64,000 nucleotides of DNA from Hahella sp. KA22 (GTDB taxonomy: Bacteria > Pseudomonadota > Gammaproteobacteria > Pseudomonadales > Oleiphilaceae). The notes beneath the pieces are model-generated. The model was not told where the DNA came from. It made no database searches and saw only the letters and a program-made list of their open reading frames with translations. The position numbers were made by a program, and so were the translations under genes. The stretch covers positions 6,377,501 to 6,441,500 of the forward strand of contig NZ_CP035490.1 of NCBI RefSeq assembly GCF_004135205.1, read 5' to 3'. This document shows, piece by piece, positions 1-64,000 of the stretch; the first letter of the stretch is position 1, and every line of letters starts with the position of its first letter.

Positions 1-1
1 T

Positions 2-238
2 GCAGACTGGGGTGATGCTGACGCCAACGCGCCGTTTGAGCTTCGCGTCAACTTGGGAGCGGAGCATTTAATCAGTTTCAATGGGCATTTGCGCCACGCA
101 GAAAAAGGCCATCTGGGGTTTTCCTGCGAGCACATGGATCTGGATAGCGCCTCAACGCTGAGACGCCTGGTGGAATTGAATTTGGGAAGTTCCGATCTGT
201 TGGAAAGAGAACTCGCCGCACTGATTGAGACAGTGTAA
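2..238 (+). CDS. PilZ-domain c-di-GMP receptor, C-terminal part (runs off left edge)
   Basis: The reading frame is open from base 2 to a TAA at 236-238, giving the last 78 residues of a protein whose start lies outside the window. The tail, with GHLGF, DLDS and LRRLVELNLG followed by an ERELAALI helix, closely resembles my recollection of the C-terminus of P. aeruginosa PA4608, a single-domain PilZ protein that binds c-di-GMP and controls a chemotaxis methyltransferase. The ligand-binding RxxxR and DxSxxG motifs sit in the N-terminal part and cannot be seen here. It converges on radA with 11 bases between the stop codons, the same arrangement as PA4608-PA4609. Family assignment is confident; the chemotaxis role is inference. 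Confidence 0.8.
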   Translation, partial: ADWGDADANAPFELRVNLGAEHLISFNGHLRHAEKGHLGFSCEHMDLDSASTLRRLVELNLGSSDLLERELAALIETV

Positions 239-249
239 CGCCCCTCGCG

Positions 250-1608
250 TTACAGCAGTTCCAAGGCCTCCTGGAGACGGGAAACGCCAATCACCTGCAT
301 GCCTTCAGGGGCTTTCTTGGGTGCGTTTGACTTGGGAACAATCGCCTTGGTGAAGCCATGTTTGGCCGCTTCGACGATACGCTCCTGCCCACTGCTGACC
401 GGCCGGATTTCTCCTGACAGCCCCACCTCGCCAAATACAACCCAATCGCTCGGCGCCGCTCGATCCTTGAAGCTTGAGGAAATCGCCATCAATACCGCCA
501 AATCCGCACTGGTTTCGGCGATTTTCACTCCTCCAACCACGTTAATGAAGACATCCTGATCCCCCACGTGCAAGCCTCCGTGACGATGCAAGACCGCCAA
601 TAACAGAGCCAAACGCTGAGGGTCCGAACCTATCGCCAAACGTCTGGGGGCGGCGCCGAAGCCTTGGTCCACCAACGCCTGAATTTCCACCAACAATGGT
701 CGGGTGCCTTCCCAGGCGACGGTCACAATACTGCCCGCAGCGGTGTGTCCCTCACGATTAAGAAAAATAGCGCTGGGGTTCTTAACGTCTTTGAGTCCCG
801 TCTCCAGCATGGCGAAAACGCCCAGCTCATTCACTGCCCCAAACCGATTCTTGATCGCACGCAACGTTCGAAAACGGCTGTCTTCGTTCCCTTCCAGCAT
901 GATGGAAGCGTCGATCATATGTTCCAGCACTTTGGGTCCCGCCAAAGAACCGTCTTTAGTGACGTGGCCGACGATCAACAAAGCAACGCCGGACTGCTTG
1001 GCGTAACGGGTCAGCGCCGCAGCGGCTTCACGCACCTGCGCCACACTGCCGGGCGCGGATTGCAATTCCGCCATATGCATGACCTGAATACTATCGATCA
1101 CGAGAATATTCGGCTGCTGCTCCCGCGCGGTATCGAGAATGCTTTCGACGTCCGTCTCCGACATCACCTGCATACCGTGGCTGTTAAGCTGCAGCCGTCG
1201 TGCGCGCATGGCGATTTGTTGAATGGATTCTTCCCCAGTCACATAGAGAATTTTGTGTCGCTCAGCCAGTCGACAGGTCGTCTGTAGCAGCAGCGTACTT
1301 TTGCCTGCGCCAGGATGACCGCCGATCAGCACGACCGACCCGGGAACAATACCGCCTCCAAGCACACGGTCAAACTCGGGACTCAGCGTAGAAGTGCGAG
1401 GAAGGTCGACCAGTTCGACCTCTTCCAGAGACTGTAATTGCGCCCGCTGCCCAGTAAAACCGCTACGGGCGACGCTTTTGACAGGCGCCCGGCTTTCACG
1501 GAACTCACTGACCGTATTCCAGGCGCCGCATTGAATACACTGCCCCATCCATTTGCGGTAATCCGCGCCACATTCCGTGCAGACGTAACTGGTCTGTTTC
1601 TTCGCCAT
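250..1608 (-). CDS. radA: DNA repair protein RadA (branch-migration ATPase)
   Basis: RadA is a RecA-like ATPase that promotes branch migration of recombination intermediates. The 452-residue protein shows the full family layout. There is an N-terminal C4 zinc finger (C10-x2-C13, C24-x2-C27), a Walker A motif GHPGAGKS at residues 97-104, the RadA-specific KNRFG motif at 253-257, and a Lon-protease-like C-terminal domain with VGEVGLSGEIR. Length matches the family. It lies 32 bases downstream of hemE on the same strand, so the two may be cotranscribed, and it converges with the PilZ gene. Confidence 0.97.
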   Translation of the reverse strand: MAKKQTSYVCTECGADYRKWMGQCIQCGAWNTVSEFRESRAPVKSVARSGFTGQRAQLQSLEEVELVDLPRTSTLSPEFDRVLGGGIVPGSVVLIGGHPGAGKSTLLLQTTCRLAERHKILYVTGEESIQQIAMRARRLQLNSHGMQVMSETDVESILDTAREQQPNILVIDSIQVMHMAELQSAPGSVAQVREAAAALTRYAKQSGVALLIVGHVTKDGSLAGPKVLEHMIDASIMLEGNEDSRFRTLRAIKNRFGAVNELGVFAMLETGLKDVKNPSAIFLNREGHTAAGSIVTVAWEGTRPLLVEIQALVDQGFGAAPRRLAIGSDPQRLALLLAVLHRHGGLHVGDQDVFINVVGGVKIAETSADLAVLMAISSSFKDRAAPSDWVVFGEVGLSGEIRPVSSGQERIVEAAKHGFTKAIVPKSNAPKKAPEGMQVIGVSRLQEALELL

Positions 1609-1640
1609 TCCTACAAATACTCCACTAACGCCAATCGCAA

Positions 1641-2711
1641 TCAGGCATTCTGATGATAAGGCGCGCTCAACTCATGGACGGCGTCGATAAAGACTTTCGC
1701 GTGCTCTGGGTCCACATCCGGCGTGATCCCGTGCCCCAGATTGAAAACATGCCCCTCGCCAGCGCCAAAGCTCGCCAGAATGCGTGAAACCTGGTCCCGA
1801 ATCGCAGCAGGAGGCGCATATAAAGCAGCCGGGTCCATATTGCCTTGCAAAGCAACCCGGTCGCCCACACGTCTTCTGGCCTCGCTGATTTCCGTCGTCC
1901 AGTCGAGCCCTAGCGCGTCGGCGCCTGCATCTGCAATATGCTCCAGCCATTGGCCGCCATTTTTGGTGAACAGAATCACCGGTACGGGACGCCCCTCCGC
2001 CTCACGCTGCAGCTTTGACACGATCTTTTTCATATAGGCCAGCGAAAACTCCAGGTATCCCGCGGCAGTCAGAGCGCCGCCCCAAGTATCAAAAATCTGC
2101 ACAGCCTGCGCACCCGCACGAATTTGCGCATTCAGGTAATCCGCTACGGAATCCGCCAGTTTATCCAACAACAAATGCAGCAATTCCGGTTGTCCGTATG
2201 CGAGCTTCTTGATTTCACGGAAGTCCTTGCTTGAACCGCCTTCCACCATATAAGTAGCCAGCGTCCAAGGACTGCCGGAGAAGCCGATCAGGGGAACTCG
2301 GCCGTTCAACTCGCGACGAATCGTGCGCACGGCGTTCATGACATACCCCAGGTCCGTGTCAGCATCGGGCATATGCAATGCATTGACGTCAGCTTCTGTC
2401 CTTACTGTTTTCTTGAAACGGGGACCTTCTCCCGTCTCAAAGTAAAGGCCCAGCCCCATGGCGTCAGGAATAGTGAGGATGTCAGAAAAAAGAATCGCGG
2501 CATCAAGCTCAAAACGTTCCAGTGGCTGAAGCGTGACTTCACAGGCGAATTCCGCATTTTTACACAGGTCCATGAAGCTGCCTGCACGAGCCCTGGAAGC
2601 CCGATATTCAGGCAAGTAACGTCCAGCCTGGCGCATCATCCACACCGGCGTAACGTCCACCGGCTGCCTCATTAACGCGCGTAAAAATCGATCATTCTTC
2701 AGTTCTGACAT
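1641..2711 (-). CDS. hemE: uroporphyrinogen decarboxylase
   Basis: HemE removes the four acetate carboxyls of uroporphyrinogen III to give coproporphyrinogen III in cytosolic haem synthesis. The signature [11 protein letters not shown] lies near the N-terminus, and [13 protein letters not shown] and the GHGI segment near the end are also typical. The frame is open to an ATG at 2789. I chose the ATG at 2711 because the protein then begins [10 protein letters not shown], like known HemE proteins, because GGAG lies about seven bases upstream, and because the longer version would start inside the gltD terminator hairpin. That start gives 356 residues, the usual length. hemE probably has its own promoter just after that terminator and may run on into radA. 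Confidence 0.96.
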
Positions 2712-2768
2712 GACGTCTCCAGGGTTCGAGAATTTGGGAGCAGCACATATACCACGTTCGCCCCCAAC

Positions 2769-2796
2769 AAAAAAGGCATGGAAAACCATGCCTTTT
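2769..2796 (-). terminator. intrinsic terminator after gltD
   Basis: An 11-bp stem (AAAAGGCATGG, 2771-2781, with CCATGCCTTTT, 2786-2796) encloses an AAAA loop. On the minus strand it is followed by a run of T. It lies between gltD and the chosen hemE start and would end gltBD transcription. Confidence 0.85.
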
Positions 2797-2841
2797 CATA
2801 CGTCTGAAGCTTTTTGATTGTTAATCAATCACTTCACAGCG

Positions 2842-4347
<1,506 letters not shown>

Positions 4348-4388
4348 TTACGCCAGGAACTCCGAATAAACTTAACAGCCCCGATTTA

Positions 4389-7300
4389 TTACTCAGGCCT
4401 TGCCCGCGTGCTGTCCATCAACGATGCAAGGCTGGCGGCTTTGGGTTTCACCAACCAGAAGCGCCCTACATAGTCATCGAAGTTATCCAGCATGTTTTCC
4501 GCCCAGGCGCTGCTGGTTTCCCGAACGTGCTCGTCAATCACGTCGCGCAGATAGTTGCGGTACGCTTCCATCGCTTCGCTGGTAATACGGTGAATCTCCA
4601 CCAGCTCATGGTTATAGCGGTCGACAAAGCGGTTCTCCAGGTCGAGAACATAAGCAAAACCGCCGGTCATGCCCGCACCAAAGTTGTAGCCGGTTTTGCC
4701 CAGCACAGCCACCATGCCCCCCGTCATATACTCACAGCAGTGATCGCCCACGCCCTCCACTACCGCATAGGCGCCGGAGTTACGCACGCCAAAGCGTTCG
4801 CCCGCCACACCCGCGGCGAAAAGCTTTCCGCCAGTGGCGCCATACAGACAGGTGTTGCCAATGATGGAAGTATCCTGCGATGCAAAAGAGCTGTTCTGGG
4901 GCGGACGTATGGTCAGCTTACCGCCAGTCATGCCTTTGCCCACGTAATCGTTGGCGTCGCCTTCCAGATACATGTGCAGACCGCCAGCGTTCCACACGCC
5001 GAAGCTTTGCCCAGCTGTGCCAGTCAAACGGAAGACCAACGGGTTATCCGCCATGCCCTGATTGCCATGGCGCTTGGCGATCTCGCCGGACAAGCGGGCG
5101 CCGATAGAGCGATCGCAGTTGGTGACCCGAAACTCAAACTCACCGCCACTCTTGGCTTCGATTGTTGACAGCGCAGCCTGCACCATTTCTTCAGCCAAAC
5201 GGCCTTTGTCGTATGGGGCATTTCGTGCGGACTGGCAGGTATGCGGTTTGTCCGCAGGAATCGCGTCGTTGCTCAGCATCGGCGTCAAGTCCAGATTACG
5301 CTGCTTGGCCGTCGCGCCCGGTAAAATTTCCAGCAGGTCCGTGCGGCCAACCAGTTCTTCCAGCGAACGAACGCCCAGCTTGGCCATCCACTCGCGGGTC
5401 TCCGTCGCGACGAATTTGAAGTAGTTGATCGCCATTTCCACCGTGCCCTGGAAATGCTTATCGCGCAGATCTTTATTCTGCGTCGCCACGCCAGTAGCGC
5501 AATTGTTCAGGTGGCAGATACGCAGATATTTACAGCCCAGCGCCACCATGGGTCCAGTGCCGAAGCCGAAACTTTCCGCCCCGAGAATGGCTGCTTTCAC
5601 CACATCCAGACCGGTCTTCAAGCCACCGTCCGTCTGCAGGCGTACATTGCCGCGCAGGTCATTCGCGCGCAGCGCCTGATGCGCTTCGGATAAGCCCAGC
5701 TCCCAAGGAGAGCCGGCATACTTGATAGAGGTAAGCGGACTGGCGCCGGTGCCGCCGTCGTACCCCGAAATCGTAATCAGGTCCGCGTAGGCCTTGGCTA
5801 CACCCGCCGCAATAGTGCCGACGCCAGGTTCAGACACCAGCTTAACCGACACCAACGCCTCTGGATTGACCTGTTTCAAGTCGAAAATCAGCTGCGCCAA
5901 ATCTTCGATCGAGTAGATATCATGATGCGGCGGCGGAGAAATCAGCGTCACGCCTGGAACGGCATAACGCAGGCGCGCGATTAACTGGTTAACCTTACCG
6001 CCAGGAAGCTGCCCGCCTTCGCCAGGCTTCGCGCCTTGCGCCACTTTAATCTGCAGCACATCCGCGCTGACCAGATAGTGAGGCGTCACGCCGAAGCGAC
6101 CTGAAGCCACCTGCTTGATCTTGGAACGCTTCTCCGTTCCATATCGCGCAGGGTCTTCACCGCCTTCGCCTGAATTGGAGCGACCGCCCAAGCGGTTCAT
6201 CGCAACCGCCAGCGCTTCGTGCGCCTCTGGAGACAGTGCGCCAATAGACATCGCGGCGGAGTCAAACCGGGGAAGAATGTTTTCCAGCGGTTCAACATCG
6301 TCTATCGCAATCGGCTTGACCTTATCGGAAATTTTGAAGAGGTCGCGCAGCGTCATCGGCGCCCGGCCGTTTACATAAGAGGCATATTCCTGATAAACGC
6401 CATAGTCGCCTTCGCGCACCGCCTTCTGCAACGCGCCGACCACATCAGGGTTATAGGCGTGATATTCGCCGCCATGGACGAACTTGAGCAGACCGCCCTG
6501 CAATATCGGCTTGCGTTTGGCCCAGGCCATTTTAGCCAGCTCTGCCTGCTCCGCCTGGAAGTCATAAAATGAGGCTCCCTGGATGCGGCTGGGAACGCCG
6601 CAGAAGCACAAGTCAACAATATCATCCGCCAGCCCCACGGCCTCGAATAATTGTGCGCCGCGGTAAGAGGCGATTGTCGATATCCCCATCTTGGAGAGTA
6701 TTTTCAACAGACCTTTGTTAATGCCTTTCCGATAGTTGTTTTTGGCTTCGATAGGATCAATCAATACCTCTCCGGTATTAATCAGATCATTCAGCACTTG
6801 ATATGACAGGTATGGATACACTGCGGTGGCGCCGAAGCCAAACAACACAGCAAAATGATGCGGATCTCTCGCCCAGGCGGTTTCCACAATAATATTAGCG
6901 TCGCAACGCAGGCCTTTGTTCACCAAACGGTGATGCACCGCGCCCGTCGCCATAAAGGCGTTGATTGGCAGCTCGCCCTGATTGATGCAGTTGTCGCTCA
7001 GTATCACCAACACTCTGCCGTTGCGCGCCGCATTTTCCGCCTGATCGGCCACCGCTTCAATTGCCTGCTTGAGACCCAGCTCCGGACGATACGACAACTT
7101 GATTTTCTCGACGGAGAAACCTTCACGTTGCAGGTTAGCGATCCTGAAGAACTTGGCTGGCGACAAGACCGGCGTACTCAGGATAATACGGTTAGCATGC
7201 TGCGCCGTTTCCTGGAATACATTGCGTTCCGCGCCCAAACAGGTCTCCAGTGACATGACGATAGTTTCCCGCAACGGATCGATCGGCGGGTTGGTCACCT

Positions 7301-8840
7301 GGGCGAATTTCTGGCGGAAATAGTCCGCAACGGAACGGATGCGGGTCGACAGCACCGCCATTGGCGCATCATCCCCCATTGACCCCACTGCCTCCTGACC
7401 GGATTCAGCCAGAGGACGTAGCACCTGGTCGCGCTCTTCAAAGGAAATCATGAACATTTTCATGTATTCATGCAGGTTTTCCTTTTCCATCAGCGTGAAT
7501 TCAGGCGTCTGCTGATTAAGTTTGGTTTCCACACGCAGTGCGTTTTCACGCAGCCACTTCTTATAGGGATGCGCCGACTTAAGACGGTTATCCACATCCT
7601 GAGTATGCAACACTTCGCCGGTATGGGTGTCTACCGCCAAAATCTGTCCCGGACCAACACGGCCCTTGGCGACAACATCCTCAGACTTGTAGCCATAAGT
7701 GCCCACTTCCGAAGCCAGCGTAATGTAACCGTTTTTAGTAATAACCCAGCGCGCAGGACGCAACCCGTTACGATCGAGCAGACACACCGCGTAGCGACCG
7801 TCGGTCAATACCACGCCGGCAGGGCCATCCCAAGGCTCCATGTGCATGGAGTTGTATTCATAAAACGCGCGCAGATCCGGGTCCATGGTGTCCACATTCT
7901 GCCATGCGGGTGGGATCATCATACGCACAGCGCGGAATAGATTAACACCGCCCGCCAGCAAGACTTCCAGCATGTTATCCATGGAGGAGGAGTCGGAGCC
8001 AATGCGATTCACAATCGGCTGCAGCGCTTCCAGGTCAGGCAAGTGTGGGGATTTAAATTTGCTTGCGCGAGCCATCGCCCAGTTACGGTTGCCGTCGATC
8101 GTGTTGATCTCACCATTGTGAGCCAGATACCGGAAAGGCTGCGCCAACGGCCAACGCGGAGCCGTATTAGTGGAGAAGCGCTGGTGGAACACGCAAATAG
8201 CGGTTTCCAAACGCGCATCGCCAAGATCCAGATAAAAGTTTGGCAGGTCGACGGGCATCATCAACCCTTTATAAGAAAGCACCTGGCTGGACAAGCTACA
8301 GATATAGAACTCTTTATCTTCCGCCAAGGCGTTCTCGGCCATCCTGCGGGCAATATACAGTTTGACCGCAAACTCGTGCTCATTAATGCCCTTCGGGGCT
8401 TCAACGAATATTTGCTCTATAACAGGAAGACAATCCAGAGCCATAGGCCCCAGACATTCCGTATTCGTAGGAACCAAGCGCCACCCGAGGGTTTTGACGC
8501 CTTGTTCGGCCAGTGCGGACTCCAAACGCTCACGGGCGGCTTTCGCCAAAGCTTCGTCCTGGTTGAGGAACAGCATGCCCACCGCGTAATTCGCGCCCAA
8601 CTCAATATTAAAGCTTTCTTTGGCTATCGCCCTTAGAAAGGAATCAGGCTTTTGTATCAGTAACCCACAACCGTCGCCGGTTTTGCCATCCGCAGCGATA
8701 CCACCTCGATGAGTCATGCATGTGAGGGACTCAATAGCGGTGCGCAGCAGATCATGGCTGGCTTGCCCATTCATATGGGCGATCAAACCAAAACCACAGT
8801 TATCTTTGAACTCACCTGGTTGATACAGACCTGTCTTCAT
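4389..8840 (-). CDS. gltB: glutamate synthase (NADPH) large subunit
   Basis: GltB is the alpha subunit of GOGAT. It hydrolyses glutamine at an N-terminal Ntn amidotransferase site and transfers ammonia to 2-oxoglutarate at an FMN site. I chose the ATG at 8840 because it leaves a short propeptide before Cys15 in NCGFGLIAH, the expected catalytic nucleophile after cleavage. The longer frame to 8873 adds eleven residues without support. The 3Fe-4S cysteines are visible in [12 protein letters not shown], and the central domain carries [11 protein letters not shown]. The C-terminal glutamate synthase alpha repeat region is complete. At 1483 residues it is full length. A promoter candidate lies at 8933-8961. 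Confidence 0.97.
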
Positions 8841-8932
8841 ATGCTTTCTCTCACTTAAATCCTTACGAATCAAAAGCTTGCCTGAAAGAAATAAAAACCA
8901 AGCAGCTTTTGATAGGCAAAAATGGGCCGCCC

Positions 8933-8961
8933 ATAATACACACGGACAAGCCTTAGCTCAA
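8933..8961 (-). promoter_or_regulatory. candidate sigma-70 promoter for gltBD
   Basis: On the minus strand, TTGAGC and TATTAT are separated by exactly 17 bases. The predicted transcript would start about 85 bases upstream of the gltB ATG. This was picked by eye in the spacer between gltB and the damX-like gene; I did not recognise an Lrp or NtrC site. Confidence 0.45.
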
Positions 8962-9042
8962 ATCTAAAGAGATTTGTTAATTAGTAAAAATACCTAAAGG
9001 TTTGTGCTTATGACAGGGGTAAGAGAGAAAAAGTCTCGATCC

Positions 9043-10674
9043 TTATTTGACCAAGCCCTGCAAACCGGAAATGCTGCGCACCCACGCCCCCTGCTCAACC
9101 AACGGCTGAGGAAGCTGGGCAAGCGCTTCTTTGGCTTGCTCGATGGAAGGGTAAACGCCGCGCAATACGACATACCAGTCTTTCCCTTGATACAGGGATT
9201 TGACGTAAAAGTCCTGAGTGTCTCCCTCCCGTCGCAGGAAGGTCTGCACCGACTCTTTGTGTAGACTGCCCAACAGCTGAATCGTCCAGGCTGACGATGC
9301 TTGCGACTGCAACCACTCATTAGTGCGGAAGTAGTGATCCAAGTCATCCGCGCCTCCAGCAGTTGGGACACTTTTTTCAACAGTCTTGTCTTTAGGAGGG
9401 GAGGTCTTCGCCACAGTTTGAGCGGAAGATTCTGGCTCGCCCGCCACTGGAGCCGGCTTTTTATGAGCAACAACCTGCGGAGCTTGATCAGAAGCCGTGG
9501 TATCTACCACCTCATCCGGCTTCGTTACTGGCGCTTTTTCAGACGGTTCAGCAGCAACGGCCTTTTTATTCGATTCTTTCTTATCCTTCTGAGCCGGAGA
9601 CGTTGCACTTTCTATTTGCGCATCGCTCATCGAATCGGGCGACGATAACTCATCGGACGTATCAGCAATCGAATCGACGGTTATCTCAGGTTGAGCAACA
9701 ATCGCCTCCACTTCCGGTTCTGGCGTAGGGAGTTTTATCGTCACTCTGGAAGAGTTCGCTGAGGCGCCTTCCACCTTGGGCGTCGCCTCATAACGCCAAG
9801 CAATAAAGCCGACGCCCCCAATAAAAATCGCCAACAAAAAGCCGGAAGCCAGCTGATACAGCTTCGTGGAAGGACTAAAGCTTTTGGGCTTCGCCGCCTC
9901 TGCAGAAAGAAGCAGAGACCCCGCCAAGCGATCAATTCGCCCCGGTATCCCCTTACTTAGCTGGTATAGTTTCCCCACTACCGCAGGCGGTATTTCTCCC
10001 TCTCCGCCACTCCATCCGGCCGCACGGAGCTTTTCATTTAAATAACGGGATGTATCGCTAAGGTCCAGCGGCGGAATACCAACATATTGAACAGAAGTTC
10101 CGCGCGCGCCACAGGCGCGGGCAAGCTGCTGAGTGATCTGCAGCTGCCCCACCAATAATAAGCCAAAGGCCCCGGACTGTTCTGGATTAAAGCGAGTGAC
10201 CAGCAGCTCAAGTGATTCATCTGACAACTCATGGGCGTCGTCAATGATGAAAAGTGTGCGCAGGCCTGATGCAAAGCTTCGTTCGCAGCTTTGCATTATC
10301 TCCGCCAACAGCACCTTAGTGGACAGATTGTTTTCCACTGTCGGCAACGCAAGCCCCGTCGCCAACTGAATAACAAGCGCTTCCGCCCCTTCCAACAGAC
10401 CGGGCTTCAGCAACACAATTCTGAGCGCTTCGCCTTCCAATTCAATCAAACGCTGCAGCAGCAAAGACTTGCCGCCGCCTTTCGGAGCGGTCAGAGCCAC
10501 TATACGCTCTGAAAAATGAATCAGGTGACGCAGGTTTTCAATAACCTCGCCATACCGCCCAACTTGCAGCAGATCAGCGCGACGGCCGTCAAAAGGGTCG
10601 CCATCTACGCCATAGACCTCGCGCCATGCGTCTAACGCAAACGCTGACTCCTGCTGTACGCCTATTTCTTGCAT
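9043..10674 (-). CDS. damX: DamX-like AAA ATPase with transmembrane segment and SPOR domain
   Basis: This 543-residue protein combines a GspA/ExeA-type AAA ATPase with a peptidoglycan-binding SPOR domain. Walker A APKGGGKS is at about residues 63-70 and Walker B LFIIDDAHE at about 141-149. A single membrane segment near 275-294 is followed by a long Ala/Pro/Lys/Glu/Ser-rich linker. The C-terminal SPOR domain covers roughly the last 80 residues (WTIQLLGS ... YVVLRGVYPS). SPOR domains bind denuded glycan at the division septum. The first in-frame codon is TTG at 10677; ATG at 10674 is preferred. It sits 14 bases after aroB in the conserved aroK-aroB-damX order. E. coli DamX lacks a clearly active ATPase, so this is the pseudomonad-type long version. 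Confidence 0.85.
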   Translation of the reverse strand: MQEIGVQQESAFALDAWREVYGVDGDPFDGRRADLLQVGRYGEVIENLRHLIHFSERIVALTAPKGGGKSLLLQRLIELEGEALRIVLLKPGLLEGAEALVIQLATGLALPTVENNLSTKVLLAEIMQSCERSFASGLRTLFIIDDAHELSDESLELLVTRFNPEQSGAFGLLLVGQLQITQQLARACGARGTSVQYVGIPPLDLSDTSRYLNEKLRAAGWSGGEGEIPPAVVGKLYQLSKGIPGRIDRLAGSLLLSAEAAKPKSFSPSTKLYQLASGFLLAIFIGGVGFIAWRYEATPKVEGASANSSRVTIKLPTPEPEVEAIVAQPEITVDSIADTSDELSSPDSMSDAQIESATSPAQKDKKESNKKAVAAEPSEKAPVTKPDEVVDTTASDQAPQVVAHKKPAPVAGEPESSAQTVAKTSPPKDKTVEKSVPTAGGADDLDHYFRTNEWLQSQASSAWTIQLLGSLHKESVQTFLRREGDTQDFYVKSLYQGKDWYVVLRGVYPSIEQAKEALAQLPQPLVEQGAWVRSISGLQGLVK

Positions 10675-10688
10675 CAAATTTCGAACAA

Positions 10689-11786
10689 CTAATGAGTAGT
10701 GAAAAGCGCCAGAGTTTCCTGCAGCATGTCCGCAGGGAAGTCAGCAGTCACATCAGCCCGCCCCAGCGACTCCAACAGTACCAGACGCAACTGTCCATCC
10801 AGTACTTTCTTATCAATCGCCATGTAACGGATAAAGTCATCTTTCGTCATACTGACAGGGGGACGGACCGGCAAATCCGCACGACTGATCAATTTCGTAA
10901 TCCGCTCACAATCCTGTTCGTTCAGCCTTCCCATACGACGGGACAAATCCGCCGCCATCAACATCCCTACCGCTACCGCCTCGCCATGCAACCACTCTTT
11001 GTAGTGCGTATAAGCTTCAATGGCGTGCCCGAAGGTATGACCGAGATTCAAAATGGCGCGCAGCCCTTGCTCAGTTTCATCAGCCGCGACTACTTCCGCT
11101 TTGATTTCACAGGAGCGCTTGATCGCGTAGGTGATGACTGCTGAATCAAGCTCTTTAATCAGATCAATATTTTCTTCCAACCAGCTGAAAAACGCCTGAT
11201 CGTAGATAAGACCGTACTTAATAACTTCCGCCAAGCCTGCTGACACTTCCGCCGCCGGAAGGGTTTTTAGCGTGTCCGTATCTATAACCACTGCTTTTGG
11301 TTGATAGAAAGCGCCGATCATATTTTTACCCAGCGGATGATTCACACCGGTTTTACCACCAACCGATGAGTCCACCTGCGATAACAACGTGGTAGGCGCC
11401 TGAATAAAGTCCACCCCTCGCTGATAGCAAGCGGCGGCGAAACCGGTCATATCGCCAACTACGCCGCCACCAAGAGCGATAAGCGTTGTTGTGCGATTAT
11501 GCTTTTGGGTTAGCAGGTGGTCAAAGATGTTATTCAGTGAGTCCAAATTCTTGAACTGCTCACCATCTTCCAAAATGGTTTTATCAACCTGAAAGCCTTC
11601 AAGACTGGCTTCAAGCTGCTCTAAATATAGAGGGGCGATCGTTTCATTGGTGACGATCATCACCTGCTTGTGTCTAATGGCGTCCGCAAAATAACTGGAT
11701 GCCTTCAACAAGCCTGCTCCGATATAGATTGGGTAGCTACGGTCGCCTAATTCGACCTGAAGGGTTTCCATAGTCATCTGTTTCAT
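10689..11786 (-). CDS. aroB: 3-dehydroquinate synthase
   Basis: AroB converts DAHP to 3-dehydroquinate, the second step of the shikimate pathway, using NAD and a divalent metal. Visible family features are [13 protein letters not shown], the substrate-loop segment [16 protein letters not shown], and the metal-ligand motif [12 protein letters not shown]. The ATG at 11786 overlaps the aroK stop as ATGA, which suggests coupled translation. Two further in-frame ATGs, at 11777 and 11771, are also possible, the last giving METLQVELG, nearest to E. coli AroB. Length, 360-365 residues, is normal. It lies between aroK and the damX-like gene. Confidence 0.97.
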
Positions 11787-12322
11787 CTCTCGATGGTTTC
11801 CTCACGTGATGCCCGTAGTGTTTTCACTATATCCCGCACAACTCCTTTGGGACGCTTAGTATCGGTGCTGATAATCAGGTCGGCTATGGATCTGTATATG
11901 GGCTCGCGTACTGACATGAGTTTCTTCAGCACACTGAGAGGATCTTCGCTACGCAGCAAAGGTCTTTTACGGTCTTTACGGGTGCGCTGGTATTGTTGCT
12001 CTACGGAGGTGTGGAGATAAACGATGAAGCCGTTTTCTTTCAGTGCGCGCTGATTATCAGGATCTACAACAGCGCCACCGCCAGTCGCAATAACGACCGC
12101 ATCGCGCAGTGAAAGGTCTGCGATAACACTCTTTTCACGGCCGCGAAAACCAACCTCGCCTTCCACATCGAATATCCAGGGAATATCAGCGCCGCAACGG
12201 GCCTCGATTTCACGATCAGAGTCTACAAATTCAAACTGAAGCTCTTTTGCGAGCAACTTGCCGATTGTAGTTTTACCGGTCCCCATAGGGCCCACCAGAA
12301 CGACATTCTTCTTCGCTTTCAC
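11783..12322 (-). CDS. aroK: shikimate kinase
   Basis: AroK phosphorylates shikimate at the 3-hydroxyl using ATP. The P-loop GPMGTGKT is at residues 11-18, followed by the shikimate-binding DSDREIE and the GGGAV segment. The frame is open to an ATG at 12445, but that start would translate through the pilQ terminator at 12408-12434. The GTG at 12322 gives [14 protein letters not shown], matching known AroK N-termini and a normal 179-residue length. I therefore place the start there. The stop overlaps the aroB start. No convincing promoter was found in the 85 bases after the terminator. Confidence 0.93.
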
Positions 12323-12407
12323 CCGAACAGTCCATATTGATACGCCACGGTAGCGGAGCATATCACGCCAATCCCATCCCCCTCCACTTTTGCTGACCCA
12401 CGAGCAC

Positions 12408-12434
12408 AAAAAAGCCGCCTTGCGGCGGCTTTTT
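12408..12434 (-). terminator. bidirectional-looking intrinsic terminator after pilQ
   Basis: The stem AGCCGCC (12413-12419) and GGCGGCT (12424-12430) enclose a TTGC loop, with an A run on the left and a T run on the right. On the minus strand it follows the pilQ stop by 17 bases, so it separates pilMNOPQ from aroK-aroB-damX. Confidence 0.9.
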
Positions 12435-12451
12435 AACCTCTTCACTTAACC

Positions 12452-14542
12452 TTAGTTTTCGATCAGGCCGTTAGTGATGAGTTTGGGGGTGATGAAGATC
12501 AGAAGTTCTGACCTTTCATCTGTATTTTCCTTCTTGGTGAATAAACGCCCCAAGTAAGGAATATCACCCAAGAACGGAGTTTTAGTAACTGTTGTAGAAG
12601 TTTCAGCTGTAAATATTCCACCTAAAACAATAGTTTCTCCATTACCAACCAAAACCTGAGTTTGCACTTCATTGGTATCAATACTTGGAATCCCGGCAGT
12701 AGTTGCGCCTCGGGTATCCTGGTTGACCAATAAGTCCATAATAATTTTATCGTCTGGGGTGATCTGAGGAGTCACTTCTAAAGCTAACACTGCCTTTTTA
12801 AACGAAACTGAAGTTGCGCCGCTAGAAGAAGCCTCCTGATAGGGAATCTCCTCTCCCGATTCAATCCTGGCAGTTTGCCGGTCAGCAGTAACAATCTTAG
12901 GCTGAGCTACAATTTCTCCTTTCCCATCTGACTCAAAAGCCGACAACTCCAAATCCAAGAAATAACTGTTACTTGCAAAACCTAAAGCTATAGAACTAGC
13001 ATTCGCTCGAGTAACACCCAAGTCTACAACCATAGCTCCTGGGTCTAACTCAACTGTCTCATTATTGTTCAATTCCACTATTGTCTGAGTTGAGCCACCT
13101 GCACGAATATCTGTGCTACTACCATGCCGCTTCTCATAACCGCCTCCCCACTTCACACCCAAGTCGAGTACCGCATCAGTTCTTGCTCGAACAATTCTCG
13201 CCTCAATTAGTACTTGGCTAACAGGAATATCCCATGTCTGAATTAAACGACGAACCTGAGCGACTTTGTCAGCTGTCTCCCTGATACTAATCGTATTTGT
13301 CCTCTCATCAGAAGAGATGAAACCTCGCGTAGATATTAAGTCCTTATCTTCCTTCAACAAACCTACAATATCTTTGGCTTTGGCATAGTTGATCTGAATG
13401 ACCTCAAGTCTGACCGGTGCAAGTTCTTTTACTTGCTTACTTGCCTCCAATTCCAACCTCTCACGAGCAGCAATCTCTTCTGCCGGCGCAACCAGCAAAA
13501 CGTTTCCGACCTTACGTTGATCTAGCCCTTTTGTTTTAAGTATCAACTCTAAGGCTTGGTCCCATGGAACATTCTGCAGTCTCAAGGTAATACGCCCACC
13601 CACAGTATCACTGGCAACCAAGTTTAAACCTGTAAAATCAGCGATTAACTGCAATACAGAACGAACCTCAATATCCTGGAAGTTCAAAGAGAGCTTTTCT
13701 CCTGTATAAGGGAATTTATCCTTACGCCGCTGTTCCGACTCTTCTTCGGTTAACGGTTCAACAGCAAGGGTGAACTGATTATCAGCTTGATAGGCCAAAT
13801 AGTCATATTCTCCTTCAGGTTTTATGACGACGACGGCATCTCCCCCTTCCATAAAGGAGTCGACTACACGCACAGGAGTGGCAAAATCAGTAACATCAAG
13901 ACGTCGCTGCATATCACGAGGTAAAGTCACCCCGCCGAAAACAAGCTTAATGTTTCCAGCCTCTTCCGACATATCGACACTCACCTTAGGGTTCGTCAAA
14001 GTAATCAGAATTCTGCCATCACCTTTTTCTCCTCGAAGAAAGTCCACCTCCGATATTGTGGGCTTAACAGGAGCCGTCCTGCGAGCATCTTGTGCTGGCG
14101 CTGAAGCCTCAGCTTGGGCTGCAACAGTAGCTGACGTCGCACTTGAAGGTACAGAGGAATCAGCCCCTTCACCCAAACGAAGAACCAATGTATTCCCTTT
14201 AACTTCGCTAGTATAAGTTACTAATTCAATAAGGTTTATTATAACTCTTGTTCGCCCGCCAGCTTCTAAAATAGTAACACTTTGAGTATTCCCCTTGGAC
14301 AGCTGATGGTTACGCTCAGCAAGGGCATTCACGACACCTTCTAAATCAAGTGCAATCCTGGCAGGCTGCTCAATACTGTACCCTTTGGGTTCTGGAGGAG
14401 TAGAGTCAAACTTTAATTTGATTTCTGTACGATCCCCTGGCAATGCCGCGAATTCAATGCCTGTTAAACTGGTGGCGCCTGCCCACCCACTAATGGCTAG
14501 CGCTAAAAACGACAACCATACTCTCAAGATGCGAGCTGTCAT
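12452..14542 (-). CDS. pilQ: type IV pilus secretin PilQ
   Basis: PilQ forms the outer-membrane secretin ring through which type IV pili extend. The 696-residue product has a signal peptide (about residues 1-24, hydrophobic core VWLSFLALAISGWAGA). An N-terminal AMIN-type region follows, then N-domains with LNFQDIEVRSVLQLIADFTG, and the C-terminal secretin domain with VLIEARIVRA and VQTQVLVGNGETIVLGG. The frame is open to 14590, where an ATG overlaps the pilP stop as ATGA. I prefer the ATG at 14542 because the signal peptide starts there and GGAG lies about eight bases upstream. This gene is AT-rich compared with its neighbours. Confidence 0.95.
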   Translation of the reverse strand: MTARILRVWLSFLALAISGWAGATSLTGIEFAALPGDRTEIKLKFDSTPPEPKGYSIEQPARIALDLEGVVNALAERNHQLSKGNTQSVTILEAGGRTRVIINLIELVTYTSEVKGNTLVLRLGEGADSSVPSSATSATVAAQAEASAPAQDARRTAPVKPTISEVDFLRGEKGDGRILITLTNPKVSVDMSEEAGNIKLVFGGVTLPRDMQRRLDVTDFATPVRVVDSFMEGGDAVVVIKPEGEYDYLAYQADNQFTLAVEPLTEEESEQRRKDKFPYTGEKLSLNFQDIEVRSVLQLIADFTGLNLVASDTVGGRITLRLQNVPWDQALELILKTKGLDQRKVGNVLLVAPAEEIAARERLELEASKQVKELAPVRLEVIQINYAKAKDIVGLLKEDKDLISTRGFISSDERTNTISIRETADKVAQVRRLIQTWDIPVSQVLIEARIVRARTDAVLDLGVKWGGGYEKRHGSSTDIRAGGSTQTIVELNNNETVELDPGAMVVDLGVTRANASSIALGFASNSYFLDLELSAFESDGKGEIVAQPKIVTADRQTARIESGEEIPYQEASSSGATSVSFKKAVLALEVTPQITPDDKIIMDLLVNQDTRGATTAGIPSIDTNEVQTQVLVGNGETIVLGGIFTAETSTTVTKTPFLGDIPYLGRLFTKKENTDERSELLIFITPKLITNGLIEN

Positions 14543-14586
14543 TGCTTTCTCCACAAAATACTGTAATGGCCTAAGGTAAACCTTCA

Positions 14587-15129
14587 TCAATTCAACTCCT
14601 TCAACCCGAGGGTCCTTGGCCGTTCAAACCAACCGCCCTGCCCGTCAGAAACTATTTCGACAATTTCAATACCAGTTTCTGAGATTGAAACCACTTTACC
14701 GTAATTTTTCCCCATATACTGACCTTTACGGACACGATGAATACCTCCTTGTCCATCATTCACCAAAGCATAAAGTACGGACTCCCCGTCTTTATTAATT
14801 GTCCCAACCATACTCATGGAACCAATGGGAAAGCTTTCCAATAACTCAGGAGGCCTATCCAAGTCAGGCTTGATATTACTCTTAGGTTTCGTCTCAATTT
14901 GCGCCAACTTCACTTCGACTGGCGGAGAAAATGGGGAGCGGCGATTTGCCGTACTATACGAGAAAGCTTGGTATGCTTTTGGCTCAGGTAAAGGCTCTAT
15001 ACGCTTCTTAGGCCGAGCCTTAACCTCGTTAACAAAAGCTTGCAGGTCTTCAAACCCGCCAGAAGCAGAGCAACCCGCCAACACCGAAGATAGGCTGACT
15101 GTAACGATGACTAATAGTTGCCTCATCAT
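14587..15129 (-). CDS. pilP: type IV pilus lipoprotein PilP
   Basis: PilP is an inner-membrane lipoprotein that links the PilN-PilO dimer to the secretin PilQ. The 180-residue protein starts with a lipoprotein signal ending in LAGC (Cys about residue 19), then a disordered proline-rich stretch. A small beta domain at the C-terminus contains VLYALVNDGQGGIHRVRKGQYMG, typical of the family. Its ATG shares a base with the pilO stop (TAATG), and its own end overlaps the longer pilQ frame, so translation is probably coupled along the operon. Confidence 0.93.
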   Translation of the reverse strand: MMRQLLVIVTVSLSSVLAGCSASGGFEDLQAFVNEVKARPKKRIEPLPEPKAYQAFSYSTANRRSPFSPPVEVKLAQIETKPKSNIKPDLDRPPELLESFPIGSMSMVGTINKDGESVLYALVNDGQGGIHRVRKGQYMGKNYGKVVSISETGIEIVEIVSDGQGGWFERPRTLGLKELN

Positions 15130-15743
15130 TATTTAGCTCCCCCGCCATTGTAACGATAAGTCTTAGCCTGAATATCCATTGACAGCACATCCCCACTTTT
15201 CACACTTTTTATATTAAAGTTATGAAGCGTTACAATTCGAGACAAGCCAGCGACGCCACTCACAAATGAAGCTAAATCGTGATAACCACCACTCACCTTT
15301 ATATCTATCGGCAGCTCAACATAAAACTCCTTAGAAATCTCTGGCCTCAAATCGATAGATGACAATTCCAGACCACTTAGCGACCCAATTGATGATATAT
15401 CCTCCAACAAACCTGGCACCTCGGTGTCGCTGGGCAACTGCTTCAGCAAATCTCCAAAGGTTTTTTTCATCTCAGCCATTTGAGCTTTATATTCTTCTAA
15501 GTTGGAAACTTGAGCAGCCTTGCCTTCAAACTGTTTCCTTAAATCAAGCTCTTCAGCCTGACGCCTCTCCAAATCTAGATTCAAATCGTTAATATCAAAC
15601 CAATAAACAGCACCCAGCACTAGAGCAATAAGTGAAATGCAGCAAATTAATTTAACTGGAGCAGGCCAAGAACCAGCATTATTAAAGTCGAGATCACTAA
15701 TATTAAAATCTTTCATACTTTCAAGGGAATTTGACAAGCTCAT
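15129..15743 (-). CDS. pilO: type IV pilus inner-membrane protein PilO
   Basis: PilO pairs with PilN in the alignment subcomplex that connects the cytoplasmic motor side to PilP and PilQ. The 204 residues comprise a short cytoplasmic N-terminus and one membrane segment (about 28-48, LICCISLIALVLGAVYWF). A coiled coil around the repeated Glu/Lys/Gln segment comes next, then a ferredoxin-like periplasmic domain with VSGGYHDLASFVSGVAGL. It is two bases downstream of pilN and overlaps pilP by one base. One 60-base line inside the gene (15181-15240) is only 35 percent G+C by hand count. Confidence 0.93.
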   Translation of the reverse strand: MSLSNSLESMKDFNISDLDFNNAGSWPAPVKLICCISLIALVLGAVYWFDINDLNLDLERRQAEELDLRKQFEGKAAQVSNLEEYKAQMAEMKKTFGDLLKQLPSDTEVPGLLEDISSIGSLSGLELSSIDLRPEISKEFYVELPIDIKVSGGYHDLASFVSGVAGLSRIVTLHNFNIKSVKSGDVLSMDIQAKTYRYNGGGAK

Positions 15744-15745
15744 TT

Positions 15746-16314
15746 CTATGCCCCTCCCCCTTTTTCATCATCTTCTTTGGGCGCTTCCTGCTTCACTGTC
15801 ATCACAAATGAGCTTTTTGATTCATCATCTTTTAGCGCTTTCACTGAAGTCAAATTCGGTTCCTTGAACCATTCAGATTCATCAAGCCGCCTCATAAGGC
15901 TGGATATCCGACTGTTGGATTCGCCAATGCCTTTTATTTCAAGCGTTTCTCCATTTTTCACTAAACTCGTAAAATACACACCATCTGGATTTGTTTTTAC
16001 AATTTCGTCAAAAACACGAACAATAATAGGGCGCTTGCCCTGCAGGTCCTGGATCACTTTCATGCGCTCAATTAACGCATCGCGCTGCTGTTTAAGTTCT
16101 CTTATCTCTTTTATCTGCTTTTCCAACTGCGCGATTTCGTTACGGACAAAGTTATTACGCTGCACTTGATATTCGATGGAACCCTCTACATAACGATGCC
16201 AAAGAAAGCCGGCACCAGCGCTAATAATTAACATGCCCAGCAGCACTGTAATAAATTGCTTCTGTCGCTCAGCTCGGAGCTCTTCCCGCCAGGGACGAAG
16301 GTTAATACGCGCCA

Positions 16315-16315
<1 letters not shown>
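15746..16315 (-). CDS. pilN: type IV pilus inner-membrane protein PilN
   Basis: PilN is a bitopic inner-membrane protein whose short cytoplasmic tail docks into PilM. That docking motif is visible at the N-terminus as INLRPWREE (residues 4-12). A membrane segment follows at about 21-40, then a coiled coil rich in Glu, Lys and Gln (about 55-95), and a ferredoxin-like periplasmic domain. The acidic tail EDDEKGGGA is unremarkable. The 189-residue length is normal. The start shares bases with the pilM stop as TAATG. Confidence 0.94.
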
Positions 16316-17391
<1,076 letters not shown>

Positions 17392-17556
17392 TTATCGCAC
17401 TACGGTTAAAAGGTTAAAGTCTGCTCTGAAAGCATAGCCAACATTCGAAGATTACTAAAATCTCCAGCGCAAAAAGCGTATAATCTGACTGTGTTATCCA
17501 AACCTAAAGAAATTTCTTAAATAATAGACATAGATTGTAAAGATGTCAGGAAAAAC

Positions 17557-19968
17557 ATGCGAAATTTTGTGAGGCTCTTACGATTTTTAAGTTGGATGTT
17601 CGCGGCGGGCCTCGCCGCCGGTATTGTTATTGCATCCAGCTTCTATCTTTTCTTATCACCCAATCTGCCGGATGTGGAGCAGTTAAGGTCCGTCCAACTC
17701 CAGACTCCACTGCGAATATATACCCGCGACCAGCAACTGTTAGGTGAATTTGGCGAAAAGCGAAGAACGCCCGTTTCCTACAATCAAATACCTACAAATC
17801 TTGTCAACGCCTTCCTTGCTGCGGAAGACTCCGCTTTCTTCGAACACCAAGGCGTTAATGTAAAAAGCTTGGCGCGCGCTTCTTTGCAACTTGCCAGTAC
17901 CGGTCGCATTCAGTCCGGCGGCAGTACGATTACAATGCAAGTCGCAAAAAACTTCTTTCTCAGCCAGGAACGCACTTTCGACCGAAAATTCAATGAGATA
18001 CTTTTGGCTTTAAAGATTGAGCGCGAACTTGGAAAACCGGAAATCCTTGAACTTTACCTAAACAAAATCTATCTGGGGAATAGGGCATATGGCATAGAAG
18101 CCGCAGCAAATGCTTATTATGGGAAGAGCATCAAAGAACTGACACTTGCTCAGGCGGCGATGATTGCGGGCCTTCCAAAAGCTCCTTCCAAATATAACCC
18201 TATCGCGTCACCAGATCGGGCGCTGATCCGCAGAAACTGGATACTAGGCCGTATGCAGGAGCTGGGTATGATTACTTCAGAACAACAGGCTGAGGCCCGC
18301 AAGGCGCCAGTCACGGCCAGTTATCATGGAGCACAGCCTGAAGCGGATGCGCCTTACGTAGCAGAGATGGCTCGTCAGGAAATCGTCAACCGATTTGGCG
18401 TCGATGCCTATACCGATGGCTACAATGTTATTTTGACGATAGATAGCAAGTTACAGAAAGAAGCGGACGCAGCCTTAAAGCGGGGGCTCGTTGAATATAG
18501 CGAGCGTCATGGCTACAAAGGCCCTGCTGGGCACATTGATGCGCCAGAGGGAGATGACGCACTTAATATTGTTGCGGAACGCTTAAAAGAATTCCCCTCT
18601 ATTGGGGAGCTCAAACCCGCATGGGTTGTCGCCGTAACAGAGAAGAAAGCGACTCTCTTAATGTCTTCTGGCGACACCGCCACACTACTATGGGAGGGCA
18701 TGGCCTGGGCGCGCAAGTATATTCGTGTGAATGAACGCGGCGGCTCGCCCAAAAAAGCGGAGGATATATTCAAGCAAGGCGATGTCATTTATGTGAAGCC
18801 GCATGACGACAAACTATTCCTTAGCCAAATCCCCAATGTTCAGGGCGCTGTAGTTTCACTCGCGCCAGAAGACGGAGCCATTTTGGCGCTAACTGGCGGT
18901 TTTGATTTCTTCTTGAGCAAATTCAACCGCGCGACTCAGGCATTGAGACAACCTGGCTCCAACTTCAAACCGTTTGTTTATCTGGCGGCGCTGGAGAATG
19001 GAGCCACTGCTTCAACAACAATAAATGACGCACCCGTTGTTTTCGAAGACGCCAATCTGGAAGACTCGTGGCGGCCGCAAAACTCATCGCTGAACTTTAA
19101 CGGTCCAATGAGATTGAGAAAGGCGCTTTATCAGTCCCGCAACCTTGTTTCTATACGCCTTCTGCAAAAGATAGGCATTGATACTACCGTCAACTTCCTC
19201 TCACAAGCCGGATTTGAGGAAAGTCGCATTCCTCGTAATCTCTCACTTGCCTTAGGCTCGGTTGAATACACGCCAATGAATGTAGTGTCAGGCTATGCCG
19301 CCATTGCCAACGGAGGATACAAAGTAAGCCCCTATCTAATAGATAAAGTCATCGACTATAACGGCAAAGTGGTTTACCAAAGCAATCCTGCGGTAGCGTG
19401 CAGCAAATGCGACAACAATCGCAAGACTGCCTCCAGCAATGACCAACATCAGGCCAACATTGCGCCTCCTATTGCCGACCCAAGGTCGGTTTACATTTTG
19501 AACAGCATCCTGCAAGACGTTATCAAGCGAGGTACAGGAACCAAGGCCTTGTCCCTTGGCAGAAACGATCTTGCAGGTAAAACCGGTACAACAAATGACC
19601 AGGTCGACGCATGGTTCTCCGGCTACAACGCCAATATAGCTACGACTGTTTGGGTGGGTTTTGACCAGCCTTCGACACTAGGTCGTCGTGAATATGGCAG
19701 TCGTGCAGCGCTCCCCATATGGATCGATTTCATGGAGGAAGCACTTAAGGACATGCCGGAAGCACAACTTAAGCAGCCTCCAGGTATAGTCACCGTAAAA
19801 ATTGACCCAGATACTGGCGAGCGCGCCGCGCCCGGACAGGAAAATGCGATTTTCGAAATGTTTAAAGCGGAAACAGTGCCGCAAGTGGTACGCCAAGACT
19901 CTCCCACCTATGACGGAGGAAGCAGTGGCTCCAGCGATACGCCGCTAATGGAGATGATTTTTAATTAA
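17557..19968 (+). CDS. mrcA: penicillin-binding protein 1A (bifunctional transglycosylase/transpeptidase)
   Basis: PBP1A polymerises glycan strands and cross-links peptidoglycan. The 803-residue protein has an N-terminal membrane anchor (about 10-32) and a family 51 glycosyltransferase domain with the catalytic EDSAFFEHQG at 90-99 and GGSTITMQVAKN. An OB-like insertion follows. The transpeptidase has S468-x-x-K471 (SNFK), S527-R-N529 and KTG at 675-677. All catalytic motifs are intact. A TATAAT at 17479-17484 could be its -10 box, but I see no good -35. In P. aeruginosa the gene (ponA) is likewise divergent from pilM and convergent with maeB. Confidence 0.97.
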   Translation: MRNFVRLLRFLSWMFAAGLAAGIVIASSFYLFLSPNLPDVEQLRSVQLQTPLRIYTRDQQLLGEFGEKRRTPVSYNQIPTNLVNAFLAAEDSAFFEHQGVNVKSLARASLQLASTGRIQSGGSTITMQVAKNFFLSQERTFDRKFNEILLALKIERELGKPEILELYLNKIYLGNRAYGIEAAANAYYGKSIKELTLAQAAMIAGLPKAPSKYNPIASPDRALIRRNWILGRMQELGMITSEQQAEARKAPVTASYHGAQPEADAPYVAEMARQEIVNRFGVDAYTDGYNVILTIDSKLQKEADAALKRGLVEYSERHGYKGPAGHIDAPEGDDALNIVAERLKEFPSIGELKPAWVVAVTEKKATLLMSSGDTATLLWEGMAWARKYIRVNERGGSPKKAEDIFKQGDVIYVKPHDDKLFLSQIPNVQGAVVSLAPEDGAILALTGGFDFFLSKFNRATQALRQPGSNFKPFVYLAALENGATASTTINDAPVVFEDANLEDSWRPQNSSLNFNGPMRLRKALYQSRNLVSIRLLQKIGIDTTVNFLSQAGFEESRIPRNLSLALGSVEYTPMNVVSGYAAIANGGYKVSPYLIDKVIDYNGKVVYQSNPAVACSKCDNNRKTASSNDQHQANIAPPIADPRSVYILNSILQDVIKRGTGTKALSLGRNDLAGKTGTTNDQVDAWFSGYNANIATTVWVGFDQPSTLGRREYGSRAALPIWIDFMEEALKDMPEAQLKQPPGIVTVKIDPDTGERAAPGQENAIFEMFKAETVPQVVRQDSPTYDGGSSGSSDTPLMEMIFN

Positions 19969-20033
19969 CCCTACCCTTTGCCTGCCTAGCCCTGGAATAG
20001 ATGTCAACTCTATTCAGGAGGAGTCAGCGCCAT

Positions 20034-20063
20034 AAAAAAAGCCGCGCAACTGCGCGGCTTTTT
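20034..20063. terminator. bidirectional terminator between PBP1A gene and maeB
   Basis: AGCCGCGC (20040-20047) and GCGCGGCT (20052-20059) pair around an AACT loop. A tracts of seven A on the left and five T on the right make it work for both converging genes. Confidence 0.92.
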
Positions 20064-20078
20064 ATTCATCAACTCAAA

Positions 20079-21350
20079 TCACACGATTTTAATATCATCA
20101 ATTGAGTTCAATGGGTAGTGCTCGGGGTAAGGCAAACGAGCCACACCTGAGTCAACCGCCGCTCTGGCGACAGCCGCACATACTTCGGTCAGCAGGCGAA
20201 CATCCATAGGTTTGGGGATAATATAGTTCTTGCCAAACTCAAACTTTTCGCCGCCATATGCGTCAACAACATCCTGTGGTACAGGTTGTTTGGCCAGTTC
20301 ACGGATAGCGTTCACTGCTGCGACTTTCATCTCTTCATTAATAGCAGTCGCGCGGACATCAAGAGCGCCACGGAAAATGAAAGGGAAGCCCAGTACGTTA
20401 TTAACCTGGTTCGGATAATCGGAACGCCCTGTCGCCATGATTAAATCATCACGGGCCGCCAGCGCCAGCTCAGGCTTGATTTCAGGATCAGGATTAGAAC
20501 AAGCGAAAATCACAGGATTCGGAGCCATGCTCTTCAGCATATCTACTGAAAGCAAATCTGGACCTGAGAGGCCCACAAATACGTCAGCGCCTTCGCAAGC
20601 GTCAGCCAGAGTACGCTTATCGGTATCCAGAGCAAACATAGCCTTATACTGGTTAAGGTCATCACGGCCACTATGAATAACGCCTTTACGGTCAATCATA
20701 TAGATATTTTCCGATTTCGCGCCGCAGCTAATCAAAAGCTTCATACAGGCCACCGCCGCAGCGCCTGCGCCCAGACACACAATCTTGGCTTCGCCAATCT
20801 GTTTGCCTTGCAACTCCAGCGCATTCAGCATACCCGCCGCAGTAACAATGGCCGTACCATGCTGGTCGTCATGGAATACAGGGATAGAGCATTGCTCAAT
20901 CAGCACTCTTTCAATCTCAAAGCACTCTGGCGCTTTGATGTCTTCAAGGTTGATTCCCCCGAAGGTATCCGCGATGCGAGCGACTGTGTCGATAAACGCC
21001 TGAGGGCTCTCCGCTTTGACTTCGATATCAAAAACGTCGATCCCGGCAAAACGCTTGAACAGTACGCCCTTGCCTTCCATGACCGGCTTGCTGGCCAAAG
21101 GCCCTAAGTTACCCAGCCCAAGAATGGCCGTCCCATCAGATATCACTGCGACCAAATTCCCCTTATTGGTGTAGCGATATGCAGTTTCCGCATCTTTGGC
21201 GATTTCGCGAACAGGCTCAGCTACGCCCGGGCTATAAGCCAGGGACAGATCACGAGAAGTCGCCGTAGGTTTGGTAATCTCAACACTCAACTTACCTGGG
21301 CGCGGTTGTGCATGATACTCCAGCGCCGCTTTTTTCAACTCGTCTGACAT
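20079..21350 (-). CDS. maeB: malic enzyme, short form (malate to pyruvate)
   Basis: The enzyme oxidatively decarboxylates malate to pyruvate with NAD(P), supplying pyruvate and reductant. The protein begins [20 protein letters not shown] from the ATG at 21350, with AGGA upstream, and closely resembles my recollection of P. aeruginosa PA5046. The frame is open to 21395. Visible features are [11 protein letters not shown], the catalytic region [28 protein letters not shown], and the nucleotide-binding [11 protein letters not shown]. At 423 residues it lacks the C-terminal phosphotransacetylase-like domain of E. coli MaeB, so it is the short type. Cofactor preference cannot be read from the sequence. 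Confidence 0.93.
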
Positions 21351-21544
21351 TGCTTTTATCCTACTCTCTAATGATGGGATTACCGTCGCCTCCAAAGGCT
21401 AAACGAACCTCCACTTTTTTATATATTTTATATTGCCCGAAAGAACCGGAGGCACATTATTACTTGTTTAATTTCTGTGCTCAAGGGAAACCACGGCGGT
21501 TTCAGCGACTTAAGCTAAACCTGAGGCGACACAGATCCAGAAAA

Positions 21545-21572
21545 TAAAAAAGGCGCCAGAGGCGCCTTTTTT
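21545..21572 (-). terminator. intrinsic terminator after rpmE
   Basis: Two palindromic GGCGCC blocks (21552-21557 and 21561-21566) pair around AGA, with A and T runs on the two sides. It lies 20 bases past the rpmE stop on the minus strand, and the rest of the maeB upstream spacer holds no gene. Confidence 0.9.
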
Positions 21573-21591
21573 ATTTTTGGGTGTTCTGCGA

Positions 21592-21810
21592 TTAGCTGGA
21601 ACGTCCCATGCGACCACCGAAACGCTTCTTAAAGCGATCGATACGTCCGCCAGTATCCAGAACCTTCTGCTTACCAGTATAGAAAGGGTGGCAGCTGGAG
21701 CATACATCGATGTGAATGTTTTCACACAGAGTAGACTTGGTCTTGATAACATTACCGCAACTGCAGGTTGCAGTAATTTCTTTATATTCCGGGTGAATAC
21801 CTTGCTTCAT
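21592..21810 (-). CDS. rpmE: 50S ribosomal protein L31, zinc-binding form
   Basis: L31 bridges the ribosomal subunits. The frame is open to 21951, but the ATG at 21810 gives the usual 72 residues starting [10 protein letters not shown], with AGGTAAGG just upstream. The zinc ligands of the C+ form are present at C16, C18, C37 and C40, so the protein is expected to bind zinc, and a zinc-free paralogue (ykgM type) may exist elsewhere. Divergent from priA and followed by its own terminator. Confidence 0.97.
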
Positions 21811-21970
21811 AACCTTACCTCGCTTAAAAACTGCCGCTACCCGAACCCTGAACTTGTCGGGCACCGCAATGTTAGGCAAACTAGCGCACAACCAATTTGG
21901 CCTGTGGAAAAGACGCGTGATCATACCAGATTGTGAACAATTCACAAGCATTAGATTCCTTTAATCTGAA

Positions 21971-24208
21971 ATGTCAACCTCTTTCGTAGTAAGCGTAGCG
22001 CTACCAGTCCCCCTCCGCCGACAATTTGACTATCTTCCGTCACAACCTTCAGACCTTAGGGAGGACTACCTACCGGGCACGAGAGTGCAAATTCCATTTG
22101 GGCGCAGAAGCCTGACTGGTGTCGTCCTCGCCACATCCAGCGAGTCAGAACTGCCAGTATCCCGACTCAAGCCCGTCACCAAAATACTTGACCGCGCGCC
22201 ACTGGTTCCGGCTGTCATCCTCCAATTATGCCAGTGGGTCGCCGATTATTATCATGCTCCAATAGGCGAAGTCGTGTTCGCCGCCCTCCCCCCGCCGCTG
22301 CGCACGGCAACTATTGATGCAGATATCATCAATTCATTGCAGGAGACTTACTGGACAGTTTCGTCGCTGGGTCGCACAGCAGGCAACGCAGACCACCTAA
22401 TACGAGGCGCCAAGCAAAAGCAGTTGTGGAACGTGCTCTTACAAAAAAAGTCCATGCTGCAAGGCGATATCACCGCCCAAGGGTACTCCCTTACCCAATT
22501 GCGCGCCCTTAAAGAAAAAGGGCTGATTCAGTCCCATTCTTTTATTCCTGGGAGTAACGCCGTTACAAGTCACGTTGTTGCGCCGCCGCTCAACCAGGAG
22601 CAACAGGAAGCTCTCGGTACGATAACCTCTGATCCCGATAGCTTCCGCACCATATTATTAAACGGGGTCACCGGTAGCGGAAAAACAGAAGTCTATCTGG
22701 CCTGGATCGCATTTGCTCTCACCCAACGCCCTGACAGCCAGTTTCTTGCTCTCGCGCCAGAGATATCACTCACGCCCCAACTGAGACAGCGTTTCGCTTC
22801 TCGTTTTGGCGACAAGGTGGCCGCATACCACAGCGCTCTCACAGATAAAGAACGCATGCGTGTTTGGATAAATATTCTGGAAGGGCGCACGCAGATTGTC
22901 ATTGGCACTCGCTCTGCAGTATTTCTACCCTTCAACGATCTGGCCGGAATTATCGTGGATGAAGAGCACGACAGCTCATTTAAGCAGCAGGACGGCGCTC
23001 GTTATAACGCAAGAGACCTCGCCATATTGCGCGCCAAGGAGCATAACTGCCCTATCGTACTGGGCTCCGCCACTCCCTCGCTGGAGTCTCTCATGAATGC
23101 CAGCGGGGGACGTTATGAGTCTATTCTATTGCGACAACGAGCTGTCAACGCCAGCACGCCGAGCATCAGACTGCTGGATATTAAAAGCCGCCCTCTGCAT
23201 GGCGGGATATCCCCTCCTTTATTAGAGGAGATAAAACAACACTTGGCCGAACAGCGCCAAGTCATGTTGTTCATCAATCGCCGAGGATTTTCTCCCACAC
23301 TAATGTGCGTCGAATGCGGATGGCTGGCGGAGTGCCGGAACTGCGACGCGCGCCTGACCTATCACATGAAAGCAGCCCAACTCCGTTGCCACCACTGCGA
23401 TAGCACATACTCACTCCCAACATGCTGTCCTAAGTGCAAACAAGACTCCCTCAAAGCAGTCGGCGCCGGCACGGAGCGCACCGAGGAGTTCCTGGAAACG
23501 ACATTTCCCGATACGCCCGTCATCCGTATCGATCGCGATACAACCCAAACCAAGGGCAGCCTGCAGGATAAGCTCCACCAAATTCGCCGTAACGAGCCCT
23601 GCATTATTGTCGGCACTCAAATGTTGGCGAAGGGGCATGATTTTCCCAACCTGGCATTGGTTGGAATAATTAACGCTGACAGTGGATTATTCAGCAGTGA
23701 CTTCAGAGCGGCGGAAAAAACGGCGCAGCTTTTACTGCAAGTGGCTGGAAGAGCGGGACGCTCCGCGGTGGAAGGCAAAGTCGTGATTCAGACCTTATTC
23801 CCGAGCCACCCCTTACTTCAGGCCATCGCAGCCCAGGACTACGACGCTATTTGCGAAGAAGAGCTGCACATTCGCGAAGCAGGAAGGCTCCCGCCCTATG
23901 CAAGCATGGCCTTGATTCGGGCGGAGGCCCCTACGCTGGAAGCCGCACTCGGTGGACTCTGGACGCTAAAAGAATCTCTCACGGAGCTGCTGAAGTTTAA
24001 CAGCAATCTGCAGATAGAGGCGCACGGCCCCTTCCCGAGCGTGATGCAGCGAAAACAAAACCGCTTCCATGCAATCCTGTGGCTATTCGCTCCTCAAAAA
24101 GCGGAGTTGCGCCAGTTCTTAAAACACTGGCTACGATATAGCGAAGGTATAGCAACACCCTCAAGCTTTAAATGGCTGATTGACGTCGATCCGCTGGAAA
24201 CGCTATAG
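21971..24208 (+). CDS. priA: primosomal replication protein N-prime, helicase PriA
   Basis: PriA recognises stalled or repaired forks and reloads the replisome. The 745-residue protein has the N-terminal 3-prime-DNA-binding domain and a winged helix. A superfamily 2 helicase core follows, with GVTGSGKT at 232-239 and DEEH at 330-333. The eight-cysteine zinc-binding insert spans CVECGWLAECRNC to CCPKC, and the C-terminal helicase lobe has GRAGR. It is complete. In Pseudomonas argS follows priA; here the next gene is the SPOR protein after 154 bases. Confidence 0.97.
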   Translation: MSTSFVVSVALPVPLRRQFDYLPSQPSDLREDYLPGTRVQIPFGRRSLTGVVLATSSESELPVSRLKPVTKILDRAPLVPAVILQLCQWVADYYHAPIGEVVFAALPPPLRTATIDADIINSLQETYWTVSSLGRTAGNADHLIRGAKQKQLWNVLLQKKSMLQGDITAQGYSLTQLRALKEKGLIQSHSFIPGSNAVTSHVVAPPLNQEQQEALGTITSDPDSFRTILLNGVTGSGKTEVYLAWIAFALTQRPDSQFLALAPEISLTPQLRQRFASRFGDKVAAYHSALTDKERMRVWINILEGRTQIVIGTRSAVFLPFNDLAGIIVDEEHDSSFKQQDGARYNARDLAILRAKEHNCPIVLGSATPSLESLMNASGGRYESILLRQRAVNASTPSIRLLDIKSRPLHGGISPPLLEEIKQHLAEQRQVMLFINRRGFSPTLMCVECGWLAECRNCDARLTYHMKAAQLRCHHCDSTYSLPTCCPKCKQDSLKAVGAGTERTEEFLETTFPDTPVIRIDRDTTQTKGSLQDKLHQIRRNEPCIIVGTQMLAKGHDFPNLALVGIINADSGLFSSDFRAAEKTAQLLLQVAGRAGRSAVEGKVVIQTLFPSHPLLQAIAAQDYDAICEEELHIREAGRLPPYASMALIRAEAPTLEAALGGLWTLKESLTELLKFNSNLQIEAHGPFPSVMQRKQNRFHAILWLFAPQKAELRQFLKHWLRYSEGIATPSSFKWLIDVDPLETL

Positions 24209-24362
24209 CATGCGGTTGCGAGTTGATTCTACGACATGGATAATGGCGAGCTTGACGAAGGTTGCGCCGAGAGAGCGGCTATCTCAGGATTATGCGCTGG
24301 AAAGCAAAACCTGCCTTTGTCGAACCTTTCACTGTAATAACCGACTGACTAATCTTAGGTAA

Positions 24363-24920
24363 ATGAGTAAGAAAGCCGCTACAAAGCAACCTGAAAAGAA
24401 AATTTCACCTTGGGTCTGGTTTATTAACCTGGGTTTGGCCGCCGCCTTCCTGTATTTTCTGTTCTACTTGAACTCCGTGCCTGCCACCAAGTTAAACACA
24501 GGAATACCCTCTTCCGCGACAGCGCAGACATCCAAGCCCAACTCATCCGCCAATGTCGCCAAGACAGAAACCAAAGAGTCGGACGAGCCGCGCTTCAAAT
24601 TCTACGACATGCTTCCGGAAACCGAGGTCGTGGCCCCCAAAGTGGAAGCCTATACACCTAAAAAGTCCAATGAAGCAATCATCTATATGCTGCAAACAGG
24701 CTCTTTCAGAGAGTTTGACGATGCGGAAAAACAGCGGGCGACCATTGGCTTTCAGGGCCTAAAAGCTCAAGTAGAGGAAGTTAAGCTTTCCAATGAAAAT
24801 GTTTGGTATCGAGTTCAGGTGGGTCCATTTTTGTCACGCTCAAAGATGAACAGCGCCATGGACCGTCTGGTCGCCATCAACATTCAACCTCTGGTGAAGA
24901 AGCAAAAGCGGGAGAATTAA
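24363..24920 (+). CDS. FtsN-like SPOR-domain membrane protein
   Basis: A 185-residue bitopic protein with a basic cytoplasmic tail and a membrane segment at about 17-39 (VWFINLGLAAAFLYFLFYL). A Ser/Thr/Lys linker follows, then a C-terminal SPOR domain (about 105-180, with YMLQTGSF and VWYRVQVGPF). It occupies the place of the short ftsN-like gene between priA/argS and hslV in Pseudomonas. SPOR proteins bind denuded peptidoglycan at the septum, so a division role is likely. It is much shorter than E. coli FtsN, and whether it is the essential FtsN is not shown. Confidence 0.85.
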   Translation: MSKKAATKQPEKKISPWVWFINLGLAAAFLYFLFYLNSVPATKLNTGIPSSATAQTSKPNSSANVAKTETKESDEPRFKFYDMLPETEVVAPKVEAYTPKKSNEAIIYMLQTGSFREFDDAEKQRATIGFQGLKAQVEEVKLSNENVWYRVQVGPFLSRSKMNSAMDRLVAINIQPLVKKQKREN

Positions 24921-25006
24921 TCCCGCCTCTTATCACGATTGCGCCGTGCTATCCCGGCAATAGGCGCATAGCCTTGCGCTACGACTATTTTCTACTCTCC
25001 CACTTC

Positions 25007-25034
25007 CTTGAAATAGCCGTCATCGGCTCCATAT
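25007..25034 (+). promoter_or_regulatory. candidate sigma-32 heat-shock promoter of hslVU
   Basis: CTTGAAA (25007-25013) and CTCCATAT (25027-25034) are 13 bases apart. The sigma-32 consensus is CTTGAAA, 12-14 bases, CCCCATNT, so only one defined base differs. Transcription would start about 36 bases upstream of the hslV ATG. Confidence 0.75.
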
Positions 25035-25076
25035 ACCTTTCCTTACGGTTATTCATTCAATCGCCTGGAGAAAGGC

Positions 25077-25622
25077 ATGACCACCATTGTATCAGTCCGT
25101 AGAGACGGTAAGGTCGCCATGGGCGGCGACGGCCAGGTATCCCTGGGCAATACAGTTATGAAGGGGAACGCCCGCAAAGTGCGCCGCCTCTACCACAATA
25201 AAGTCATCGCCGGTTTCGCCGGCGGCACCGCTGACGCATTTACATTGTTTGAGCGTTTTGAAGCCCAGCTGGAAAAGCATCAGGGCAATCTCGTCAGAGC
25301 CGCCGTTGAACTCGCTAAAGACTGGCGAACCGATCGCGCCTTGCGCCGCCTGGAAGCCTTGCTGGCGGTCGCAGACAGCAAAGCTTCATTGATCATTACC
25401 GGCAACGGCGACGTAATAGAGCCGGAGAACAGCTTGATCGCTATTGGCTCAGGCGGCCCCTATGCTCAGGCCGCGGCGCGCGCGCTACTCGAAAATACAG
25501 AGCTTGAAGCGACCGATATCGTTAAGAAGAGCCTGGAAATAGCGGGGGACATCTGCGTTTTCACCAACCAGAACCTGACGCTGGAAGAAATTGACGGGAC
25601 TCAGACTCCCCCCACTGTGTAA
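25077..25622 (+). CDS. hslV: ATP-dependent protease subunit HslV (ClpQ)
   Basis: HslV is the proteasome-like peptidase that works with the HslU unfoldase in the cytosol. The 181-residue protein begins [11 protein letters not shown]; Thr2 becomes the N-terminal nucleophile after Met removal. [10 protein letters not shown] and the [14 protein letters not shown] segment are also typical. GGAGAAAGGC lies just upstream of the ATG as a good ribosome-binding site. It is 15 bases upstream of hslU, and a heat-shock promoter candidate lies at 25007-25034. Confidence 0.97.
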
Positions 25623-25637
25623 GAGAAGGTTTAAACA

Positions 25638-26966
25638 ATGTCGTCCATGACTCCCCGTGAAATAGTTCAGGAGCTAGACAAGCACATCATAGGACAAGAC
25701 TCCGCCAAGCGTGCGGTTGCAATCGCACTGCGCAATCGCTGGCGGCGTATGCAGATCGATGAAAGTCTGCGTGACGAGGTCACTCCCAAAAACATCCTGA
25801 TGATCGGCCCTACCGGCGTAGGGAAAACTGAAATCGCCCGGCGTCTGGCCAAACTGGCTGATGCGCCGTTTATTAAAGTAGAAGCCACCAAGTTTACGGA
25901 AGTAGGCTATGTCGGCCGCGACGTGGAGTCCATCATTCGTGATTTAGCGGATATGGCCATCAAGCTTCTACGCGAGAAAGAAATGGCGAAAGTGGAGAAC
26001 CGCGCACTGGACGCTGCTGAAGAGCGCATCCTGGACGCCCTGCTTCCTCCCGCACGGTCATTCAACAGCGATGCGCCAGTGGAGAAAGAATCCGCCGCTC
26101 GTCAGGTGTTTCGTAAGAAGCTGCGCGAAGGCACACTGGATGACAAGGAAATAGACATTGAGATCAAGGCCACACCAGTTGGCGTAGAGATCATGGCGCC
26201 TCCCGGCATGGAGGAAATGACCAGCCAGTTGCAAAGCATGTTCTCCAACATGAGCGGCGACCGTAAGCGCACCAAGCGTATGAAAGTGGCGGAAGCCATG
26301 AAAAAGGTCAAAGATGAAGAAGCGGCCAAGCTGGTCAACGAAGAAGAAATCAAGCAACGCGCCCTGCGTGCGGTTGAGGAAAACGGGATTGTCTTCATTG
26401 ATGAAATCGATAAAGTCGCCAAACGCTCCGAAACCAGCTCCGCCGACGTATCCCGGGAAGGCGTACAGAGAGACCTGTTGCCGCTGATCGAAGGCTGCAC
26501 CGTCAGCACTAAGTTCGGCATGCTGAAGACAGACCATATCCTTTTCATCGCTTCAGGCGCGTTCCATCTCGCCAAACCTTCCGATCTGATTCCAGAGCTT
26601 CAGGGGCGTCTGCCTATTCGCGTAGAGCTGGATGCGCTGTCGCCCAGTGACTTCCAACGTATTCTGACCGAACCTGATGCTTCACTCACTGAGCAATATG
26701 TCGCGCTGATGAAAACGGAAGGCGTGGACATCAGCTTCAGCGAAGAGGCCATCCAGCGCATTGCGGAGATCGCCTGGAAGGTGAATGAGAAGACTGAGAA
26801 TATCGGCGCCAGAAGGCTGCACACAGTTATGGAGAAACTGCTTGAAGAAGTCTCTTTCGCGGCGGGCGATAAAATCAGAGATAACTTTGAGGTCACTGAT
26901 GAATATGTCGATAAATGTCTGGGGGAACTGTCGGAAGACGAAGACCTCAGCCGGTATATTCTTTAA
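25638..26966 (+). CDS. hslU: ATP-dependent protease ATPase subunit HslU (ClpY)
   Basis: HslU is the AAA+ unfoldase that feeds substrates to HslV. In 442 residues I see Walker A GPTGVGKT at 57-64, the inserted I-domain (about 110-240, rich in charged helices), Walker [11 protein letters not shown], and the sensor region with [10 protein letters not shown]. The C-terminal tail DEDLSRYIL is the segment that inserts into HslV to activate it. The gene follows hslV directly. Confidence 0.98.
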
Positions 26967-26988
26967 GCGTCCATAGGAAACAGCACTA

Positions 26989-27354
26989 ATGTCTGCACTC
27001 CATGCCCCTATTCCACGTCAAATCCAACTCCATCAACGCTCGGCCACGTTGGAGCTAACCTATGGCGAAACGGAAGCCTATGTGTTGGAAGCGGAATTTT
27101 TGCGTGTGCTCTCGCCTTCTGCGGAAGTGCGAGGACATGGGGGCAAGGGAGCTGTGCTGCAGACAGGCAAGCGCCTTGTGCGCATTGATGGCGTAGAGGC
27201 CGCAGGTAATTACGCGTTAAAGCTGACATTCAGCGACGGCCATGATAGCGGTATTTATTCCTGGCCGTATTTATATGACCTGTGCCAAAACAAAGAGCGT
27301 TACTGGGAAGGCTATCTCGCTCAACTAAAGGCCGCCAACGGTTCAAGAGATTAA
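26989..27354 (+). CDS. DUF971 / gamma-butyrobetaine hydroxylase-like N-terminal domain protein
   Basis: A 121-residue protein consisting of one domain related to the N-terminal part of gamma-butyrobetaine hydroxylase, with LELTYGETEAYVLEAEFLR and GIYSWPYLYDLC. It has no catalytic oxygenase domain. It is 22 bases downstream of hslU, the same position as PA5055 in P. aeruginosa, so it is probably part of the heat-shock transcript. The family is reported in iron-sulfur and metal-related contexts, but its function is unknown to me and I do not assign one. Confidence 0.85.
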   Translation: MSALHAPIPRQIQLHQRSATLELTYGETEAYVLEAEFLRVLSPSAEVRGHGGKGAVLQTGKRLVRIDGVEAAGNYALKLTFSDGHDSGIYSWPYLYDLCQNKERYWEGYLAQLKAANGSRD

Positions 27355-27410
27355 CCCCGCAGCTCCTCTTCATACCGTCAGACAAATAGCGCACCTCTAT
27401 TTATCTGCAA

Positions 27411-27468
27411 AAGAAAAAACCCTTCGTCCAAATGGGGTTTGATAGGAGGGGGAAATCGGACGAAGGGT
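27411..27468 (-). terminator. large-loop intrinsic terminator after the patatin gene, with a competing hairpin
   Basis: A perfect 11-bp inverted repeat (ACCCTTCGTCC at 27419-27429 and GGACGAAGGGT at 27458-27468) encloses 28 bases and is followed on the minus strand by a run of T. Within the same segment a second pairing, AAACCC with GGGTTT, uses the 3-prime half of the stem, so two exclusive structures are possible. Confidence 0.7.
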
Positions 27469-27474
27469 AAAACC

Positions 27475-28731
27475 TCAAATTATGTTCTTAGCGCTTTGCA
27501 ATAAATCAGCCACCCCTTCAAGACTATTGCCGATTCGACTTAAGTAGCTGACATTATTGCGCTTTTCATTCGCCACATAGACCGGCAGCATTTCACCATA
27601 AAGGCTGGTACTGATAGTCCTCTGCTCATCTTCGAGAATATCTCTGCGAATAGTGACGCCGTAGGGCGCAAACTGCTCTGACAATGCGTCATATCTGTGC
27701 AGCAGATCCTGTCTGGTCATCTGATATGCGTGTTCGCAGACAATACGGCGCGACTGGAAACTGAAGACATTGGAGAAAAACAGTTTAGCGTCATAGCGGG
27801 CCGGCTCAAACAGTACGATGTCCGCATCGGGATACTCACTTTCGTACATCGCCATCCCAGCGCGCATGCGGGAGTAAACCATGGTTCTATAGGTCTGCGA
27901 CCAGATGTTCGGCATCCCTTTGTTGAGCAAGGCGCCCTGCGCCATGGTTCCAGCTTCCACTGCCTGCTGAACGTCTATAGGCACGACCGGGTTTATCGCC
28001 AGAACCAAGTCCGCGCCATCCTCCAACGCAACAGAGGCGTGCATCCCTTTCCGCAAGATACCGTCGACATAATGACGACCATCAATCTCCACAGGTGTAT
28101 AGATACCTGGAGCAGCGACACTGGCCTGCACCGCTTTGGAAATTGGAACGTGATCATAACCGGGCGAGCCGAAACGAACGGCATCGCTACTTTCAAGGTC
28201 CGCCGCGATCAGATACAAGCGGCGGCTGAGTTTTCTGAAGTCATTGGTGCGCCCCAAAAGGCTGTAGGAACGCTCAAGATATTCATGCAAGCCCTCGTTT
28301 TCGAATAAACCAGAGGGGGCCGCCTGCGCAAGAATTGTCATGGCTTCCAGCAGACTCTGGTCGCGAGGGTTTTCGATAAATTTTGCGCAGGCTTCCATCA
28401 CCAATCCAGGGATAGAAACAGCTCGACGTAGATATTCACGTAGGGCGGGTCGGTAAAATACGCCCGGGTGAAAAGGGTGCACATCCGCTTCGTTTTTAAC
28501 AAATATCCGGCACATCTGCGCCGTGGTCATCTGATTAGCCAGATTCGCTGCGACGAATGCTCCCGCGCTAACGCCGACATAGACGTACAGGTCGTTGAAA
28601 TCCAGTCCATCTAATGCCTCGTCCAGAGCCCGCAAAGCGCCAATTTCATAGATGCCGCCCAGCGCGCCGCCGCCTCCCAATACCAACCCGATCTTGGGGC
28701 CAGCCTTATTTTTTTCAGGGATTGCCGCCAT
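27475..28731 (-). CDS. patatin-like phospholipase
   Basis: A 418-residue alpha/beta hydrolase of the patatin family, expected to cleave acyl ester bonds in lipids with a Ser-Asp dyad. The oxyanion hole LGGGGALGG is at about 18-26, the nucleophile motif GVSAG has Ser55, and the catalytic Asp is D223 in YVDGI. There is no signal peptide or membrane segment, so it appears cytoplasmic. The C-terminal 150 residues are helical and mention no other domain I recognise. It lies downstream of ptsP on the same strand after a 266-base spacer and ends in an unusual terminator. Substrate and role are unknown. Confidence 0.88.
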   Translation of the reverse strand: MAAIPEKNKAGPKIGLVLGGGGALGGIYEIGALRALDEALDGLDFNDLYVYVGVSAGAFVAANLANQMTTAQMCRIFVKNEADVHPFHPGVFYRPALREYLRRAVSIPGLVMEACAKFIENPRDQSLLEAMTILAQAAPSGLFENEGLHEYLERSYSLLGRTNDFRKLSRRLYLIAADLESSDAVRFGSPGYDHVPISKAVQASVAAPGIYTPVEIDGRHYVDGILRKGMHASVALEDGADLVLAINPVVPIDVQQAVEAGTMAQGALLNKGMPNIWSQTYRTMVYSRMRAGMAMYESEYPDADIVLFEPARYDAKLFFSNVFSFQSRRIVCEHAYQMTRQDLLHRYDALSEQFAPYGVTIRRDILEDEQRTISTSLYGEMLPVYVANEKRNNVSYLSRIGNSLEGVADLLQSAKNII

Positions 28732-28964
28732 TAGTTCTCCAACCTTTTAATTTCAGCTCATGCTTGATAGTGCGCGTAATCACTGCGCAGATGGCTTTTC
28801 TTGTTATGTGACTTAATTCAAACGCTAGCAGACGGAATTAGAATATTCATACTAAATAAACGTCGTCACGAAAAGCCTCACATGGCGTTATAACGACGTA
28901 TTTTCCTTTATTCTATCGATATTTTGACGCGTTTAACGCCCAAGCTCATTAAAGCGCCTTTCGA

Positions 28965-28978
28965 AGTGATTCGTCACT
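28965..28978 (-). other. small hairpin in the ptsP-patatin spacer
   Basis: AGTGA and TCACT pair around TTCG just past the ptsP stop. It has no T run, so termination is uncertain. The remaining spacer (28732-28964) is AT-rich, carries a spaced ACGTCGT/ACGACGT repeat and no gene. Confidence 0.35.
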
Positions 28979-28997
28979 GAGACTTTGGTTTAGCCGA

Positions 28998-31274
28998 TTA
29001 GTTTTGCCGCACCGGACGCGTAAGATGCTCAAACCCGACTTCTTTCAGAGCAAACTCCAGCGTACTTTTAATCACTTGGGGGCTGTCCATTATCAACAAC
29101 CTGCGCAGCAGGTCCTCCGCCCAGCGCAATGAGATCGAGCGCAATACGGATTTTACTTTCGGCAGATTCACCGCATTCATAGACAGCACGTCATATCCCA
29201 TCGCCGTTAGCAGAATGGCGCCGCCGGGATCACCCGCCAGCTCTCCGCATATGCTCGCTTGCTTCCCGACAGCATGGGCGTCGCAGGCAATCTTATACAG
29301 CGCTTGTAATACAGAGGGATGGAAAGAGTGATATAGCGATGCCACGCGAGGGTTGTTGCGATCCACCGCCAGCATGTACTGAGTCAGGTCATTGCTGCCT
29401 ACAGAAATAAAGTCCACCCGTTCGGCAATTTCTTTGACCTGAAAAATTGCGCTGGGCACTTCAATCATTACACCTACTGGCGGCATCCGCACATTAGCGC
29501 CTTCTTCCCTGACCTCGTGGTAAACACGGTAGATCAGGTGCAATGCTTCCTCTATCTCTGAGATATTGGAAATCATGGGAAGCATGATGCGCAGATTATC
29601 CAGGCCTTCGCTGGCTTTCAGCATCGCCCGCACCTGCACCAGAAATATTTCCGGGTGATCCAGCGTCACGCGAATGCCGCGCCAGCCCAAAAAAGGATTC
29701 TCTTCACTGATAGGGAAATAACTCAACGCCTTATCGCCGCCCACATCCAGCGTGCGCATGGTGACCATGCTGGGCGCAAAAGCCTCTAACTGCTCGCGAT
29801 AGCAATCCCGCTGTTCCTGTTCACTGGGAAAGCGGTCGTTGATCATGAAGGGCACTTCCGTGCGATAGAGCCCAACCCCTTCAGCGCCATGATTCAAAGA
29901 GCGTACAACATCGGTCATCAAGCCTGTATTGACCCACAATGTCATGTGGTGGCCATCTTTGGTGACGCAAGGAAGATCCCGTAGCTCTTCCAAACCCTTT
30001 GAAATCTGTTGCTCTTCCTCAACGATTGAGTTGTAGTAGCTCAGCAGCTCTGGAGAGGGATGGCTGTATATCTCACCGTTGTAGCCATCAATGATGATGT
30101 CTCTGTCATCCAGCTTGTTGATGGGCATATCTATAACGCCCATCACACACGGCAAGCCCATCGCCCTGGCGAGGATCGCCACGTGAGAGTTACCTGAGCC
30201 CTGCACCGACACCAGCCCCAACAACTTCTCGCGAGGCACCTCGCCCAACATGGACGGCGTCAGCTCTTCGCTCACCAGGATGGTGTTTTCTGGATAGTCG
30301 CGCTGCTCATCAATATGCTGTTTTTGCAGATAAGCCAGAACTCTCTGTCCCAGGTCTTTGATATCGACGGCTCGTTCCCGCAAGTAAGCGTCGTTAATCG
30401 CCTCGAAGTGACGCACGTATTCCTGCACAACAACTTTAAGACTGCCCTGAGCCCAGTTGCCTTCACGGATGAAATTTTTCACTTCGCCACTCAGCGCATT
30501 GTCATCCAGCATGCCCAGATAAACGTCAAATAAAGCCTGCTCCTCCGGCCGCAACTGCGTAGACAGACGCTCGCCCACCTCTTTGATATCTTGCCGCACC
30601 GCCGCAACCGCGGCGTCAAACAGCGACATCTCTGCTTCAATATCGGTGCAGGGCTTTTCCGGTACGGCTTTCAGGTCAGCGTGAGGAAATTTGACGACGC
30701 ATTTACCGATAGCGACGCCTGAGGCGCCTGCAACGCCTTTAAAACAAATGTCCCGGGCTTTCTGACCGGTAAAGTTTAATCCGGAGATGATTCCCGTCGC
30801 TTCCCCATGGGCGATAACTGCGGCGAGTTGAGCGGAGATAGTTACCAGGAAGGCTTCTTCACTCTCATCAAACAGACGACTGGCCTGCTGCTGAACAACC
30901 AGCACGCCAAGGACTTTACGGTGATGAATAATTGGAACGCCGAGGAAAGATTTATACTTTTCTTCGCCGGTTTCAGGAAAATAACGATAACGGGGGTGGG
31001 CTGGCGCATTATGCAGGTTAAGAGGCTCTTCACGCACCCCCACCAACCCAACCAGACCCTCTGAGTGCCCCAGCTTAACCTTACCAATGGACTCGGGATT
31101 AAGCCCCTGGGTGGCCATCAAAATATAATGATTGGTCTCTGGATCCAGCAAATAGATGGAGCACACTTCCGTGTCCATCGACTCATGTACGCGCTTGACA
31201 ATAAGCTCCAACGCCTCTCCCAGATTCGGAGCGGCGTTAACCTCTTGTACAATACTACGCAATACACTCAGCAT
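28998..31274 (-). CDS. ptsP: PTS-Ntr enzyme I, phosphoenolpyruvate-protein phosphotransferase PtsP
   Basis: PtsP starts the nitrogen phosphotransfer relay, passing phosphate from PEP to NPr and then EIIANtr. The 758 residues show an N-terminal GAF domain (about 15-160) that senses glutamine or 2-oxoglutarate. The EI N-domain carries the phosphorylated His364 in GSGNSHVAILARAMG, and the C-terminal PEP-binding barrel has GVGLYRTEVPFM, MLPMIS and GSNDLTQYM. Length matches the family. It is 12 bases downstream of rppH, a coupling shared with E. coli and Pseudomonas. Confidence 0.97.
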   Translation of the reverse strand: MLSVLRSIVQEVNAAPNLGEALELIVKRVHESMDTEVCSIYLLDPETNHYILMATQGLNPESIGKVKLGHSEGLVGLVGVREEPLNLHNAPAHPRYRYFPETGEEKYKSFLGVPIIHHRKVLGVLVVQQQASRLFDESEEAFLVTISAQLAAVIAHGEATGIISGLNFTGQKARDICFKGVAGASGVAIGKCVVKFPHADLKAVPEKPCTDIEAEMSLFDAAVAAVRQDIKEVGERLSTQLRPEEQALFDVYLGMLDDNALSGEVKNFIREGNWAQGSLKVVVQEYVRHFEAINDAYLRERAVDIKDLGQRVLAYLQKQHIDEQRDYPENTILVSEELTPSMLGEVPREKLLGLVSVQGSGNSHVAILARAMGLPCVMGVIDMPINKLDDRDIIIDGYNGEIYSHPSPELLSYYNSIVEEEQQISKGLEELRDLPCVTKDGHHMTLWVNTGLMTDVVRSLNHGAEGVGLYRTEVPFMINDRFPSEQEQRDCYREQLEAFAPSMVTMRTLDVGGDKALSYFPISEENPFLGWRGIRVTLDHPEIFLVQVRAMLKASEGLDNLRIMLPMISNISEIEEALHLIYRVYHEVREEGANVRMPPVGVMIEVPSAIFQVKEIAERVDFISVGSNDLTQYMLAVDRNNPRVASLYHSFHPSVLQALYKIACDAHAVGKQASICGELAGDPGGAILLTAMGYDVLSMNAVNLPKVKSVLRSISLRWAEDLLRRLLIMDSPQVIKSTLEFALKEVGFEHLTRPVRQN

Positions 31275-31286
31275 AGGCGGGACGCT

Positions 31287-31772
31287 TCAACTTTCCTCAC
31301 GCTTGAACAAGACCGGAGCGAACTCCCTCATCGCCCGTCGATACACCTCTCGTTTGAAGGATACTACCTGCCCGAGGGGATACCAATAGCTGACCCAACG
31401 CCAACCGTCAAATTCAGGTTTGTCCGTGTAACTCGTGCAGATTTCCGATTCATCCGCCAATAACTGCAGCATGAACCACTTTTGCTTTTGCCCCACGCAC
31501 ACGGGATGAGAGTCATAGCGAATCATTTTCTTCGGCAGGCGGTAACGCAGCCAGCCGCGGGTGCCGGCGACAATCTCAACAGCCTCAGGCGGCAGCCCTA
31601 CCTCTTCTTTTAGCTCTCTGAACAGAGCCTCTTCAGGCGATTCGTCTTTCTTAATGCCGCCTTGGGGAAACTGCCAGGAGTCTTGTCCAATACGTCTGGC
31701 CCAGAACACTTCACCGCGAGGGTTGCACAGTATGATGCCGACGTTGGGACGGTAACCTTCAGCGTCTATCAC
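31287..31772 (-). CDS. rppH: RNA pyrophosphohydrolase RppH
   Basis: RppH removes pyrophosphate from the 5-prime end of triphosphorylated mRNAs and so triggers decay. The 161-residue protein begins at GTG with [17 protein letters not shown] and carries the Nudix box from G38 to L60 (GGIKKDES ... RELKEEVGL). DSWQFPQGG just before it is characteristic of RppH. It is upstream of and probably cotranscribed with ptsP, and divergent from the HAD gene across a 240-base AT-rich spacer. Confidence 0.96.
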
Positions 31773-32012
31773 GAACTGCCATCCTTATAATTTTTTTCAA
31801 CATTGTTCCACAATTGAACAGCTGTATACAAATTAGCTTTACTTTAAGGGCTTTTAGCTAACTCTTCTAATAATATATTAGGATTTAGTCAATAAATAAC
31901 AGAATGTCACCCTGAACGCCCGTCACGCCTCGTTTCCGCTACAGTTGGCCGCTACGGATCGATTTCCTTTATAGTGTACAATTCCCACGCCCATCACAGA
32001 GGAGTTTAAGCA

Positions 32013-32669
32013 TTGGCTCTAGCTATTTTTGATCTGGACAATACTCTCATCGCCGGCGACAGCGACCACGCCTGGGGCGATTTTCTGGTTCACAGAGGAA
32101 TTGTCGATCAGGAAGACTTCAAACGCGTAAATGACGAGTTCTATCAGGACTACCTTAAAGGCCAGCTGGATATATTCAAATACTTAGAATTCGCCCTAAG
32201 CCCGCTGACTCAACATCCTCTGGAGCAATTGCATCAGTGGCGAAAAGAATTCGTCGAAGAGTCAATTCGCCCCCTCCTGCTTCCCAAAGCGCTTGAGCTG
32301 CTCCGCAGCCATCGAGACAAAGGCGATTACCTACTTATCATCACCGCCACCAACCGCTTCGTCACTCAACCTATCGCCGATCTGCTGGAAGTCGATGAGC
32401 TGATCGCCACCGAGCCGGAGTTCATCAACAACCGTTATACAGGTAAAGTCAGCGGCGCCCCGAGCTATCAGGCCGGAAAAGTGACGCGTCTGCGTGAGTG
32501 GTTGCAGCACAACCCTTATGATCTGTCAGACGCCTACTTCTATAGTGACTCCCACAACGATATCCCTCTTCTGGAACATGTCGGCAACCCTGTTGTAGTC
32601 GATGGCGATGAGCGTTTATTACAAACTGCTCGCGAGCGCGACTGGGAAATCATGAGTCTGCGCCCATGA
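32013..32669 (+). CDS. HAD superfamily phosphatase, subfamily IB (SerB-like)
   Basis: A 218-residue cytoplasmic HAD hydrolase. The nucleophile motif is D7-L-D9-N-T, the second motif is the Thr in IITAT, and motif IV is SDSHNDIPLLE, all as in phosphoserine phosphatase-like enzymes. The start is a TTG at 32013 preceded by GAGGAG, a strong ribosome-binding site. It sits next to rppH-ptsP as PA0335 does in P. aeruginosa. Its substrate is not known; phosphoserine, histidinol phosphate or a lipid phosphate are all possible. The next gene starts inside its stop codon (ATGA). Confidence 0.88.
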   Translation: MALAIFDLDNTLIAGDSDHAWGDFLVHRGIVDQEDFKRVNDEFYQDYLKGQLDIFKYLEFALSPLTQHPLEQLHQWRKEFVEESIRPLLLPKALELLRSHRDKGDYLLIITATNRFVTQPIADLLEVDELIATEPEFINNRYTGKVSGAPSYQAGKVTRLREWLQHNPYDLSDAYFYSDSHNDIPLLEHVGNPVVVDGDERLLQTARERDWEIMSLRP

Positions 32670-33823
32670 GCGTGGGCGGACGTCATCTTGCGATCCAGCT
32701 ACTCTTGCTGAGCGTCGCATTAACCGCCTGCGATAAAAGCGCGGAACGGAATTCTTCCACTGAATCTCCAGCGCCGCAGCAGTCTACTACGCCAATCCCC
32801 TCACAAGAGCAGGCTGACGCCAAAGCGACGGAAGCAGCAGTAGTGTCGCCACTCTGGAGTGCGGCGACGGAAAAACATGACGCCGCCCTGCACGCGATAG
32901 AAAAGCTGAATCGCGGCCTACAAGACTTTATCAGTGCGCCAACGCCGGAGTCTCTCAACGAAGCCAGGGAAGATTGGCTGCAAGCGCATACGGTATTACA
33001 AGAGCTCAAAGTGTGGAGCCAGTTACCAGCGGCGAAAAACTACCTCAAGCACAAGGCGCCTGGTGCGCCGTATAACCGCGCTTCGCTTTTGGACGCTGCG
33101 CCGCTGCTGGGCGGGTACCTTGACGAAGTACCCGGCTATCCGAAAAGTGGACTGACCTATGCGGAAGACCTTGAGATAGACAACGCAACGTTAAGTGAGC
33201 AGCATCAGTTTGCGGACGAATACTATTTGGTTTACGGAATGCATCCGATTGAGTTCATGCTCTGGTCGCATAACGATCCTGCGCAACAGTCCGCTCGCTT
33301 TATCGTGAAGGCCGACGCGCCTGATACAGAGCGCCGGCGCGAGCTTTTGCGTTTGCAAGGTGAGCGTCTGGCGCAAGACATGACAGAGTTCTCCGCTGCC
33401 TGGCGCCCGCCTTCCGGGAGTATATTCCAAAAAGGAAAAAGTATGAGCCAGATGGAAGCCGTGCGCGAAGCAAACCCCTGGCTTATCGCCCTCATCGACT
33501 TTATTGACCGTGAAGTGGTCGGAGCCCTGAAACCGAAAGACGGTGAGCCCGGCTGGCGCTTTCAGGAGCATCTGGAGTTCAGTCAGGACGCAGCCCATTT
33601 TTGGCGCGGACGGATGAAAGCCATGCAGCCTTTTTTGACAGAGCCCGCATTGTTTACGGACGCCCAGACTCGCAGCAGTCTGAAAGAGCTTCGTCTCAAG
33701 CTGGAGGGCTGCCTGACGGCATTAAGCGCCACTGCCGAGGATAACGAAGAGCAGATCGCCATTTGCGAAAATCAGGCGCTGCAACTTCGGGAACAGATCA
33801 TTATCCGGTTCGCCGGAAACTAA
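32666..33823 (+). CDS. imelysin-like (M75) lipoprotein
   Basis: A 385-residue exported lipoprotein. The signal peptide ends in the lipobox LTAC (Cys about residue 22), followed by a Ser/Pro/Gln-rich tether. The body is an imelysin-type helical domain with the family motif GxHxxE seen as GMHPIEFMLW. Imelysin proteins are periplasmic or outer-membrane, often linked to iron uptake, and their protease activity is disputed. The gene overlaps the HAD phosphatase by four bases, so the two are translationally coupled. No iron-uptake gene is adjacent. Family confident, function open. Confidence 0.82.
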   Translation: MSVGGRHLAIQLLLLSVALTACDKSAERNSSTESPAPQQSTTPIPSQEQADAKATEAAVVSPLWSAATEKHDAALHAIEKLNRGLQDFISAPTPESLNEAREDWLQAHTVLQELKVWSQLPAAKNYLKHKAPGAPYNRASLLDAAPLLGGYLDEVPGYPKSGLTYAEDLEIDNATLSEQHQFADEYYLVYGMHPIEFMLWSHNDPAQQSARFIVKADAPDTERRRELLRLQGERLAQDMTEFSAAWRPPSGSIFQKGKSMSQMEAVREANPWLIALIDFIDREVVGALKPKDGEPGWRFQEHLEFSQDAAHFWRGRMKAMQPFLTEPALFTDAQTRSSLKELRLKLEGCLTALSATAEDNEEQIAICENQALQLREQIIIRFAGN

Positions 33824-33836
33824 ACCTGTTTTCTCT

Positions 33837-33856
33837 TGGCCGGATGACTCCGGCCA
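33837..33856. terminator. hairpin between convergent imelysin and rlmI genes
   Basis: TGGCCGGA (33837-33844) and TCCGGCCA (33849-33856) pair perfectly around TGAC. There is no T run on either strand, so it is a weak or Rho-assisted terminator candidate. Confidence 0.5.
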
Positions 33857-33874
33857 CTATTCCCCAAGCAACCG

Positions 33875-35068
33875 TTACAAAGTCGGCGTAACGCGCAGCA
33901 GCATGGCCTTTATGTAGTCTGTCTCGGGTATCGCCGGGAGAATCGGGTGATCTGCGCCCTGCCCTCCCTGGAATATCAATTGCGCCGTACGGTCGACTTC
34001 TCGCGCCGACGCTCGCAGGATATCTCTCAAGCGCTCGGATGAAAGATGCATGGAGCAAGAAGCTGACATCAGCATACCGCCAGGAGCCGTCAATCGCAGC
34101 GCCATCTGATTCAAACGCTGATAAGCCCGCTCGCCTTGCTTTTGATCTTTGCGACGAGGTATCAGCGCAGGCGGATCGACAATCACAACGTCAAACTTTT
34201 CTTTTTCCTGACACAGATTTTCCAATGCATTGAAAGCATCTTCACGGATAAAACGGCATGGCGGATTATCCATCTGCAGGCGACAATTGCGCTGCGCCCA
34301 TTCCAGAGCGCTTTCAGACGAGTCGACGAAAGTGACCGATTCCGCGCCATTGGCCAGGGTCTGCACGCCCCAGCCGCCGACATAACTGAACAGATCCAGC
34401 ACACGCTTACCTTTCACCCAGGGAAACAAAGCGGCGCGATTGGTACGATGATCATAGAACCATCCCGTTTTTTGGCCGCCTTGGGCAGGCGCAGACATGG
34501 ATACGCCATTCTCAATCACTTCCAGCGTTTCGATCTCCTCCCCAAAAAACTGGGTATAGCGCTCCAATCCTTCCACTTCACGCATCTTGCCGTCATTCTT
34601 CATAATCACAGTGCGAGCGGAGAAATTGTTTTTGAGAATATCGACGACATCGTCCTTGAACTGCTCCATTCCCGCTGTGGAGATTTGCGCTACGAAGTCG
34701 GCGCCAAAACGGTCGATCACCAAGCCAGGCAATCCATCGCTATCGCCAAACACCATTCGATAATGCGGGGTTCCGAATAGCTGGCGCCGCCACTCGTCCG
34801 CCGCCTGCATCCGCTTTTTCAGCAAGGAGCGAGAGAGAAACAATTTGGGACTGCGGCTGACTATGCGTGCGCAAATCAACGCATGAGGATTAGCAAAGGC
34901 CGCCGCCAGCGGTTTTCCCTTCGCGTTTTCGATAACGACCGGCTGCCCCGCCGCCAATTCAGTCAGTGGCGTTTTCTGAATATCGATTTCGTTGCTGTAT
35001 ACCCACAAATGCCCGCTACGAAGCCGCTTGTCGGCATTTTCTCGTAACCGCAATACGCCCGTATCCAT
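33875..35068 (-). CDS. rlmI: 23S rRNA (cytosine-1962-C5) methyltransferase RlmI
   Basis: RlmI methylates C1962 of 23S rRNA. The 397-residue protein has an N-terminal PUA domain (LRLRENADKRLRSGHLWVYSNEID). A RlmI-specific linker follows, then a Rossmann methyltransferase with the SAM-binding VLDLFSYVGGWG and the catalytic DPPALIPRR. GAGGGG precedes the ATG by about seven bases. It converges on the imelysin gene. Length and motifs match E. coli RlmI (396 residues). Confidence 0.93.
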   Translation of the reverse strand: MDTGVLRLRENADKRLRSGHLWVYSNEIDIQKTPLTELAAGQPVVIENAKGKPLAAAFANPHALICARIVSRSPKLFLSRSLLKKRMQAADEWRRQLFGTPHYRMVFGDSDGLPGLVIDRFGADFVAQISTAGMEQFKDDVVDILKNNFSARTVIMKNDGKMREVEGLERYTQFFGEEIETLEVIENGVSMSAPAQGGQKTGWFYDHRTNRAALFPWVKGKRVLDLFSYVGGWGVQTLANGAESVTFVDSSESALEWAQRNCRLQMDNPPCRFIREDAFNALENLCQEKEKFDVVIVDPPALIPRRKDQKQGERAYQRLNQMALRLTAPGGMLMSASCSMHLSSERLRDILRASAREVDRTAQLIFQGGQGADHPILPAIPETDYIKAMLLRVTPTL

Positions 35069-35260
35069 ATTCGCCCCTCATTAGTTGCTGCGCCGCTGGC
35101 GCTGGTGATTCGATGAAACGGCGCGGATTATAACTGATAAAGCCCCCTCGAAGCCGCTTAATATCGGTCAGGCCCGATATCTTCAACACCCCGGACTTTT
35201 TCAGTTGGGCTAAACTTATTTTTGCGGCGTCGCATCCGCTGTATTCACATAGGAGTCCTC

Positions 35261-36136
35261 ATGAGCACCGAACTCAACGAAGAGCAGATCCAGCATATTC
35301 TGCAGGGAATAAAAATACCGCCACAGCCGCAAATCCTGGTGGATATTCAAATGGAACAGGTGATGCCTGATCCGGATATCAGCCGTATCGCCCAGCTGAT
35401 CAGTCAGGATGTGGGACTCGCCGGCACCGTATTGAAGTTCGTTAACTCCCCCATGTTCGGCCTGTCCAACAAGATTGCCTCCATCGCCCAGGCGGTTTCT
35501 CTATTGGGCCTGAAAAGCGTGGTCAACATCATCAACGGCATTTCCATTAAGGGCGAGATGTCTGATGAGCATATCGTGGAACTCACTCGCTTCTGGGATA
35601 CCGCCAACGATATTTCCAGCATCTCAGCCAATATCGCCAAGAAAATTGGTTATCAGTCCCCAGACGAGGCTTATATGCTGGGATTGTTCCACAACTGCGG
35701 CATTCCTTTGATGATTCAGCGTTTCCCAAACTATCTGCAAGTGGTTGAGGAAGCGTACAGCCAAGTCGATAAACGCATCACGGAGACTGAGAACGAGCGC
35801 CTTAACACCAATCACGCAGTAGTCGGGTATTACACCGCCAAATCCTGGAACCTGCCCAAACATATCTGCGAGGCCATTGCAGAGCATCACAGTGCGGAAA
35901 GGATTTTTGCCGACCGGGACGGCCGCAATCCAGAGAAAAAAACTCTATTGGCGGTGCTGAAAATATCCGAACATATCTGTGGTAATTTCCACGTGCTCGG
36001 CAGGCAATCGGAAGACCATGAATGGAACCGCATTCAAAAAGATGTATTGGAATTCGTTGGGTTGACCAACTATGACGTGGACGAGATGAAAGAGTCGTTT
36101 TCAGAAATGGGCGTCAGCGTCAGCAACTATCGCTAA
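35261..36136 (+). CDS. HDOD-domain signalling protein
   Basis: A 291-residue protein made almost entirely of one HDOD domain, a catalytically silent relative of HD phosphohydrolases. IPPQPQILVDI, ISQDVGLAGTVLKFVNSPMFG, AVSLLGLKSVVNII and LGLFHNCGIPLM are typical. I chose the ATG at 35261, which follows AGGAG; the frame is open to 35222. HDOD proteins act in c-di-GMP, chemotaxis and pilus signalling networks, but no partner is adjacent and no other domain is present, so the specific role is unknown. Confidence 0.9.
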   Translation: MSTELNEEQIQHILQGIKIPPQPQILVDIQMEQVMPDPDISRIAQLISQDVGLAGTVLKFVNSPMFGLSNKIASIAQAVSLLGLKSVVNIINGISIKGEMSDEHIVELTRFWDTANDISSISANIAKKIGYQSPDEAYMLGLFHNCGIPLMIQRFPNYLQVVEEAYSQVDKRITETENERLNTNHAVVGYYTAKSWNLPKHICEAIAEHHSAERIFADRDGRNPEKKTLLAVLKISEHICGNFHVLGRQSEDHEWNRIQKDVLEFVGLTNYDVDEMKESFSEMGVSVSNYR

Positions 36137-36154
36137 ACATTTGAGAATCACGCA

Positions 36155-36178
36155 GCGCCCGGGGCTATCCCCGGGCGC
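36155..36178. terminator. GC-rich hairpin between HDOD gene and gcvH
   Basis: GCGCCCGGGG (36155-36164) and CCCCGGGCGC (36169-36178) form a perfect 10-bp stem around CTAT. It lies between convergent genes and lacks a T run. Confidence 0.6.
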
Positions 36179-36202
36179 GAGCCAGACATTCGAGTCGGCG
36201 AA

Positions 36203-36598
36203 TCAGCCTTCTTCCGCTTCACATTGCTCAGTGTAAGCTTCGGCGCCCATCATGCCTTCCAGTTCTTCCACATCGGCGATCTTGATTTTGAAGAGCCAGC
36301 CATCACTATAAGGGTCACTGTTAACCAGCTCTGGAGACTCTTGCAGCGCTTCATTGACTTCCACCACTTCTCCGGTCACCGGCGAGTAGATATCAGACGC
36401 GGCCTTGACGGACTCAACCACACCAGCGTTATCGCCTGCGCCCAGTTCCGCACCGACCTCAGGCAGCTCGACAAACACGATGTCACCCAATAAATCCTGA
36501 GCGTGATCGGTAATGCCTACAGTCACCACGCCGTTGTCTTCCAACAACACCCATTCGTGAGTGGGGCTGTATTTTAGTTCGCTTGGAACGCTGCTCAT
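36203..36598 (-). CDS. gcvH: glycine cleavage system H protein
   Basis: GcvH carries the aminomethyl intermediate of glycine cleavage on a lipoyl group. The 131-residue protein begins [17 protein letters not shown] from the ATG at 36598 (GAAGGG upstream; frame open to 36619). The lipoyl lysine is K65 in ESVKAASD. It stands alone: neither gcvT nor gcvP is next to it and no glycine riboswitch is visible. Either the other genes lie elsewhere or it serves mainly in lipoate handling. Confidence 0.95.
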
Positions 36599-36690
36599 CT
36601 TTTGACCCTTCTTTGTCAATTCATTAGGTTAATATTCGGGTATTTTATACGGACATACGTAGGTTTGCGTTATTAAAATCCTTTTTATCG

Positions 36691-37284
36691 TCATTTCTGG
36701 ATTGTAGACGATAGGAAAAAATTTACGATACTTGGCAACACCCGCTCGAAATCCTCGAACTCATGCGACCCGCCAGATTGCACCCAGAGCGCGCAGGCGC
36801 CGAACTTTAACGCCGCCTCACGATAATTCAAAGTGGCGTCACCGGTCTGCAGCAAGGTATAAACACGCTCTCCTGTAACCGGAGGTGGAGAATCCAGAGC
36901 CAGCAACTCATCCATGTGATGTGGCTCCAAGGTATACTCTTCGCCCGTATAGAGATTTTTATTTACCCCCAGATATCCTTCCAGCAGATCATAGGGTTTG
37001 ACGGCGGGATTAATCAATGCCGCAGGAACACCATATTTATGGCGCAGATAAGCCGCATAGTAGCCTCCCAGCGAACTGCCAATCACTCCCAGCGGCTTTT
37101 CGCCATCAGCGAAGTACTCTCGCTCCAATCTCTCCATCGCCGCCAAAGGCGAATAATGCAGATCGGGAACGGCAAGTTCTACATCCGGGTAATATTTGGC
37201 GAGCCATTGCTGGCTGCATTGCGCTTTAAAAGACTTTGGAGAGCTGTTAAAGCCATGTAGATAAAGAATATAGGCGTGATTCAT
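36691..37284 (-). CDS. yqiA: YqiA-type esterase
   Basis: A 197-residue alpha/beta hydrolase with LHGFNSSPKS at the N-terminus and the nucleophile elbow G-S-S-L-G (Ser71). A late GGSHEFEDFE segment carries the probable catalytic His. It resembles E. coli YqiA, an acyl-CoA and palmitate-ester hydrolase of unclear physiological role. The ATG at 37284 gives the usual N-terminus; a TTG at 37296 is also in frame. The order yqiA-cpdA-yqiB-nudF-tolC is conserved with E. coli. Confidence 0.88.
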   Translation of the reverse strand: MNHAYILYLHGFNSSPKSFKAQCSQQWLAKYYPDVELAVPDLHYSPLAAMERLEREYFADGEKPLGVIGSSLGGYYAAYLRHKYGVPAALINPAVKPYDLLEGYLGVNKNLYTGEEYTLEPHHMDELLALDSPPPVTGERVYTLLQTGDATLNYREAALKFGACALWVQSGGSHEFEDFERVLPSIVNFFLSSTIQK

Positions 37285-37336
37285 CAATACTCGCAAACAA
37301 GCGGGAGGTCATCATGACAATGGCAAAAGCCCATGC

Positions 37337-38140
37337 TCAATAGCCTTTGCTGGAAAGGTCCACCTCGAACTCTATGTGACTGGCGCGAACGACTGAGGTC
37401 TCCACCCGACCATCAGGATACAGCTTCAACCAGCGATATCCGGGCGCCAGGGTATCCACCGCGAAATCCTCGCTGTAAGGCTTGAATTGTACACAGGTGG
37501 ATGGTGTCGCCAATAGCCGTACGCCGTTGCGCATCTGGTCATATTCCTGGTGAATGTGTCCCCAAAGTATCAGCCGAACATGTTCATAGCCGTCGATGAC
37601 GGCGAAGAAATCGTCTCGGTTATGCAGCCCAATCGTATCCAACCACGCGCAATCCACATCGACGGGGTGATGATGAAAGCAGATGATCACGTGCTTGTCC
37701 TGATCTTTCTCCAGCTCCGCTTTCAACAACTGCAACTCTTTTTTGGCCAACTTGCCATATACCTTGCGCCGAACTGAAGAGTCGAGAAAGATCAGTTTCC
37801 AGGGGCCAAAAATTTTCACCTTGGCCAGACACTCAGGATTCCGCACCGCTTTGGCCATGACGCCCGGGTCATCATGATTGCCGGAAAACCAATAAACCGG
37901 GCACTGAAACGGCTGCATTTTCTCATGGAAGCATTCATACGCTTCCGTTGACCCATCCTGCGCAATGTCGCCAGTAGCAAGCACAAAGTCCGGGTTCTCA
38001 TGATTTGCGCGCACAAGCGACAATACCGCGTCCAGACTACGTCGGGTGTTCATGCCCAATAGAGTGCCGTCCGGTTCCCGCCGCAGATGGGAATCAGTTA
38101 CCTGAATAACGGTTAACGCTTGGTTTTTGTCTGACGCCAC
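37337..38140 (-). CDS. cpdA: 3-prime,5-prime-cyclic-AMP phosphodiesterase CpdA
   Basis: CpdA hydrolyses cAMP to AMP in the cytosol. The 267-residue calcineurin-like metallophosphoesterase has all metal motifs: D16-x-H18, GD at 57-58, GNHD at 87-90, FHHHPVDVD and GHIHQ. The start is a GTG. The gene is 52 bases upstream of yqiA. Upstream, 208 bases separate it from yqiB and hold no gene. Confidence 0.93.
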   Translation of the reverse strand: MASDKNQALTVIQVTDSHLRREPDGTLLGMNTRRSLDAVLSLVRANHENPDFVLATGDIAQDGSTEAYECFHEKMQPFQCPVYWFSGNHDDPGVMAKAVRNPECLAKVKIFGPWKLIFLDSSVRRKVYGKLAKKELQLLKAELEKDQDKHVIICFHHHPVDVDCAWLDTIGLHNRDDFFAVIDGYEHVRLILWGHIHQEYDQMRNGVRLLATPSTCVQFKPYSEDFAVDTLAPGYRWLKLYPDGRVETSVVRASHIEFEVDLSSKGY

Positions 38141-38348
38141 CTCATCATCCGCCGCAGTCTGAGTGAGTTGTTACGGGAAAATCCTTTTGCTTACTTATAA
38201 AAAATATATGCCGGATATGGACATTTTCCAGTTAGTCAGTCACATAATCATTGAAATTTGTGTTATTTCACAACAATCAGACACTTTTGGCCCGTCACCA
38301 GCTGTTTACTCGTCCCTGAATCAGCCGGCTAACATTGAGCCGGAGGGA

Positions 38349-38792
38349 TTATAAGTCTCTCAGTTCTTCCGTCGAATGGCCATGGTGCAGACAATAATTC
38401 AGCCACTCGGAAAGAAACTGGTTTAGTTGCAGTTTTTCATCAGGCAAATGCATTTTGCCGTTAGGATAATCGTTCACCGCCTCTACGCGAGCATGATTCA
38501 CGGCGCTGATGACTTCCGCCATACGCGCGTCGTGATATATCCGCACGGTTAACTGAGGGTTATTCACCCATCGACCAATTGCGTGAACCTGTTCCAAAAA
38601 CAAGAGGTTAGTATAACGACTGGATTCCAGTACCTTTATACGGATTAACCCCAGATAGGCTGCATGATTGTGCAGCGAATAGGTGACCTCCGAGCCGGCT
38701 TCCCTATCGGCGACGAGCTTGCTCAGGCGAAAGTAATTCGCCTCGCAGATAGCTCCGAATTGGGCGATGTCTGGCACGTACCGTTGTTTCAC
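38349..38792 (-). CDS. yqiB: DUF1249 protein YqiB
   Basis: A 147-residue protein of the DUF1249 family, starting at GTG behind GGAG, with YVPDIAQFGAICEANYFRL at the N-terminus and a conserved IYHDARMAEV segment. It is small and cytoplasmic with no known catalytic motif. It lies between nudF and cpdA as in E. coli and Pseudomonas. Function unknown. Confidence 0.87.
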   Translation of the reverse strand: MKQRYVPDIAQFGAICEANYFRLSKLVADREAGSEVTYSLHNHAAYLGLIRIKVLESSRYTNLLFLEQVHAIGRWVNNPQLTVRIYHDARMAEVISAVNHARVEAVNDYPNGKMHLPDEKLQLNQFLSEWLNYCLHHGHSTEELRDL

Positions 38793-38828
38793 GCATTCTC
38801 CTTCATAACTGAAGTCTTAATCATCATC

Positions 38829-39476
38829 TCATAAAAACTCGCGCCACTCCGCCAGCAATTGCTCACGGTTCAACTGCAGCCACTGTAACGCAATGATTCC
38901 CGCAGCATCCTTGATACGTCCGCGTTCCACCCATGCATAAGCCCGCTCACGGCTCACTACGTGCACGCGAATATCCTCCCCTTCATGGGGCAATCCATAC
39001 AGCCCTTCAACCCCTTCCGCATTCACCAGACCGCAAAACAGGTCAATGGATTCCGAGCTTCCGCCAGGAGACGGCAGATAGTGGCGAATTTTTCTCAGCG
39101 CCTTCACCTCCAACCCTGCCTCTTCCTGAGCTTCGCGGCGCGCAACGCTTTCGGACGTTTCACCTTCCTCATTGATTCCCGCCACCAGTTCCATTAACCA
39201 GGGCGAAGAGCCTTCATACAATGCGCCAATACGAAACTGCTCACAAAGCACAACCTGATCACGCACAGGATCATAAGGAAGCATGCAGGTGGCGCCGCCG
39301 CGCACAAACAGCTCCCGACGAATCGGCTCAGACCAGCCCCCGGCGAACAATTTATGCCTGAGTTCGAGTTTCTGGATAGAAAAGAAGCCCTGATAGCCAG
39401 CCTGCCTGGAAATCACTTCCACATCGTCCTTACCAAATTGACTGTCCGCCGGCAGTTTCTGGGTATCCTGCTTCAC
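38829..39476 (-). CDS. nudF: ADP-ribose pyrophosphatase
   Basis: NudF hydrolyses ADP-ribose to AMP and ribose 5-phosphate. The 215-residue Nudix protein carries GINEEGETSESVARREAQEEAGL as its Nudix box (about residues 104-126) and SPGGSSESIDLF after it, as in E. coli NudF. The start is a GTG with GAGAGG upstream. It begins the yqiB-cpdA-yqiA group and is divergent from tolC across about 400 bases. Confidence 0.93.
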   Translation of the reverse strand: MKQDTQKLPADSQFGKDDVEVISRQAGYQGFFSIQKLELRHKLFAGGWSEPIRRELFVRGGATCMLPYDPVRDQVVLCEQFRIGALYEGSSPWLMELVAGINEEGETSESVARREAQEEAGLEVKALRKIRHYLPSPGGSSESIDLFCGLVNAEGVEGLYGLPHEGEDIRVHVVSRERAYAWVERGRIKDAAGIIALQWLQLNREQLLAEWREFL

Positions 39477-39874
39477 CTTTCACCTCTCGCTCATAGTATC
39501 CGGATTACGTATCGCCCTATCTGACGCGAGTTTTCGCTGAGATAAGCGCAATCATTTCATGTTAAACCATTTTCGATTGCAATGGCTTTACGGCGTCTTA
39601 TCCGGACTCAAGGCCACCAAGATTTGAGTTCATAGCGAGTAAGCAGTGTAGACCATGCCGCGCCACCTCACCTGAGCGCTATTGCGCAGAGCCTGTAAAT
39701 AACCGAAGATACCGCCCCATGTAATCACCGTACACATACGTAATGATTTATTTCCACACTTCGTGATCTAATGAGACGCATTCTGCGTTAAACTGTGCGG
39801 CATTTTTAATTCATACGAATTTTCAAGTGTTTACTCCACACAACCCGGACTGTTAAAGAGGGGTGCCCGACGTT
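39477..39874. other. 398-base spacer between nudF and tolC
   Basis: This spacer must contain the divergent promoters of nudF and tolC. It is AT-rich near tolC. I see no open frame of note, no strong hairpin and no recognisable riboswitch core, and no -35/-10 pair good enough to call. Confidence 0.6.
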
Positions 39875-41203
39875 ATGTTCCGACCAAGCAAATTGCTTAT
39901 CTCAATCGGGGCGCTATGCCTTAGCGCCTCCACTCAAGCCATGGATCTCGCCACCGCCTACAATAAAGCCCTGCAATACGATTCTGAGCTGGCGGCCGCT
40001 TTGGCGGGAAGGAATGCGGAAGCAGAAAGTGTCATTCAAACCCGTGCAGGTCTGATGCCCAGCGTCGGCGCCGGCGCCAGCGTCGCCCACCACGATGTGG
40101 ACACCCGGCTCACCCCGGATGACAGTTACGTCAGCCAGGGTGGCGAGGTCACATTGACCCAACCCTTGTTGAAGCTGGACACCTACTACAGCTATCAGGC
40201 CAGCAAATACTCCCGTAACCGCGCCGATGAAGACCTGCGCAGCGCAGAGCAGGATTTACTGTTCCGCACCGCCGACGCTTATTTCGGCGTACTACGCGCC
40301 TGGGACAACCTGACTACGGCCAAACGCGCGGAAGAAGCCTTTCAGCGCCAGTGGGAACAAGCTAAAGAGCGCTTTGAAGTCGGATTGATAGCAATCACTG
40401 AGGTGCATGAGTCCAAAGCGACCTATGACTCAGGCAAAGTCTCGCGCATAAACGCTCAAGGACAGCTGGACGTCGCATTAGAAAGCCTGCAACGTATTAC
40501 TGGCGACTATACTGATACCGTACAGGTGCTTAGCGAAAACCTACCTGTTGTGCAGGTATCACCCGACTCTGCGGTGAAATGGGAAGAAACAGCCTTCGCC
40601 AACAACCCTCAGGTTTTAGCAGCCAGTTGGAGTGTGCAAAGCGCACAAAGTAGCGTTTCCGCACAAAAAGCCGGCCACTACCCGACTCTTGACGCAAAAG
40701 CGAGTTATGGCTTCAGTGAGTCCGACGGCCGTGGCGCTGCGGATGAACGCAGCAACGACTTATCCGTATCCTTGAACTTGTCCGTGCCAATTTACACTGG
40801 CGGGGCAACGCAATCCGGCGTGCGTCAGGCAAGTTATCGTCTGGAACAGGCTGAGCAGTCGTTGAACACCGCTCAGCGCAATATTCGTCTGCAGTTGCGT
40901 AGCCTTTACCGGACTCTGCAAACCAATATCGAATCGATCCAGGCTCGCAAACAGGAAATCATTTCTTCCGAGAGCGCCCTGCAGGCCACTCGGGCCGGTT
41001 ATGATGTGGGTACGCGCAATATCGTCGAAGTTTTGGATTCAGAACGCCGCTATTACGCCTCCCTCAGCAACTACGCCAACGCGCGTTACGACTTCGTTCT
41101 GAACACGCTGTCGTTCAAGCAAACCGCTGGCGTTCTGTCTGTCAACGACATCAATGAGCTGAATAAGTGGTTGGCGGAGCCAGTCAACGTATTGACCCGT
41201 TAG
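39875..41203 (+). CDS. tolC: outer-membrane efflux channel TolC
   Basis: TolC is the trimeric outer-membrane channel for RND and type I exporters. The 442-residue protein starts MFRPSKLLISIG at the ATG at 39875, which gives a clean signal peptide cleaved after STQA. A GTG at 39863 is in frame but too close to GAGGGG. Two structural repeats are visible, each with a helical hairpin and barrel strands (SVPIYTGGATQSGVRQA in the second). Family length and the position beside nudF support TolC rather than another channel. Confidence 0.93.
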   Translation: MFRPSKLLISIGALCLSASTQAMDLATAYNKALQYDSELAAALAGRNAEAESVIQTRAGLMPSVGAGASVAHHDVDTRLTPDDSYVSQGGEVTLTQPLLKLDTYYSYQASKYSRNRADEDLRSAEQDLLFRTADAYFGVLRAWDNLTTAKRAEEAFQRQWEQAKERFEVGLIAITEVHESKATYDSGKVSRINAQGQLDVALESLQRITGDYTDTVQVLSENLPVVQVSPDSAVKWEETAFANNPQVLAASWSVQSAQSSVSAQKAGHYPTLDAKASYGFSESDGRGAADERSNDLSVSLNLSVPIYTGGATQSGVRQASYRLEQAEQSLNTAQRNIRLQLRSLYRTLQTNIESIQARKQEIISSESALQATRAGYDVGTRNIVEVLDSERRYYASLSNYANARYDFVLNTLSFKQTAGVLSVNDINELNKWLAEPVNVLTR

Positions 41204-41218
41204 TCTTCCGCAAGCATC

Positions 41219-41247
41219 AAAAAGCCGCACTGTGTTGCGGCTTTTTT
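41219..41247. terminator. bidirectional terminator between tolC and waaA
   Basis: AAAAAGCCGCA (41219-41229) and TGCGGCTTTTT (41236-41246) form an 11-bp stem around CTGTGT. A and T runs on both sides suit both converging genes. Confidence 0.92.
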
Positions 41248-41261
41248 ATTTACTCTGACGA

Positions 41262-42536
41262 TCAACGTTCAGGCGCGCGCCGCAGAACGCCATCCAGCAG
41301 CCGATCCAGGGCTCCTCGATTATCATTAACGACTGTAGACGCCGCCTCGCCCATACGGAGCCGGGCAGCTTCATCGTCACACAGCGCTGATAAAACGTCT
41401 CCCAGCGTTCCCCTCTCAACGAAACGCAATCCCTGCGCCTGCGCCAGCTGCGCACAGATATCCGTAAAATTGAACACGGCCGGCCCCATCAGCACAGGTT
41501 TACCCACCGCCGCGGGCTCCAAGGGATTATGCCCTCCCGTATCGACCAGACTTCCGCCGACAAAAGCCAAGTCGGCGGCGGCGTAAAAGCGCAGCAGTTC
41601 CCCCATGGTGTCGCCGAGCAAAACCTGCGTCTCCGGGGTTACTGTTGCATTACTGCTGCGCCTGACCATACTTAGCCCCGCCCGCAGGATATCCTCGCCC
41701 ACTTTATCGAAACGCTCAGGATGTCTGGGAACAATCACCAGGAGCGCATCAGGACGATGCGCCAACAGTTGTTGATGCGCCGCCAGTATTGCAGCGTCTT
41801 CGCCTTCATGGGTGCTTCCGGCCACCCACACGAAGCGTTTTGATCCACCCCAAGCTTCTCGAAGCGCCAAGCTCTGTCCGCGCAGCTCTTCGCTCACGCT
41901 GATATCGAATTTAATGCTGCCGGTAACGCTGAGATGCTCCTGAGGTAAGCCTAAATCCATAAAACGAGCGCCATCCGCAGCGTTTTGCGCCGCCACCCAG
42001 GACAGCTCCTGCAGCATTGGTCGCGTTATAGCGGAGACTTTGCCATATCCCCTGGCTGAGCGCTCAGAAAGCCTCGCATTGGCCACCATTGCCTGAATGC
42101 CCTGCTTGGCGCACAGCGCAACCCAGTTGGGCCATAACTCCGTTTCCATAATGATCAGGGCGCAGGGATTCAGGCGGCGCAAAAAACGCTTAATAGGACC
42201 AGGAAGATCATAAGGCGCGTATACATGAAATACGCGATCGCCAAATAGCGCCTTCACCCGCTCCGAGCCAGTAGGCGTCATGGTGGTTACGACAATAGGG
42301 CGTTCTGGATGCTCCTCCAAAAGGCGATTCACCAACAGCGCCGCCGCAACCGTTTCACCAACAGAGACACTGTGGACCCAGAGCGGTCGTTGTGCGAACG
42401 ACGGCGCTTTGAACCATCCTAAACGTTCCCGCCAACGTAACCGATAGGCCGGCGCCGCGCGACCTCGCCAGTACAGACGGGCTAGAATTAGAGGAAGAAT
42501 CAAATAGTAAATGAATGTGTAAAGGAATCTCGCCAT
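41262..42536 (-). CDS. waaA: 3-deoxy-D-manno-octulosonic acid (Kdo) transferase
   Basis: WaaA (KdtA) adds Kdo to lipid IVA at the inner membrane. The 424-residue protein has an N-terminal membrane helix (about 4-22) and the catalytic glutamate E61 in SVSVGE. TPTGSERVKALFGDRV and IIMETELWPNW are family signatures, and the C-terminal GT-B domain has GGSLVDTGGHNPLEPAA. It is complete and ends against the tolC terminator. Whether it adds one or two Kdo residues cannot be read from the sequence. Confidence 0.95.
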   Translation of the reverse strand: MARFLYTFIYYLILPLILARLYWRGRAAPAYRLRWRERLGWFKAPSFAQRPLWVHSVSVGETVAAALLVNRLLEEHPERPIVVTTMTPTGSERVKALFGDRVFHVYAPYDLPGPIKRFLRRLNPCALIIMETELWPNWVALCAKQGIQAMVANARLSERSARGYGKVSAITRPMLQELSWVAAQNAADGARFMDLGLPQEHLSVTGSIKFDISVSEELRGQSLALREAWGGSKRFVWVAGSTHEGEDAAILAAHQQLLAHRPDALLVIVPRHPERFDKVGEDILRAGLSMVRRSSNATVTPETQVLLGDTMGELLRFYAAADLAFVGGSLVDTGGHNPLEPAAVGKPVLMGPAVFNFTDICAQLAQAQGLRFVERGTLGDVLSALCDDEAARLRMGEAASTVVNDNRGALDRLLDGVLRRAPER

Positions 42537-42627
42537 GTCGCCGCTCTTTCAATCCAGAGGCGAGTTTAGCACAGCGCTGAAGGAGCAATCAGGGTTTTAA
42601 ATCTTGTTCATGATGCTCGCGGCGGGT

Positions 42628-42656
42628 TTGGGTTCGGTCTGACGAACGGCTATAAT
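42628..42656 (+). promoter_or_regulatory. candidate sigma-70 promoter of the FAD oxidoreductase/aldo-keto reductase pair
   Basis: TTGGGT (42628-42633) and a perfect TATAAT (42651-42656) are exactly 17 bases apart, 30 bases upstream of the ATG at 42687. Confidence 0.65.
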
Positions 42657-42686
42657 GGCGCGCATTTTTCGTAATGGAGCCACCGA

Positions 42687-43889
42687 ATGGCAGAAACTCT
42701 AGAGACAGATGTCGTCATTATCGGCGGGGGAATCGCTGGGCTATGGCTGAACTATCGGCTTCGCAAAGCGGGCTATAGCACGCTGCTATTGGAAAAGAAA
42801 ACCCTGGGGGGCGGACAAAGCGTGCGTTCACAGGGCATTATTCATGGCGGCGCAAAATACACCCTCAACGGAGCGCTAACCACCGCCGCTAACGCCATTT
42901 CGGAAATGCCGGATCGCTGGCGCGCCTGCCTCAAAGGCGAGGGAGACGTGGATCTCAGCTCTGCGCGCGTGCTCTCAGAATATCACTATATGTGGTCGCG
43001 CGACCGCCTGGTCTCCAAGCTGACCGCGTTCTTCGCCAGCAAGGCCGTACGCGGCAAAGTTTCTGGAGACGCAGCCATAGAGCGTCCCGCCGCATTCAAT
43101 ACGCCAAACTTCCATGGCAACTTCTATGCCCTGAACGAGTTAGTGCTGGATGTTCCCACTGTAATCAATGCGCTAATCACACCATTTAGCGATGGCATTC
43201 TCCAATATGATTGCACTCAGCCTGGCACATTAGTTCAGGACCAAGGGGAAATCGTGGAGATGCATCTGGTCGGCAAAAACAAGCGCGTGCGGGTCAAGGC
43301 CAAGCGCTTTATCCTCGCAGCGGGAGAAGGCAATGAAAGCGTCCTGCACGGCGCGCAACTGCATCGCCCTGCCATGCAACGCAGACCCCTGCACATGGTG
43401 ATCGTGCGCCATCAGTATCCGCACCCTGTTTACGCGCATTGCATTGGCGCCGGCTCCAAGCCGTTACTGACCATCACTACCCACTACATGCAGGACGGCC
43501 AGCCCGTCTGGTACTTGGGCGGCAATCTGGCGGAAACCGGAGTTGAGCTCGACCGCGAAACGCAGATCAATTCCGCCAAAACCCTGGTGAAAGATCTTCT
43601 CCCCTGGATTGATCTTGGCGAATCCCGCTGGTCCAGCTTCCTGATACACCGCGCGGAACCTCAGCAAAAAGGCATGCTGCGTCCGGATACGGCGTTCGTT
43701 CACAGCGAAAAGAATATTCTGACCTGCTGGCCAACCAAACTGGCGTTGACGCCCAATCTGGTCGACACCGTCATGGCGCAACTGCAGGCGGACGGCATTG
43801 AGCCCGGAACGCCAAGCGACCTGGGGGCGTTAGGCTTCCTTCCACGCCCCGGCATCAGCGCGCCAGTGTGGCAGGAGATGCTGTCATGA
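42687..43889 (+). CDS. FAD-dependent oxidoreductase of the DAO family
   Basis: A 400-residue flavoprotein with the dinucleotide-binding IIGGGIAG at 11-18 and LLEKKTLGGGQSVRSQG. This is the D-amino-acid-oxidase/glycine-oxidase fold, probably with covalent or tight FAD. The substrate is unknown. It overlaps the aldo-keto reductase gene by four bases (ATGA), and the same pairing occurs as PA4991-PA4992 in P. aeruginosa near waaA. The pair may act on one pathway, but nothing here says which. Confidence 0.85.
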   Translation: MAETLETDVVIIGGGIAGLWLNYRLRKAGYSTLLLEKKTLGGGQSVRSQGIIHGGAKYTLNGALTTAANAISEMPDRWRACLKGEGDVDLSSARVLSEYHYMWSRDRLVSKLTAFFASKAVRGKVSGDAAIERPAAFNTPNFHGNFYALNELVLDVPTVINALITPFSDGILQYDCTQPGTLVQDQGEIVEMHLVGKNKRVRVKAKRFILAAGEGNESVLHGAQLHRPAMQRRPLHMVIVRHQYPHPVYAHCIGAGSKPLLTITTHYMQDGQPVWYLGGNLAETGVELDRETQINSAKTLVKDLLPWIDLGESRWSSFLIHRAEPQQKGMLRPDTAFVHSEKNILTCWPTKLALTPNLVDTVMAQLQADGIEPGTPSDLGALGFLPRPGISAPVWQEMLS

Positions 43890-44662
43890 AATACCGCCCG
43901 CTTGGCGACACCGGCATCGAAGTCAGCCTGCTAGGCTTAGGCACGGTTAAACTGGGACGCGATCAAGGCGTAAAGTACCCCACCGCCTTCAAAATTCCCG
44001 ATGATCAGCAAGCTCTGGCGCTGATCGGTTTGGCGGAAGACCTGGGAGTAAACCTGATCGATACGGCGCCGGCCTACGGCTCCAGCGAGACCCGCCTGGG
44101 CGGACTGCTGCAAGGCCGTCGCCAGCGCTGGGTGATTTGCAGCAAAGTGGGCGAAGAGTTCGTTGATGGGCAGTCCTATTTCAACTTCACGCCGGAACAT
44201 ACCCGAATGAGCGTCGAGCGTAGCCTGCAACGGCTGCGCACCGACTATATCGACATCGTGCTAATCCATTCCGATGGCGACGACATGGCGATTCTGCAGA
44301 AAGAAGGCACGCTGCAAGCCCTGGCGGAACTAAAGTCTAAAGGAATGATTCGCGCCATCGGGCTCTCAGGCAAGACCGTGGAGGGCGGCATCGCCGCTCT
44401 GCAACAAGGCGATGTCGCCATGGTGACTTACAACCTGGAGCATCAGGAAGAAAAGCCCGTACTGGACTATGCGCAAGCGCATCAAAAGGGAGTATTGATC
44501 AAAAAGGCGCTGGCCAGCGGCCATATCTGCGTCGGCCCCCATGAAGATCCATTGCGGAAAAGCATGGAGTTCGTATTCGCCCATCCCGGCGTATCCAGCG
44601 CCATTATTGGCACCATCAATCCTGAGCACTTCAAAGAGAACGTCCGCGCGCTACCGGTGTAA
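43886..44662 (+). CDS. aldo-keto reductase family protein
   Basis: A 258-residue TIM-barrel oxidoreductase with the complete catalytic tetrad D59, Y64, K87 and H128 (DTAPAYG, CSKVG, LIHSDG). The start at 43886 is preceded by GGAG and overlaps the oxidoreductase stop; the frame is open to 43868. NADPH is the usual cofactor in the family. It lacks the extra C-terminal loops of many family members and is slightly short. Substrate unknown. Confidence 0.87.
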   Translation: MKYRPLGDTGIEVSLLGLGTVKLGRDQGVKYPTAFKIPDDQQALALIGLAEDLGVNLIDTAPAYGSSETRLGGLLQGRRQRWVICSKVGEEFVDGQSYFNFTPEHTRMSVERSLQRLRTDYIDIVLIHSDGDDMAILQKEGTLQALAELKSKGMIRAIGLSGKTVEGGIAALQQGDVAMVTYNLEHQEEKPVLDYAQAHQKGVLIKKALASGHICVGPHEDPLRKSMEFVFAHPGVSSAIIGTINPEHFKENVRALPV

Positions 44663-44694
44663 CGATAGCGCGCGTCGTTCCCAATCGAATTTCC

Positions 44695-45744
44695 TTACCC
44701 CTGCGCCAGCAGGCTGCGCAAATCGATAATCGCCGCATTCGCTCTGGAGATGAACGACGCCATAGTCAGCGAGTGGTTGGCAAGTACGCCAAAGCCGCTG
44801 CCGTTCAGAATGACCGGACTCCAAACCGCTTCCTGAGTCGCCTCCAGCTCCACGATAATCTGACGCAGACTGACCACCGCGTTCTTATCCCGCAGCACAT
44901 CGCCGAAGTCCACCTCAATGGCTTTGAGTATGTGAATCAACGCCCAGGCGGTGCCACGCGCTTCATAAAAGACATCGTCGATTTCCAGCCAGGAGGTCTT
45001 CAACTCCACTTCGCCCTGCCCCGGCGTTGACTGCTTCGCCGACTTGTCGCCAGCCAGCGCCATATCCAACTGCCGTTTGCCGACGCTTTCACTCAGGCGT
45101 TGCGACAAGCTGCCAAGACGCGTCTCCACATCAGACAGCCAGTTACGCAGGTTATCCGAACGGGCGTAAAACTGTGCGTCAGGCTTGTTTGGATCGGACA
45201 AACGGTTCAAATAACTGCGCAGCGCTTTCAATCCTCGGCGGTATTCGTCCTCAGTAGAGGGAATCACCCAGGAGCGGCTGTCAAAGTTAAACTGAGGCTC
45301 CGCCACTGTTAGGTCGCGGTCTTCCGTCGACTGACTTTGCGAACGGCTGATATCTTTACGCAAGGCGCGGCTCAGGTCTCTGACCTGAACCAGCACGCCA
45401 TATTCCCAATGGGAAATGTTGTCCAACCATAGGCCGGGTGGGAATACATCGTTGGAAATATAACCGCCCGGCTTTTCCAGTAAGGTGTCGACCAAGGTGA
45501 TAAGCGTCGCCGTGGTCGTGCTGCCGACGACCAGCGGACGGTTCTGATCCGTCACCACGCTTCTGGCGTTGGGTCCCACCTCAAATAGCTCTGGTTCAGA
45601 GCTCCAGTACCAACCCACAAATAATGCGACGACTAAATATACTCCCAGAGCGCCGCCAATCAATTTAGCCAAAAAACCACCTCCCACGTAATCGCCGAGT
45701 TCTTCTCCGCGTTCATTAAAAAAGTCTTTTATCGCCTGCCACAT
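44695..45744 (-). CDS. DUF2333 membrane protein
   Basis: A 349-residue protein with a short cytoplasmic start, one membrane segment (about 27-47, LIGGALGVYLVVALFVGW) and a large periplasmic domain. The start at 45744 follows GAGGAG; the frame is open to 45765. The rest contains no motif I can name beyond the DUF2333 pattern, for example NISHWEYGVLVQVRDLSRALR. It lies 38 bases downstream of the LapD-like gene on the same strand, so the two probably share a transcript. Function unknown; it may act on the periplasmic side of the same system. Confidence 0.75.
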   Translation of the reverse strand: MWQAIKDFFNERGEELGDYVGGGFLAKLIGGALGVYLVVALFVGWYWSSEPELFEVGPNARSVVTDQNRPLVVGSTTTATLITLVDTLLEKPGGYISNDVFPPGLWLDNISHWEYGVLVQVRDLSRALRKDISRSQSQSTEDRDLTVAEPQFNFDSRSWVIPSTEDEYRRGLKALRSYLNRLSDPNKPDAQFYARSDNLRNWLSDVETRLGSLSQRLSESVGKRQLDMALAGDKSAKQSTPGQGEVELKTSWLEIDDVFYEARGTAWALIHILKAIEVDFGDVLRDKNAVVSLRQIIVELEATQEAVWSPVILNGSGFGVLANHSLTMASFISRANAAIIDLRSLLAQG

Positions 45745-45782
45745 AGATATTGCCGCTCCTCGCAATCTTCAAGCTCCGCCGC

Positions 45783-47786
45783 TCACGGCGCCGCCATATG
45801 TGGCGGGCTTTCCTGAGGCCGAAAGAGATAATATCCCATTGCGCCGTCCACCCCGAGCTGCACCAGACTGTCCCAGTCGTCCTGGGACTCGACGCCCACC
45901 CCAATGACTTTAATGGCCTGTGAGTGCGCAATCTGCACGATGGAGCGCAAATAAAACTGATGCCCCTGATCTTTGTGTATATTTTTCACCAGACCCGGGT
46001 CGATTTTGATCATATCCACCGGACAACTTTTCAAATATCCGAACGGCATACCGGTAGAGCCGAATCGGCTGATGACGATACGGAAAGCCAGTTCATTACG
46101 CAACTGTAACAGACGATCAAACGCCGCCCAGGCCGCCTGCAATGCGTGCTCGGAAACTTCCAGCAGCAAGCGCGGACATTGCGCGGAAAAACGATGCAAT
46201 ATCGCACCAACCAGATCAGCGAACTCAGTCGACTGCATACTGGATACCGCCAGACTGACGCAAAACGCAGCATCCTCATGATGCTCCGCCAATCTTGTCA
46301 GCGCATCTTCCAACACTTGCGCATCCACTTTCAGCGCCAGGTTAAAGCGGTCCGCCATAGGGAGAAATTCCGCCGCCGCCAACACTCTTCCCTCCATGTT
46401 CATGCGCACAAGCGCCTGATGGAACAGGAAGCTCCGAGAGTCGTCGCTCAGAACTGGCTGAAAGTGCAAGTAGAATCCTTTATCCGCCAGTGTTGACAAC
46501 AATAAGGATTGCCACTCGGTCGCCATAAGCGGTTTCTGACCTGCTTCACGCCCGCTACTGCGTCCTTTGCGCCACGCATTCGTGCATGATTTTTGCGCCA
46601 CCCGCATCGCGAAGTCCGCCACCGACAGCACCTGCGCCAAGGGCGTTCGCCCCTCTGTATTGACCACCCCAATGTGGAGACGATTGGAGCCGCCCCAATT
46701 TTTAATCAACGGCAGCGACGTCAATCTCTCCAGCAAGCGCTCCGCCACGGCTTCCGCGCGACTGTCCGTCAAGCCGCTGAGAAAAACGGTGAAGCAACCG
46801 CCGCCACGGCGACCCACATAACTGCCGATATGCGACAGGCATTCGTCATGGATGACTTCCGCCATTTGCTTGAGCAGCGCATCCCCCTGTTCTCTTCCAA
46901 ACTGATCGTTGTACTCAGACAGGCCTGACAGCTGCGCCAAGAGCAACGCGCCAACACTGTCCCCATCGTCTCCCGCCAGCGCCGCCTGTAAGCGATTATC
47001 AAAGGACTGCCGGTTCAGCACGCCAGTGACGGAATCCAGCAGCGCCAATTTGCGCAGCGACTCGATCGTGGCCACCTGCTCTTCAAACGAACGTCGCAAA
47101 TGGTCCGCCATGCTGTTGACCGCCAACGTGACTTTCGCCAGTTCACGAGTGCCAGGAATTGGCAGCGAGACATCAAAGTGTTTGTCTTCAATCCGATGCG
47201 CCGCTTGCTCCAGCCGCTGCAAAGGGCGCAACAGACTGCTCAACAGCAAATGGAAAGCCGCAAATGCAAAAACAGTCACAACCGCAAACCAGGCCAGTTG
47301 ATTACGCAACGTCGCCCACAGCTCTCGATAGGCGATGCCTGGGTCGCTTTGCACCATCAAACGGCCGACCGGGCGCCAACCCGCGATAACCTCCGCTTCT
47401 CCTACCGGAGCCTGCAGGTCGAGCCAGCGCACAAACCATTTGGGTACGCCTTCCAAGTCCTTGGAGCTGGTTCGCGCCACAACAGAACGCCCTTCCTGGT
47501 CCAGAATGCGTATGCCTTGATAAGCGCCAGAGTCAAAGATGGCGTCAACCATGGAAGACGCAACCACCCAGTCCTGCGGGTCCGCCACGTGAGAAACGGA
47601 CAAACCCAACGATGTGGCGGAGTCTCTGGCGTGAGACTGTAGCTGATCCTGCAGGTACAACTTCTTCTGCCACAAATTAAGGCCGAACACGCCCCCTAAC
47701 AAAATCAGCAACATCGTGGAGATCAGACCCAGCATCAGCACTTTGATCGATCGTTTGTCACGCAATGCTTTATTATTATCAGTCAT
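45783..47786 (-). CDS. lapD: LapD-like inside-out c-di-GMP receptor with degenerate GGDEF and EAL domains
   Basis: The 667-residue protein has a membrane segment (17-38), a LapD/MoxY-type periplasmic domain (about 40-162) and a second membrane segment (165-186). HAMP (188-245), GGDEF-like (250-400) and EAL-like (430-660) domains follow. The periplasmic signature QLQSHARDSATSLGLS and MVDAIFDSGAYQGI matches LapD. The GGDEF motif is GGGCF (328-332), EAL is QAL (457-459), the DDFG loop reads ISRFG, and the EGVE acid is replaced by Gly, so neither activity should remain. LapD binds c-di-GMP and sequesters the protease LapG. The start at 47786 has GGAG upstream; the frame is open to 47882. Confidence 0.85.
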   Translation of the reverse strand: MTDNNKALRDKRSIKVLMLGLISTMLLILLGGVFGLNLWQKKLYLQDQLQSHARDSATSLGLSVSHVADPQDWVVASSMVDAIFDSGAYQGIRILDQEGRSVVARTSSKDLEGVPKWFVRWLDLQAPVGEAEVIAGWRPVGRLMVQSDPGIAYRELWATLRNQLAWFAVVTVFAFAAFHLLLSSLLRPLQRLEQAAHRIEDKHFDVSLPIPGTRELAKVTLAVNSMADHLRRSFEEQVATIESLRKLALLDSVTGVLNRQSFDNRLQAALAGDDGDSVGALLLAQLSGLSEYNDQFGREQGDALLKQMAEVIHDECLSHIGSYVGRRGGGCFTVFLSGLTDSRAEAVAERLLERLTSLPLIKNWGGSNRLHIGVVNTEGRTPLAQVLSVADFAMRVAQKSCTNAWRKGRSSGREAGQKPLMATEWQSLLLSTLADKGFYLHFQPVLSDDSRSFLFHQALVRMNMEGRVLAAAEFLPMADRFNLALKVDAQVLEDALTRLAEHHEDAAFCVSLAVSSMQSTEFADLVGAILHRFSAQCPRLLLEVSEHALQAAWAAFDRLLQLRNELAFRIVISRFGSTGMPFGYLKSCPVDMIKIDPGLVKNIHKDQGHQFYLRSIVQIAHSQAIKVIGVGVESQDDWDSLVQLGVDGAMGYYLFRPQESPPHMAAP

Positions 47787-47925
47787 GGCGACTCCGTCGG
47801 ATTTGATCACAGATTCAGCGCTTTCCGCCCAAACCACCCGCAGTTGACGCTTAAAGGTTTGCGCTACTACACAAATGCACAAGAATTTACATACACATAC
47901 AGTTTACGACTATATTTAAATAAAA

Positions 47926-47954
47926 TTGCCAAACTATACTGAAACTTATATCAA
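47926..47954 (+). promoter_or_regulatory. weak candidate promoter of the two-receiver cyclase gene
   Basis: TTGCCA and TATCAA are 17 bases apart in the 262-base spacer between the divergent LapD-like and cyclase genes. The -10 match is poor. Confidence 0.3.
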
Positions 47955-48048
47955 TACGTCCTGGCTTGAATTTTGTACTTGTAAATCAGGCGCATAGAAG
48001 AAAGACAAACTGGTTGCAACCACTAATGGAAGCGGATTTACCCTCTCT

Positions 48049-49665
48049 ATGACCATAGAAAGTCAACGGGACAAACTCAAGCAGCACTTCGCCGGTCGCG
48101 TAACGACACAGGCGCGCATTGTCCTGGAAGCATGGCAACAGTTGAAGCAAAGGAACTGGCAGGACAAACAGTGGTTTTCCGATTTCCAGCTTGCAACCGA
48201 TAAATTAGGTCGTTACGCAGCCCGTTTCGACATGACTGATCATCTGTGTATAGCGCAGTCGATCAACACCAGTCTCAAGAGCATCAGCCTGCGTAAAACC
48301 CCCGTCACTACTGCAGATATCCTTGCAGTGGAGCAGCAGGTTATGCAGTTGGCGACCGTCACCCAGCGCAAAACCGATCGCACCGACAGCAGCGCCAACC
48401 GAACCTATTTACGGTCACCGATCTATCTGGCCCTGAATCAGAAAGACCTGGCCCAGCGCATCGCTCAACAAATGCAGTTTTTTGGCTTTCGTGGCGAATT
48501 GTATTCCTCTCACGACACCCTGCAGGCGGCGACGCAGAAAAACAAACCTGAAACCATGATTGTCGACGTGGACTTTGGCGGCGAGAAAAATGCCGGCATC
48601 GAGTTGATTAAACGCATTCAGGGCAATCATGAAACGCCCATCCCCGTCATGTTCATCTGCCCACGTGAGGGTGATATCCAAACCCGCCTGGAGGCTGCGC
48701 GCTGCGGAGGCGAGGAGTTTGTAGAACGCACGCTGGACGCAGCGCAGCTGATCGAGAAAGTGGAGACTTACACTCGCTCCAGCGCGCATGACCCCTATCG
48801 CATCATGGTGGTGGATGATTCCAGAGCCCAGGCCGCATTTATGGAGAGCACTCTGCGCAAAGCGGGCATGACATCCAAGATCATCACCGACCCGATGCAG
48901 GTTTTGATCGCTCTGGAAGAGTTCTCTCCTGAAATCATCATCATGGACATGTACATGCCGGGCTGCACCGGAACAGAGCTGGCCAAAGTAATCCGGCAGC
49001 AGGACAAGTTCGTCAGCGTCCCGATTATTTATCTGTCCGCGGAAGACGACATCAACAAGCAGTTACACGCGATGAGCCTCGGCGGTGACGACTTCCTGGT
49101 GAAACCAATCAATCCTCGACACCTGATCGCCACAATTCACAACCGCGGGCGGCGGGCGCGCACATTGCACGCCATGATGATCCGCGACAGCCTGACCGGG
49201 CTTTACAATCACACCCATACGTTGAATCTGCTCAGCATGGAGATCAACAAGGCGAAGCAGACCGGCGAACCGCTCAGCTTCGCCATGATGGACATCGATT
49301 ACTTCAAGCGCATCAACGACACCCACGGCCACCCCGTTGGCGACAGAGTGTTGAAGAGCATGTCCCTGTTCCTGAAACAGCGACTGCGGAAGACTGACCA
49401 TATCGGCCGTTACGGCGGAGAGGAGTTCGCCGTGGTGCTCCCCAACACAGACGAGTGCGACGCCAAAAATATGATGAACGACATTCGCGAGCGTTTCGGA
49501 GAACTGATGCACCCCACCGAAGAAGACACGTTCAAGGTGACGTTCAGCTGCGGCATCGCCGCATATCAAGCCGGCAACACCCAACAGGTGCTGGCGCAAA
49601 AGGCGGATAAGGCGCTGTATGAAGCCAAACACGCAGGCCGTAACTGCGTAAAAGTGTTCAGGTAG
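48049..49665 (+). CDS. response-regulator diguanylate cyclase, REC-REC-GGDEF
   Basis: A 538-residue soluble protein: an N-terminal helical region (1-115), a degenerate receiver (122-240), a full receiver (250-368) with VVDD and phosphoacceptor D300 in IIMDMYMPG, and a GGDEF domain (376-538). The active-site motif is GGEEF (456-460), and the inhibitory I-site RKTD (447-450) lies five residues upstream. It should make c-di-GMP when phosphorylated. Architecture and place upstream of aroQ-accBC resemble, from memory, the biofilm cyclase GcbA/PA4843. The first receiver has lost its acidic pocket and conserved Lys, so only D300 is likely phosphorylated. It is divergent from the LapD-like gene. Confidence 0.88.
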   Translation: MTIESQRDKLKQHFAGRVTTQARIVLEAWQQLKQRNWQDKQWFSDFQLATDKLGRYAARFDMTDHLCIAQSINTSLKSISLRKTPVTTADILAVEQQVMQLATVTQRKTDRTDSSANRTYLRSPIYLALNQKDLAQRIAQQMQFFGFRGELYSSHDTLQAATQKNKPETMIVDVDFGGEKNAGIELIKRIQGNHETPIPVMFICPREGDIQTRLEAARCGGEEFVERTLDAAQLIEKVETYTRSSAHDPYRIMVVDDSRAQAAFMESTLRKAGMTSKIITDPMQVLIALEEFSPEIIIMDMYMPGCTGTELAKVIRQQDKFVSVPIIYLSAEDDINKQLHAMSLGGDDFLVKPINPRHLIATIHNRGRRARTLHAMMIRDSLTGLYNHTHTLNLLSMEINKAKQTGEPLSFAMMDIDYFKRINDTHGHPVGDRVLKSMSLFLKQRLRKTDHIGRYGGEEFAVVLPNTDECDAKNMMNDIRERFGELMHPTEEDTFKVTFSCGIAAYQAGNTQQVLAQKADKALYEAKHAGRNCVKVFR

Positions 49666-50006
49666 GCTCAAAGGCTCTGAACTCGCCGGTTTCCAGACAT
49701 CGTGGAAACCGCCTACAACAATGCGCTTATTGTGTTTTAAACAGAAGTATCAAGAATAGTTCACAGGATTGGGTTAAATTGCCGTTGTCGCCGTCATCAA
49801 GACGGCGACCTCAAAATTCCCGCTAAGTATGCGAACACCCTGTTTTTACTAGAAAAAACGCGTCAACTCTCTCCAGCGCAGCGCTACTACCAAAGTATGA
49901 CCGCAAAGTGCGGCAATCTGCTTGAATATAGTAGACAAAAGAGTCAAACTTCCGAAATCTTGCTTTTACTACACCTTAAATATCCGACAGATAAGGACAA
50001 GACGCC
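49666..50006. other. 341-base spacer with two perfect hairpins before aroQ
   Basis: GGTTTCCA/TGGAAACC (49688-49710, loop of seven) follows the cyclase stop and may end its transcript without a T run. GTCGCCGTC/GACGGCGAC (49787-49809, loop ATCAA) is a perfect 9-bp stem with no T run. No open frame of note is present. The aroQ promoter must lie further right, but I could not pick a convincing pair. Confidence 0.55.
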
Positions 50007-50450
50007 ATGGCAAGCATTCTAGTGTTGCACGGCCCTAATTTGAACTTATTGGGAACGCGCGAACCGGAAATTTATGGCGCAGAAACTTTAGACGATATTA
50101 ATTTCCGCCTGACGGAAATCGCCAGGCAAGCGGGCCACCATCTGCTGACGCTGCAAAGCAATGCAGAGTACGAATTGATTGATCGCATCCATGAAGCCAA
50201 GAAAGAAGGCGTGGATTTCATCATCATCAATCCAGCGGCCTTTACCCATACCAGCGTGGCGCTGCGCGACGCCCTTCTCGGCGTTGGCATTCCTTTCATT
50301 GAGACGCATTTGTCCAATGTGCACGCCCGTGAGGCGTTCCGCCACCATTCCTATTTCTCCGATGTCGCCGTCGGTGTGATATGCGGATTCGGCAGCCAGA
50401 GTTATGAACTCGCTTTGCAGGCCGCCTTTTCAAAGATTACCGGAAAATAA
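50007..50450 (+). CDS. aroQ: 3-dehydroquinate dehydratase, type II
   Basis: AroQ dehydrates 3-dehydroquinate to 3-dehydroshikimate in the shikimate pathway. The 147-residue protein starts with [19 protein letters not shown], where Y23 is the catalytic tyrosine, and carries [15 protein letters not shown] and [17 protein letters not shown]. All are standard for the dodecameric type II enzyme. AAGGA lies upstream of the ATG. It is 13 bases upstream of accB, as in Pseudomonas. Confidence 0.97.
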
Positions 50451-50463
50451 ATTACGAGAGCCT

Positions 50464-50922
50464 ATGATGGATATCAGAAAAGTAAAAAAACTTATTGAAC
50501 TGATTGAAGAATCAGATATCGCCGAAATCGAAATTAAAGAAGGCGATGATTCCGTACGCATCAGCCGTCGTCTGGCTGGCGCCGAGCCTGTATACGTTTC
50601 CGCCGCGACAATGGAAGCCCGTCCGGCCGCCGCCCCTGTTTCCGCTGCAGCGCCTGCCGCAGAAGCCGACGCAGGACCTCAATATAACGGTCATCTGGTC
50701 AAGTCGCCCATGGTTGGCACCTTCTATCGCGCGCCATCCCCTTCCGCGCCAGTGTTTGCTGAAGTTGGACAAACCGTCAAAGCCGGCGACGTACTGTGCA
50801 TTGTCGAAGCAATGAAGATGATGAACCAGATTGAAGCGGACAAGTCCGGCACGGTTGAAGCCATTCTGGTGGAAAACGGACAACCGGTGGAGTTTGACCA
50901 GCCGCTGTTCTCGATTGTTTAA
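50464..50922 (+). CDS. accB: acetyl-CoA carboxylase biotin carboxyl carrier protein
   Basis: AccB carries CO2 on biotin between biotin carboxylase and the carboxyltransferase, in the first committed step of fatty-acid synthesis. The 152-residue protein has an N-terminal helix region and an Ala/Pro-rich linker. The biotinyl domain has [13 protein letters not shown] and the modified K118 in [12 protein letters not shown]. The start at 50464 is followed by a second ATG. Biotin attachment needs BirA, not seen here. Confidence 0.97.
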
Positions 50923-50941
50923 GAGCCCCCATCCGGACTCT

Positions 50942-50999
50942 TCCCGCCCAGCGGGACATCCTGATCATTCCGGCGCAAGCCGGACGGCAATGTTTTTTT
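50942..50999 (+). promoter_or_regulatory. tandem hairpins and T run between accB and accC (possible partial terminator)
   Basis: TCCCGC/GCGGGA (50942-50956, loop CCA) and TCCGGC/GCCGGA (50969-50984, GCAA tetraloop) are both perfect, and seven T follow at 50993-50999. The T run is eight bases from the second stem, which is far for a strong terminator, so partial termination or transcript stabilisation is more likely. Confidence 0.5.
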
Positions 51000-51013
51000 A
51001 GGGTACTCCTACC

Positions 51014-52354
51014 ATGTTGGAAAAAGTGCTTATCGCCAACCGAGGCGAAATTGCGTTACGCATCCTGCGCGCCTGCAAAGAGTTAGGCATTAATACCGTA
51101 GCGGTGCACTCAAGCGTGGATCGCGACCTGATGCATGTACGGCTGGCGGACGAGTCGGTTTGTATCGGCCCGAACAGCCCCACAGACAGCTACCTGAATA
51201 TCCCCGCCATTATCAGCGCGGCGGAAGTGACTGACAGCGTGGGTATTCACCCGGGCTACGGCTTTCTGGCGGAAAACGCCGATTTCGCCGAGCAGGTGGA
51301 GAAAAGCGGCTTCGTCTTTATCGGTCCCAAGCCAGACACTATTCGCTTGATGGGCAACAAAGTCTCCGCCATCCAGGCCATGCGCAAAGCGGGCGTGCCG
51401 ACAGTACCGGGCTCTGACGGCCCCATCACTGAAGACAAAGAACGTACGCTGGAAGTCGCTCGTAAAATCGGCTATCCAGTCATCATCAAGGCCGCTTCCG
51501 GCGGCGGCGGACGCGGTATGCAGGTGGTCAACAGCGAAGCTGCGCTGCTTAACGCGATTCAGTTGACGCAAAGCGAAGCCAAGGCCGCTTTTGGCGACCC
51601 CACTGTTTATTTAGAGAAGTTCCTCGACCGTCCCCGCCACATTGAAGTACAGGTTTTGGCCGACGGACAGGGCAACGTCATCCACCTGGGCGACCGCGAC
51701 TGCTCCCTGCAGCGCCGCCACCAGAAAGTTCTAGAAGAAGCCCCCGCGCCGGACGTTGATCCTGAAGCCCGCGCCGCCACGCTGAACTCCTGTGTGCAGG
51801 CCTGTCTGGACATCGGCTACCGAGGCGCCGGGACGTTCGAGTTCCTGTACCAGGACGGACGTTTTTACTTCATTGAGATGAACACGCGCGTTCAGGTTGA
51901 ACATCCTGTTTCAGAGATGATCACCGGCGTCGATATCGTGAAAGAACAGTTGCGCATCGCCGCGGGCATGCCCCTGTCCATCAAGCAGGAAGACATCCAG
52001 TTCCGCGGTCACGCCATCGAGTGCCGCATCAACGCGGAAGATCCACGAACCTTCGCACCCAGTCCCGGGACCGTAACGCATTACCACGCCCCAGGCGGCA
52101 ACGGCGTGCGTGTTGACTCCCATTTATATAGCGGATATAAGGTTCCCCCTTATTACGACTCACTGATCGGCAAGGTGATTTGCTGGGGCTCCAACCGCAA
52201 CAACGCGCTGGATCGCATGAACAATGCTCTGGATGAAATGCTGGTGGAAGGCATCAAAACCAACATTCCTCTGCACCGCCGGTTAGTGACCGACGCAGGC
52301 GTACGCCGTATGGAGTACACCATTCACTATCTGGAAAAGCTGTTAAAAGCTTGA
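51014..52354 (+). CDS. accC: acetyl-CoA carboxylase biotin carboxylase subunit
   Basis: AccC carboxylates the biotin of AccB with ATP and bicarbonate. The 446-residue ATP-grasp protein begins [21 protein letters not shown]159 and the glycine-rich loop GGGGRGM at 163-169 bind ATP, and [14 protein letters not shown] carries metal and catalytic residues. It is 91 bases downstream of accB and 14 bases upstream of prmA. Confidence 0.98.
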
Positions 52355-52368
52355 TTTGAGGAACACAT

Positions 52369-53247
52369 GTGTCCTGGTTACAAGTAAAAGTCTTAACTGA
52401 TGAAGCCGGGGCGGCCGCTCTGGAGCAGATTTTCGAGGGCCTTGGCGCCCTCTCCGTCACCATGCTCGACGCCGCCGACGATCCTGTTCTTGAACCTGAC
52501 CTTGGAACCACTCCCCTGTGGCGCAACACTCAGGTCGTTGCGCTTTTCAGCGCTGACACCAGCGCAGAAATGGTCCGTGAGCAATTGGAACGCAAACAGA
52601 TTGCAGCGGCGGATATTGAGTGCGAAGTCATTGAAGACCGCGACTGGGAAAGAGAGTGGATGACCCACTTCCACCCCATGCGCTTTGGCTCCCGGCTTTG
52701 GATTTGTCCAAGCTGGGGAGAGCCCGAAGATCCAAACGGCGTCAACTTATTACTCGACCCCGGTTTGGCTTTTGGCACCGGCACCCACCCCACGACCGCG
52801 CTTTGCCTCACATGGCTGGATAGCCAGAAGCTGCAAGGCAAGCAGGTTATCGATTTTGGTTGCGGCTCCGGCGTCCTTGCCATCGCAGCCTTGTTGCTGG
52901 GAGCGGACCACGCCACCGGCACGGATATCGACCCGCAAGCTTTGGAAGCCAGCCGCGACAACGCCGAGCGCAATAGCGTCAGCGAAGGTCTGACTCTGCA
53001 CTTCCCGGAGCAAATGCCGGAGATGCGGGCGGAAGTCGTTATCGCCAATATCCTGGCGAATCCCTTGATCAGTCTGGCGCCCAAACTGGCCGCGCTTACC
53101 CTGCCCGGCGGCTCTATCGCTCTGTCCGGCATACTGAAAGATCAGGAAGAAGCCGTGGCGGAAGCCTATCGCAATTACTTCGAACTGGACCCCACCGAGT
53201 ACAAAGAGGACTGGGTCCTGATCAGCGGTAGACGCTTGCCATATTGA
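52369..53247 (+). CDS. prmA: ribosomal protein L11 methyltransferase
   Basis: PrmA trimethylates L11 at several sites. The 292-residue protein has an N-terminal substrate-recognition domain ([12 protein letters not shown]), a linker helix with DRDWEREW, and the SAM-binding [18 protein letters not shown] beginning at D162, followed by NILANPL. The start is a GTG at 52369 preceded by GAGGAA; an ATG two bases earlier is out of frame. It completes the aroQ-accB-accC-prmA cluster. Confidence 0.96.
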
Positions 53248-53255
53248 TCGCCAAT

Positions 53256-53278
53256 CCGGCGTTTTTTCAAGACGCCGG
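53256..53278 (+). terminator. hairpin downstream of prmA
   Basis: CCGGCGT (53256-53262) and ACGCCGG (53272-53278) pair around TTTTTCAAG, just past the prmA stop. There is no T run after it. Confidence 0.5.
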
Positions 53279-53479
53279 TTAGCCACTCCCGCGATAGACA
53301 GCCCCCCTTCGCTAGGCGACAATGGAGCGCGAAGTTGCTCTTGCAAATAGGGAACAATTCATTCATTTTTAAACAACTTTGCGAATGTGCGACAATCTCG
53401 GCGCCCCATTTGCTAGAACACCCCTAACATAGAGTTGGTCTACATTTAACTACTGACGCAGTTTTTTCCAGGAGGCGTT

Positions 53480-54832
53480 TTGCTCACTCGCTGCCCACAT
53501 TGCGCTGCAAGTTTCAGGGTTACTGATAAACAGCTGCAAGCCGCCCATGGCAAAGTAAGATGCGGCGCTTGCATGAAGGTATTCAACGCAGCGGAGCATT
53601 TGATGTCTGACAGCGCTCCAGCGCATGTGGACCCAACTCCCGTTAAAGCGCCACCTCCCAGACCAGCCAGACAATCGACAGCGGCTCCCGCGCCGAAAGC
53701 AGCGGCAAAGCCCAAAGTTGAGCCCAGCGTAAAAGAAAGCGCTGCAAAAGCCTCTTCTTCAATTATCACACCGCTCACAGCGATGGACCCAGACGACGAT
53801 CTTGGCGATCTGACTGACGCGTTAGTCGCCGCGGGGGACGATGATGACGAGTTCATATTTCAGGATAACCCGGAAGAGGACAAAGACGACGAAGGCTATT
53901 CCGGCGGCATGTTTGATCAGAGTGAATTGAGCGACAGCTTCAGGGAGCTTGATCGAGGCGGTTCCAGCGCCAAACGGGAATTTGAAACGCCGGATGAACC
54001 GGAAGAAGAGGAAGCCACTGACGAAAGCTGGGCCGAACAGATGCTGCGTGAGCTAGAGCGCCCAGGACAAGCACCTCCTCCACCGCCCGTTCAGGAACCA
54101 AAGCAAGAAGTTAAAAAGGCAGCGCCCAAAGAGGCGTTGAAAGTCGAGCCGACTCCACCGCCCAAACCAGAGCCGGCGCCCCTCCCCGCTGCACCGGAGC
54201 CAGAACCGGAATACGAGAACTATCCTGAGTTTGAAGCGCCCATGCACGCGGAGCCTCCCTCCCAATTCCACGGGTTACGCGCAGAACCGATCAGTATCGA
54301 TCACTCATATGAGCAAAAAGCGTCACCCGGCGTTTTAAGCAAAATCATGTGGACCTTCGCCAACCTGTTGTTGGTGGTGTTCCTGGTTTCACAGTTGGCG
54401 TGGTTCCATTTCGATAAGCTGGCCCGCTATGACCAACTGCGCCCCTGGTACGCCAAGGCATGCGAAGTCATCGGCTGCACCCTGCCTTCTCTATATGACG
54501 TGGGCCAGATTCGTAGTCAGAACCTGGTGGTGCGCAGTCACCCATTGGTTAACAAGGCGCTGATCATTGACGCTATCATCACCAATCAAGCCAGTTTTGC
54601 GCAGCCCTTCCCAAATATTTCGCTGAACTTTTCAGACATTAATAACAACGTCATTGCCCATCGCATTTTCACGCCGCTTGAGTATCTGTCCGGTGAAGCC
54701 AAGGACATGACGCAAATGCCGTCGGGCGCGCCTGTACATATCACTCTGGAAATCCTTGATCCAGGCAAGCAGGCGGTCAATTACACTCTCGACTTCATCT
54801 CTGCATTATCCGGCCCGGCGCCCACCCAATAG
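53480..54832 (+). CDS. zinc-ribbon DUF3426 membrane protein
   Basis: A 450-residue protein starting at TTG behind a perfect AGGAGG six bases upstream. It opens with an MJ0042-type zinc ribbon (C5-P-H-C8 and C28-G-A-C31). A very long linker follows, acidic and proline-rich. A membrane segment (about 290-312, TFANLLLVVFLVSQLAWF) and a C-terminal DUF3426 domain complete it. The zinc ribbon therefore lies in the cytoplasm and DUF3426 outside. It sits between prmA and dusB-fis as in Pseudomonas. Function unknown. Confidence 0.85.
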   Translation: MLTRCPHCAASFRVTDKQLQAAHGKVRCGACMKVFNAAEHLMSDSAPAHVDPTPVKAPPPRPARQSTAAPAPKAAAKPKVEPSVKESAAKASSSIITPLTAMDPDDDLGDLTDALVAAGDDDDEFIFQDNPEEDKDDEGYSGGMFDQSELSDSFRELDRGGSSAKREFETPDEPEEEEATDESWAEQMLRELERPGQAPPPPPVQEPKQEVKKAAPKEALKVEPTPPPKPEPAPLPAAPEPEPEYENYPEFEAPMHAEPPSQFHGLRAEPISIDHSYEQKASPGVLSKIMWTFANLLLVVFLVSQLAWFHFDKLARYDQLRPWYAKACEVIGCTLPSLYDVGQIRSQNLVVRSHPLVNKALIIDAIITNQASFAQPFPNISLNFSDINNNVIAHRIFTPLEYLSGEAKDMTQMPSGAPVHITLEILDPGKQAVNYTLDFISALSGPAPTQ

Positions 54833-55088
54833 AAAGGCGCCGGAAGCTACAAGCCACTGCAATTAAAACCGATAGAAACAAGCGCGATTTGGACTTGACT
54901 CGGTGGCCAAGTTCTAGAAATAGGCCATTTAACCTATACGCCTCGTCGTTATGATTAACGAATGATCAACATATTGAGATTTGGGATAAAAAATACTCTA
55001 TTTTTAAAATTTCAAGTCTTTCCCGGCATTAATCATCTGAGTATCATAGGCACCCCTATCCAGGGCGAACACTTTTTAGTCATTTCTT

Positions 55089-56099
55089 ATGACCAGAGCG
55101 GAAGCGGCCGTGAAAATTGGACCCTATGAGTTGCGTAACAATTTGATACTGGCCCCGATGGCTGGAGTGACCGACCGCCCCTTCCGGCTGCTATGCCGTA
55201 GTCTGGGCGCAGGCCTTGCAGTATCGGAAATGATGGCTGCGAATCCGGATCTGCGAGACACCCGAAAATCCAGATTACGTATGGATCACGACGGCGAAGG
55301 CGAGCCCATTGCGGTGCAAATCGCCGGCGCCGAGCCGGAGATGTTGGCCGAAGCGGCGAGATACAACGTCGAACATGGCGCGCAAATCATCGATATCAAC
55401 ATGGGTTGTCCCGCTAAAAAGGTCTGCAACAAAGCGGCAGGCTCAGCTTTGTTACGAGATGAAGCCCTGGTGAAAGATATATTGACGGCTGTGGTAAGCG
55501 CTGTCTCTGTGCCGGTGACATTGAAAATACGCACCGGATGGAGTCGGCAAAGCCGGAACGGGGTGACTGTCGCCCGCATTGCGCAGGATTGCGGCATACA
55601 ATCACTCGCTGTGCACGGCAGAACCCGCGAGTGCAAATACGAGGGAACGGCGGAGTACGACACTATAGCTGAGATCAAACAGAGCGTTTCCATTCCGGTG
55701 GTGGCCAACGGCGATATTACCTGTGTTGAGCAAGCCAGGCATGTGCTGGATTACACCGGCGTCGACGCTTTGATGATCGGCAGAGGAGCACAGGGGCGTC
55801 CCTGGATTTTCCGTGAAATCGAACACTTTATCGCTACCGGAGAGCGCTTACCGGAACCGCCAATGGATGAGATTAAGCAGATACTCATCGGTCATATTAA
55901 CGCGTTACACGAGTTTTATGGTGACTACCAAGGCGTCCGCATCGCACGCAAGCATGTGGGCTGGTATCTGCAAACCGCAAATATTGGGGCCATTTTCAAG
56001 TCACAATTTAATCGTTTAAACGATGCTCAAGCGCAGCTGGATGAACTCCATCACTTTTTTGAGCATCTGAGTATTGAAGGAGAGGAAAAAGCCGCATGA
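55089..56099 (+). CDS. dusB: tRNA-dihydrouridine synthase B
   Basis: DusB reduces uridine in the tRNA D-loop using FMN and NADPH. The protein has the [13 protein letters not shown] signature and catalytic C107 in [21 protein letters not shown] and [12 protein letters not shown] are also visible. The ATG at 55089 gives 336 residues with a weak ribosome site. The GTG at 55110 begins [12 protein letters not shown], closer to E. coli DusB, and cannot be excluded. The gene overlaps fis by four bases, the usual dusB-fis operon. Upstream 256 bases are AT-rich and hold no gene. Confidence 0.95.
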
Positions 56100-56404
56100 C
56101 TACAGAATCTATCGTTACAACAGAAACCGGTTCTGGAGCTAATAATTTACTGACCGTGGAGCAGTCGGCCACTCAAACCATGACTTTGCGCGATAGCGTT
56201 GATCAAGCGCTGGCGAACTACTTCGCGCAACTGGACGGAGCTCCCGTCAAAGACGTCTATCAAATGGTGCTTTCCGAAGTTGAAGCTCCCCTGCTTGAGC
56301 AGGTGCTGAAATACACCCGCAACAACCAGACCAAGGCTTCTGTCCTGCTGGGCTTGAACCGCGGCACGCTGCGCAAGAAGCTGAAGCAGTACGATCTGCT
56401 GTAA
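56096..56404 (+). CDS. fis: nucleoid protein Fis
   Basis: Fis is a small DNA-bending protein that shapes the nucleoid and activates rRNA genes during growth. The 102-residue protein has a flexible N-terminal arm, dimerisation helices ([36 protein letters not shown]) and the C-terminal helix-turn-helix [19 protein letters not shown]. Translation is coupled to dusB. A strong terminator follows. Confidence 0.97.
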
Positions 56405-56425
56405 TCGCTGAATCACACATCTTTT

Positions 56426-56495
56426 AAGAGAGGGCTCGCCGACATTTCTCATCCAACTCTGAAATGTCCGGTACAAGAGCCCTCTTTTGTTTTTT
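56426..56495 (+). terminator. two-tier terminator after fis
   Basis: An outer stem AGAGGGCTC (56429-56437)/GAGCCCTCT (56477-56485) encloses an inner stem GACATTTC (56441-56448)/GAAATGTC (56461-56468). It is followed by TTTGTTTTTT. It separates dusB-fis from purH. Confidence 0.88.
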
Positions 56496-56588
56496 GCGCA
56501 ACAGGCTAAGCTTTTTTACGCTAGGGTCTGTTGGCGTTTCGGTAACTGACCCTGATAATTCTGCACTAAGGCAAGAGATCAACTTATC

Positions 56589-58166
56589 ATGTCCAGCCCA
56601 GATAATGTGAAGATCAAACGAGCGCTCATCAGCGTTTCCGATAAATCCGGCATCGTCGAATTCGCCAAATCCCTGGCTGATCTCGGCGTGGAAATCCTGT
56701 CCACCGGCGGTACGTATAAATTATTGCAGCAGGAATCCGTCCCGGTGCGTGAAGTCTCTGACTACACCGGCTTCCCGGAAATGATGGACGGACGAGTGAA
56801 AACGCTGCACCCCAAAGTACATGGCGGCATTCTGGGCCGTCGCGGTCAGGACGACGCAGTCATGGCGGAGCATGACATCGCGCAAATCGATCTGGTGGTC
56901 GTCAATCTATATCCTTTCGAAGCCACCATCGCCCGCCCCAATTGCTCACTGGTGGATGCGATTGAAAATATCGACATCGGCGGGCCGACAATGGTGCGTT
57001 CTGCGGCGAAAAACCATAAAGATGTCGCGATTGTGGTTAATCCTTCCGATTACGATGGCATTGTCGCCGAGTTGCAGGCGAATGGCGGCGCGCTGGCCTT
57101 CTCTCGCCGTTTTGATCTCGCTGTTAAAGCGTTTGAGCACACTTCCGCCTACGATGGGGCCATCGCCAATTATCTCGGCCTGAAGGTTCAGAGTGAAGAA
57201 AGCGCTTATCCGCGCACGCTTAACCAGCAGTTCATTAAAAAGCAGGATCTCCGTTATGGTGAGAACCCTCACCAAAGCGCCGCCTTTTATGTTGAAGCGA
57301 ACGCTCGTGAGGCCTCAGTCTCCACCGCCACGCAACTGCAGGGCAAGGAGCTGTCTTATAACAATATCGCCGATACAGACGCGGCGCTGGAGTGCGTGAA
57401 GCCGTTCGCCGACGCCGCCTGCGTTATCGTCAAACACGCCAATCCATGCGGCGTCGCCATCGGCGTAGACATCAAACAAGCCTACGAGCTGGCTTATGCG
57501 ACGGATCCCACCTCCGCTTTCGGCGGCATCATCGCCTTTAATCGCGAGCTGGACGCCGACACCGCGCAGGCGATTATTTCCCGTCAGTTCGTGGAAGTGA
57601 TCATCGCGCCAAAAGTCAGCGAAGGCGCACGCGCCGCGCTGTCCGCCAAGACCAATGTCCGCGTGCTGGAATGCGGAGCATTCCAGGGCGAACGCCTCAG
57701 CGCCTTCGACTTCAAGCGCGTTACTGGCGGCTTGCTGGTGCAGGACCGCGATCTGGGCATGGTGAATATGGATGCGCTGAAAATGGTGACGGATCGCGCG
57801 CCAACGGAACAGGAGCTGAACGACCTGTTGTTCGCCTGGGAAGTCGCCAAGTTCGTGAAGTCCAACGCAATCGTTTACGCCAAAAGTGGACGCACTATCG
57901 GCATCGGCGCCGGCCAGATGAGCCGTGTCTACAGCGCCAAGATCGCCGGTATCAAAGCAGCGGATGAGAACCTGGAAGTCAAAGGTTCGGTCATGGCTTC
58001 AGACGCCTTCTTCCCATTCCGGGATAGTGTTGATGCGGCGGCGGCGGCCGGCATTACGGCGATCATTCAGCCCGGCGGCTCCATGCGCGACCAGGAAGTG
58101 ATCGACGCGGCCAATGAACACGGCATCGCCATGGTGTTCACCGGCATGCGCCATTTCCGACACTAA
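56589..58166 (+). CDS. purH: bifunctional AICAR transformylase / IMP cyclohydrolase
   Basis: PurH performs the last two steps of IMP synthesis. The 525-residue protein has an N-terminal cyclohydrolase domain ([37 protein letters not shown]) and a C-terminal transformylase domain with [29 protein letters not shown] and [14 protein letters not shown]. Length matches E. coli. The purH-purD order is conserved. Confidence 0.98.
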
Positions 58167-58176
58167 TTCCGCACCT

Positions 58177-58236
58177 GCGGCTACCCGCGTCCGTGTAGCC
58201 GCTAAACCTCAATTATCGCGGAGCGTCAGGCTCCGC
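58177..58236 (+). other. tandem hairpins between purH and purD
   Basis: GCGGCTAC/GTAGCCGC (58177-58202, loop of ten) and GCGGAGC/GCTCCGC (58218-58236, loop of five) fill most of the 91-base spacer. No T run follows, so RNA stability or partial pausing is more likely than termination. Confidence 0.5.
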
Positions 58237-58257
58237 TCGCAAATGTGGAGCAAACAG

Positions 58258-59556
58258 ATGAATGTTTTGGTCATCGGCAGCGGCGGCCGGGAACACGCCC
58301 TGGCCTGGAAAGCGGCGCAGGCGAATTATGTAAACACCGTATTTGTCGCGCCCGGCAACGCCGGCACAGCTCTGGAGCCCAAACTGGAAAACGTGGCGAT
58401 TGATGTGCTTGATTTTGACGCGCTGATCGCTTTCGCCAAAGACAACCAGGTGGAGCTCACCATCGTGGGCCCGGAAGCCCCTCTGGTGGCGGGCGTTGTA
58501 AACCGCTTCCAGAAGGAAGGTTTGCGGATCTTCGGCCCATCTCAGGGCGCCGCGCAACTGGAAGGCTCAAAAGCCTTTACTAAAGATTTTCTGGCCCGCC
58601 ACAACATTCCTACCGCCGCCTACCAAAGCTTCACCGAGATTGAACCCGCCCTCGCCTACCTGCGCGAACAGGGCGCTCCGATCGTGGTCAAGGCGGACGG
58701 CCTTGCCGCAGGCAAAGGCGTTATCGTTGCGATGACGCTGGAAGAAGCGGAAGACGCCGTACGGGATATGCTGGCTGACGCCAAATTCGGCGACGCGGGA
58801 CACCGCGTGGTGATTGAGGAGTTCCTGGAAGGTGAAGAAGCCAGCTTCATCGTGATGGTGGATGGCGAACACGTGTTGCCCATGGCCACCAGTCAGGATC
58901 ACAAACGCGTAGGCGACGGCGACACCGGTCCCAACACTGGCGGCATGGGCGCTTATTCCCCTGCCCCGGTCGTTACTGACAGCGTCCATGAACGCATCAT
59001 GCGCGAAGTGATTTATCCCACCGTGCAGGGCATGGCGCAGGAAGGCAACGACTATGTAGGCTTCCTGTACGCGGGCTTGATGATCAACGCCGAAGGCGCG
59101 CCTAAGGTCATTGAGTACAACTGCCGTTTCGGCGACCCTGAAACTCAACCCATCATGATGCGCATGCAGTCGGATCTGGTTGAGCTGTGCATCGCCGCCA
59201 CACAAGGCGCGCTGGACAGCCAGACATCGGAGTGGGATGCACGCGCCGCCGTAGGCGTCGTATTGGCTGCTGGCGGATATCCTGACAGCTATGCTAAAGG
59301 CGCCGTCATTTCCGGCCTGGAAAACGCTGACCGGTCTGACGCCAAGGTGTTCCACGCCGGGACGACCATGCGTGACGGCCAAGTGGTCACTCAAGGCGGA
59401 CGCGTTCTGTGCGCCACCGCACTAGGCGCCGACGTCACCGAAGCGCAACAAAAAGCCTATGAGCAGGTCGCCCGTATCGACTGGCAGGATATGTACTACC
59501 GTAAAGATATCGCTTACCGCGCTATCGCCCGGGAGCAGGCGAGCAAGAACGCCTGA
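58258..59556 (+). CDS. purD: phosphoribosylamine-glycine ligase
   Basis: PurD joins phosphoribosylamine and glycine with ATP, the second step of purine synthesis. The 432-residue ATP-grasp protein begins MNVLVIGSGGREHALAWK at 58258; the frame is open to 58114 inside purH, which I reject. GPEAPLVAG, KADGLAAGKGV, NTGGMGAYSP and EYNCRFGDPETQ are all present. It follows purH after two hairpins. Confidence 0.97.
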   Translation: MNVLVIGSGGREHALAWKAAQANYVNTVFVAPGNAGTALEPKLENVAIDVLDFDALIAFAKDNQVELTIVGPEAPLVAGVVNRFQKEGLRIFGPSQGAAQLEGSKAFTKDFLARHNIPTAAYQSFTEIEPALAYLREQGAPIVVKADGLAAGKGVIVAMTLEEAEDAVRDMLADAKFGDAGHRVVIEEFLEGEEASFIVMVDGEHVLPMATSQDHKRVGDGDTGPNTGGMGAYSPAPVVTDSVHERIMREVIYPTVQGMAQEGNDYVGFLYAGLMINAEGAPKVIEYNCRFGDPETQPIMMRMQSDLVELCIAATQGALDSQTSEWDARAAVGVVLAAGGYPDSYAKGAVISGLENADRSDAKVFHAGTTMRDGQVVTQGGRVLCATALGADVTEAQQKAYEQVARIDWQDMYYRKDIAYRAIAREQASKNA

Positions 59557-59565
59557 TTCTATTTT

Positions 59566-59591
59566 TTCGGCGGCGGATATTCGTCGCCGAA
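59566..59591 (+). terminator. hairpin downstream of purD
   Basis: A ten-pair stem with one G-T wobble (59566-59575 and 59582-59591) surrounds GATATT, ten bases past the purD stop. No long T run follows. The rest of the 216-base spacer holds no gene that I can see. Confidence 0.55.
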
Positions 59592-59772
59592 TTCCTTCCT
59601 TTATAAATCCGCCGCGATTTCCAATACTTAACGCCCCTTCCCCGTTGCGTTCGCATGACCATGCGGCCGCCAGCCCATTTTTCGCGCCCGCGAGCCTTGG
59701 ATATATTGAATAAGCTGGCCTATTCTTTTGAGACCGACTGAGAGATTTCAGGGCTTATAAGGACTAAGATGG

Positions 59773-62700
59773 ATGCCGAAGAACACAAGGAACAGCGGAC
59801 GGCGCGCCGTAAAAGGTCCTTTTCTCGCCGTACCTCATGAAGCCCGTTTTCAGTACATCCTCGACGATATTCCCGAATTGATCTGCCGCTGGAAGCCGGA
59901 TGGAGCGATCACGTATGTGAATTCGCAATATTGCCGCTACTTCGGGTCACCCAGAAATGCATTGATAGGAAAATCGATCTTTACCCTGTCGCCTTCTGAA
60001 GAGCGCAGCGCGATTCATGAACAAATGCGCCGGATTACGCAAACCTCCCCTGTCAGCCAGCAGGAGCGCAAAGCCATTGACGGAAACGGAACCCAGCGCT
60101 GGTTGTTATGGACAGATCGCGGAATATTTGACTCACAAGGACGCCTGCTGGAGTTGCAATCCATCGGTCGAGACATTACTGACAGCAGGGAAACCAATGA
60201 ACAAATAGGGTTCATGGCCAGTCTGGCGACTTTGAGCCCTCACCCCATTATGCGCGCGACCCGCGACGGCGCCATTATCTACGTCAATTACGCCGCAGCG
60301 GAGTTTCTCAAGCTATGGGAAACCGCCATTGGCGACCTCATTCCCTCAACCTGGGAGCCCACTCTGAAAAAAGTGATGGACTCAGGAAAGACAGCGACGC
60401 TGGAATTGGAGCGCAACGGCCGGCATTTTCTACTGACGTTATCCTGTGACCGCTCCGCCTCTTCCCAAGAGAAAGTCGCCAACCTTTATATCACTGACAT
60501 CAGTAAGCAGAAGCAAAATGAGGACGCACTGCGTCGCAGCGAAAGCCGCCTCGGAGCCCTGGTGTCAGCCGAGGCGGACAGTATTCTGGTCATTGATGAT
60601 GCCGGCGTCATCCGCTTCGCCAATCCGGCCGCGGAGCGAATTTTCGGCAAGCCCAAAGAGATGCTGATCGGCCAGTCATTCGGCGCTCCCTGCCTGAATG
60701 GCGACTATGCGGAAGTGGAGTTCCCCCGAGGCGGCAAGCGCATCGCGGAAATGCGGGCGCAACCAGTGCCCTGGAACGACATCCAGGCGCATCTGATTAC
60801 GTTGCATGACGTGACGGACCATCGTAAGCGCGAACATCTGCTGCAGCGACGCAACCGCACGTTGGCGGTGCTCACCGCCTGCGACCATCACTTGGTCAGA
60901 GAGAACGATGAGCGACGTTTGATTGATTCTTTCTGTCGCCAGTTGGTCGGCGTGGGACGCCATCAAACCGCCTGGTTCGGGTGGGTGGATGACGGTCGTC
61001 TGGACACCTCCAGCAAAGTCATTCTGGCTGGAGACGAGACACCGTTTACGCTAATGAAAGAGCGCCATCGTCTGGCCCTGGATGAGAATGATCCCGTGAT
61101 CCAAGCGCTTCGCGAAAACTGCTCTGTGACGCGGCATGATCTATCAGAGCTTTACAGGCTTCCTCCCAACTCGAACAGTCAGCCTTTGAGTCAGTGCATG
61201 ATCGCCTTACCCGTGGGTAAGTCCCCCGAGACGCTGGGGATAATGGTCATTTATTCAGAGTATGCAGAAGCATTCGACCACGAAGAGATCGAGTTGCTTG
61301 AACAGCTCGCGGATGATCTTTATTACGGCGTCGTCTCCCTGCGCACCCGGCATGCCCGGGAAAAAGCGGAGGAATCACTGCGCTTGCGCGATCGCGCAGT
61401 GGAGTCCACTCCCAATGGCATACTGATTCTCAATGCGCGTCGCCCCGACCTGCCGCTGGTCTACGTCAACCCTGCATTCGAGCGCATTACCGGGTATAGC
61501 AGCGGTGAAGTGGTGGGAAAAGGCCCGTTTTTTCTGCAAAGCGATATTGATGAAGACCGCCGCAGAGAGTCCCTGCATTTTTTGATTCGCAACCGGGAGG
61601 AAGGCTGCGTTCTGTTGCGCAATCAGCGTAAAGACGGGTCGCAGTTCTGGAATGAGCTGCACATCGCTCCGGTTTACGACGACCGCCGCATGCTCACTCA
61701 CTTTGTCGCCGTGATCAACGACGTCACCGAGAGCCGGCATTATCAGGAACAGCTGGAATATCAAGCCTCCCACGATGACCTGACCGGCCTGCCTAACCGC
61801 AACATGATGCGCGACCGTCTGGGTCAGGAGCTGTGGCGCGCCGCCCGCAACAAGCATAAAGTGGCTATCGTGTTTCTGGATATCGATCAGTTCAAATTGA
61901 TCAACGACAGCCTCGGCCATAACGCCGGCGACGCCATGTTAAAGGTGATCGCCAAGCGGCTTACTGGCATGGCGCGAGCCAGCGACACTGTTGTGCGCTA
62001 CGGGGGCGACGAGTTCGTCATCATTCTTCCGGATATCTCGCCGCCGGAGAAAGTCGCCAGTTTCATATCCCGGCTTATGGACGTGATCGCGCAGCCCATT
62101 CAATTGGATCATCGCGACATTCGGGTTTCCGCCAGTATCGGCGTCAGCATTTATCCGCAGGATGGCGACCATCCCGAAGTCCTGATAAAAAATGCGGATA
62201 TCGCCATGTATCTGGCCAAAGAAGAGGGCCGCAACCGCTTCCACTTCTTTACTGAAGACCTCAACAAAACCGCGATGGAGCGTCTGGATCTGGAAGTGCG
62301 ACTGCGCGCCGCCTTAGAGAAACAGCAGTTTCATCTGGAGTACCAGCCGCAAGTGGATTTGCGCAGCGGCGTTATTACCGGGGTCGAAGCACTGTTGCGC
62401 TGGCATGAACCGGAGCTGGGCGATATCCCTCCCGGTAAATTCATTCCCATTGCGGAGGAAACCGGCCTCATCGGCGCCATTGGCGAGTGGGTGCTGCACG
62501 CCGCCTGCGTACAGGCGAAAGCCTGGACTGATTTGGTCGCTCATCCGTTGACCATGTCCATCAATCTGTCAGCGAAACAACTGACCATGGCGCGTTTTGA
62601 CAGCGCCCTGCACAGCATACTCACAGACACTGGCGTGGACTGCCGCCATATCGAGATAGAGTTGACGGAAAGCGCCATCATGCGCAACGTAGATGAGATG

Positions 62701-63504
62701 CGCGAGCGCCTGAATCTTTTGAAGGAGCAGGGACTCAAGCTGGCGGTGGATGACTTCGGCGTCGGCTATTCCAGCTTCAGTCATCTGCGCAGTTTCTCCT
62801 TTGACCGGCTCAAGCTTGATATTACTTTCGTACGCGACATCACTACCGACCCCAATACCGCCTCCATCGCCCGCACAGTGATGTCCATGGCCAGAAGCAT
62901 GCGTATGCAAGTGGTGGCGGAAGGCATAGAAACGGAAGCTCAACTGCGCTACCTGCAACGGCTGGGGTGTGATGTAGGGCAGGGCTTCTTCCTGGGACGT
63001 CCGGCGTCTGCCGAGAACATCGAAGCGCTGCTCGCCAGCCCCCGTATCCGCTCTGTGCGCCCTCCCCCGTCCTCCGCCGCCCGCAACCTGCTGGTGCTGG
63101 ATGATGAGATGAACGTAGGCAGCGCCATCAAGCGGCTGCTGCGCCATCAGTTCAACGTGTTCCACGCCACCACGTCACGGCAGGCGTTCGACATCATGGC
63201 GCGCACACCGATTCAGGTCGTTATCTCTGATCAGCGTATGCCGGACATGTCGGGGACGGAGTTTCTGAATCGGGTGAAAGAGCTACACCCCAACGCAATC
63301 CGCCTCATCCTCACCGGTTATGTGGATATGGAGACGATCACAGAAGCCGTGAACAAAGGCTGGATATTCAAGTTCCTGACCAAGCCCTGGCAGGATGACA
63401 AACTGCTGCAGGTCGTGACGGAGGCCTTTGAGCAGTACGAGAAAGAGCACCAGACGCGACTGCTGGATACAGCGAACGGAGTCAGCGATGCAGCCCGCGC
63501 CTGA
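59773..63504 (+). CDS. multi-sensor PAS/GAF/GGDEF/EAL protein with C-terminal receiver domain
   Basis: A 1243-residue protein with no membrane segment. In order I see PAS with PAC (24-140), a second PAS-like domain (148-245), a third (255-355), GAF (about 365-535), a fourth PAS with PAC (545-665), GGDEF (670-828), EAL (840-1090) and a receiver (1105-1225). GGDEF at 744-748 is intact, with I-site RASD five residues before. EAL at 872-874, NLS, ELTES, DDFGVGYSS and AEGIET are intact, so both synthesis and hydrolysis of c-di-GMP are possible. The receiver has D1153 in ISDQRMPDMSG and resembles RpfG/HupR receivers. A receiver after EAL is unusual. A KaiB-like gene starts inside its last codons. 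Confidence 0.9.
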   Translation: MPKNTRNSGRRAVKGPFLAVPHEARFQYILDDIPELICRWKPDGAITYVNSQYCRYFGSPRNALIGKSIFTLSPSEERSAIHEQMRRITQTSPVSQQERKAIDGNGTQRWLLWTDRGIFDSQGRLLELQSIGRDITDSRETNEQIGFMASLATLSPHPIMRATRDGAIIYVNYAAAEFLKLWETAIGDLIPSTWEPTLKKVMDSGKTATLELERNGRHFLLTLSCDRSASSQEKVANLYITDISKQKQNEDALRRSESRLGALVSAEADSILVIDDAGVIRFANPAAERIFGKPKEMLIGQSFGAPCLNGDYAEVEFPRGGKRIAEMRAQPVPWNDIQAHLITLHDVTDHRKREHLLQRRNRTLAVLTACDHHLVRENDERRLIDSFCRQLVGVGRHQTAWFGWVDDGRLDTSSKVILAGDETPFTLMKERHRLALDENDPVIQALRENCSVTRHDLSELYRLPPNSNSQPLSQCMIALPVGKSPETLGIMVIYSEYAEAFDHEEIELLEQLADDLYYGVVSLRTRHAREKAEESLRLRDRAVESTPNGILILNARRPDLPLVYVNPAFERITGYSSGEVVGKGPFFLQSDIDEDRRRESLHFLIRNREEGCVLLRNQRKDGSQFWNELHIAPVYDDRRMLTHFVAVINDVTESRHYQEQLEYQASHDDLTGLPNRNMMRDRLGQELWRAARNKHKVAIVFLDIDQFKLINDSLGHNAGDAMLKVIAKRLTGMARASDTVVRYGGDEFVIILPDISPPEKVASFISRLMDVIAQPIQLDHRDIRVSASIGVSIYPQDGDHPEVLIKNADIAMYLAKEEGRNRFHFFTEDLNKTAMERLDLEVRLRAALEKQQFHLEYQPQVDLRSGVITGVEALLRWHEPELGDIPPGKFIPIAEETGLIGAIGEWVLHAACVQAKAWTDLVAHPLTMSINLSAKQLTMARFDSALHSILTDTGVDCRHIEIELTESAIMRNVDEMRERLNLLKEQGLKLAVDDFGVGYSSFSHLRSFSFDRLKLDITFVRDITTDPNTASIARTVMSMARSMRMQVVAEGIETEAQLRYLQRLGCDVGQGFFLGRPASAENIEALLASPRIRSVRPPPSSAARNLLVLDDEMNVGSAIKRLLRHQFNVFHATTSRQAFDIMARTPIQVVISDQRMPDMSGTEFLNRVKELHPNAIRLILTGYVDMETITEAVNKGWIFKFLTKPWQDDKLLQVVTEAFEQYEKEHQTRLLDTANGVSDAARA

Positions 63505-63769
63505 ACCGTCGCTGGTAGAGCTGACGCTCTATGTGCAATCCGTATCCAAGGTTTCAATGGGCGCTATCCGCGCAGCCCGCCACCTTTGCGAAAATGTGCT
63601 GGCGGGCCGCTGCACGTTGAACATCGTCGATCTCGATCAGAGCCCCCAGACCGCCGAGCGTGACGCCGTGCTGGCGACGCCGACTCTGGCCTGGGGGAGT
63701 CGACGCATTATCGGCGACCTGTCAGATAGCGCCAGAGTGTTGGAACTGCTGGAGCTGACGGCGCTCTGA
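63488..63769 (+). CDS. KaiB-fold protein
   Basis: A 93-residue protein that resembles cyanobacterial KaiB along its length: an LTLYV first strand, IVDLDQSP, then LATPTLA and RRIIGDLSD, the most conserved KaiB segment. Compared with Synechococcus KaiB, the loop between these last two is shortened by several residues and lacks the prolines. The start at 63488 has GGAG seven bases upstream and lies 17 bases inside the preceding gene, so translation is coupled; the frame is open to 63428. KaiB switches fold and binds KaiC, and related domains occur in SasA-type sensors. No kaiA or kaiC is in the window. A redox or signalling role with its neighbour is inference. Confidence 0.8.
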   Translation: MQPAPEPSLVELTLYVQSVSKVSMGAIRAARHLCENVLAGRCTLNIVDLDQSPQTAERDAVLATPTLAWGSRRIIGDLSDSARVLELLELTAL

Positions 63770-63784
63770 TCGTCGCGTCGTGAG

Positions 63785-64000
63785 TTACTCGTCTTCCAGC
63801 GCGTCCATCTGCTCCTGATACGCTTTGCGCTCTTTGATTTCCTCCAGCAGATAAGCGATGACACAGTCATGAGTGCCAGGAAATTCTTCCTTGATTGTCA
63901 GCAGGTAACCTTTGGCCAGATCCAGATTGCTCTCCCGGCGACGCATATAAGCCACGGAGACATGGTATAAGGCGTGGGAGCGCACTTCCGCCGTCTGGGT
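63785..64000 (-). CDS. unidentified protein, C-terminal part (runs off right edge)
   Basis: The minus-strand frame is open from the window edge to a TAA at 63785-63787, giving 71 residues. The start is outside; the GTG at 63985 is only an internal codon as far as I can tell. The sequence is helical, with YHVSVAYMRRRESNLDLAKGYLLTIKEEFPG suggesting one helical repeat of the TPR type, and an acidic end MDALEDE. It converges with the KaiB-like gene, 15 bases apart. I do not recognise the family. Confidence 0.6.
   Translation of the reverse strand, partial: TQTAEVRSHALYHVSVAYMRRRESNLDLAKGYLLTIKEEFPGTHDCVIAYLLEEIKERKAYQEQMDALEDE

Follow-up and report, generated by a model that had tools for sequence, protein, structure and literature searches.

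A KaiB-like protein without KaiC in Hahella, encoded in overlap with a predicted c-di-GMP synthase/hydrolase: a candidate clock-free adaptor

KaiB is usually treated as a servant of KaiC, and the question raised by this locus is what a KaiB-like protein might do when its gene lies directly behind one for c-di-GMP turnover and no KaiC is found. The window, i.e., the whole stretch of 64,000 nucleotides that was analysed, comes from Hahella sp. KA22, a marine bacterium, and carries the kaiB-like gene at 63488..63769 on the plus strand. The product, read from an ATG start, is 93 residues long, with the KaiB domain at residues 14-89. The initial annotation, made from the letters of the DNA, had recognised a KaiB core by the motifs LATPTLA and RRIIGDLSD; both are present in the product, and the family assignment was borne out by a profile search, in which PF07689 (KaiB) scored 44.6 bits (E 1.2e-11) against the Pfam cut-off of 27. 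This gene is the sole KaiB match in the one-contig genome of 6,960,771 bases (6.96 Mb), for which completeness is estimated at 100%. KaiB chains in the PDB matched the protein with E values down to 4.4e-11. Its scores with the NCBIfam equivalog models for the clock KaiB lie below the cut-offs (50.9 against 145.3 bits for TIGR02654, 52.6 against 110 bits for NF006798). Plasmid records matched KaiB in 16 cases, all below 60% identity, and a KaiB tree (95 columns), in which 41 of the 87 inner branches are open, leaves its origin unsettled.

The preceding gene (59773..63504, plus strand) encodes a protein of 1243 residues in which Pfam profiles delineate PAS, GAF, PAS, GGDEF, EAL and receiver domains. 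The GAF domain (residues 378-515; 60904..61317, plus strand) scored 36.5 bits with PF13185 (GAF_2; cut-off 28.6). The GGDEF domain (PF00990; residues 665-822; 61765..62238, plus strand) has RYGGDEF with an RxxD upstream, and the EAL domain (PF00563; residues 843-1077; 62299..63003, plus strand) has EALLR together with the other motifs sought. Orthologues were scored against a list of GGDEF and EAL motifs that we take to be the relevant ones, and RYGGDEF, EALLR, DDFGVGYSS, EGIET and GQGF, like the upstream RxxD, are intact in all four Hahella orthologues of the enzyme; with these motifs intact, the protein is predicted to be a c-di-GMP synthase/hydrolase. As the annotation had stated, it ends in a receiver (residues 1107-1215; 63091..63417, plus strand), which scored 65.7 bits with PF00072 and retains the Asp of SDQRMP, the acidic pair and the Lys. 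Within the same gene a GGAG resembling a ribosome-binding site (63478..63481, plus strand) stands 6 nt 5′ of the kaiB ATG, and the last 17 nt (63488..63504, plus strand) overlap kaiB; the ribosome site and the overlap, both noticed at the outset, are retained in all four Hahella species that have the pair. A scan around the pair gave 2 promoter-like sites where 3.3 were expected and 7 terminator-like sites where 4.4 were expected, with no usable signal in either. At E <= 1e-40, a search of 389 other genomes of the order gave no match to the sensory half of the enzyme, a weak negative taken over at most three scored candidates per listed genome. At 59800-59802, near the N terminus, the window's protein lacks 20 residues relative to its three Hahella orthologues (1243 versus 1263 residues).

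Within the genus the two genes travel together. PF07689 found KaiB in four of the seven Hahella genomes (G000, G001, G002 and G005), and enzyme matches of 93-97% identity occur in exactly these four; G003, G004 and G006 offer at best 38-43% identity. What we take to be purD and a small lipoprotein-like gene flank the pair elsewhere; in G004 and G006 these two are immediate neighbours and the pair is cleanly missing, which makes it a two-gene insertion or deletion that comes and goes as a unit. In G003 the lipoprotein-like flanking gene sits in a different context.

The absence of KaiC, also part of the annotation, was found to hold across the genus: no kaiC lies beside kaiB, and a full-length KaiC query of 580 residues returned nothing above 23.3 bits (E 6e-5) from any of the seven Hahella genomes. 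With the profile of the broad ATPase family PF06745 the genome of the window gives six matches (best single stretch 37.8 bits, best frame 64 bits); this profile likewise matches 14 of 14 control genomes, including that of E. coli, and is therefore unable to tell KaiC apart. At E <= 1e-15 the full-length query has a match in 31 of 38 and 32 of 35 KaiB-matching genomes of two sets, the check having omitted genomes whose only KaiB matches lie below the cut-off (G162, G327, G407, G479, G543, G689 and G716). Ten KaiB-matching genomes are without a KaiC match: the four of Hahella, G775, G943, G946, G937 (8% contaminated, with KaiB on a contig of 4,991 bases), and G485 and G524, in which the KaiB matches themselves are doubtful (26.5 bits, below the cut-off, and 32 bits). 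A survey from 2017 (PMC5520375) gives the rule that in Bacteria and Archaea KaiB occurs only where full-length KaiC is present; Hahella, with one draft and three one-contig genomes, clearly breaks this rule. The kaiA gene is called exclusive to cyanobacteria in a review (PMC8874327). G030 was considered as a second KaiC-free case and rejected: kaiC lies directly downstream of its kaiB, which makes it a KaiBC case.

To place the pair among other KaiB loci, PF07689 was run on overlapping sets of genomes, with matches in 6 of 58 relatives, 9 of 390 genomes of the order (6 over the cut-off), 33 of 369 of the class (28 over) and 38 of 398 of the phylum (37 over). From the relative, order and class surveys 41 loci, 4 of them from Hahella, were annotated with custom profiles; the architecture counts leave out L178 and L179, in which the custom profile found no KaiB, and L032 (G162), where the match is below the cut-off. 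A kaiB gene was counted as linked when a GGDEF or EAL gene stood with it in one run of annotated genes on the same strand, with gaps below 250 nt, and linkage was present in 16 of the 31 non-Hahella gammaproteobacterial genomes with KaiB, a total in which G524, with its doubtful KaiB, is still counted. In 15 of these 16 such a run includes kaiC too, the exception being G775. Runs without kaiC occur at L028 (G203), L163 (G619) and L169 (G746, on a contig of 5,406 bases), all in genomes with a KaiC elsewhere. At L028 (8431-11094) KaiB is directly fused to the enzyme, as a single ORF of 887 residues reads KaiB-GAF-GGDEF-EAL; G203 has, in addition, a kaiC-kaiB-GAF-GGDEF-EAL run at L029. Over the 35 non-Hahella loci, GGDEF/EAL ORFs cover 22.6% of the bases less than 3 kb from KaiB versus 7.5% beyond 4.5 kb; the bootstrap interval of the difference is 0.055 to 0.244, with 7 of 2000 replicates not above zero. 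On the KaiB tree, well-supported branches force the linkage label to change at least 11 times, in a scoring that skipped the rows from the related-locus search except L117. The overlap in all four Hahella species, the other linked genomes and the fusion thus supply the conserved linkage to GGDEF/EAL genes for which a neighbour survey had been proposed. The further claim, that the arrangement would be wholly undescribed, did not survive: a 2011 paper reported that in kaiC-kaiB clusters outside cyanobacteria the gene directly downstream of kaiC or kaiB encodes, almost without exception, a GGDEF/EAL protein or a histidine kinase (PMC3164672, in part). Linkage of KaiB to GGDEF/EAL proteins is therefore already known, and what is unusual in Hahella is the lack of KaiC and a four-residue loop in KaiB; a KaiC-free KaiB with a GGDEF/EAL partner was not found in the open-access literature, judged mostly by titles and the starts of abstracts.

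The loop in question joins TPTL to RRIIG. It has four residues in the Hahella KaiBs (AWGS, ARGS or ACGS, without proline), AWGS being residues 68-71 in the window (63689..63700, plus strand), and in the alignment of 83 non-redundant other KaiBs it has eight residues in 82, seven in one and four in none. The loop proline is absent from 9 of these 83 too, all of which keep the length and have KaiC in their genomes. For the KaiB of R. sphaeroides, isomerisation of P58, P65 and P67 is described as rate-limiting for the fold switch, and all three prolines are said to occur in 474 of 487 KaiB variants (passages of PMC11551320). By alignment the Hahella protein retains the equivalent of P58 and has no counterpart of P65 or P67. 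In the same text, the NMR peaks of the fold-switched state vanished from the R. sphaeroides protein on P58A or P65A substitution, so that losing loop prolines need not favour that state. The residues K58, G89 and D91 were tried as markers for a locked fold and discarded, with 33 of the 83 other KaiBs also carrying none of the three.

Structure prediction was carried out with AF2 on a deep alignment of 45 sequences and on a shallow one of 11, the latter in imitation of the ten-neighbour approach of PMC10808063. Both runs gave the order b-a-b-a-b-b-a, i.e., that of the fold-switched state, with mean pLDDT of 88.8 and 87.4 for the best of five models; the shallow run included three models with means of 57.8 to 76.1. 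According to PMC10808063, three fold-switching KaiBs come out in the ground state when ten-neighbour alignments are used, and ColabFold gives the fold-switched state even for the KaiB of T. elongatus, which at rest is in the ground state. The fold of the Hahella protein is thus predicted to be the fold-switched, thioredoxin-like, KaiC-binding type, from a method that tends to that state. The closest structure is the Legionella pneumophila KaiB Lpp1115 (4kun; Z 14.6, rmsd 1.2, 85 residues aligned, 39% identity); the fold-switch-stabilised KaiB 5jwr (Z 12.8, rmsd 1.6, 83 aligned) is also among the best matches, and 8fwj matched as well.

These observations can be accommodated, with moderate confidence, by a KaiB that acts as an adaptor free of any clock, is probably fixed in its binding fold and would regulate its c-di-GMP partner, kaiB and the GGDEF/EAL gene making up one signalling unit. 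The Hahella KaiB would likely stay in the fold-switched, thioredoxin-like form, the one in which known KaiBs bind partners, and the protein would then be a constant adaptor and not a slow clock switch. With less certainty, it may dock on the coupled enzyme, where the receiver is the likeliest site: strand b2 of fold-switched KaiB binds the CikA pseudo-receiver as well as KaiA (PMC6378743, in part), and a contact between KaiB and the Hahella receiver would be an extension by analogy from that receiver-fold partner. Once docked, KaiB might change how far the enzyme makes or degrades c-di-GMP, or present it to another partner. Two points count against the receiver as the docking site. Unlike the CikA pseudo-receiver, which has no phospho-acceptor Asp, that of Hahella keeps this residue and is therefore not a pseudo-receiver of the same kind; and few other KaiB-linked GGDEF/EAL proteins carry a receiver, the custom profiles finding one outside Hahella only at L025 and L170, so that by these profiles receivers are not a regular feature of such proteins. 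The strictest version is put forward as a tentative proposal: a KaiB independent of KaiC, and deprived of its fold-switch loop, would be locked in the binding fold and would gate the synthase/hydrolase directly via the receiver. At L025 (4478-7873, G030) a receiver-GAF-PAS-GGDEF-EAL protein precedes kaiB-kaiC, with the receiver at its N terminus and, by eye, what seems to be a Gly at the position of the phospho-acceptor Asp, as in a pseudo-receiver.

The rarity of receivers among other KaiB-linked enzymes also lends itself to a different explanation, namely that the pair is merely co-expressed, the overlap setting no more than stoichiometry, while KaiB acts on another partner, either a histidine kinase responsible for phosphorylating the receiver or some unrelated protein. 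A second type of KaiB unit lacking KaiC bears on this: in G943 (L223:6931-7236) and G946 (L224:7086-7391), which belong to one genus, the genes for KaiB and a histidine kinase share 4 nt. In the kinase SasA, the KaiB-like N domain (1t4y) has the same fold as the Hahella model (Z 10.0, rmsd 2.6, 90 aligned). That it is exactly the KaiB-enzyme pair which is gained and lost within Hahella, and that KaiB is fused to GAF-GGDEF-EAL at L028, both point to the enzyme itself, and action on some other partner is considered rather unlikely.

It may also be asked whether this KaiB has any function left. A kaiBC-GGDEF/EAL cluster that lost kaiC could leave behind a jobless, drifting KaiB, and the almost constant company of kaiC in the other linked runs is what such an origin would predict. 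The Hahella protein sits on a long branch of the KaiB tree (1.87) and has lost common residues, e.g., the Gly after strand 1 that is found in 78 of the 83 non-redundant other KaiBs. G775, the linked genome with no KaiC match, has a broken-frame KaiB gene just ahead of a GGDEF gene (L183:7022-8255); this KaiB was excluded from the tree and from the loop counts. Against drift, dN/dS by NG86 over six Hahella species pairs, drawn from four closely related species with little independence among them, is 0.08-0.15 for the whole of kaiB and 0.07-0.14 outside the overlap. The enzyme gave 0.03-0.05, and its last 160 codons 0.005-0.021. By these ratios kaiB is under purifying selection, and its intact frame and conserved ribosome site in the four species add to what makes a relic improbable.

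An ordinary thioredoxin-like redox protein, for which the presence of thioredoxins among the structural matches might speak, is largely excluded: a sequence scan found no CXXC motif of redox thioredoxins in the Hahella KaiB, the PF07689 score is over its cut-off, and the top four structural matches are KaiB proteins, three of them more than one Z unit above the best thioredoxin (11.4). The plain thioredoxin fold unrelated to KaiB, which had been named as the outcome that would overturn the assignment, was thus not what the model gave, thioredoxin-like as it is. A KaiBC timer whose KaiC was missed, as the published pairing of KaiB with full-length KaiC (PMC5520375, in part) might lead one to expect, is refuted by the lack of KaiC in a one-contig genome of 100% estimated completeness and in its six congeners, unless in each of the four species KaiC sits on a replicon that was not sequenced.

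The reading of a clock-free adaptor can be set beside several known systems. Like the SasA N-terminal domain, the Hahella protein is a KaiB-like domain tied to a two-component protein. KaiB-TV-4 (8ubh), presumably from a cyanobacterium and in this unlike Hahella, is a weaker sequence match (E 8.7e-6). By NMR this variant sits in the fold-switched state, and a Legionella KaiB was crystallised in that state (both from PMC10808063); unlike that of Hahella, the Legionella KaiB belongs to a kai operon, going by a title cited there. The binding partner of SasA, itself a kinase, is KaiC (PMC6378743, in part), whereas in Hahella the KaiB is a separate protein beside a GGDEF/EAL enzyme, with no KaiC. 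The nearest parallel in gene order is that of the non-cyanobacterial kaiC-kaiB clusters with GGDEF/EAL proteins (PMC3164672, in part; here L026, L029, L160, L161, L164, L177, L184 and L187), where KaiB likewise lies near a GGDEF-EAL gene in one direction of transcription; Hahella differs from them in lacking KaiC, in the C-terminal receiver of the enzyme and in the short KaiB loop.

A selected KaiB without KaiC beside a c-di-GMP enzyme would show what KaiB alone can do, and suggests that KaiB-type proteins can act as signalling adaptors outside any clock. With two proteins and no clock, the case is small enough for direct testing, and the naturally shortened loop offers a test of the published proline model for KaiB fold switching. 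An adaptor role would also explain why KaiB-GGDEF/EAL neighbourhoods recur in Gammaproteobacteria. If the reading is true, KaiC-free KaiB adaptors would form a small class, made up of Hahella (GGDEF/EAL), G943 and G946 (histidine kinase) and G775 (GGDEF, with the KaiB frame broken). Downstream of kaiB, at a distance of 2.4-2.6 kb in the four pair-bearing Hahella species, a REC-REC-GGDEF gene of 418 residues lies on the opposite strand (L008:8695-9951).
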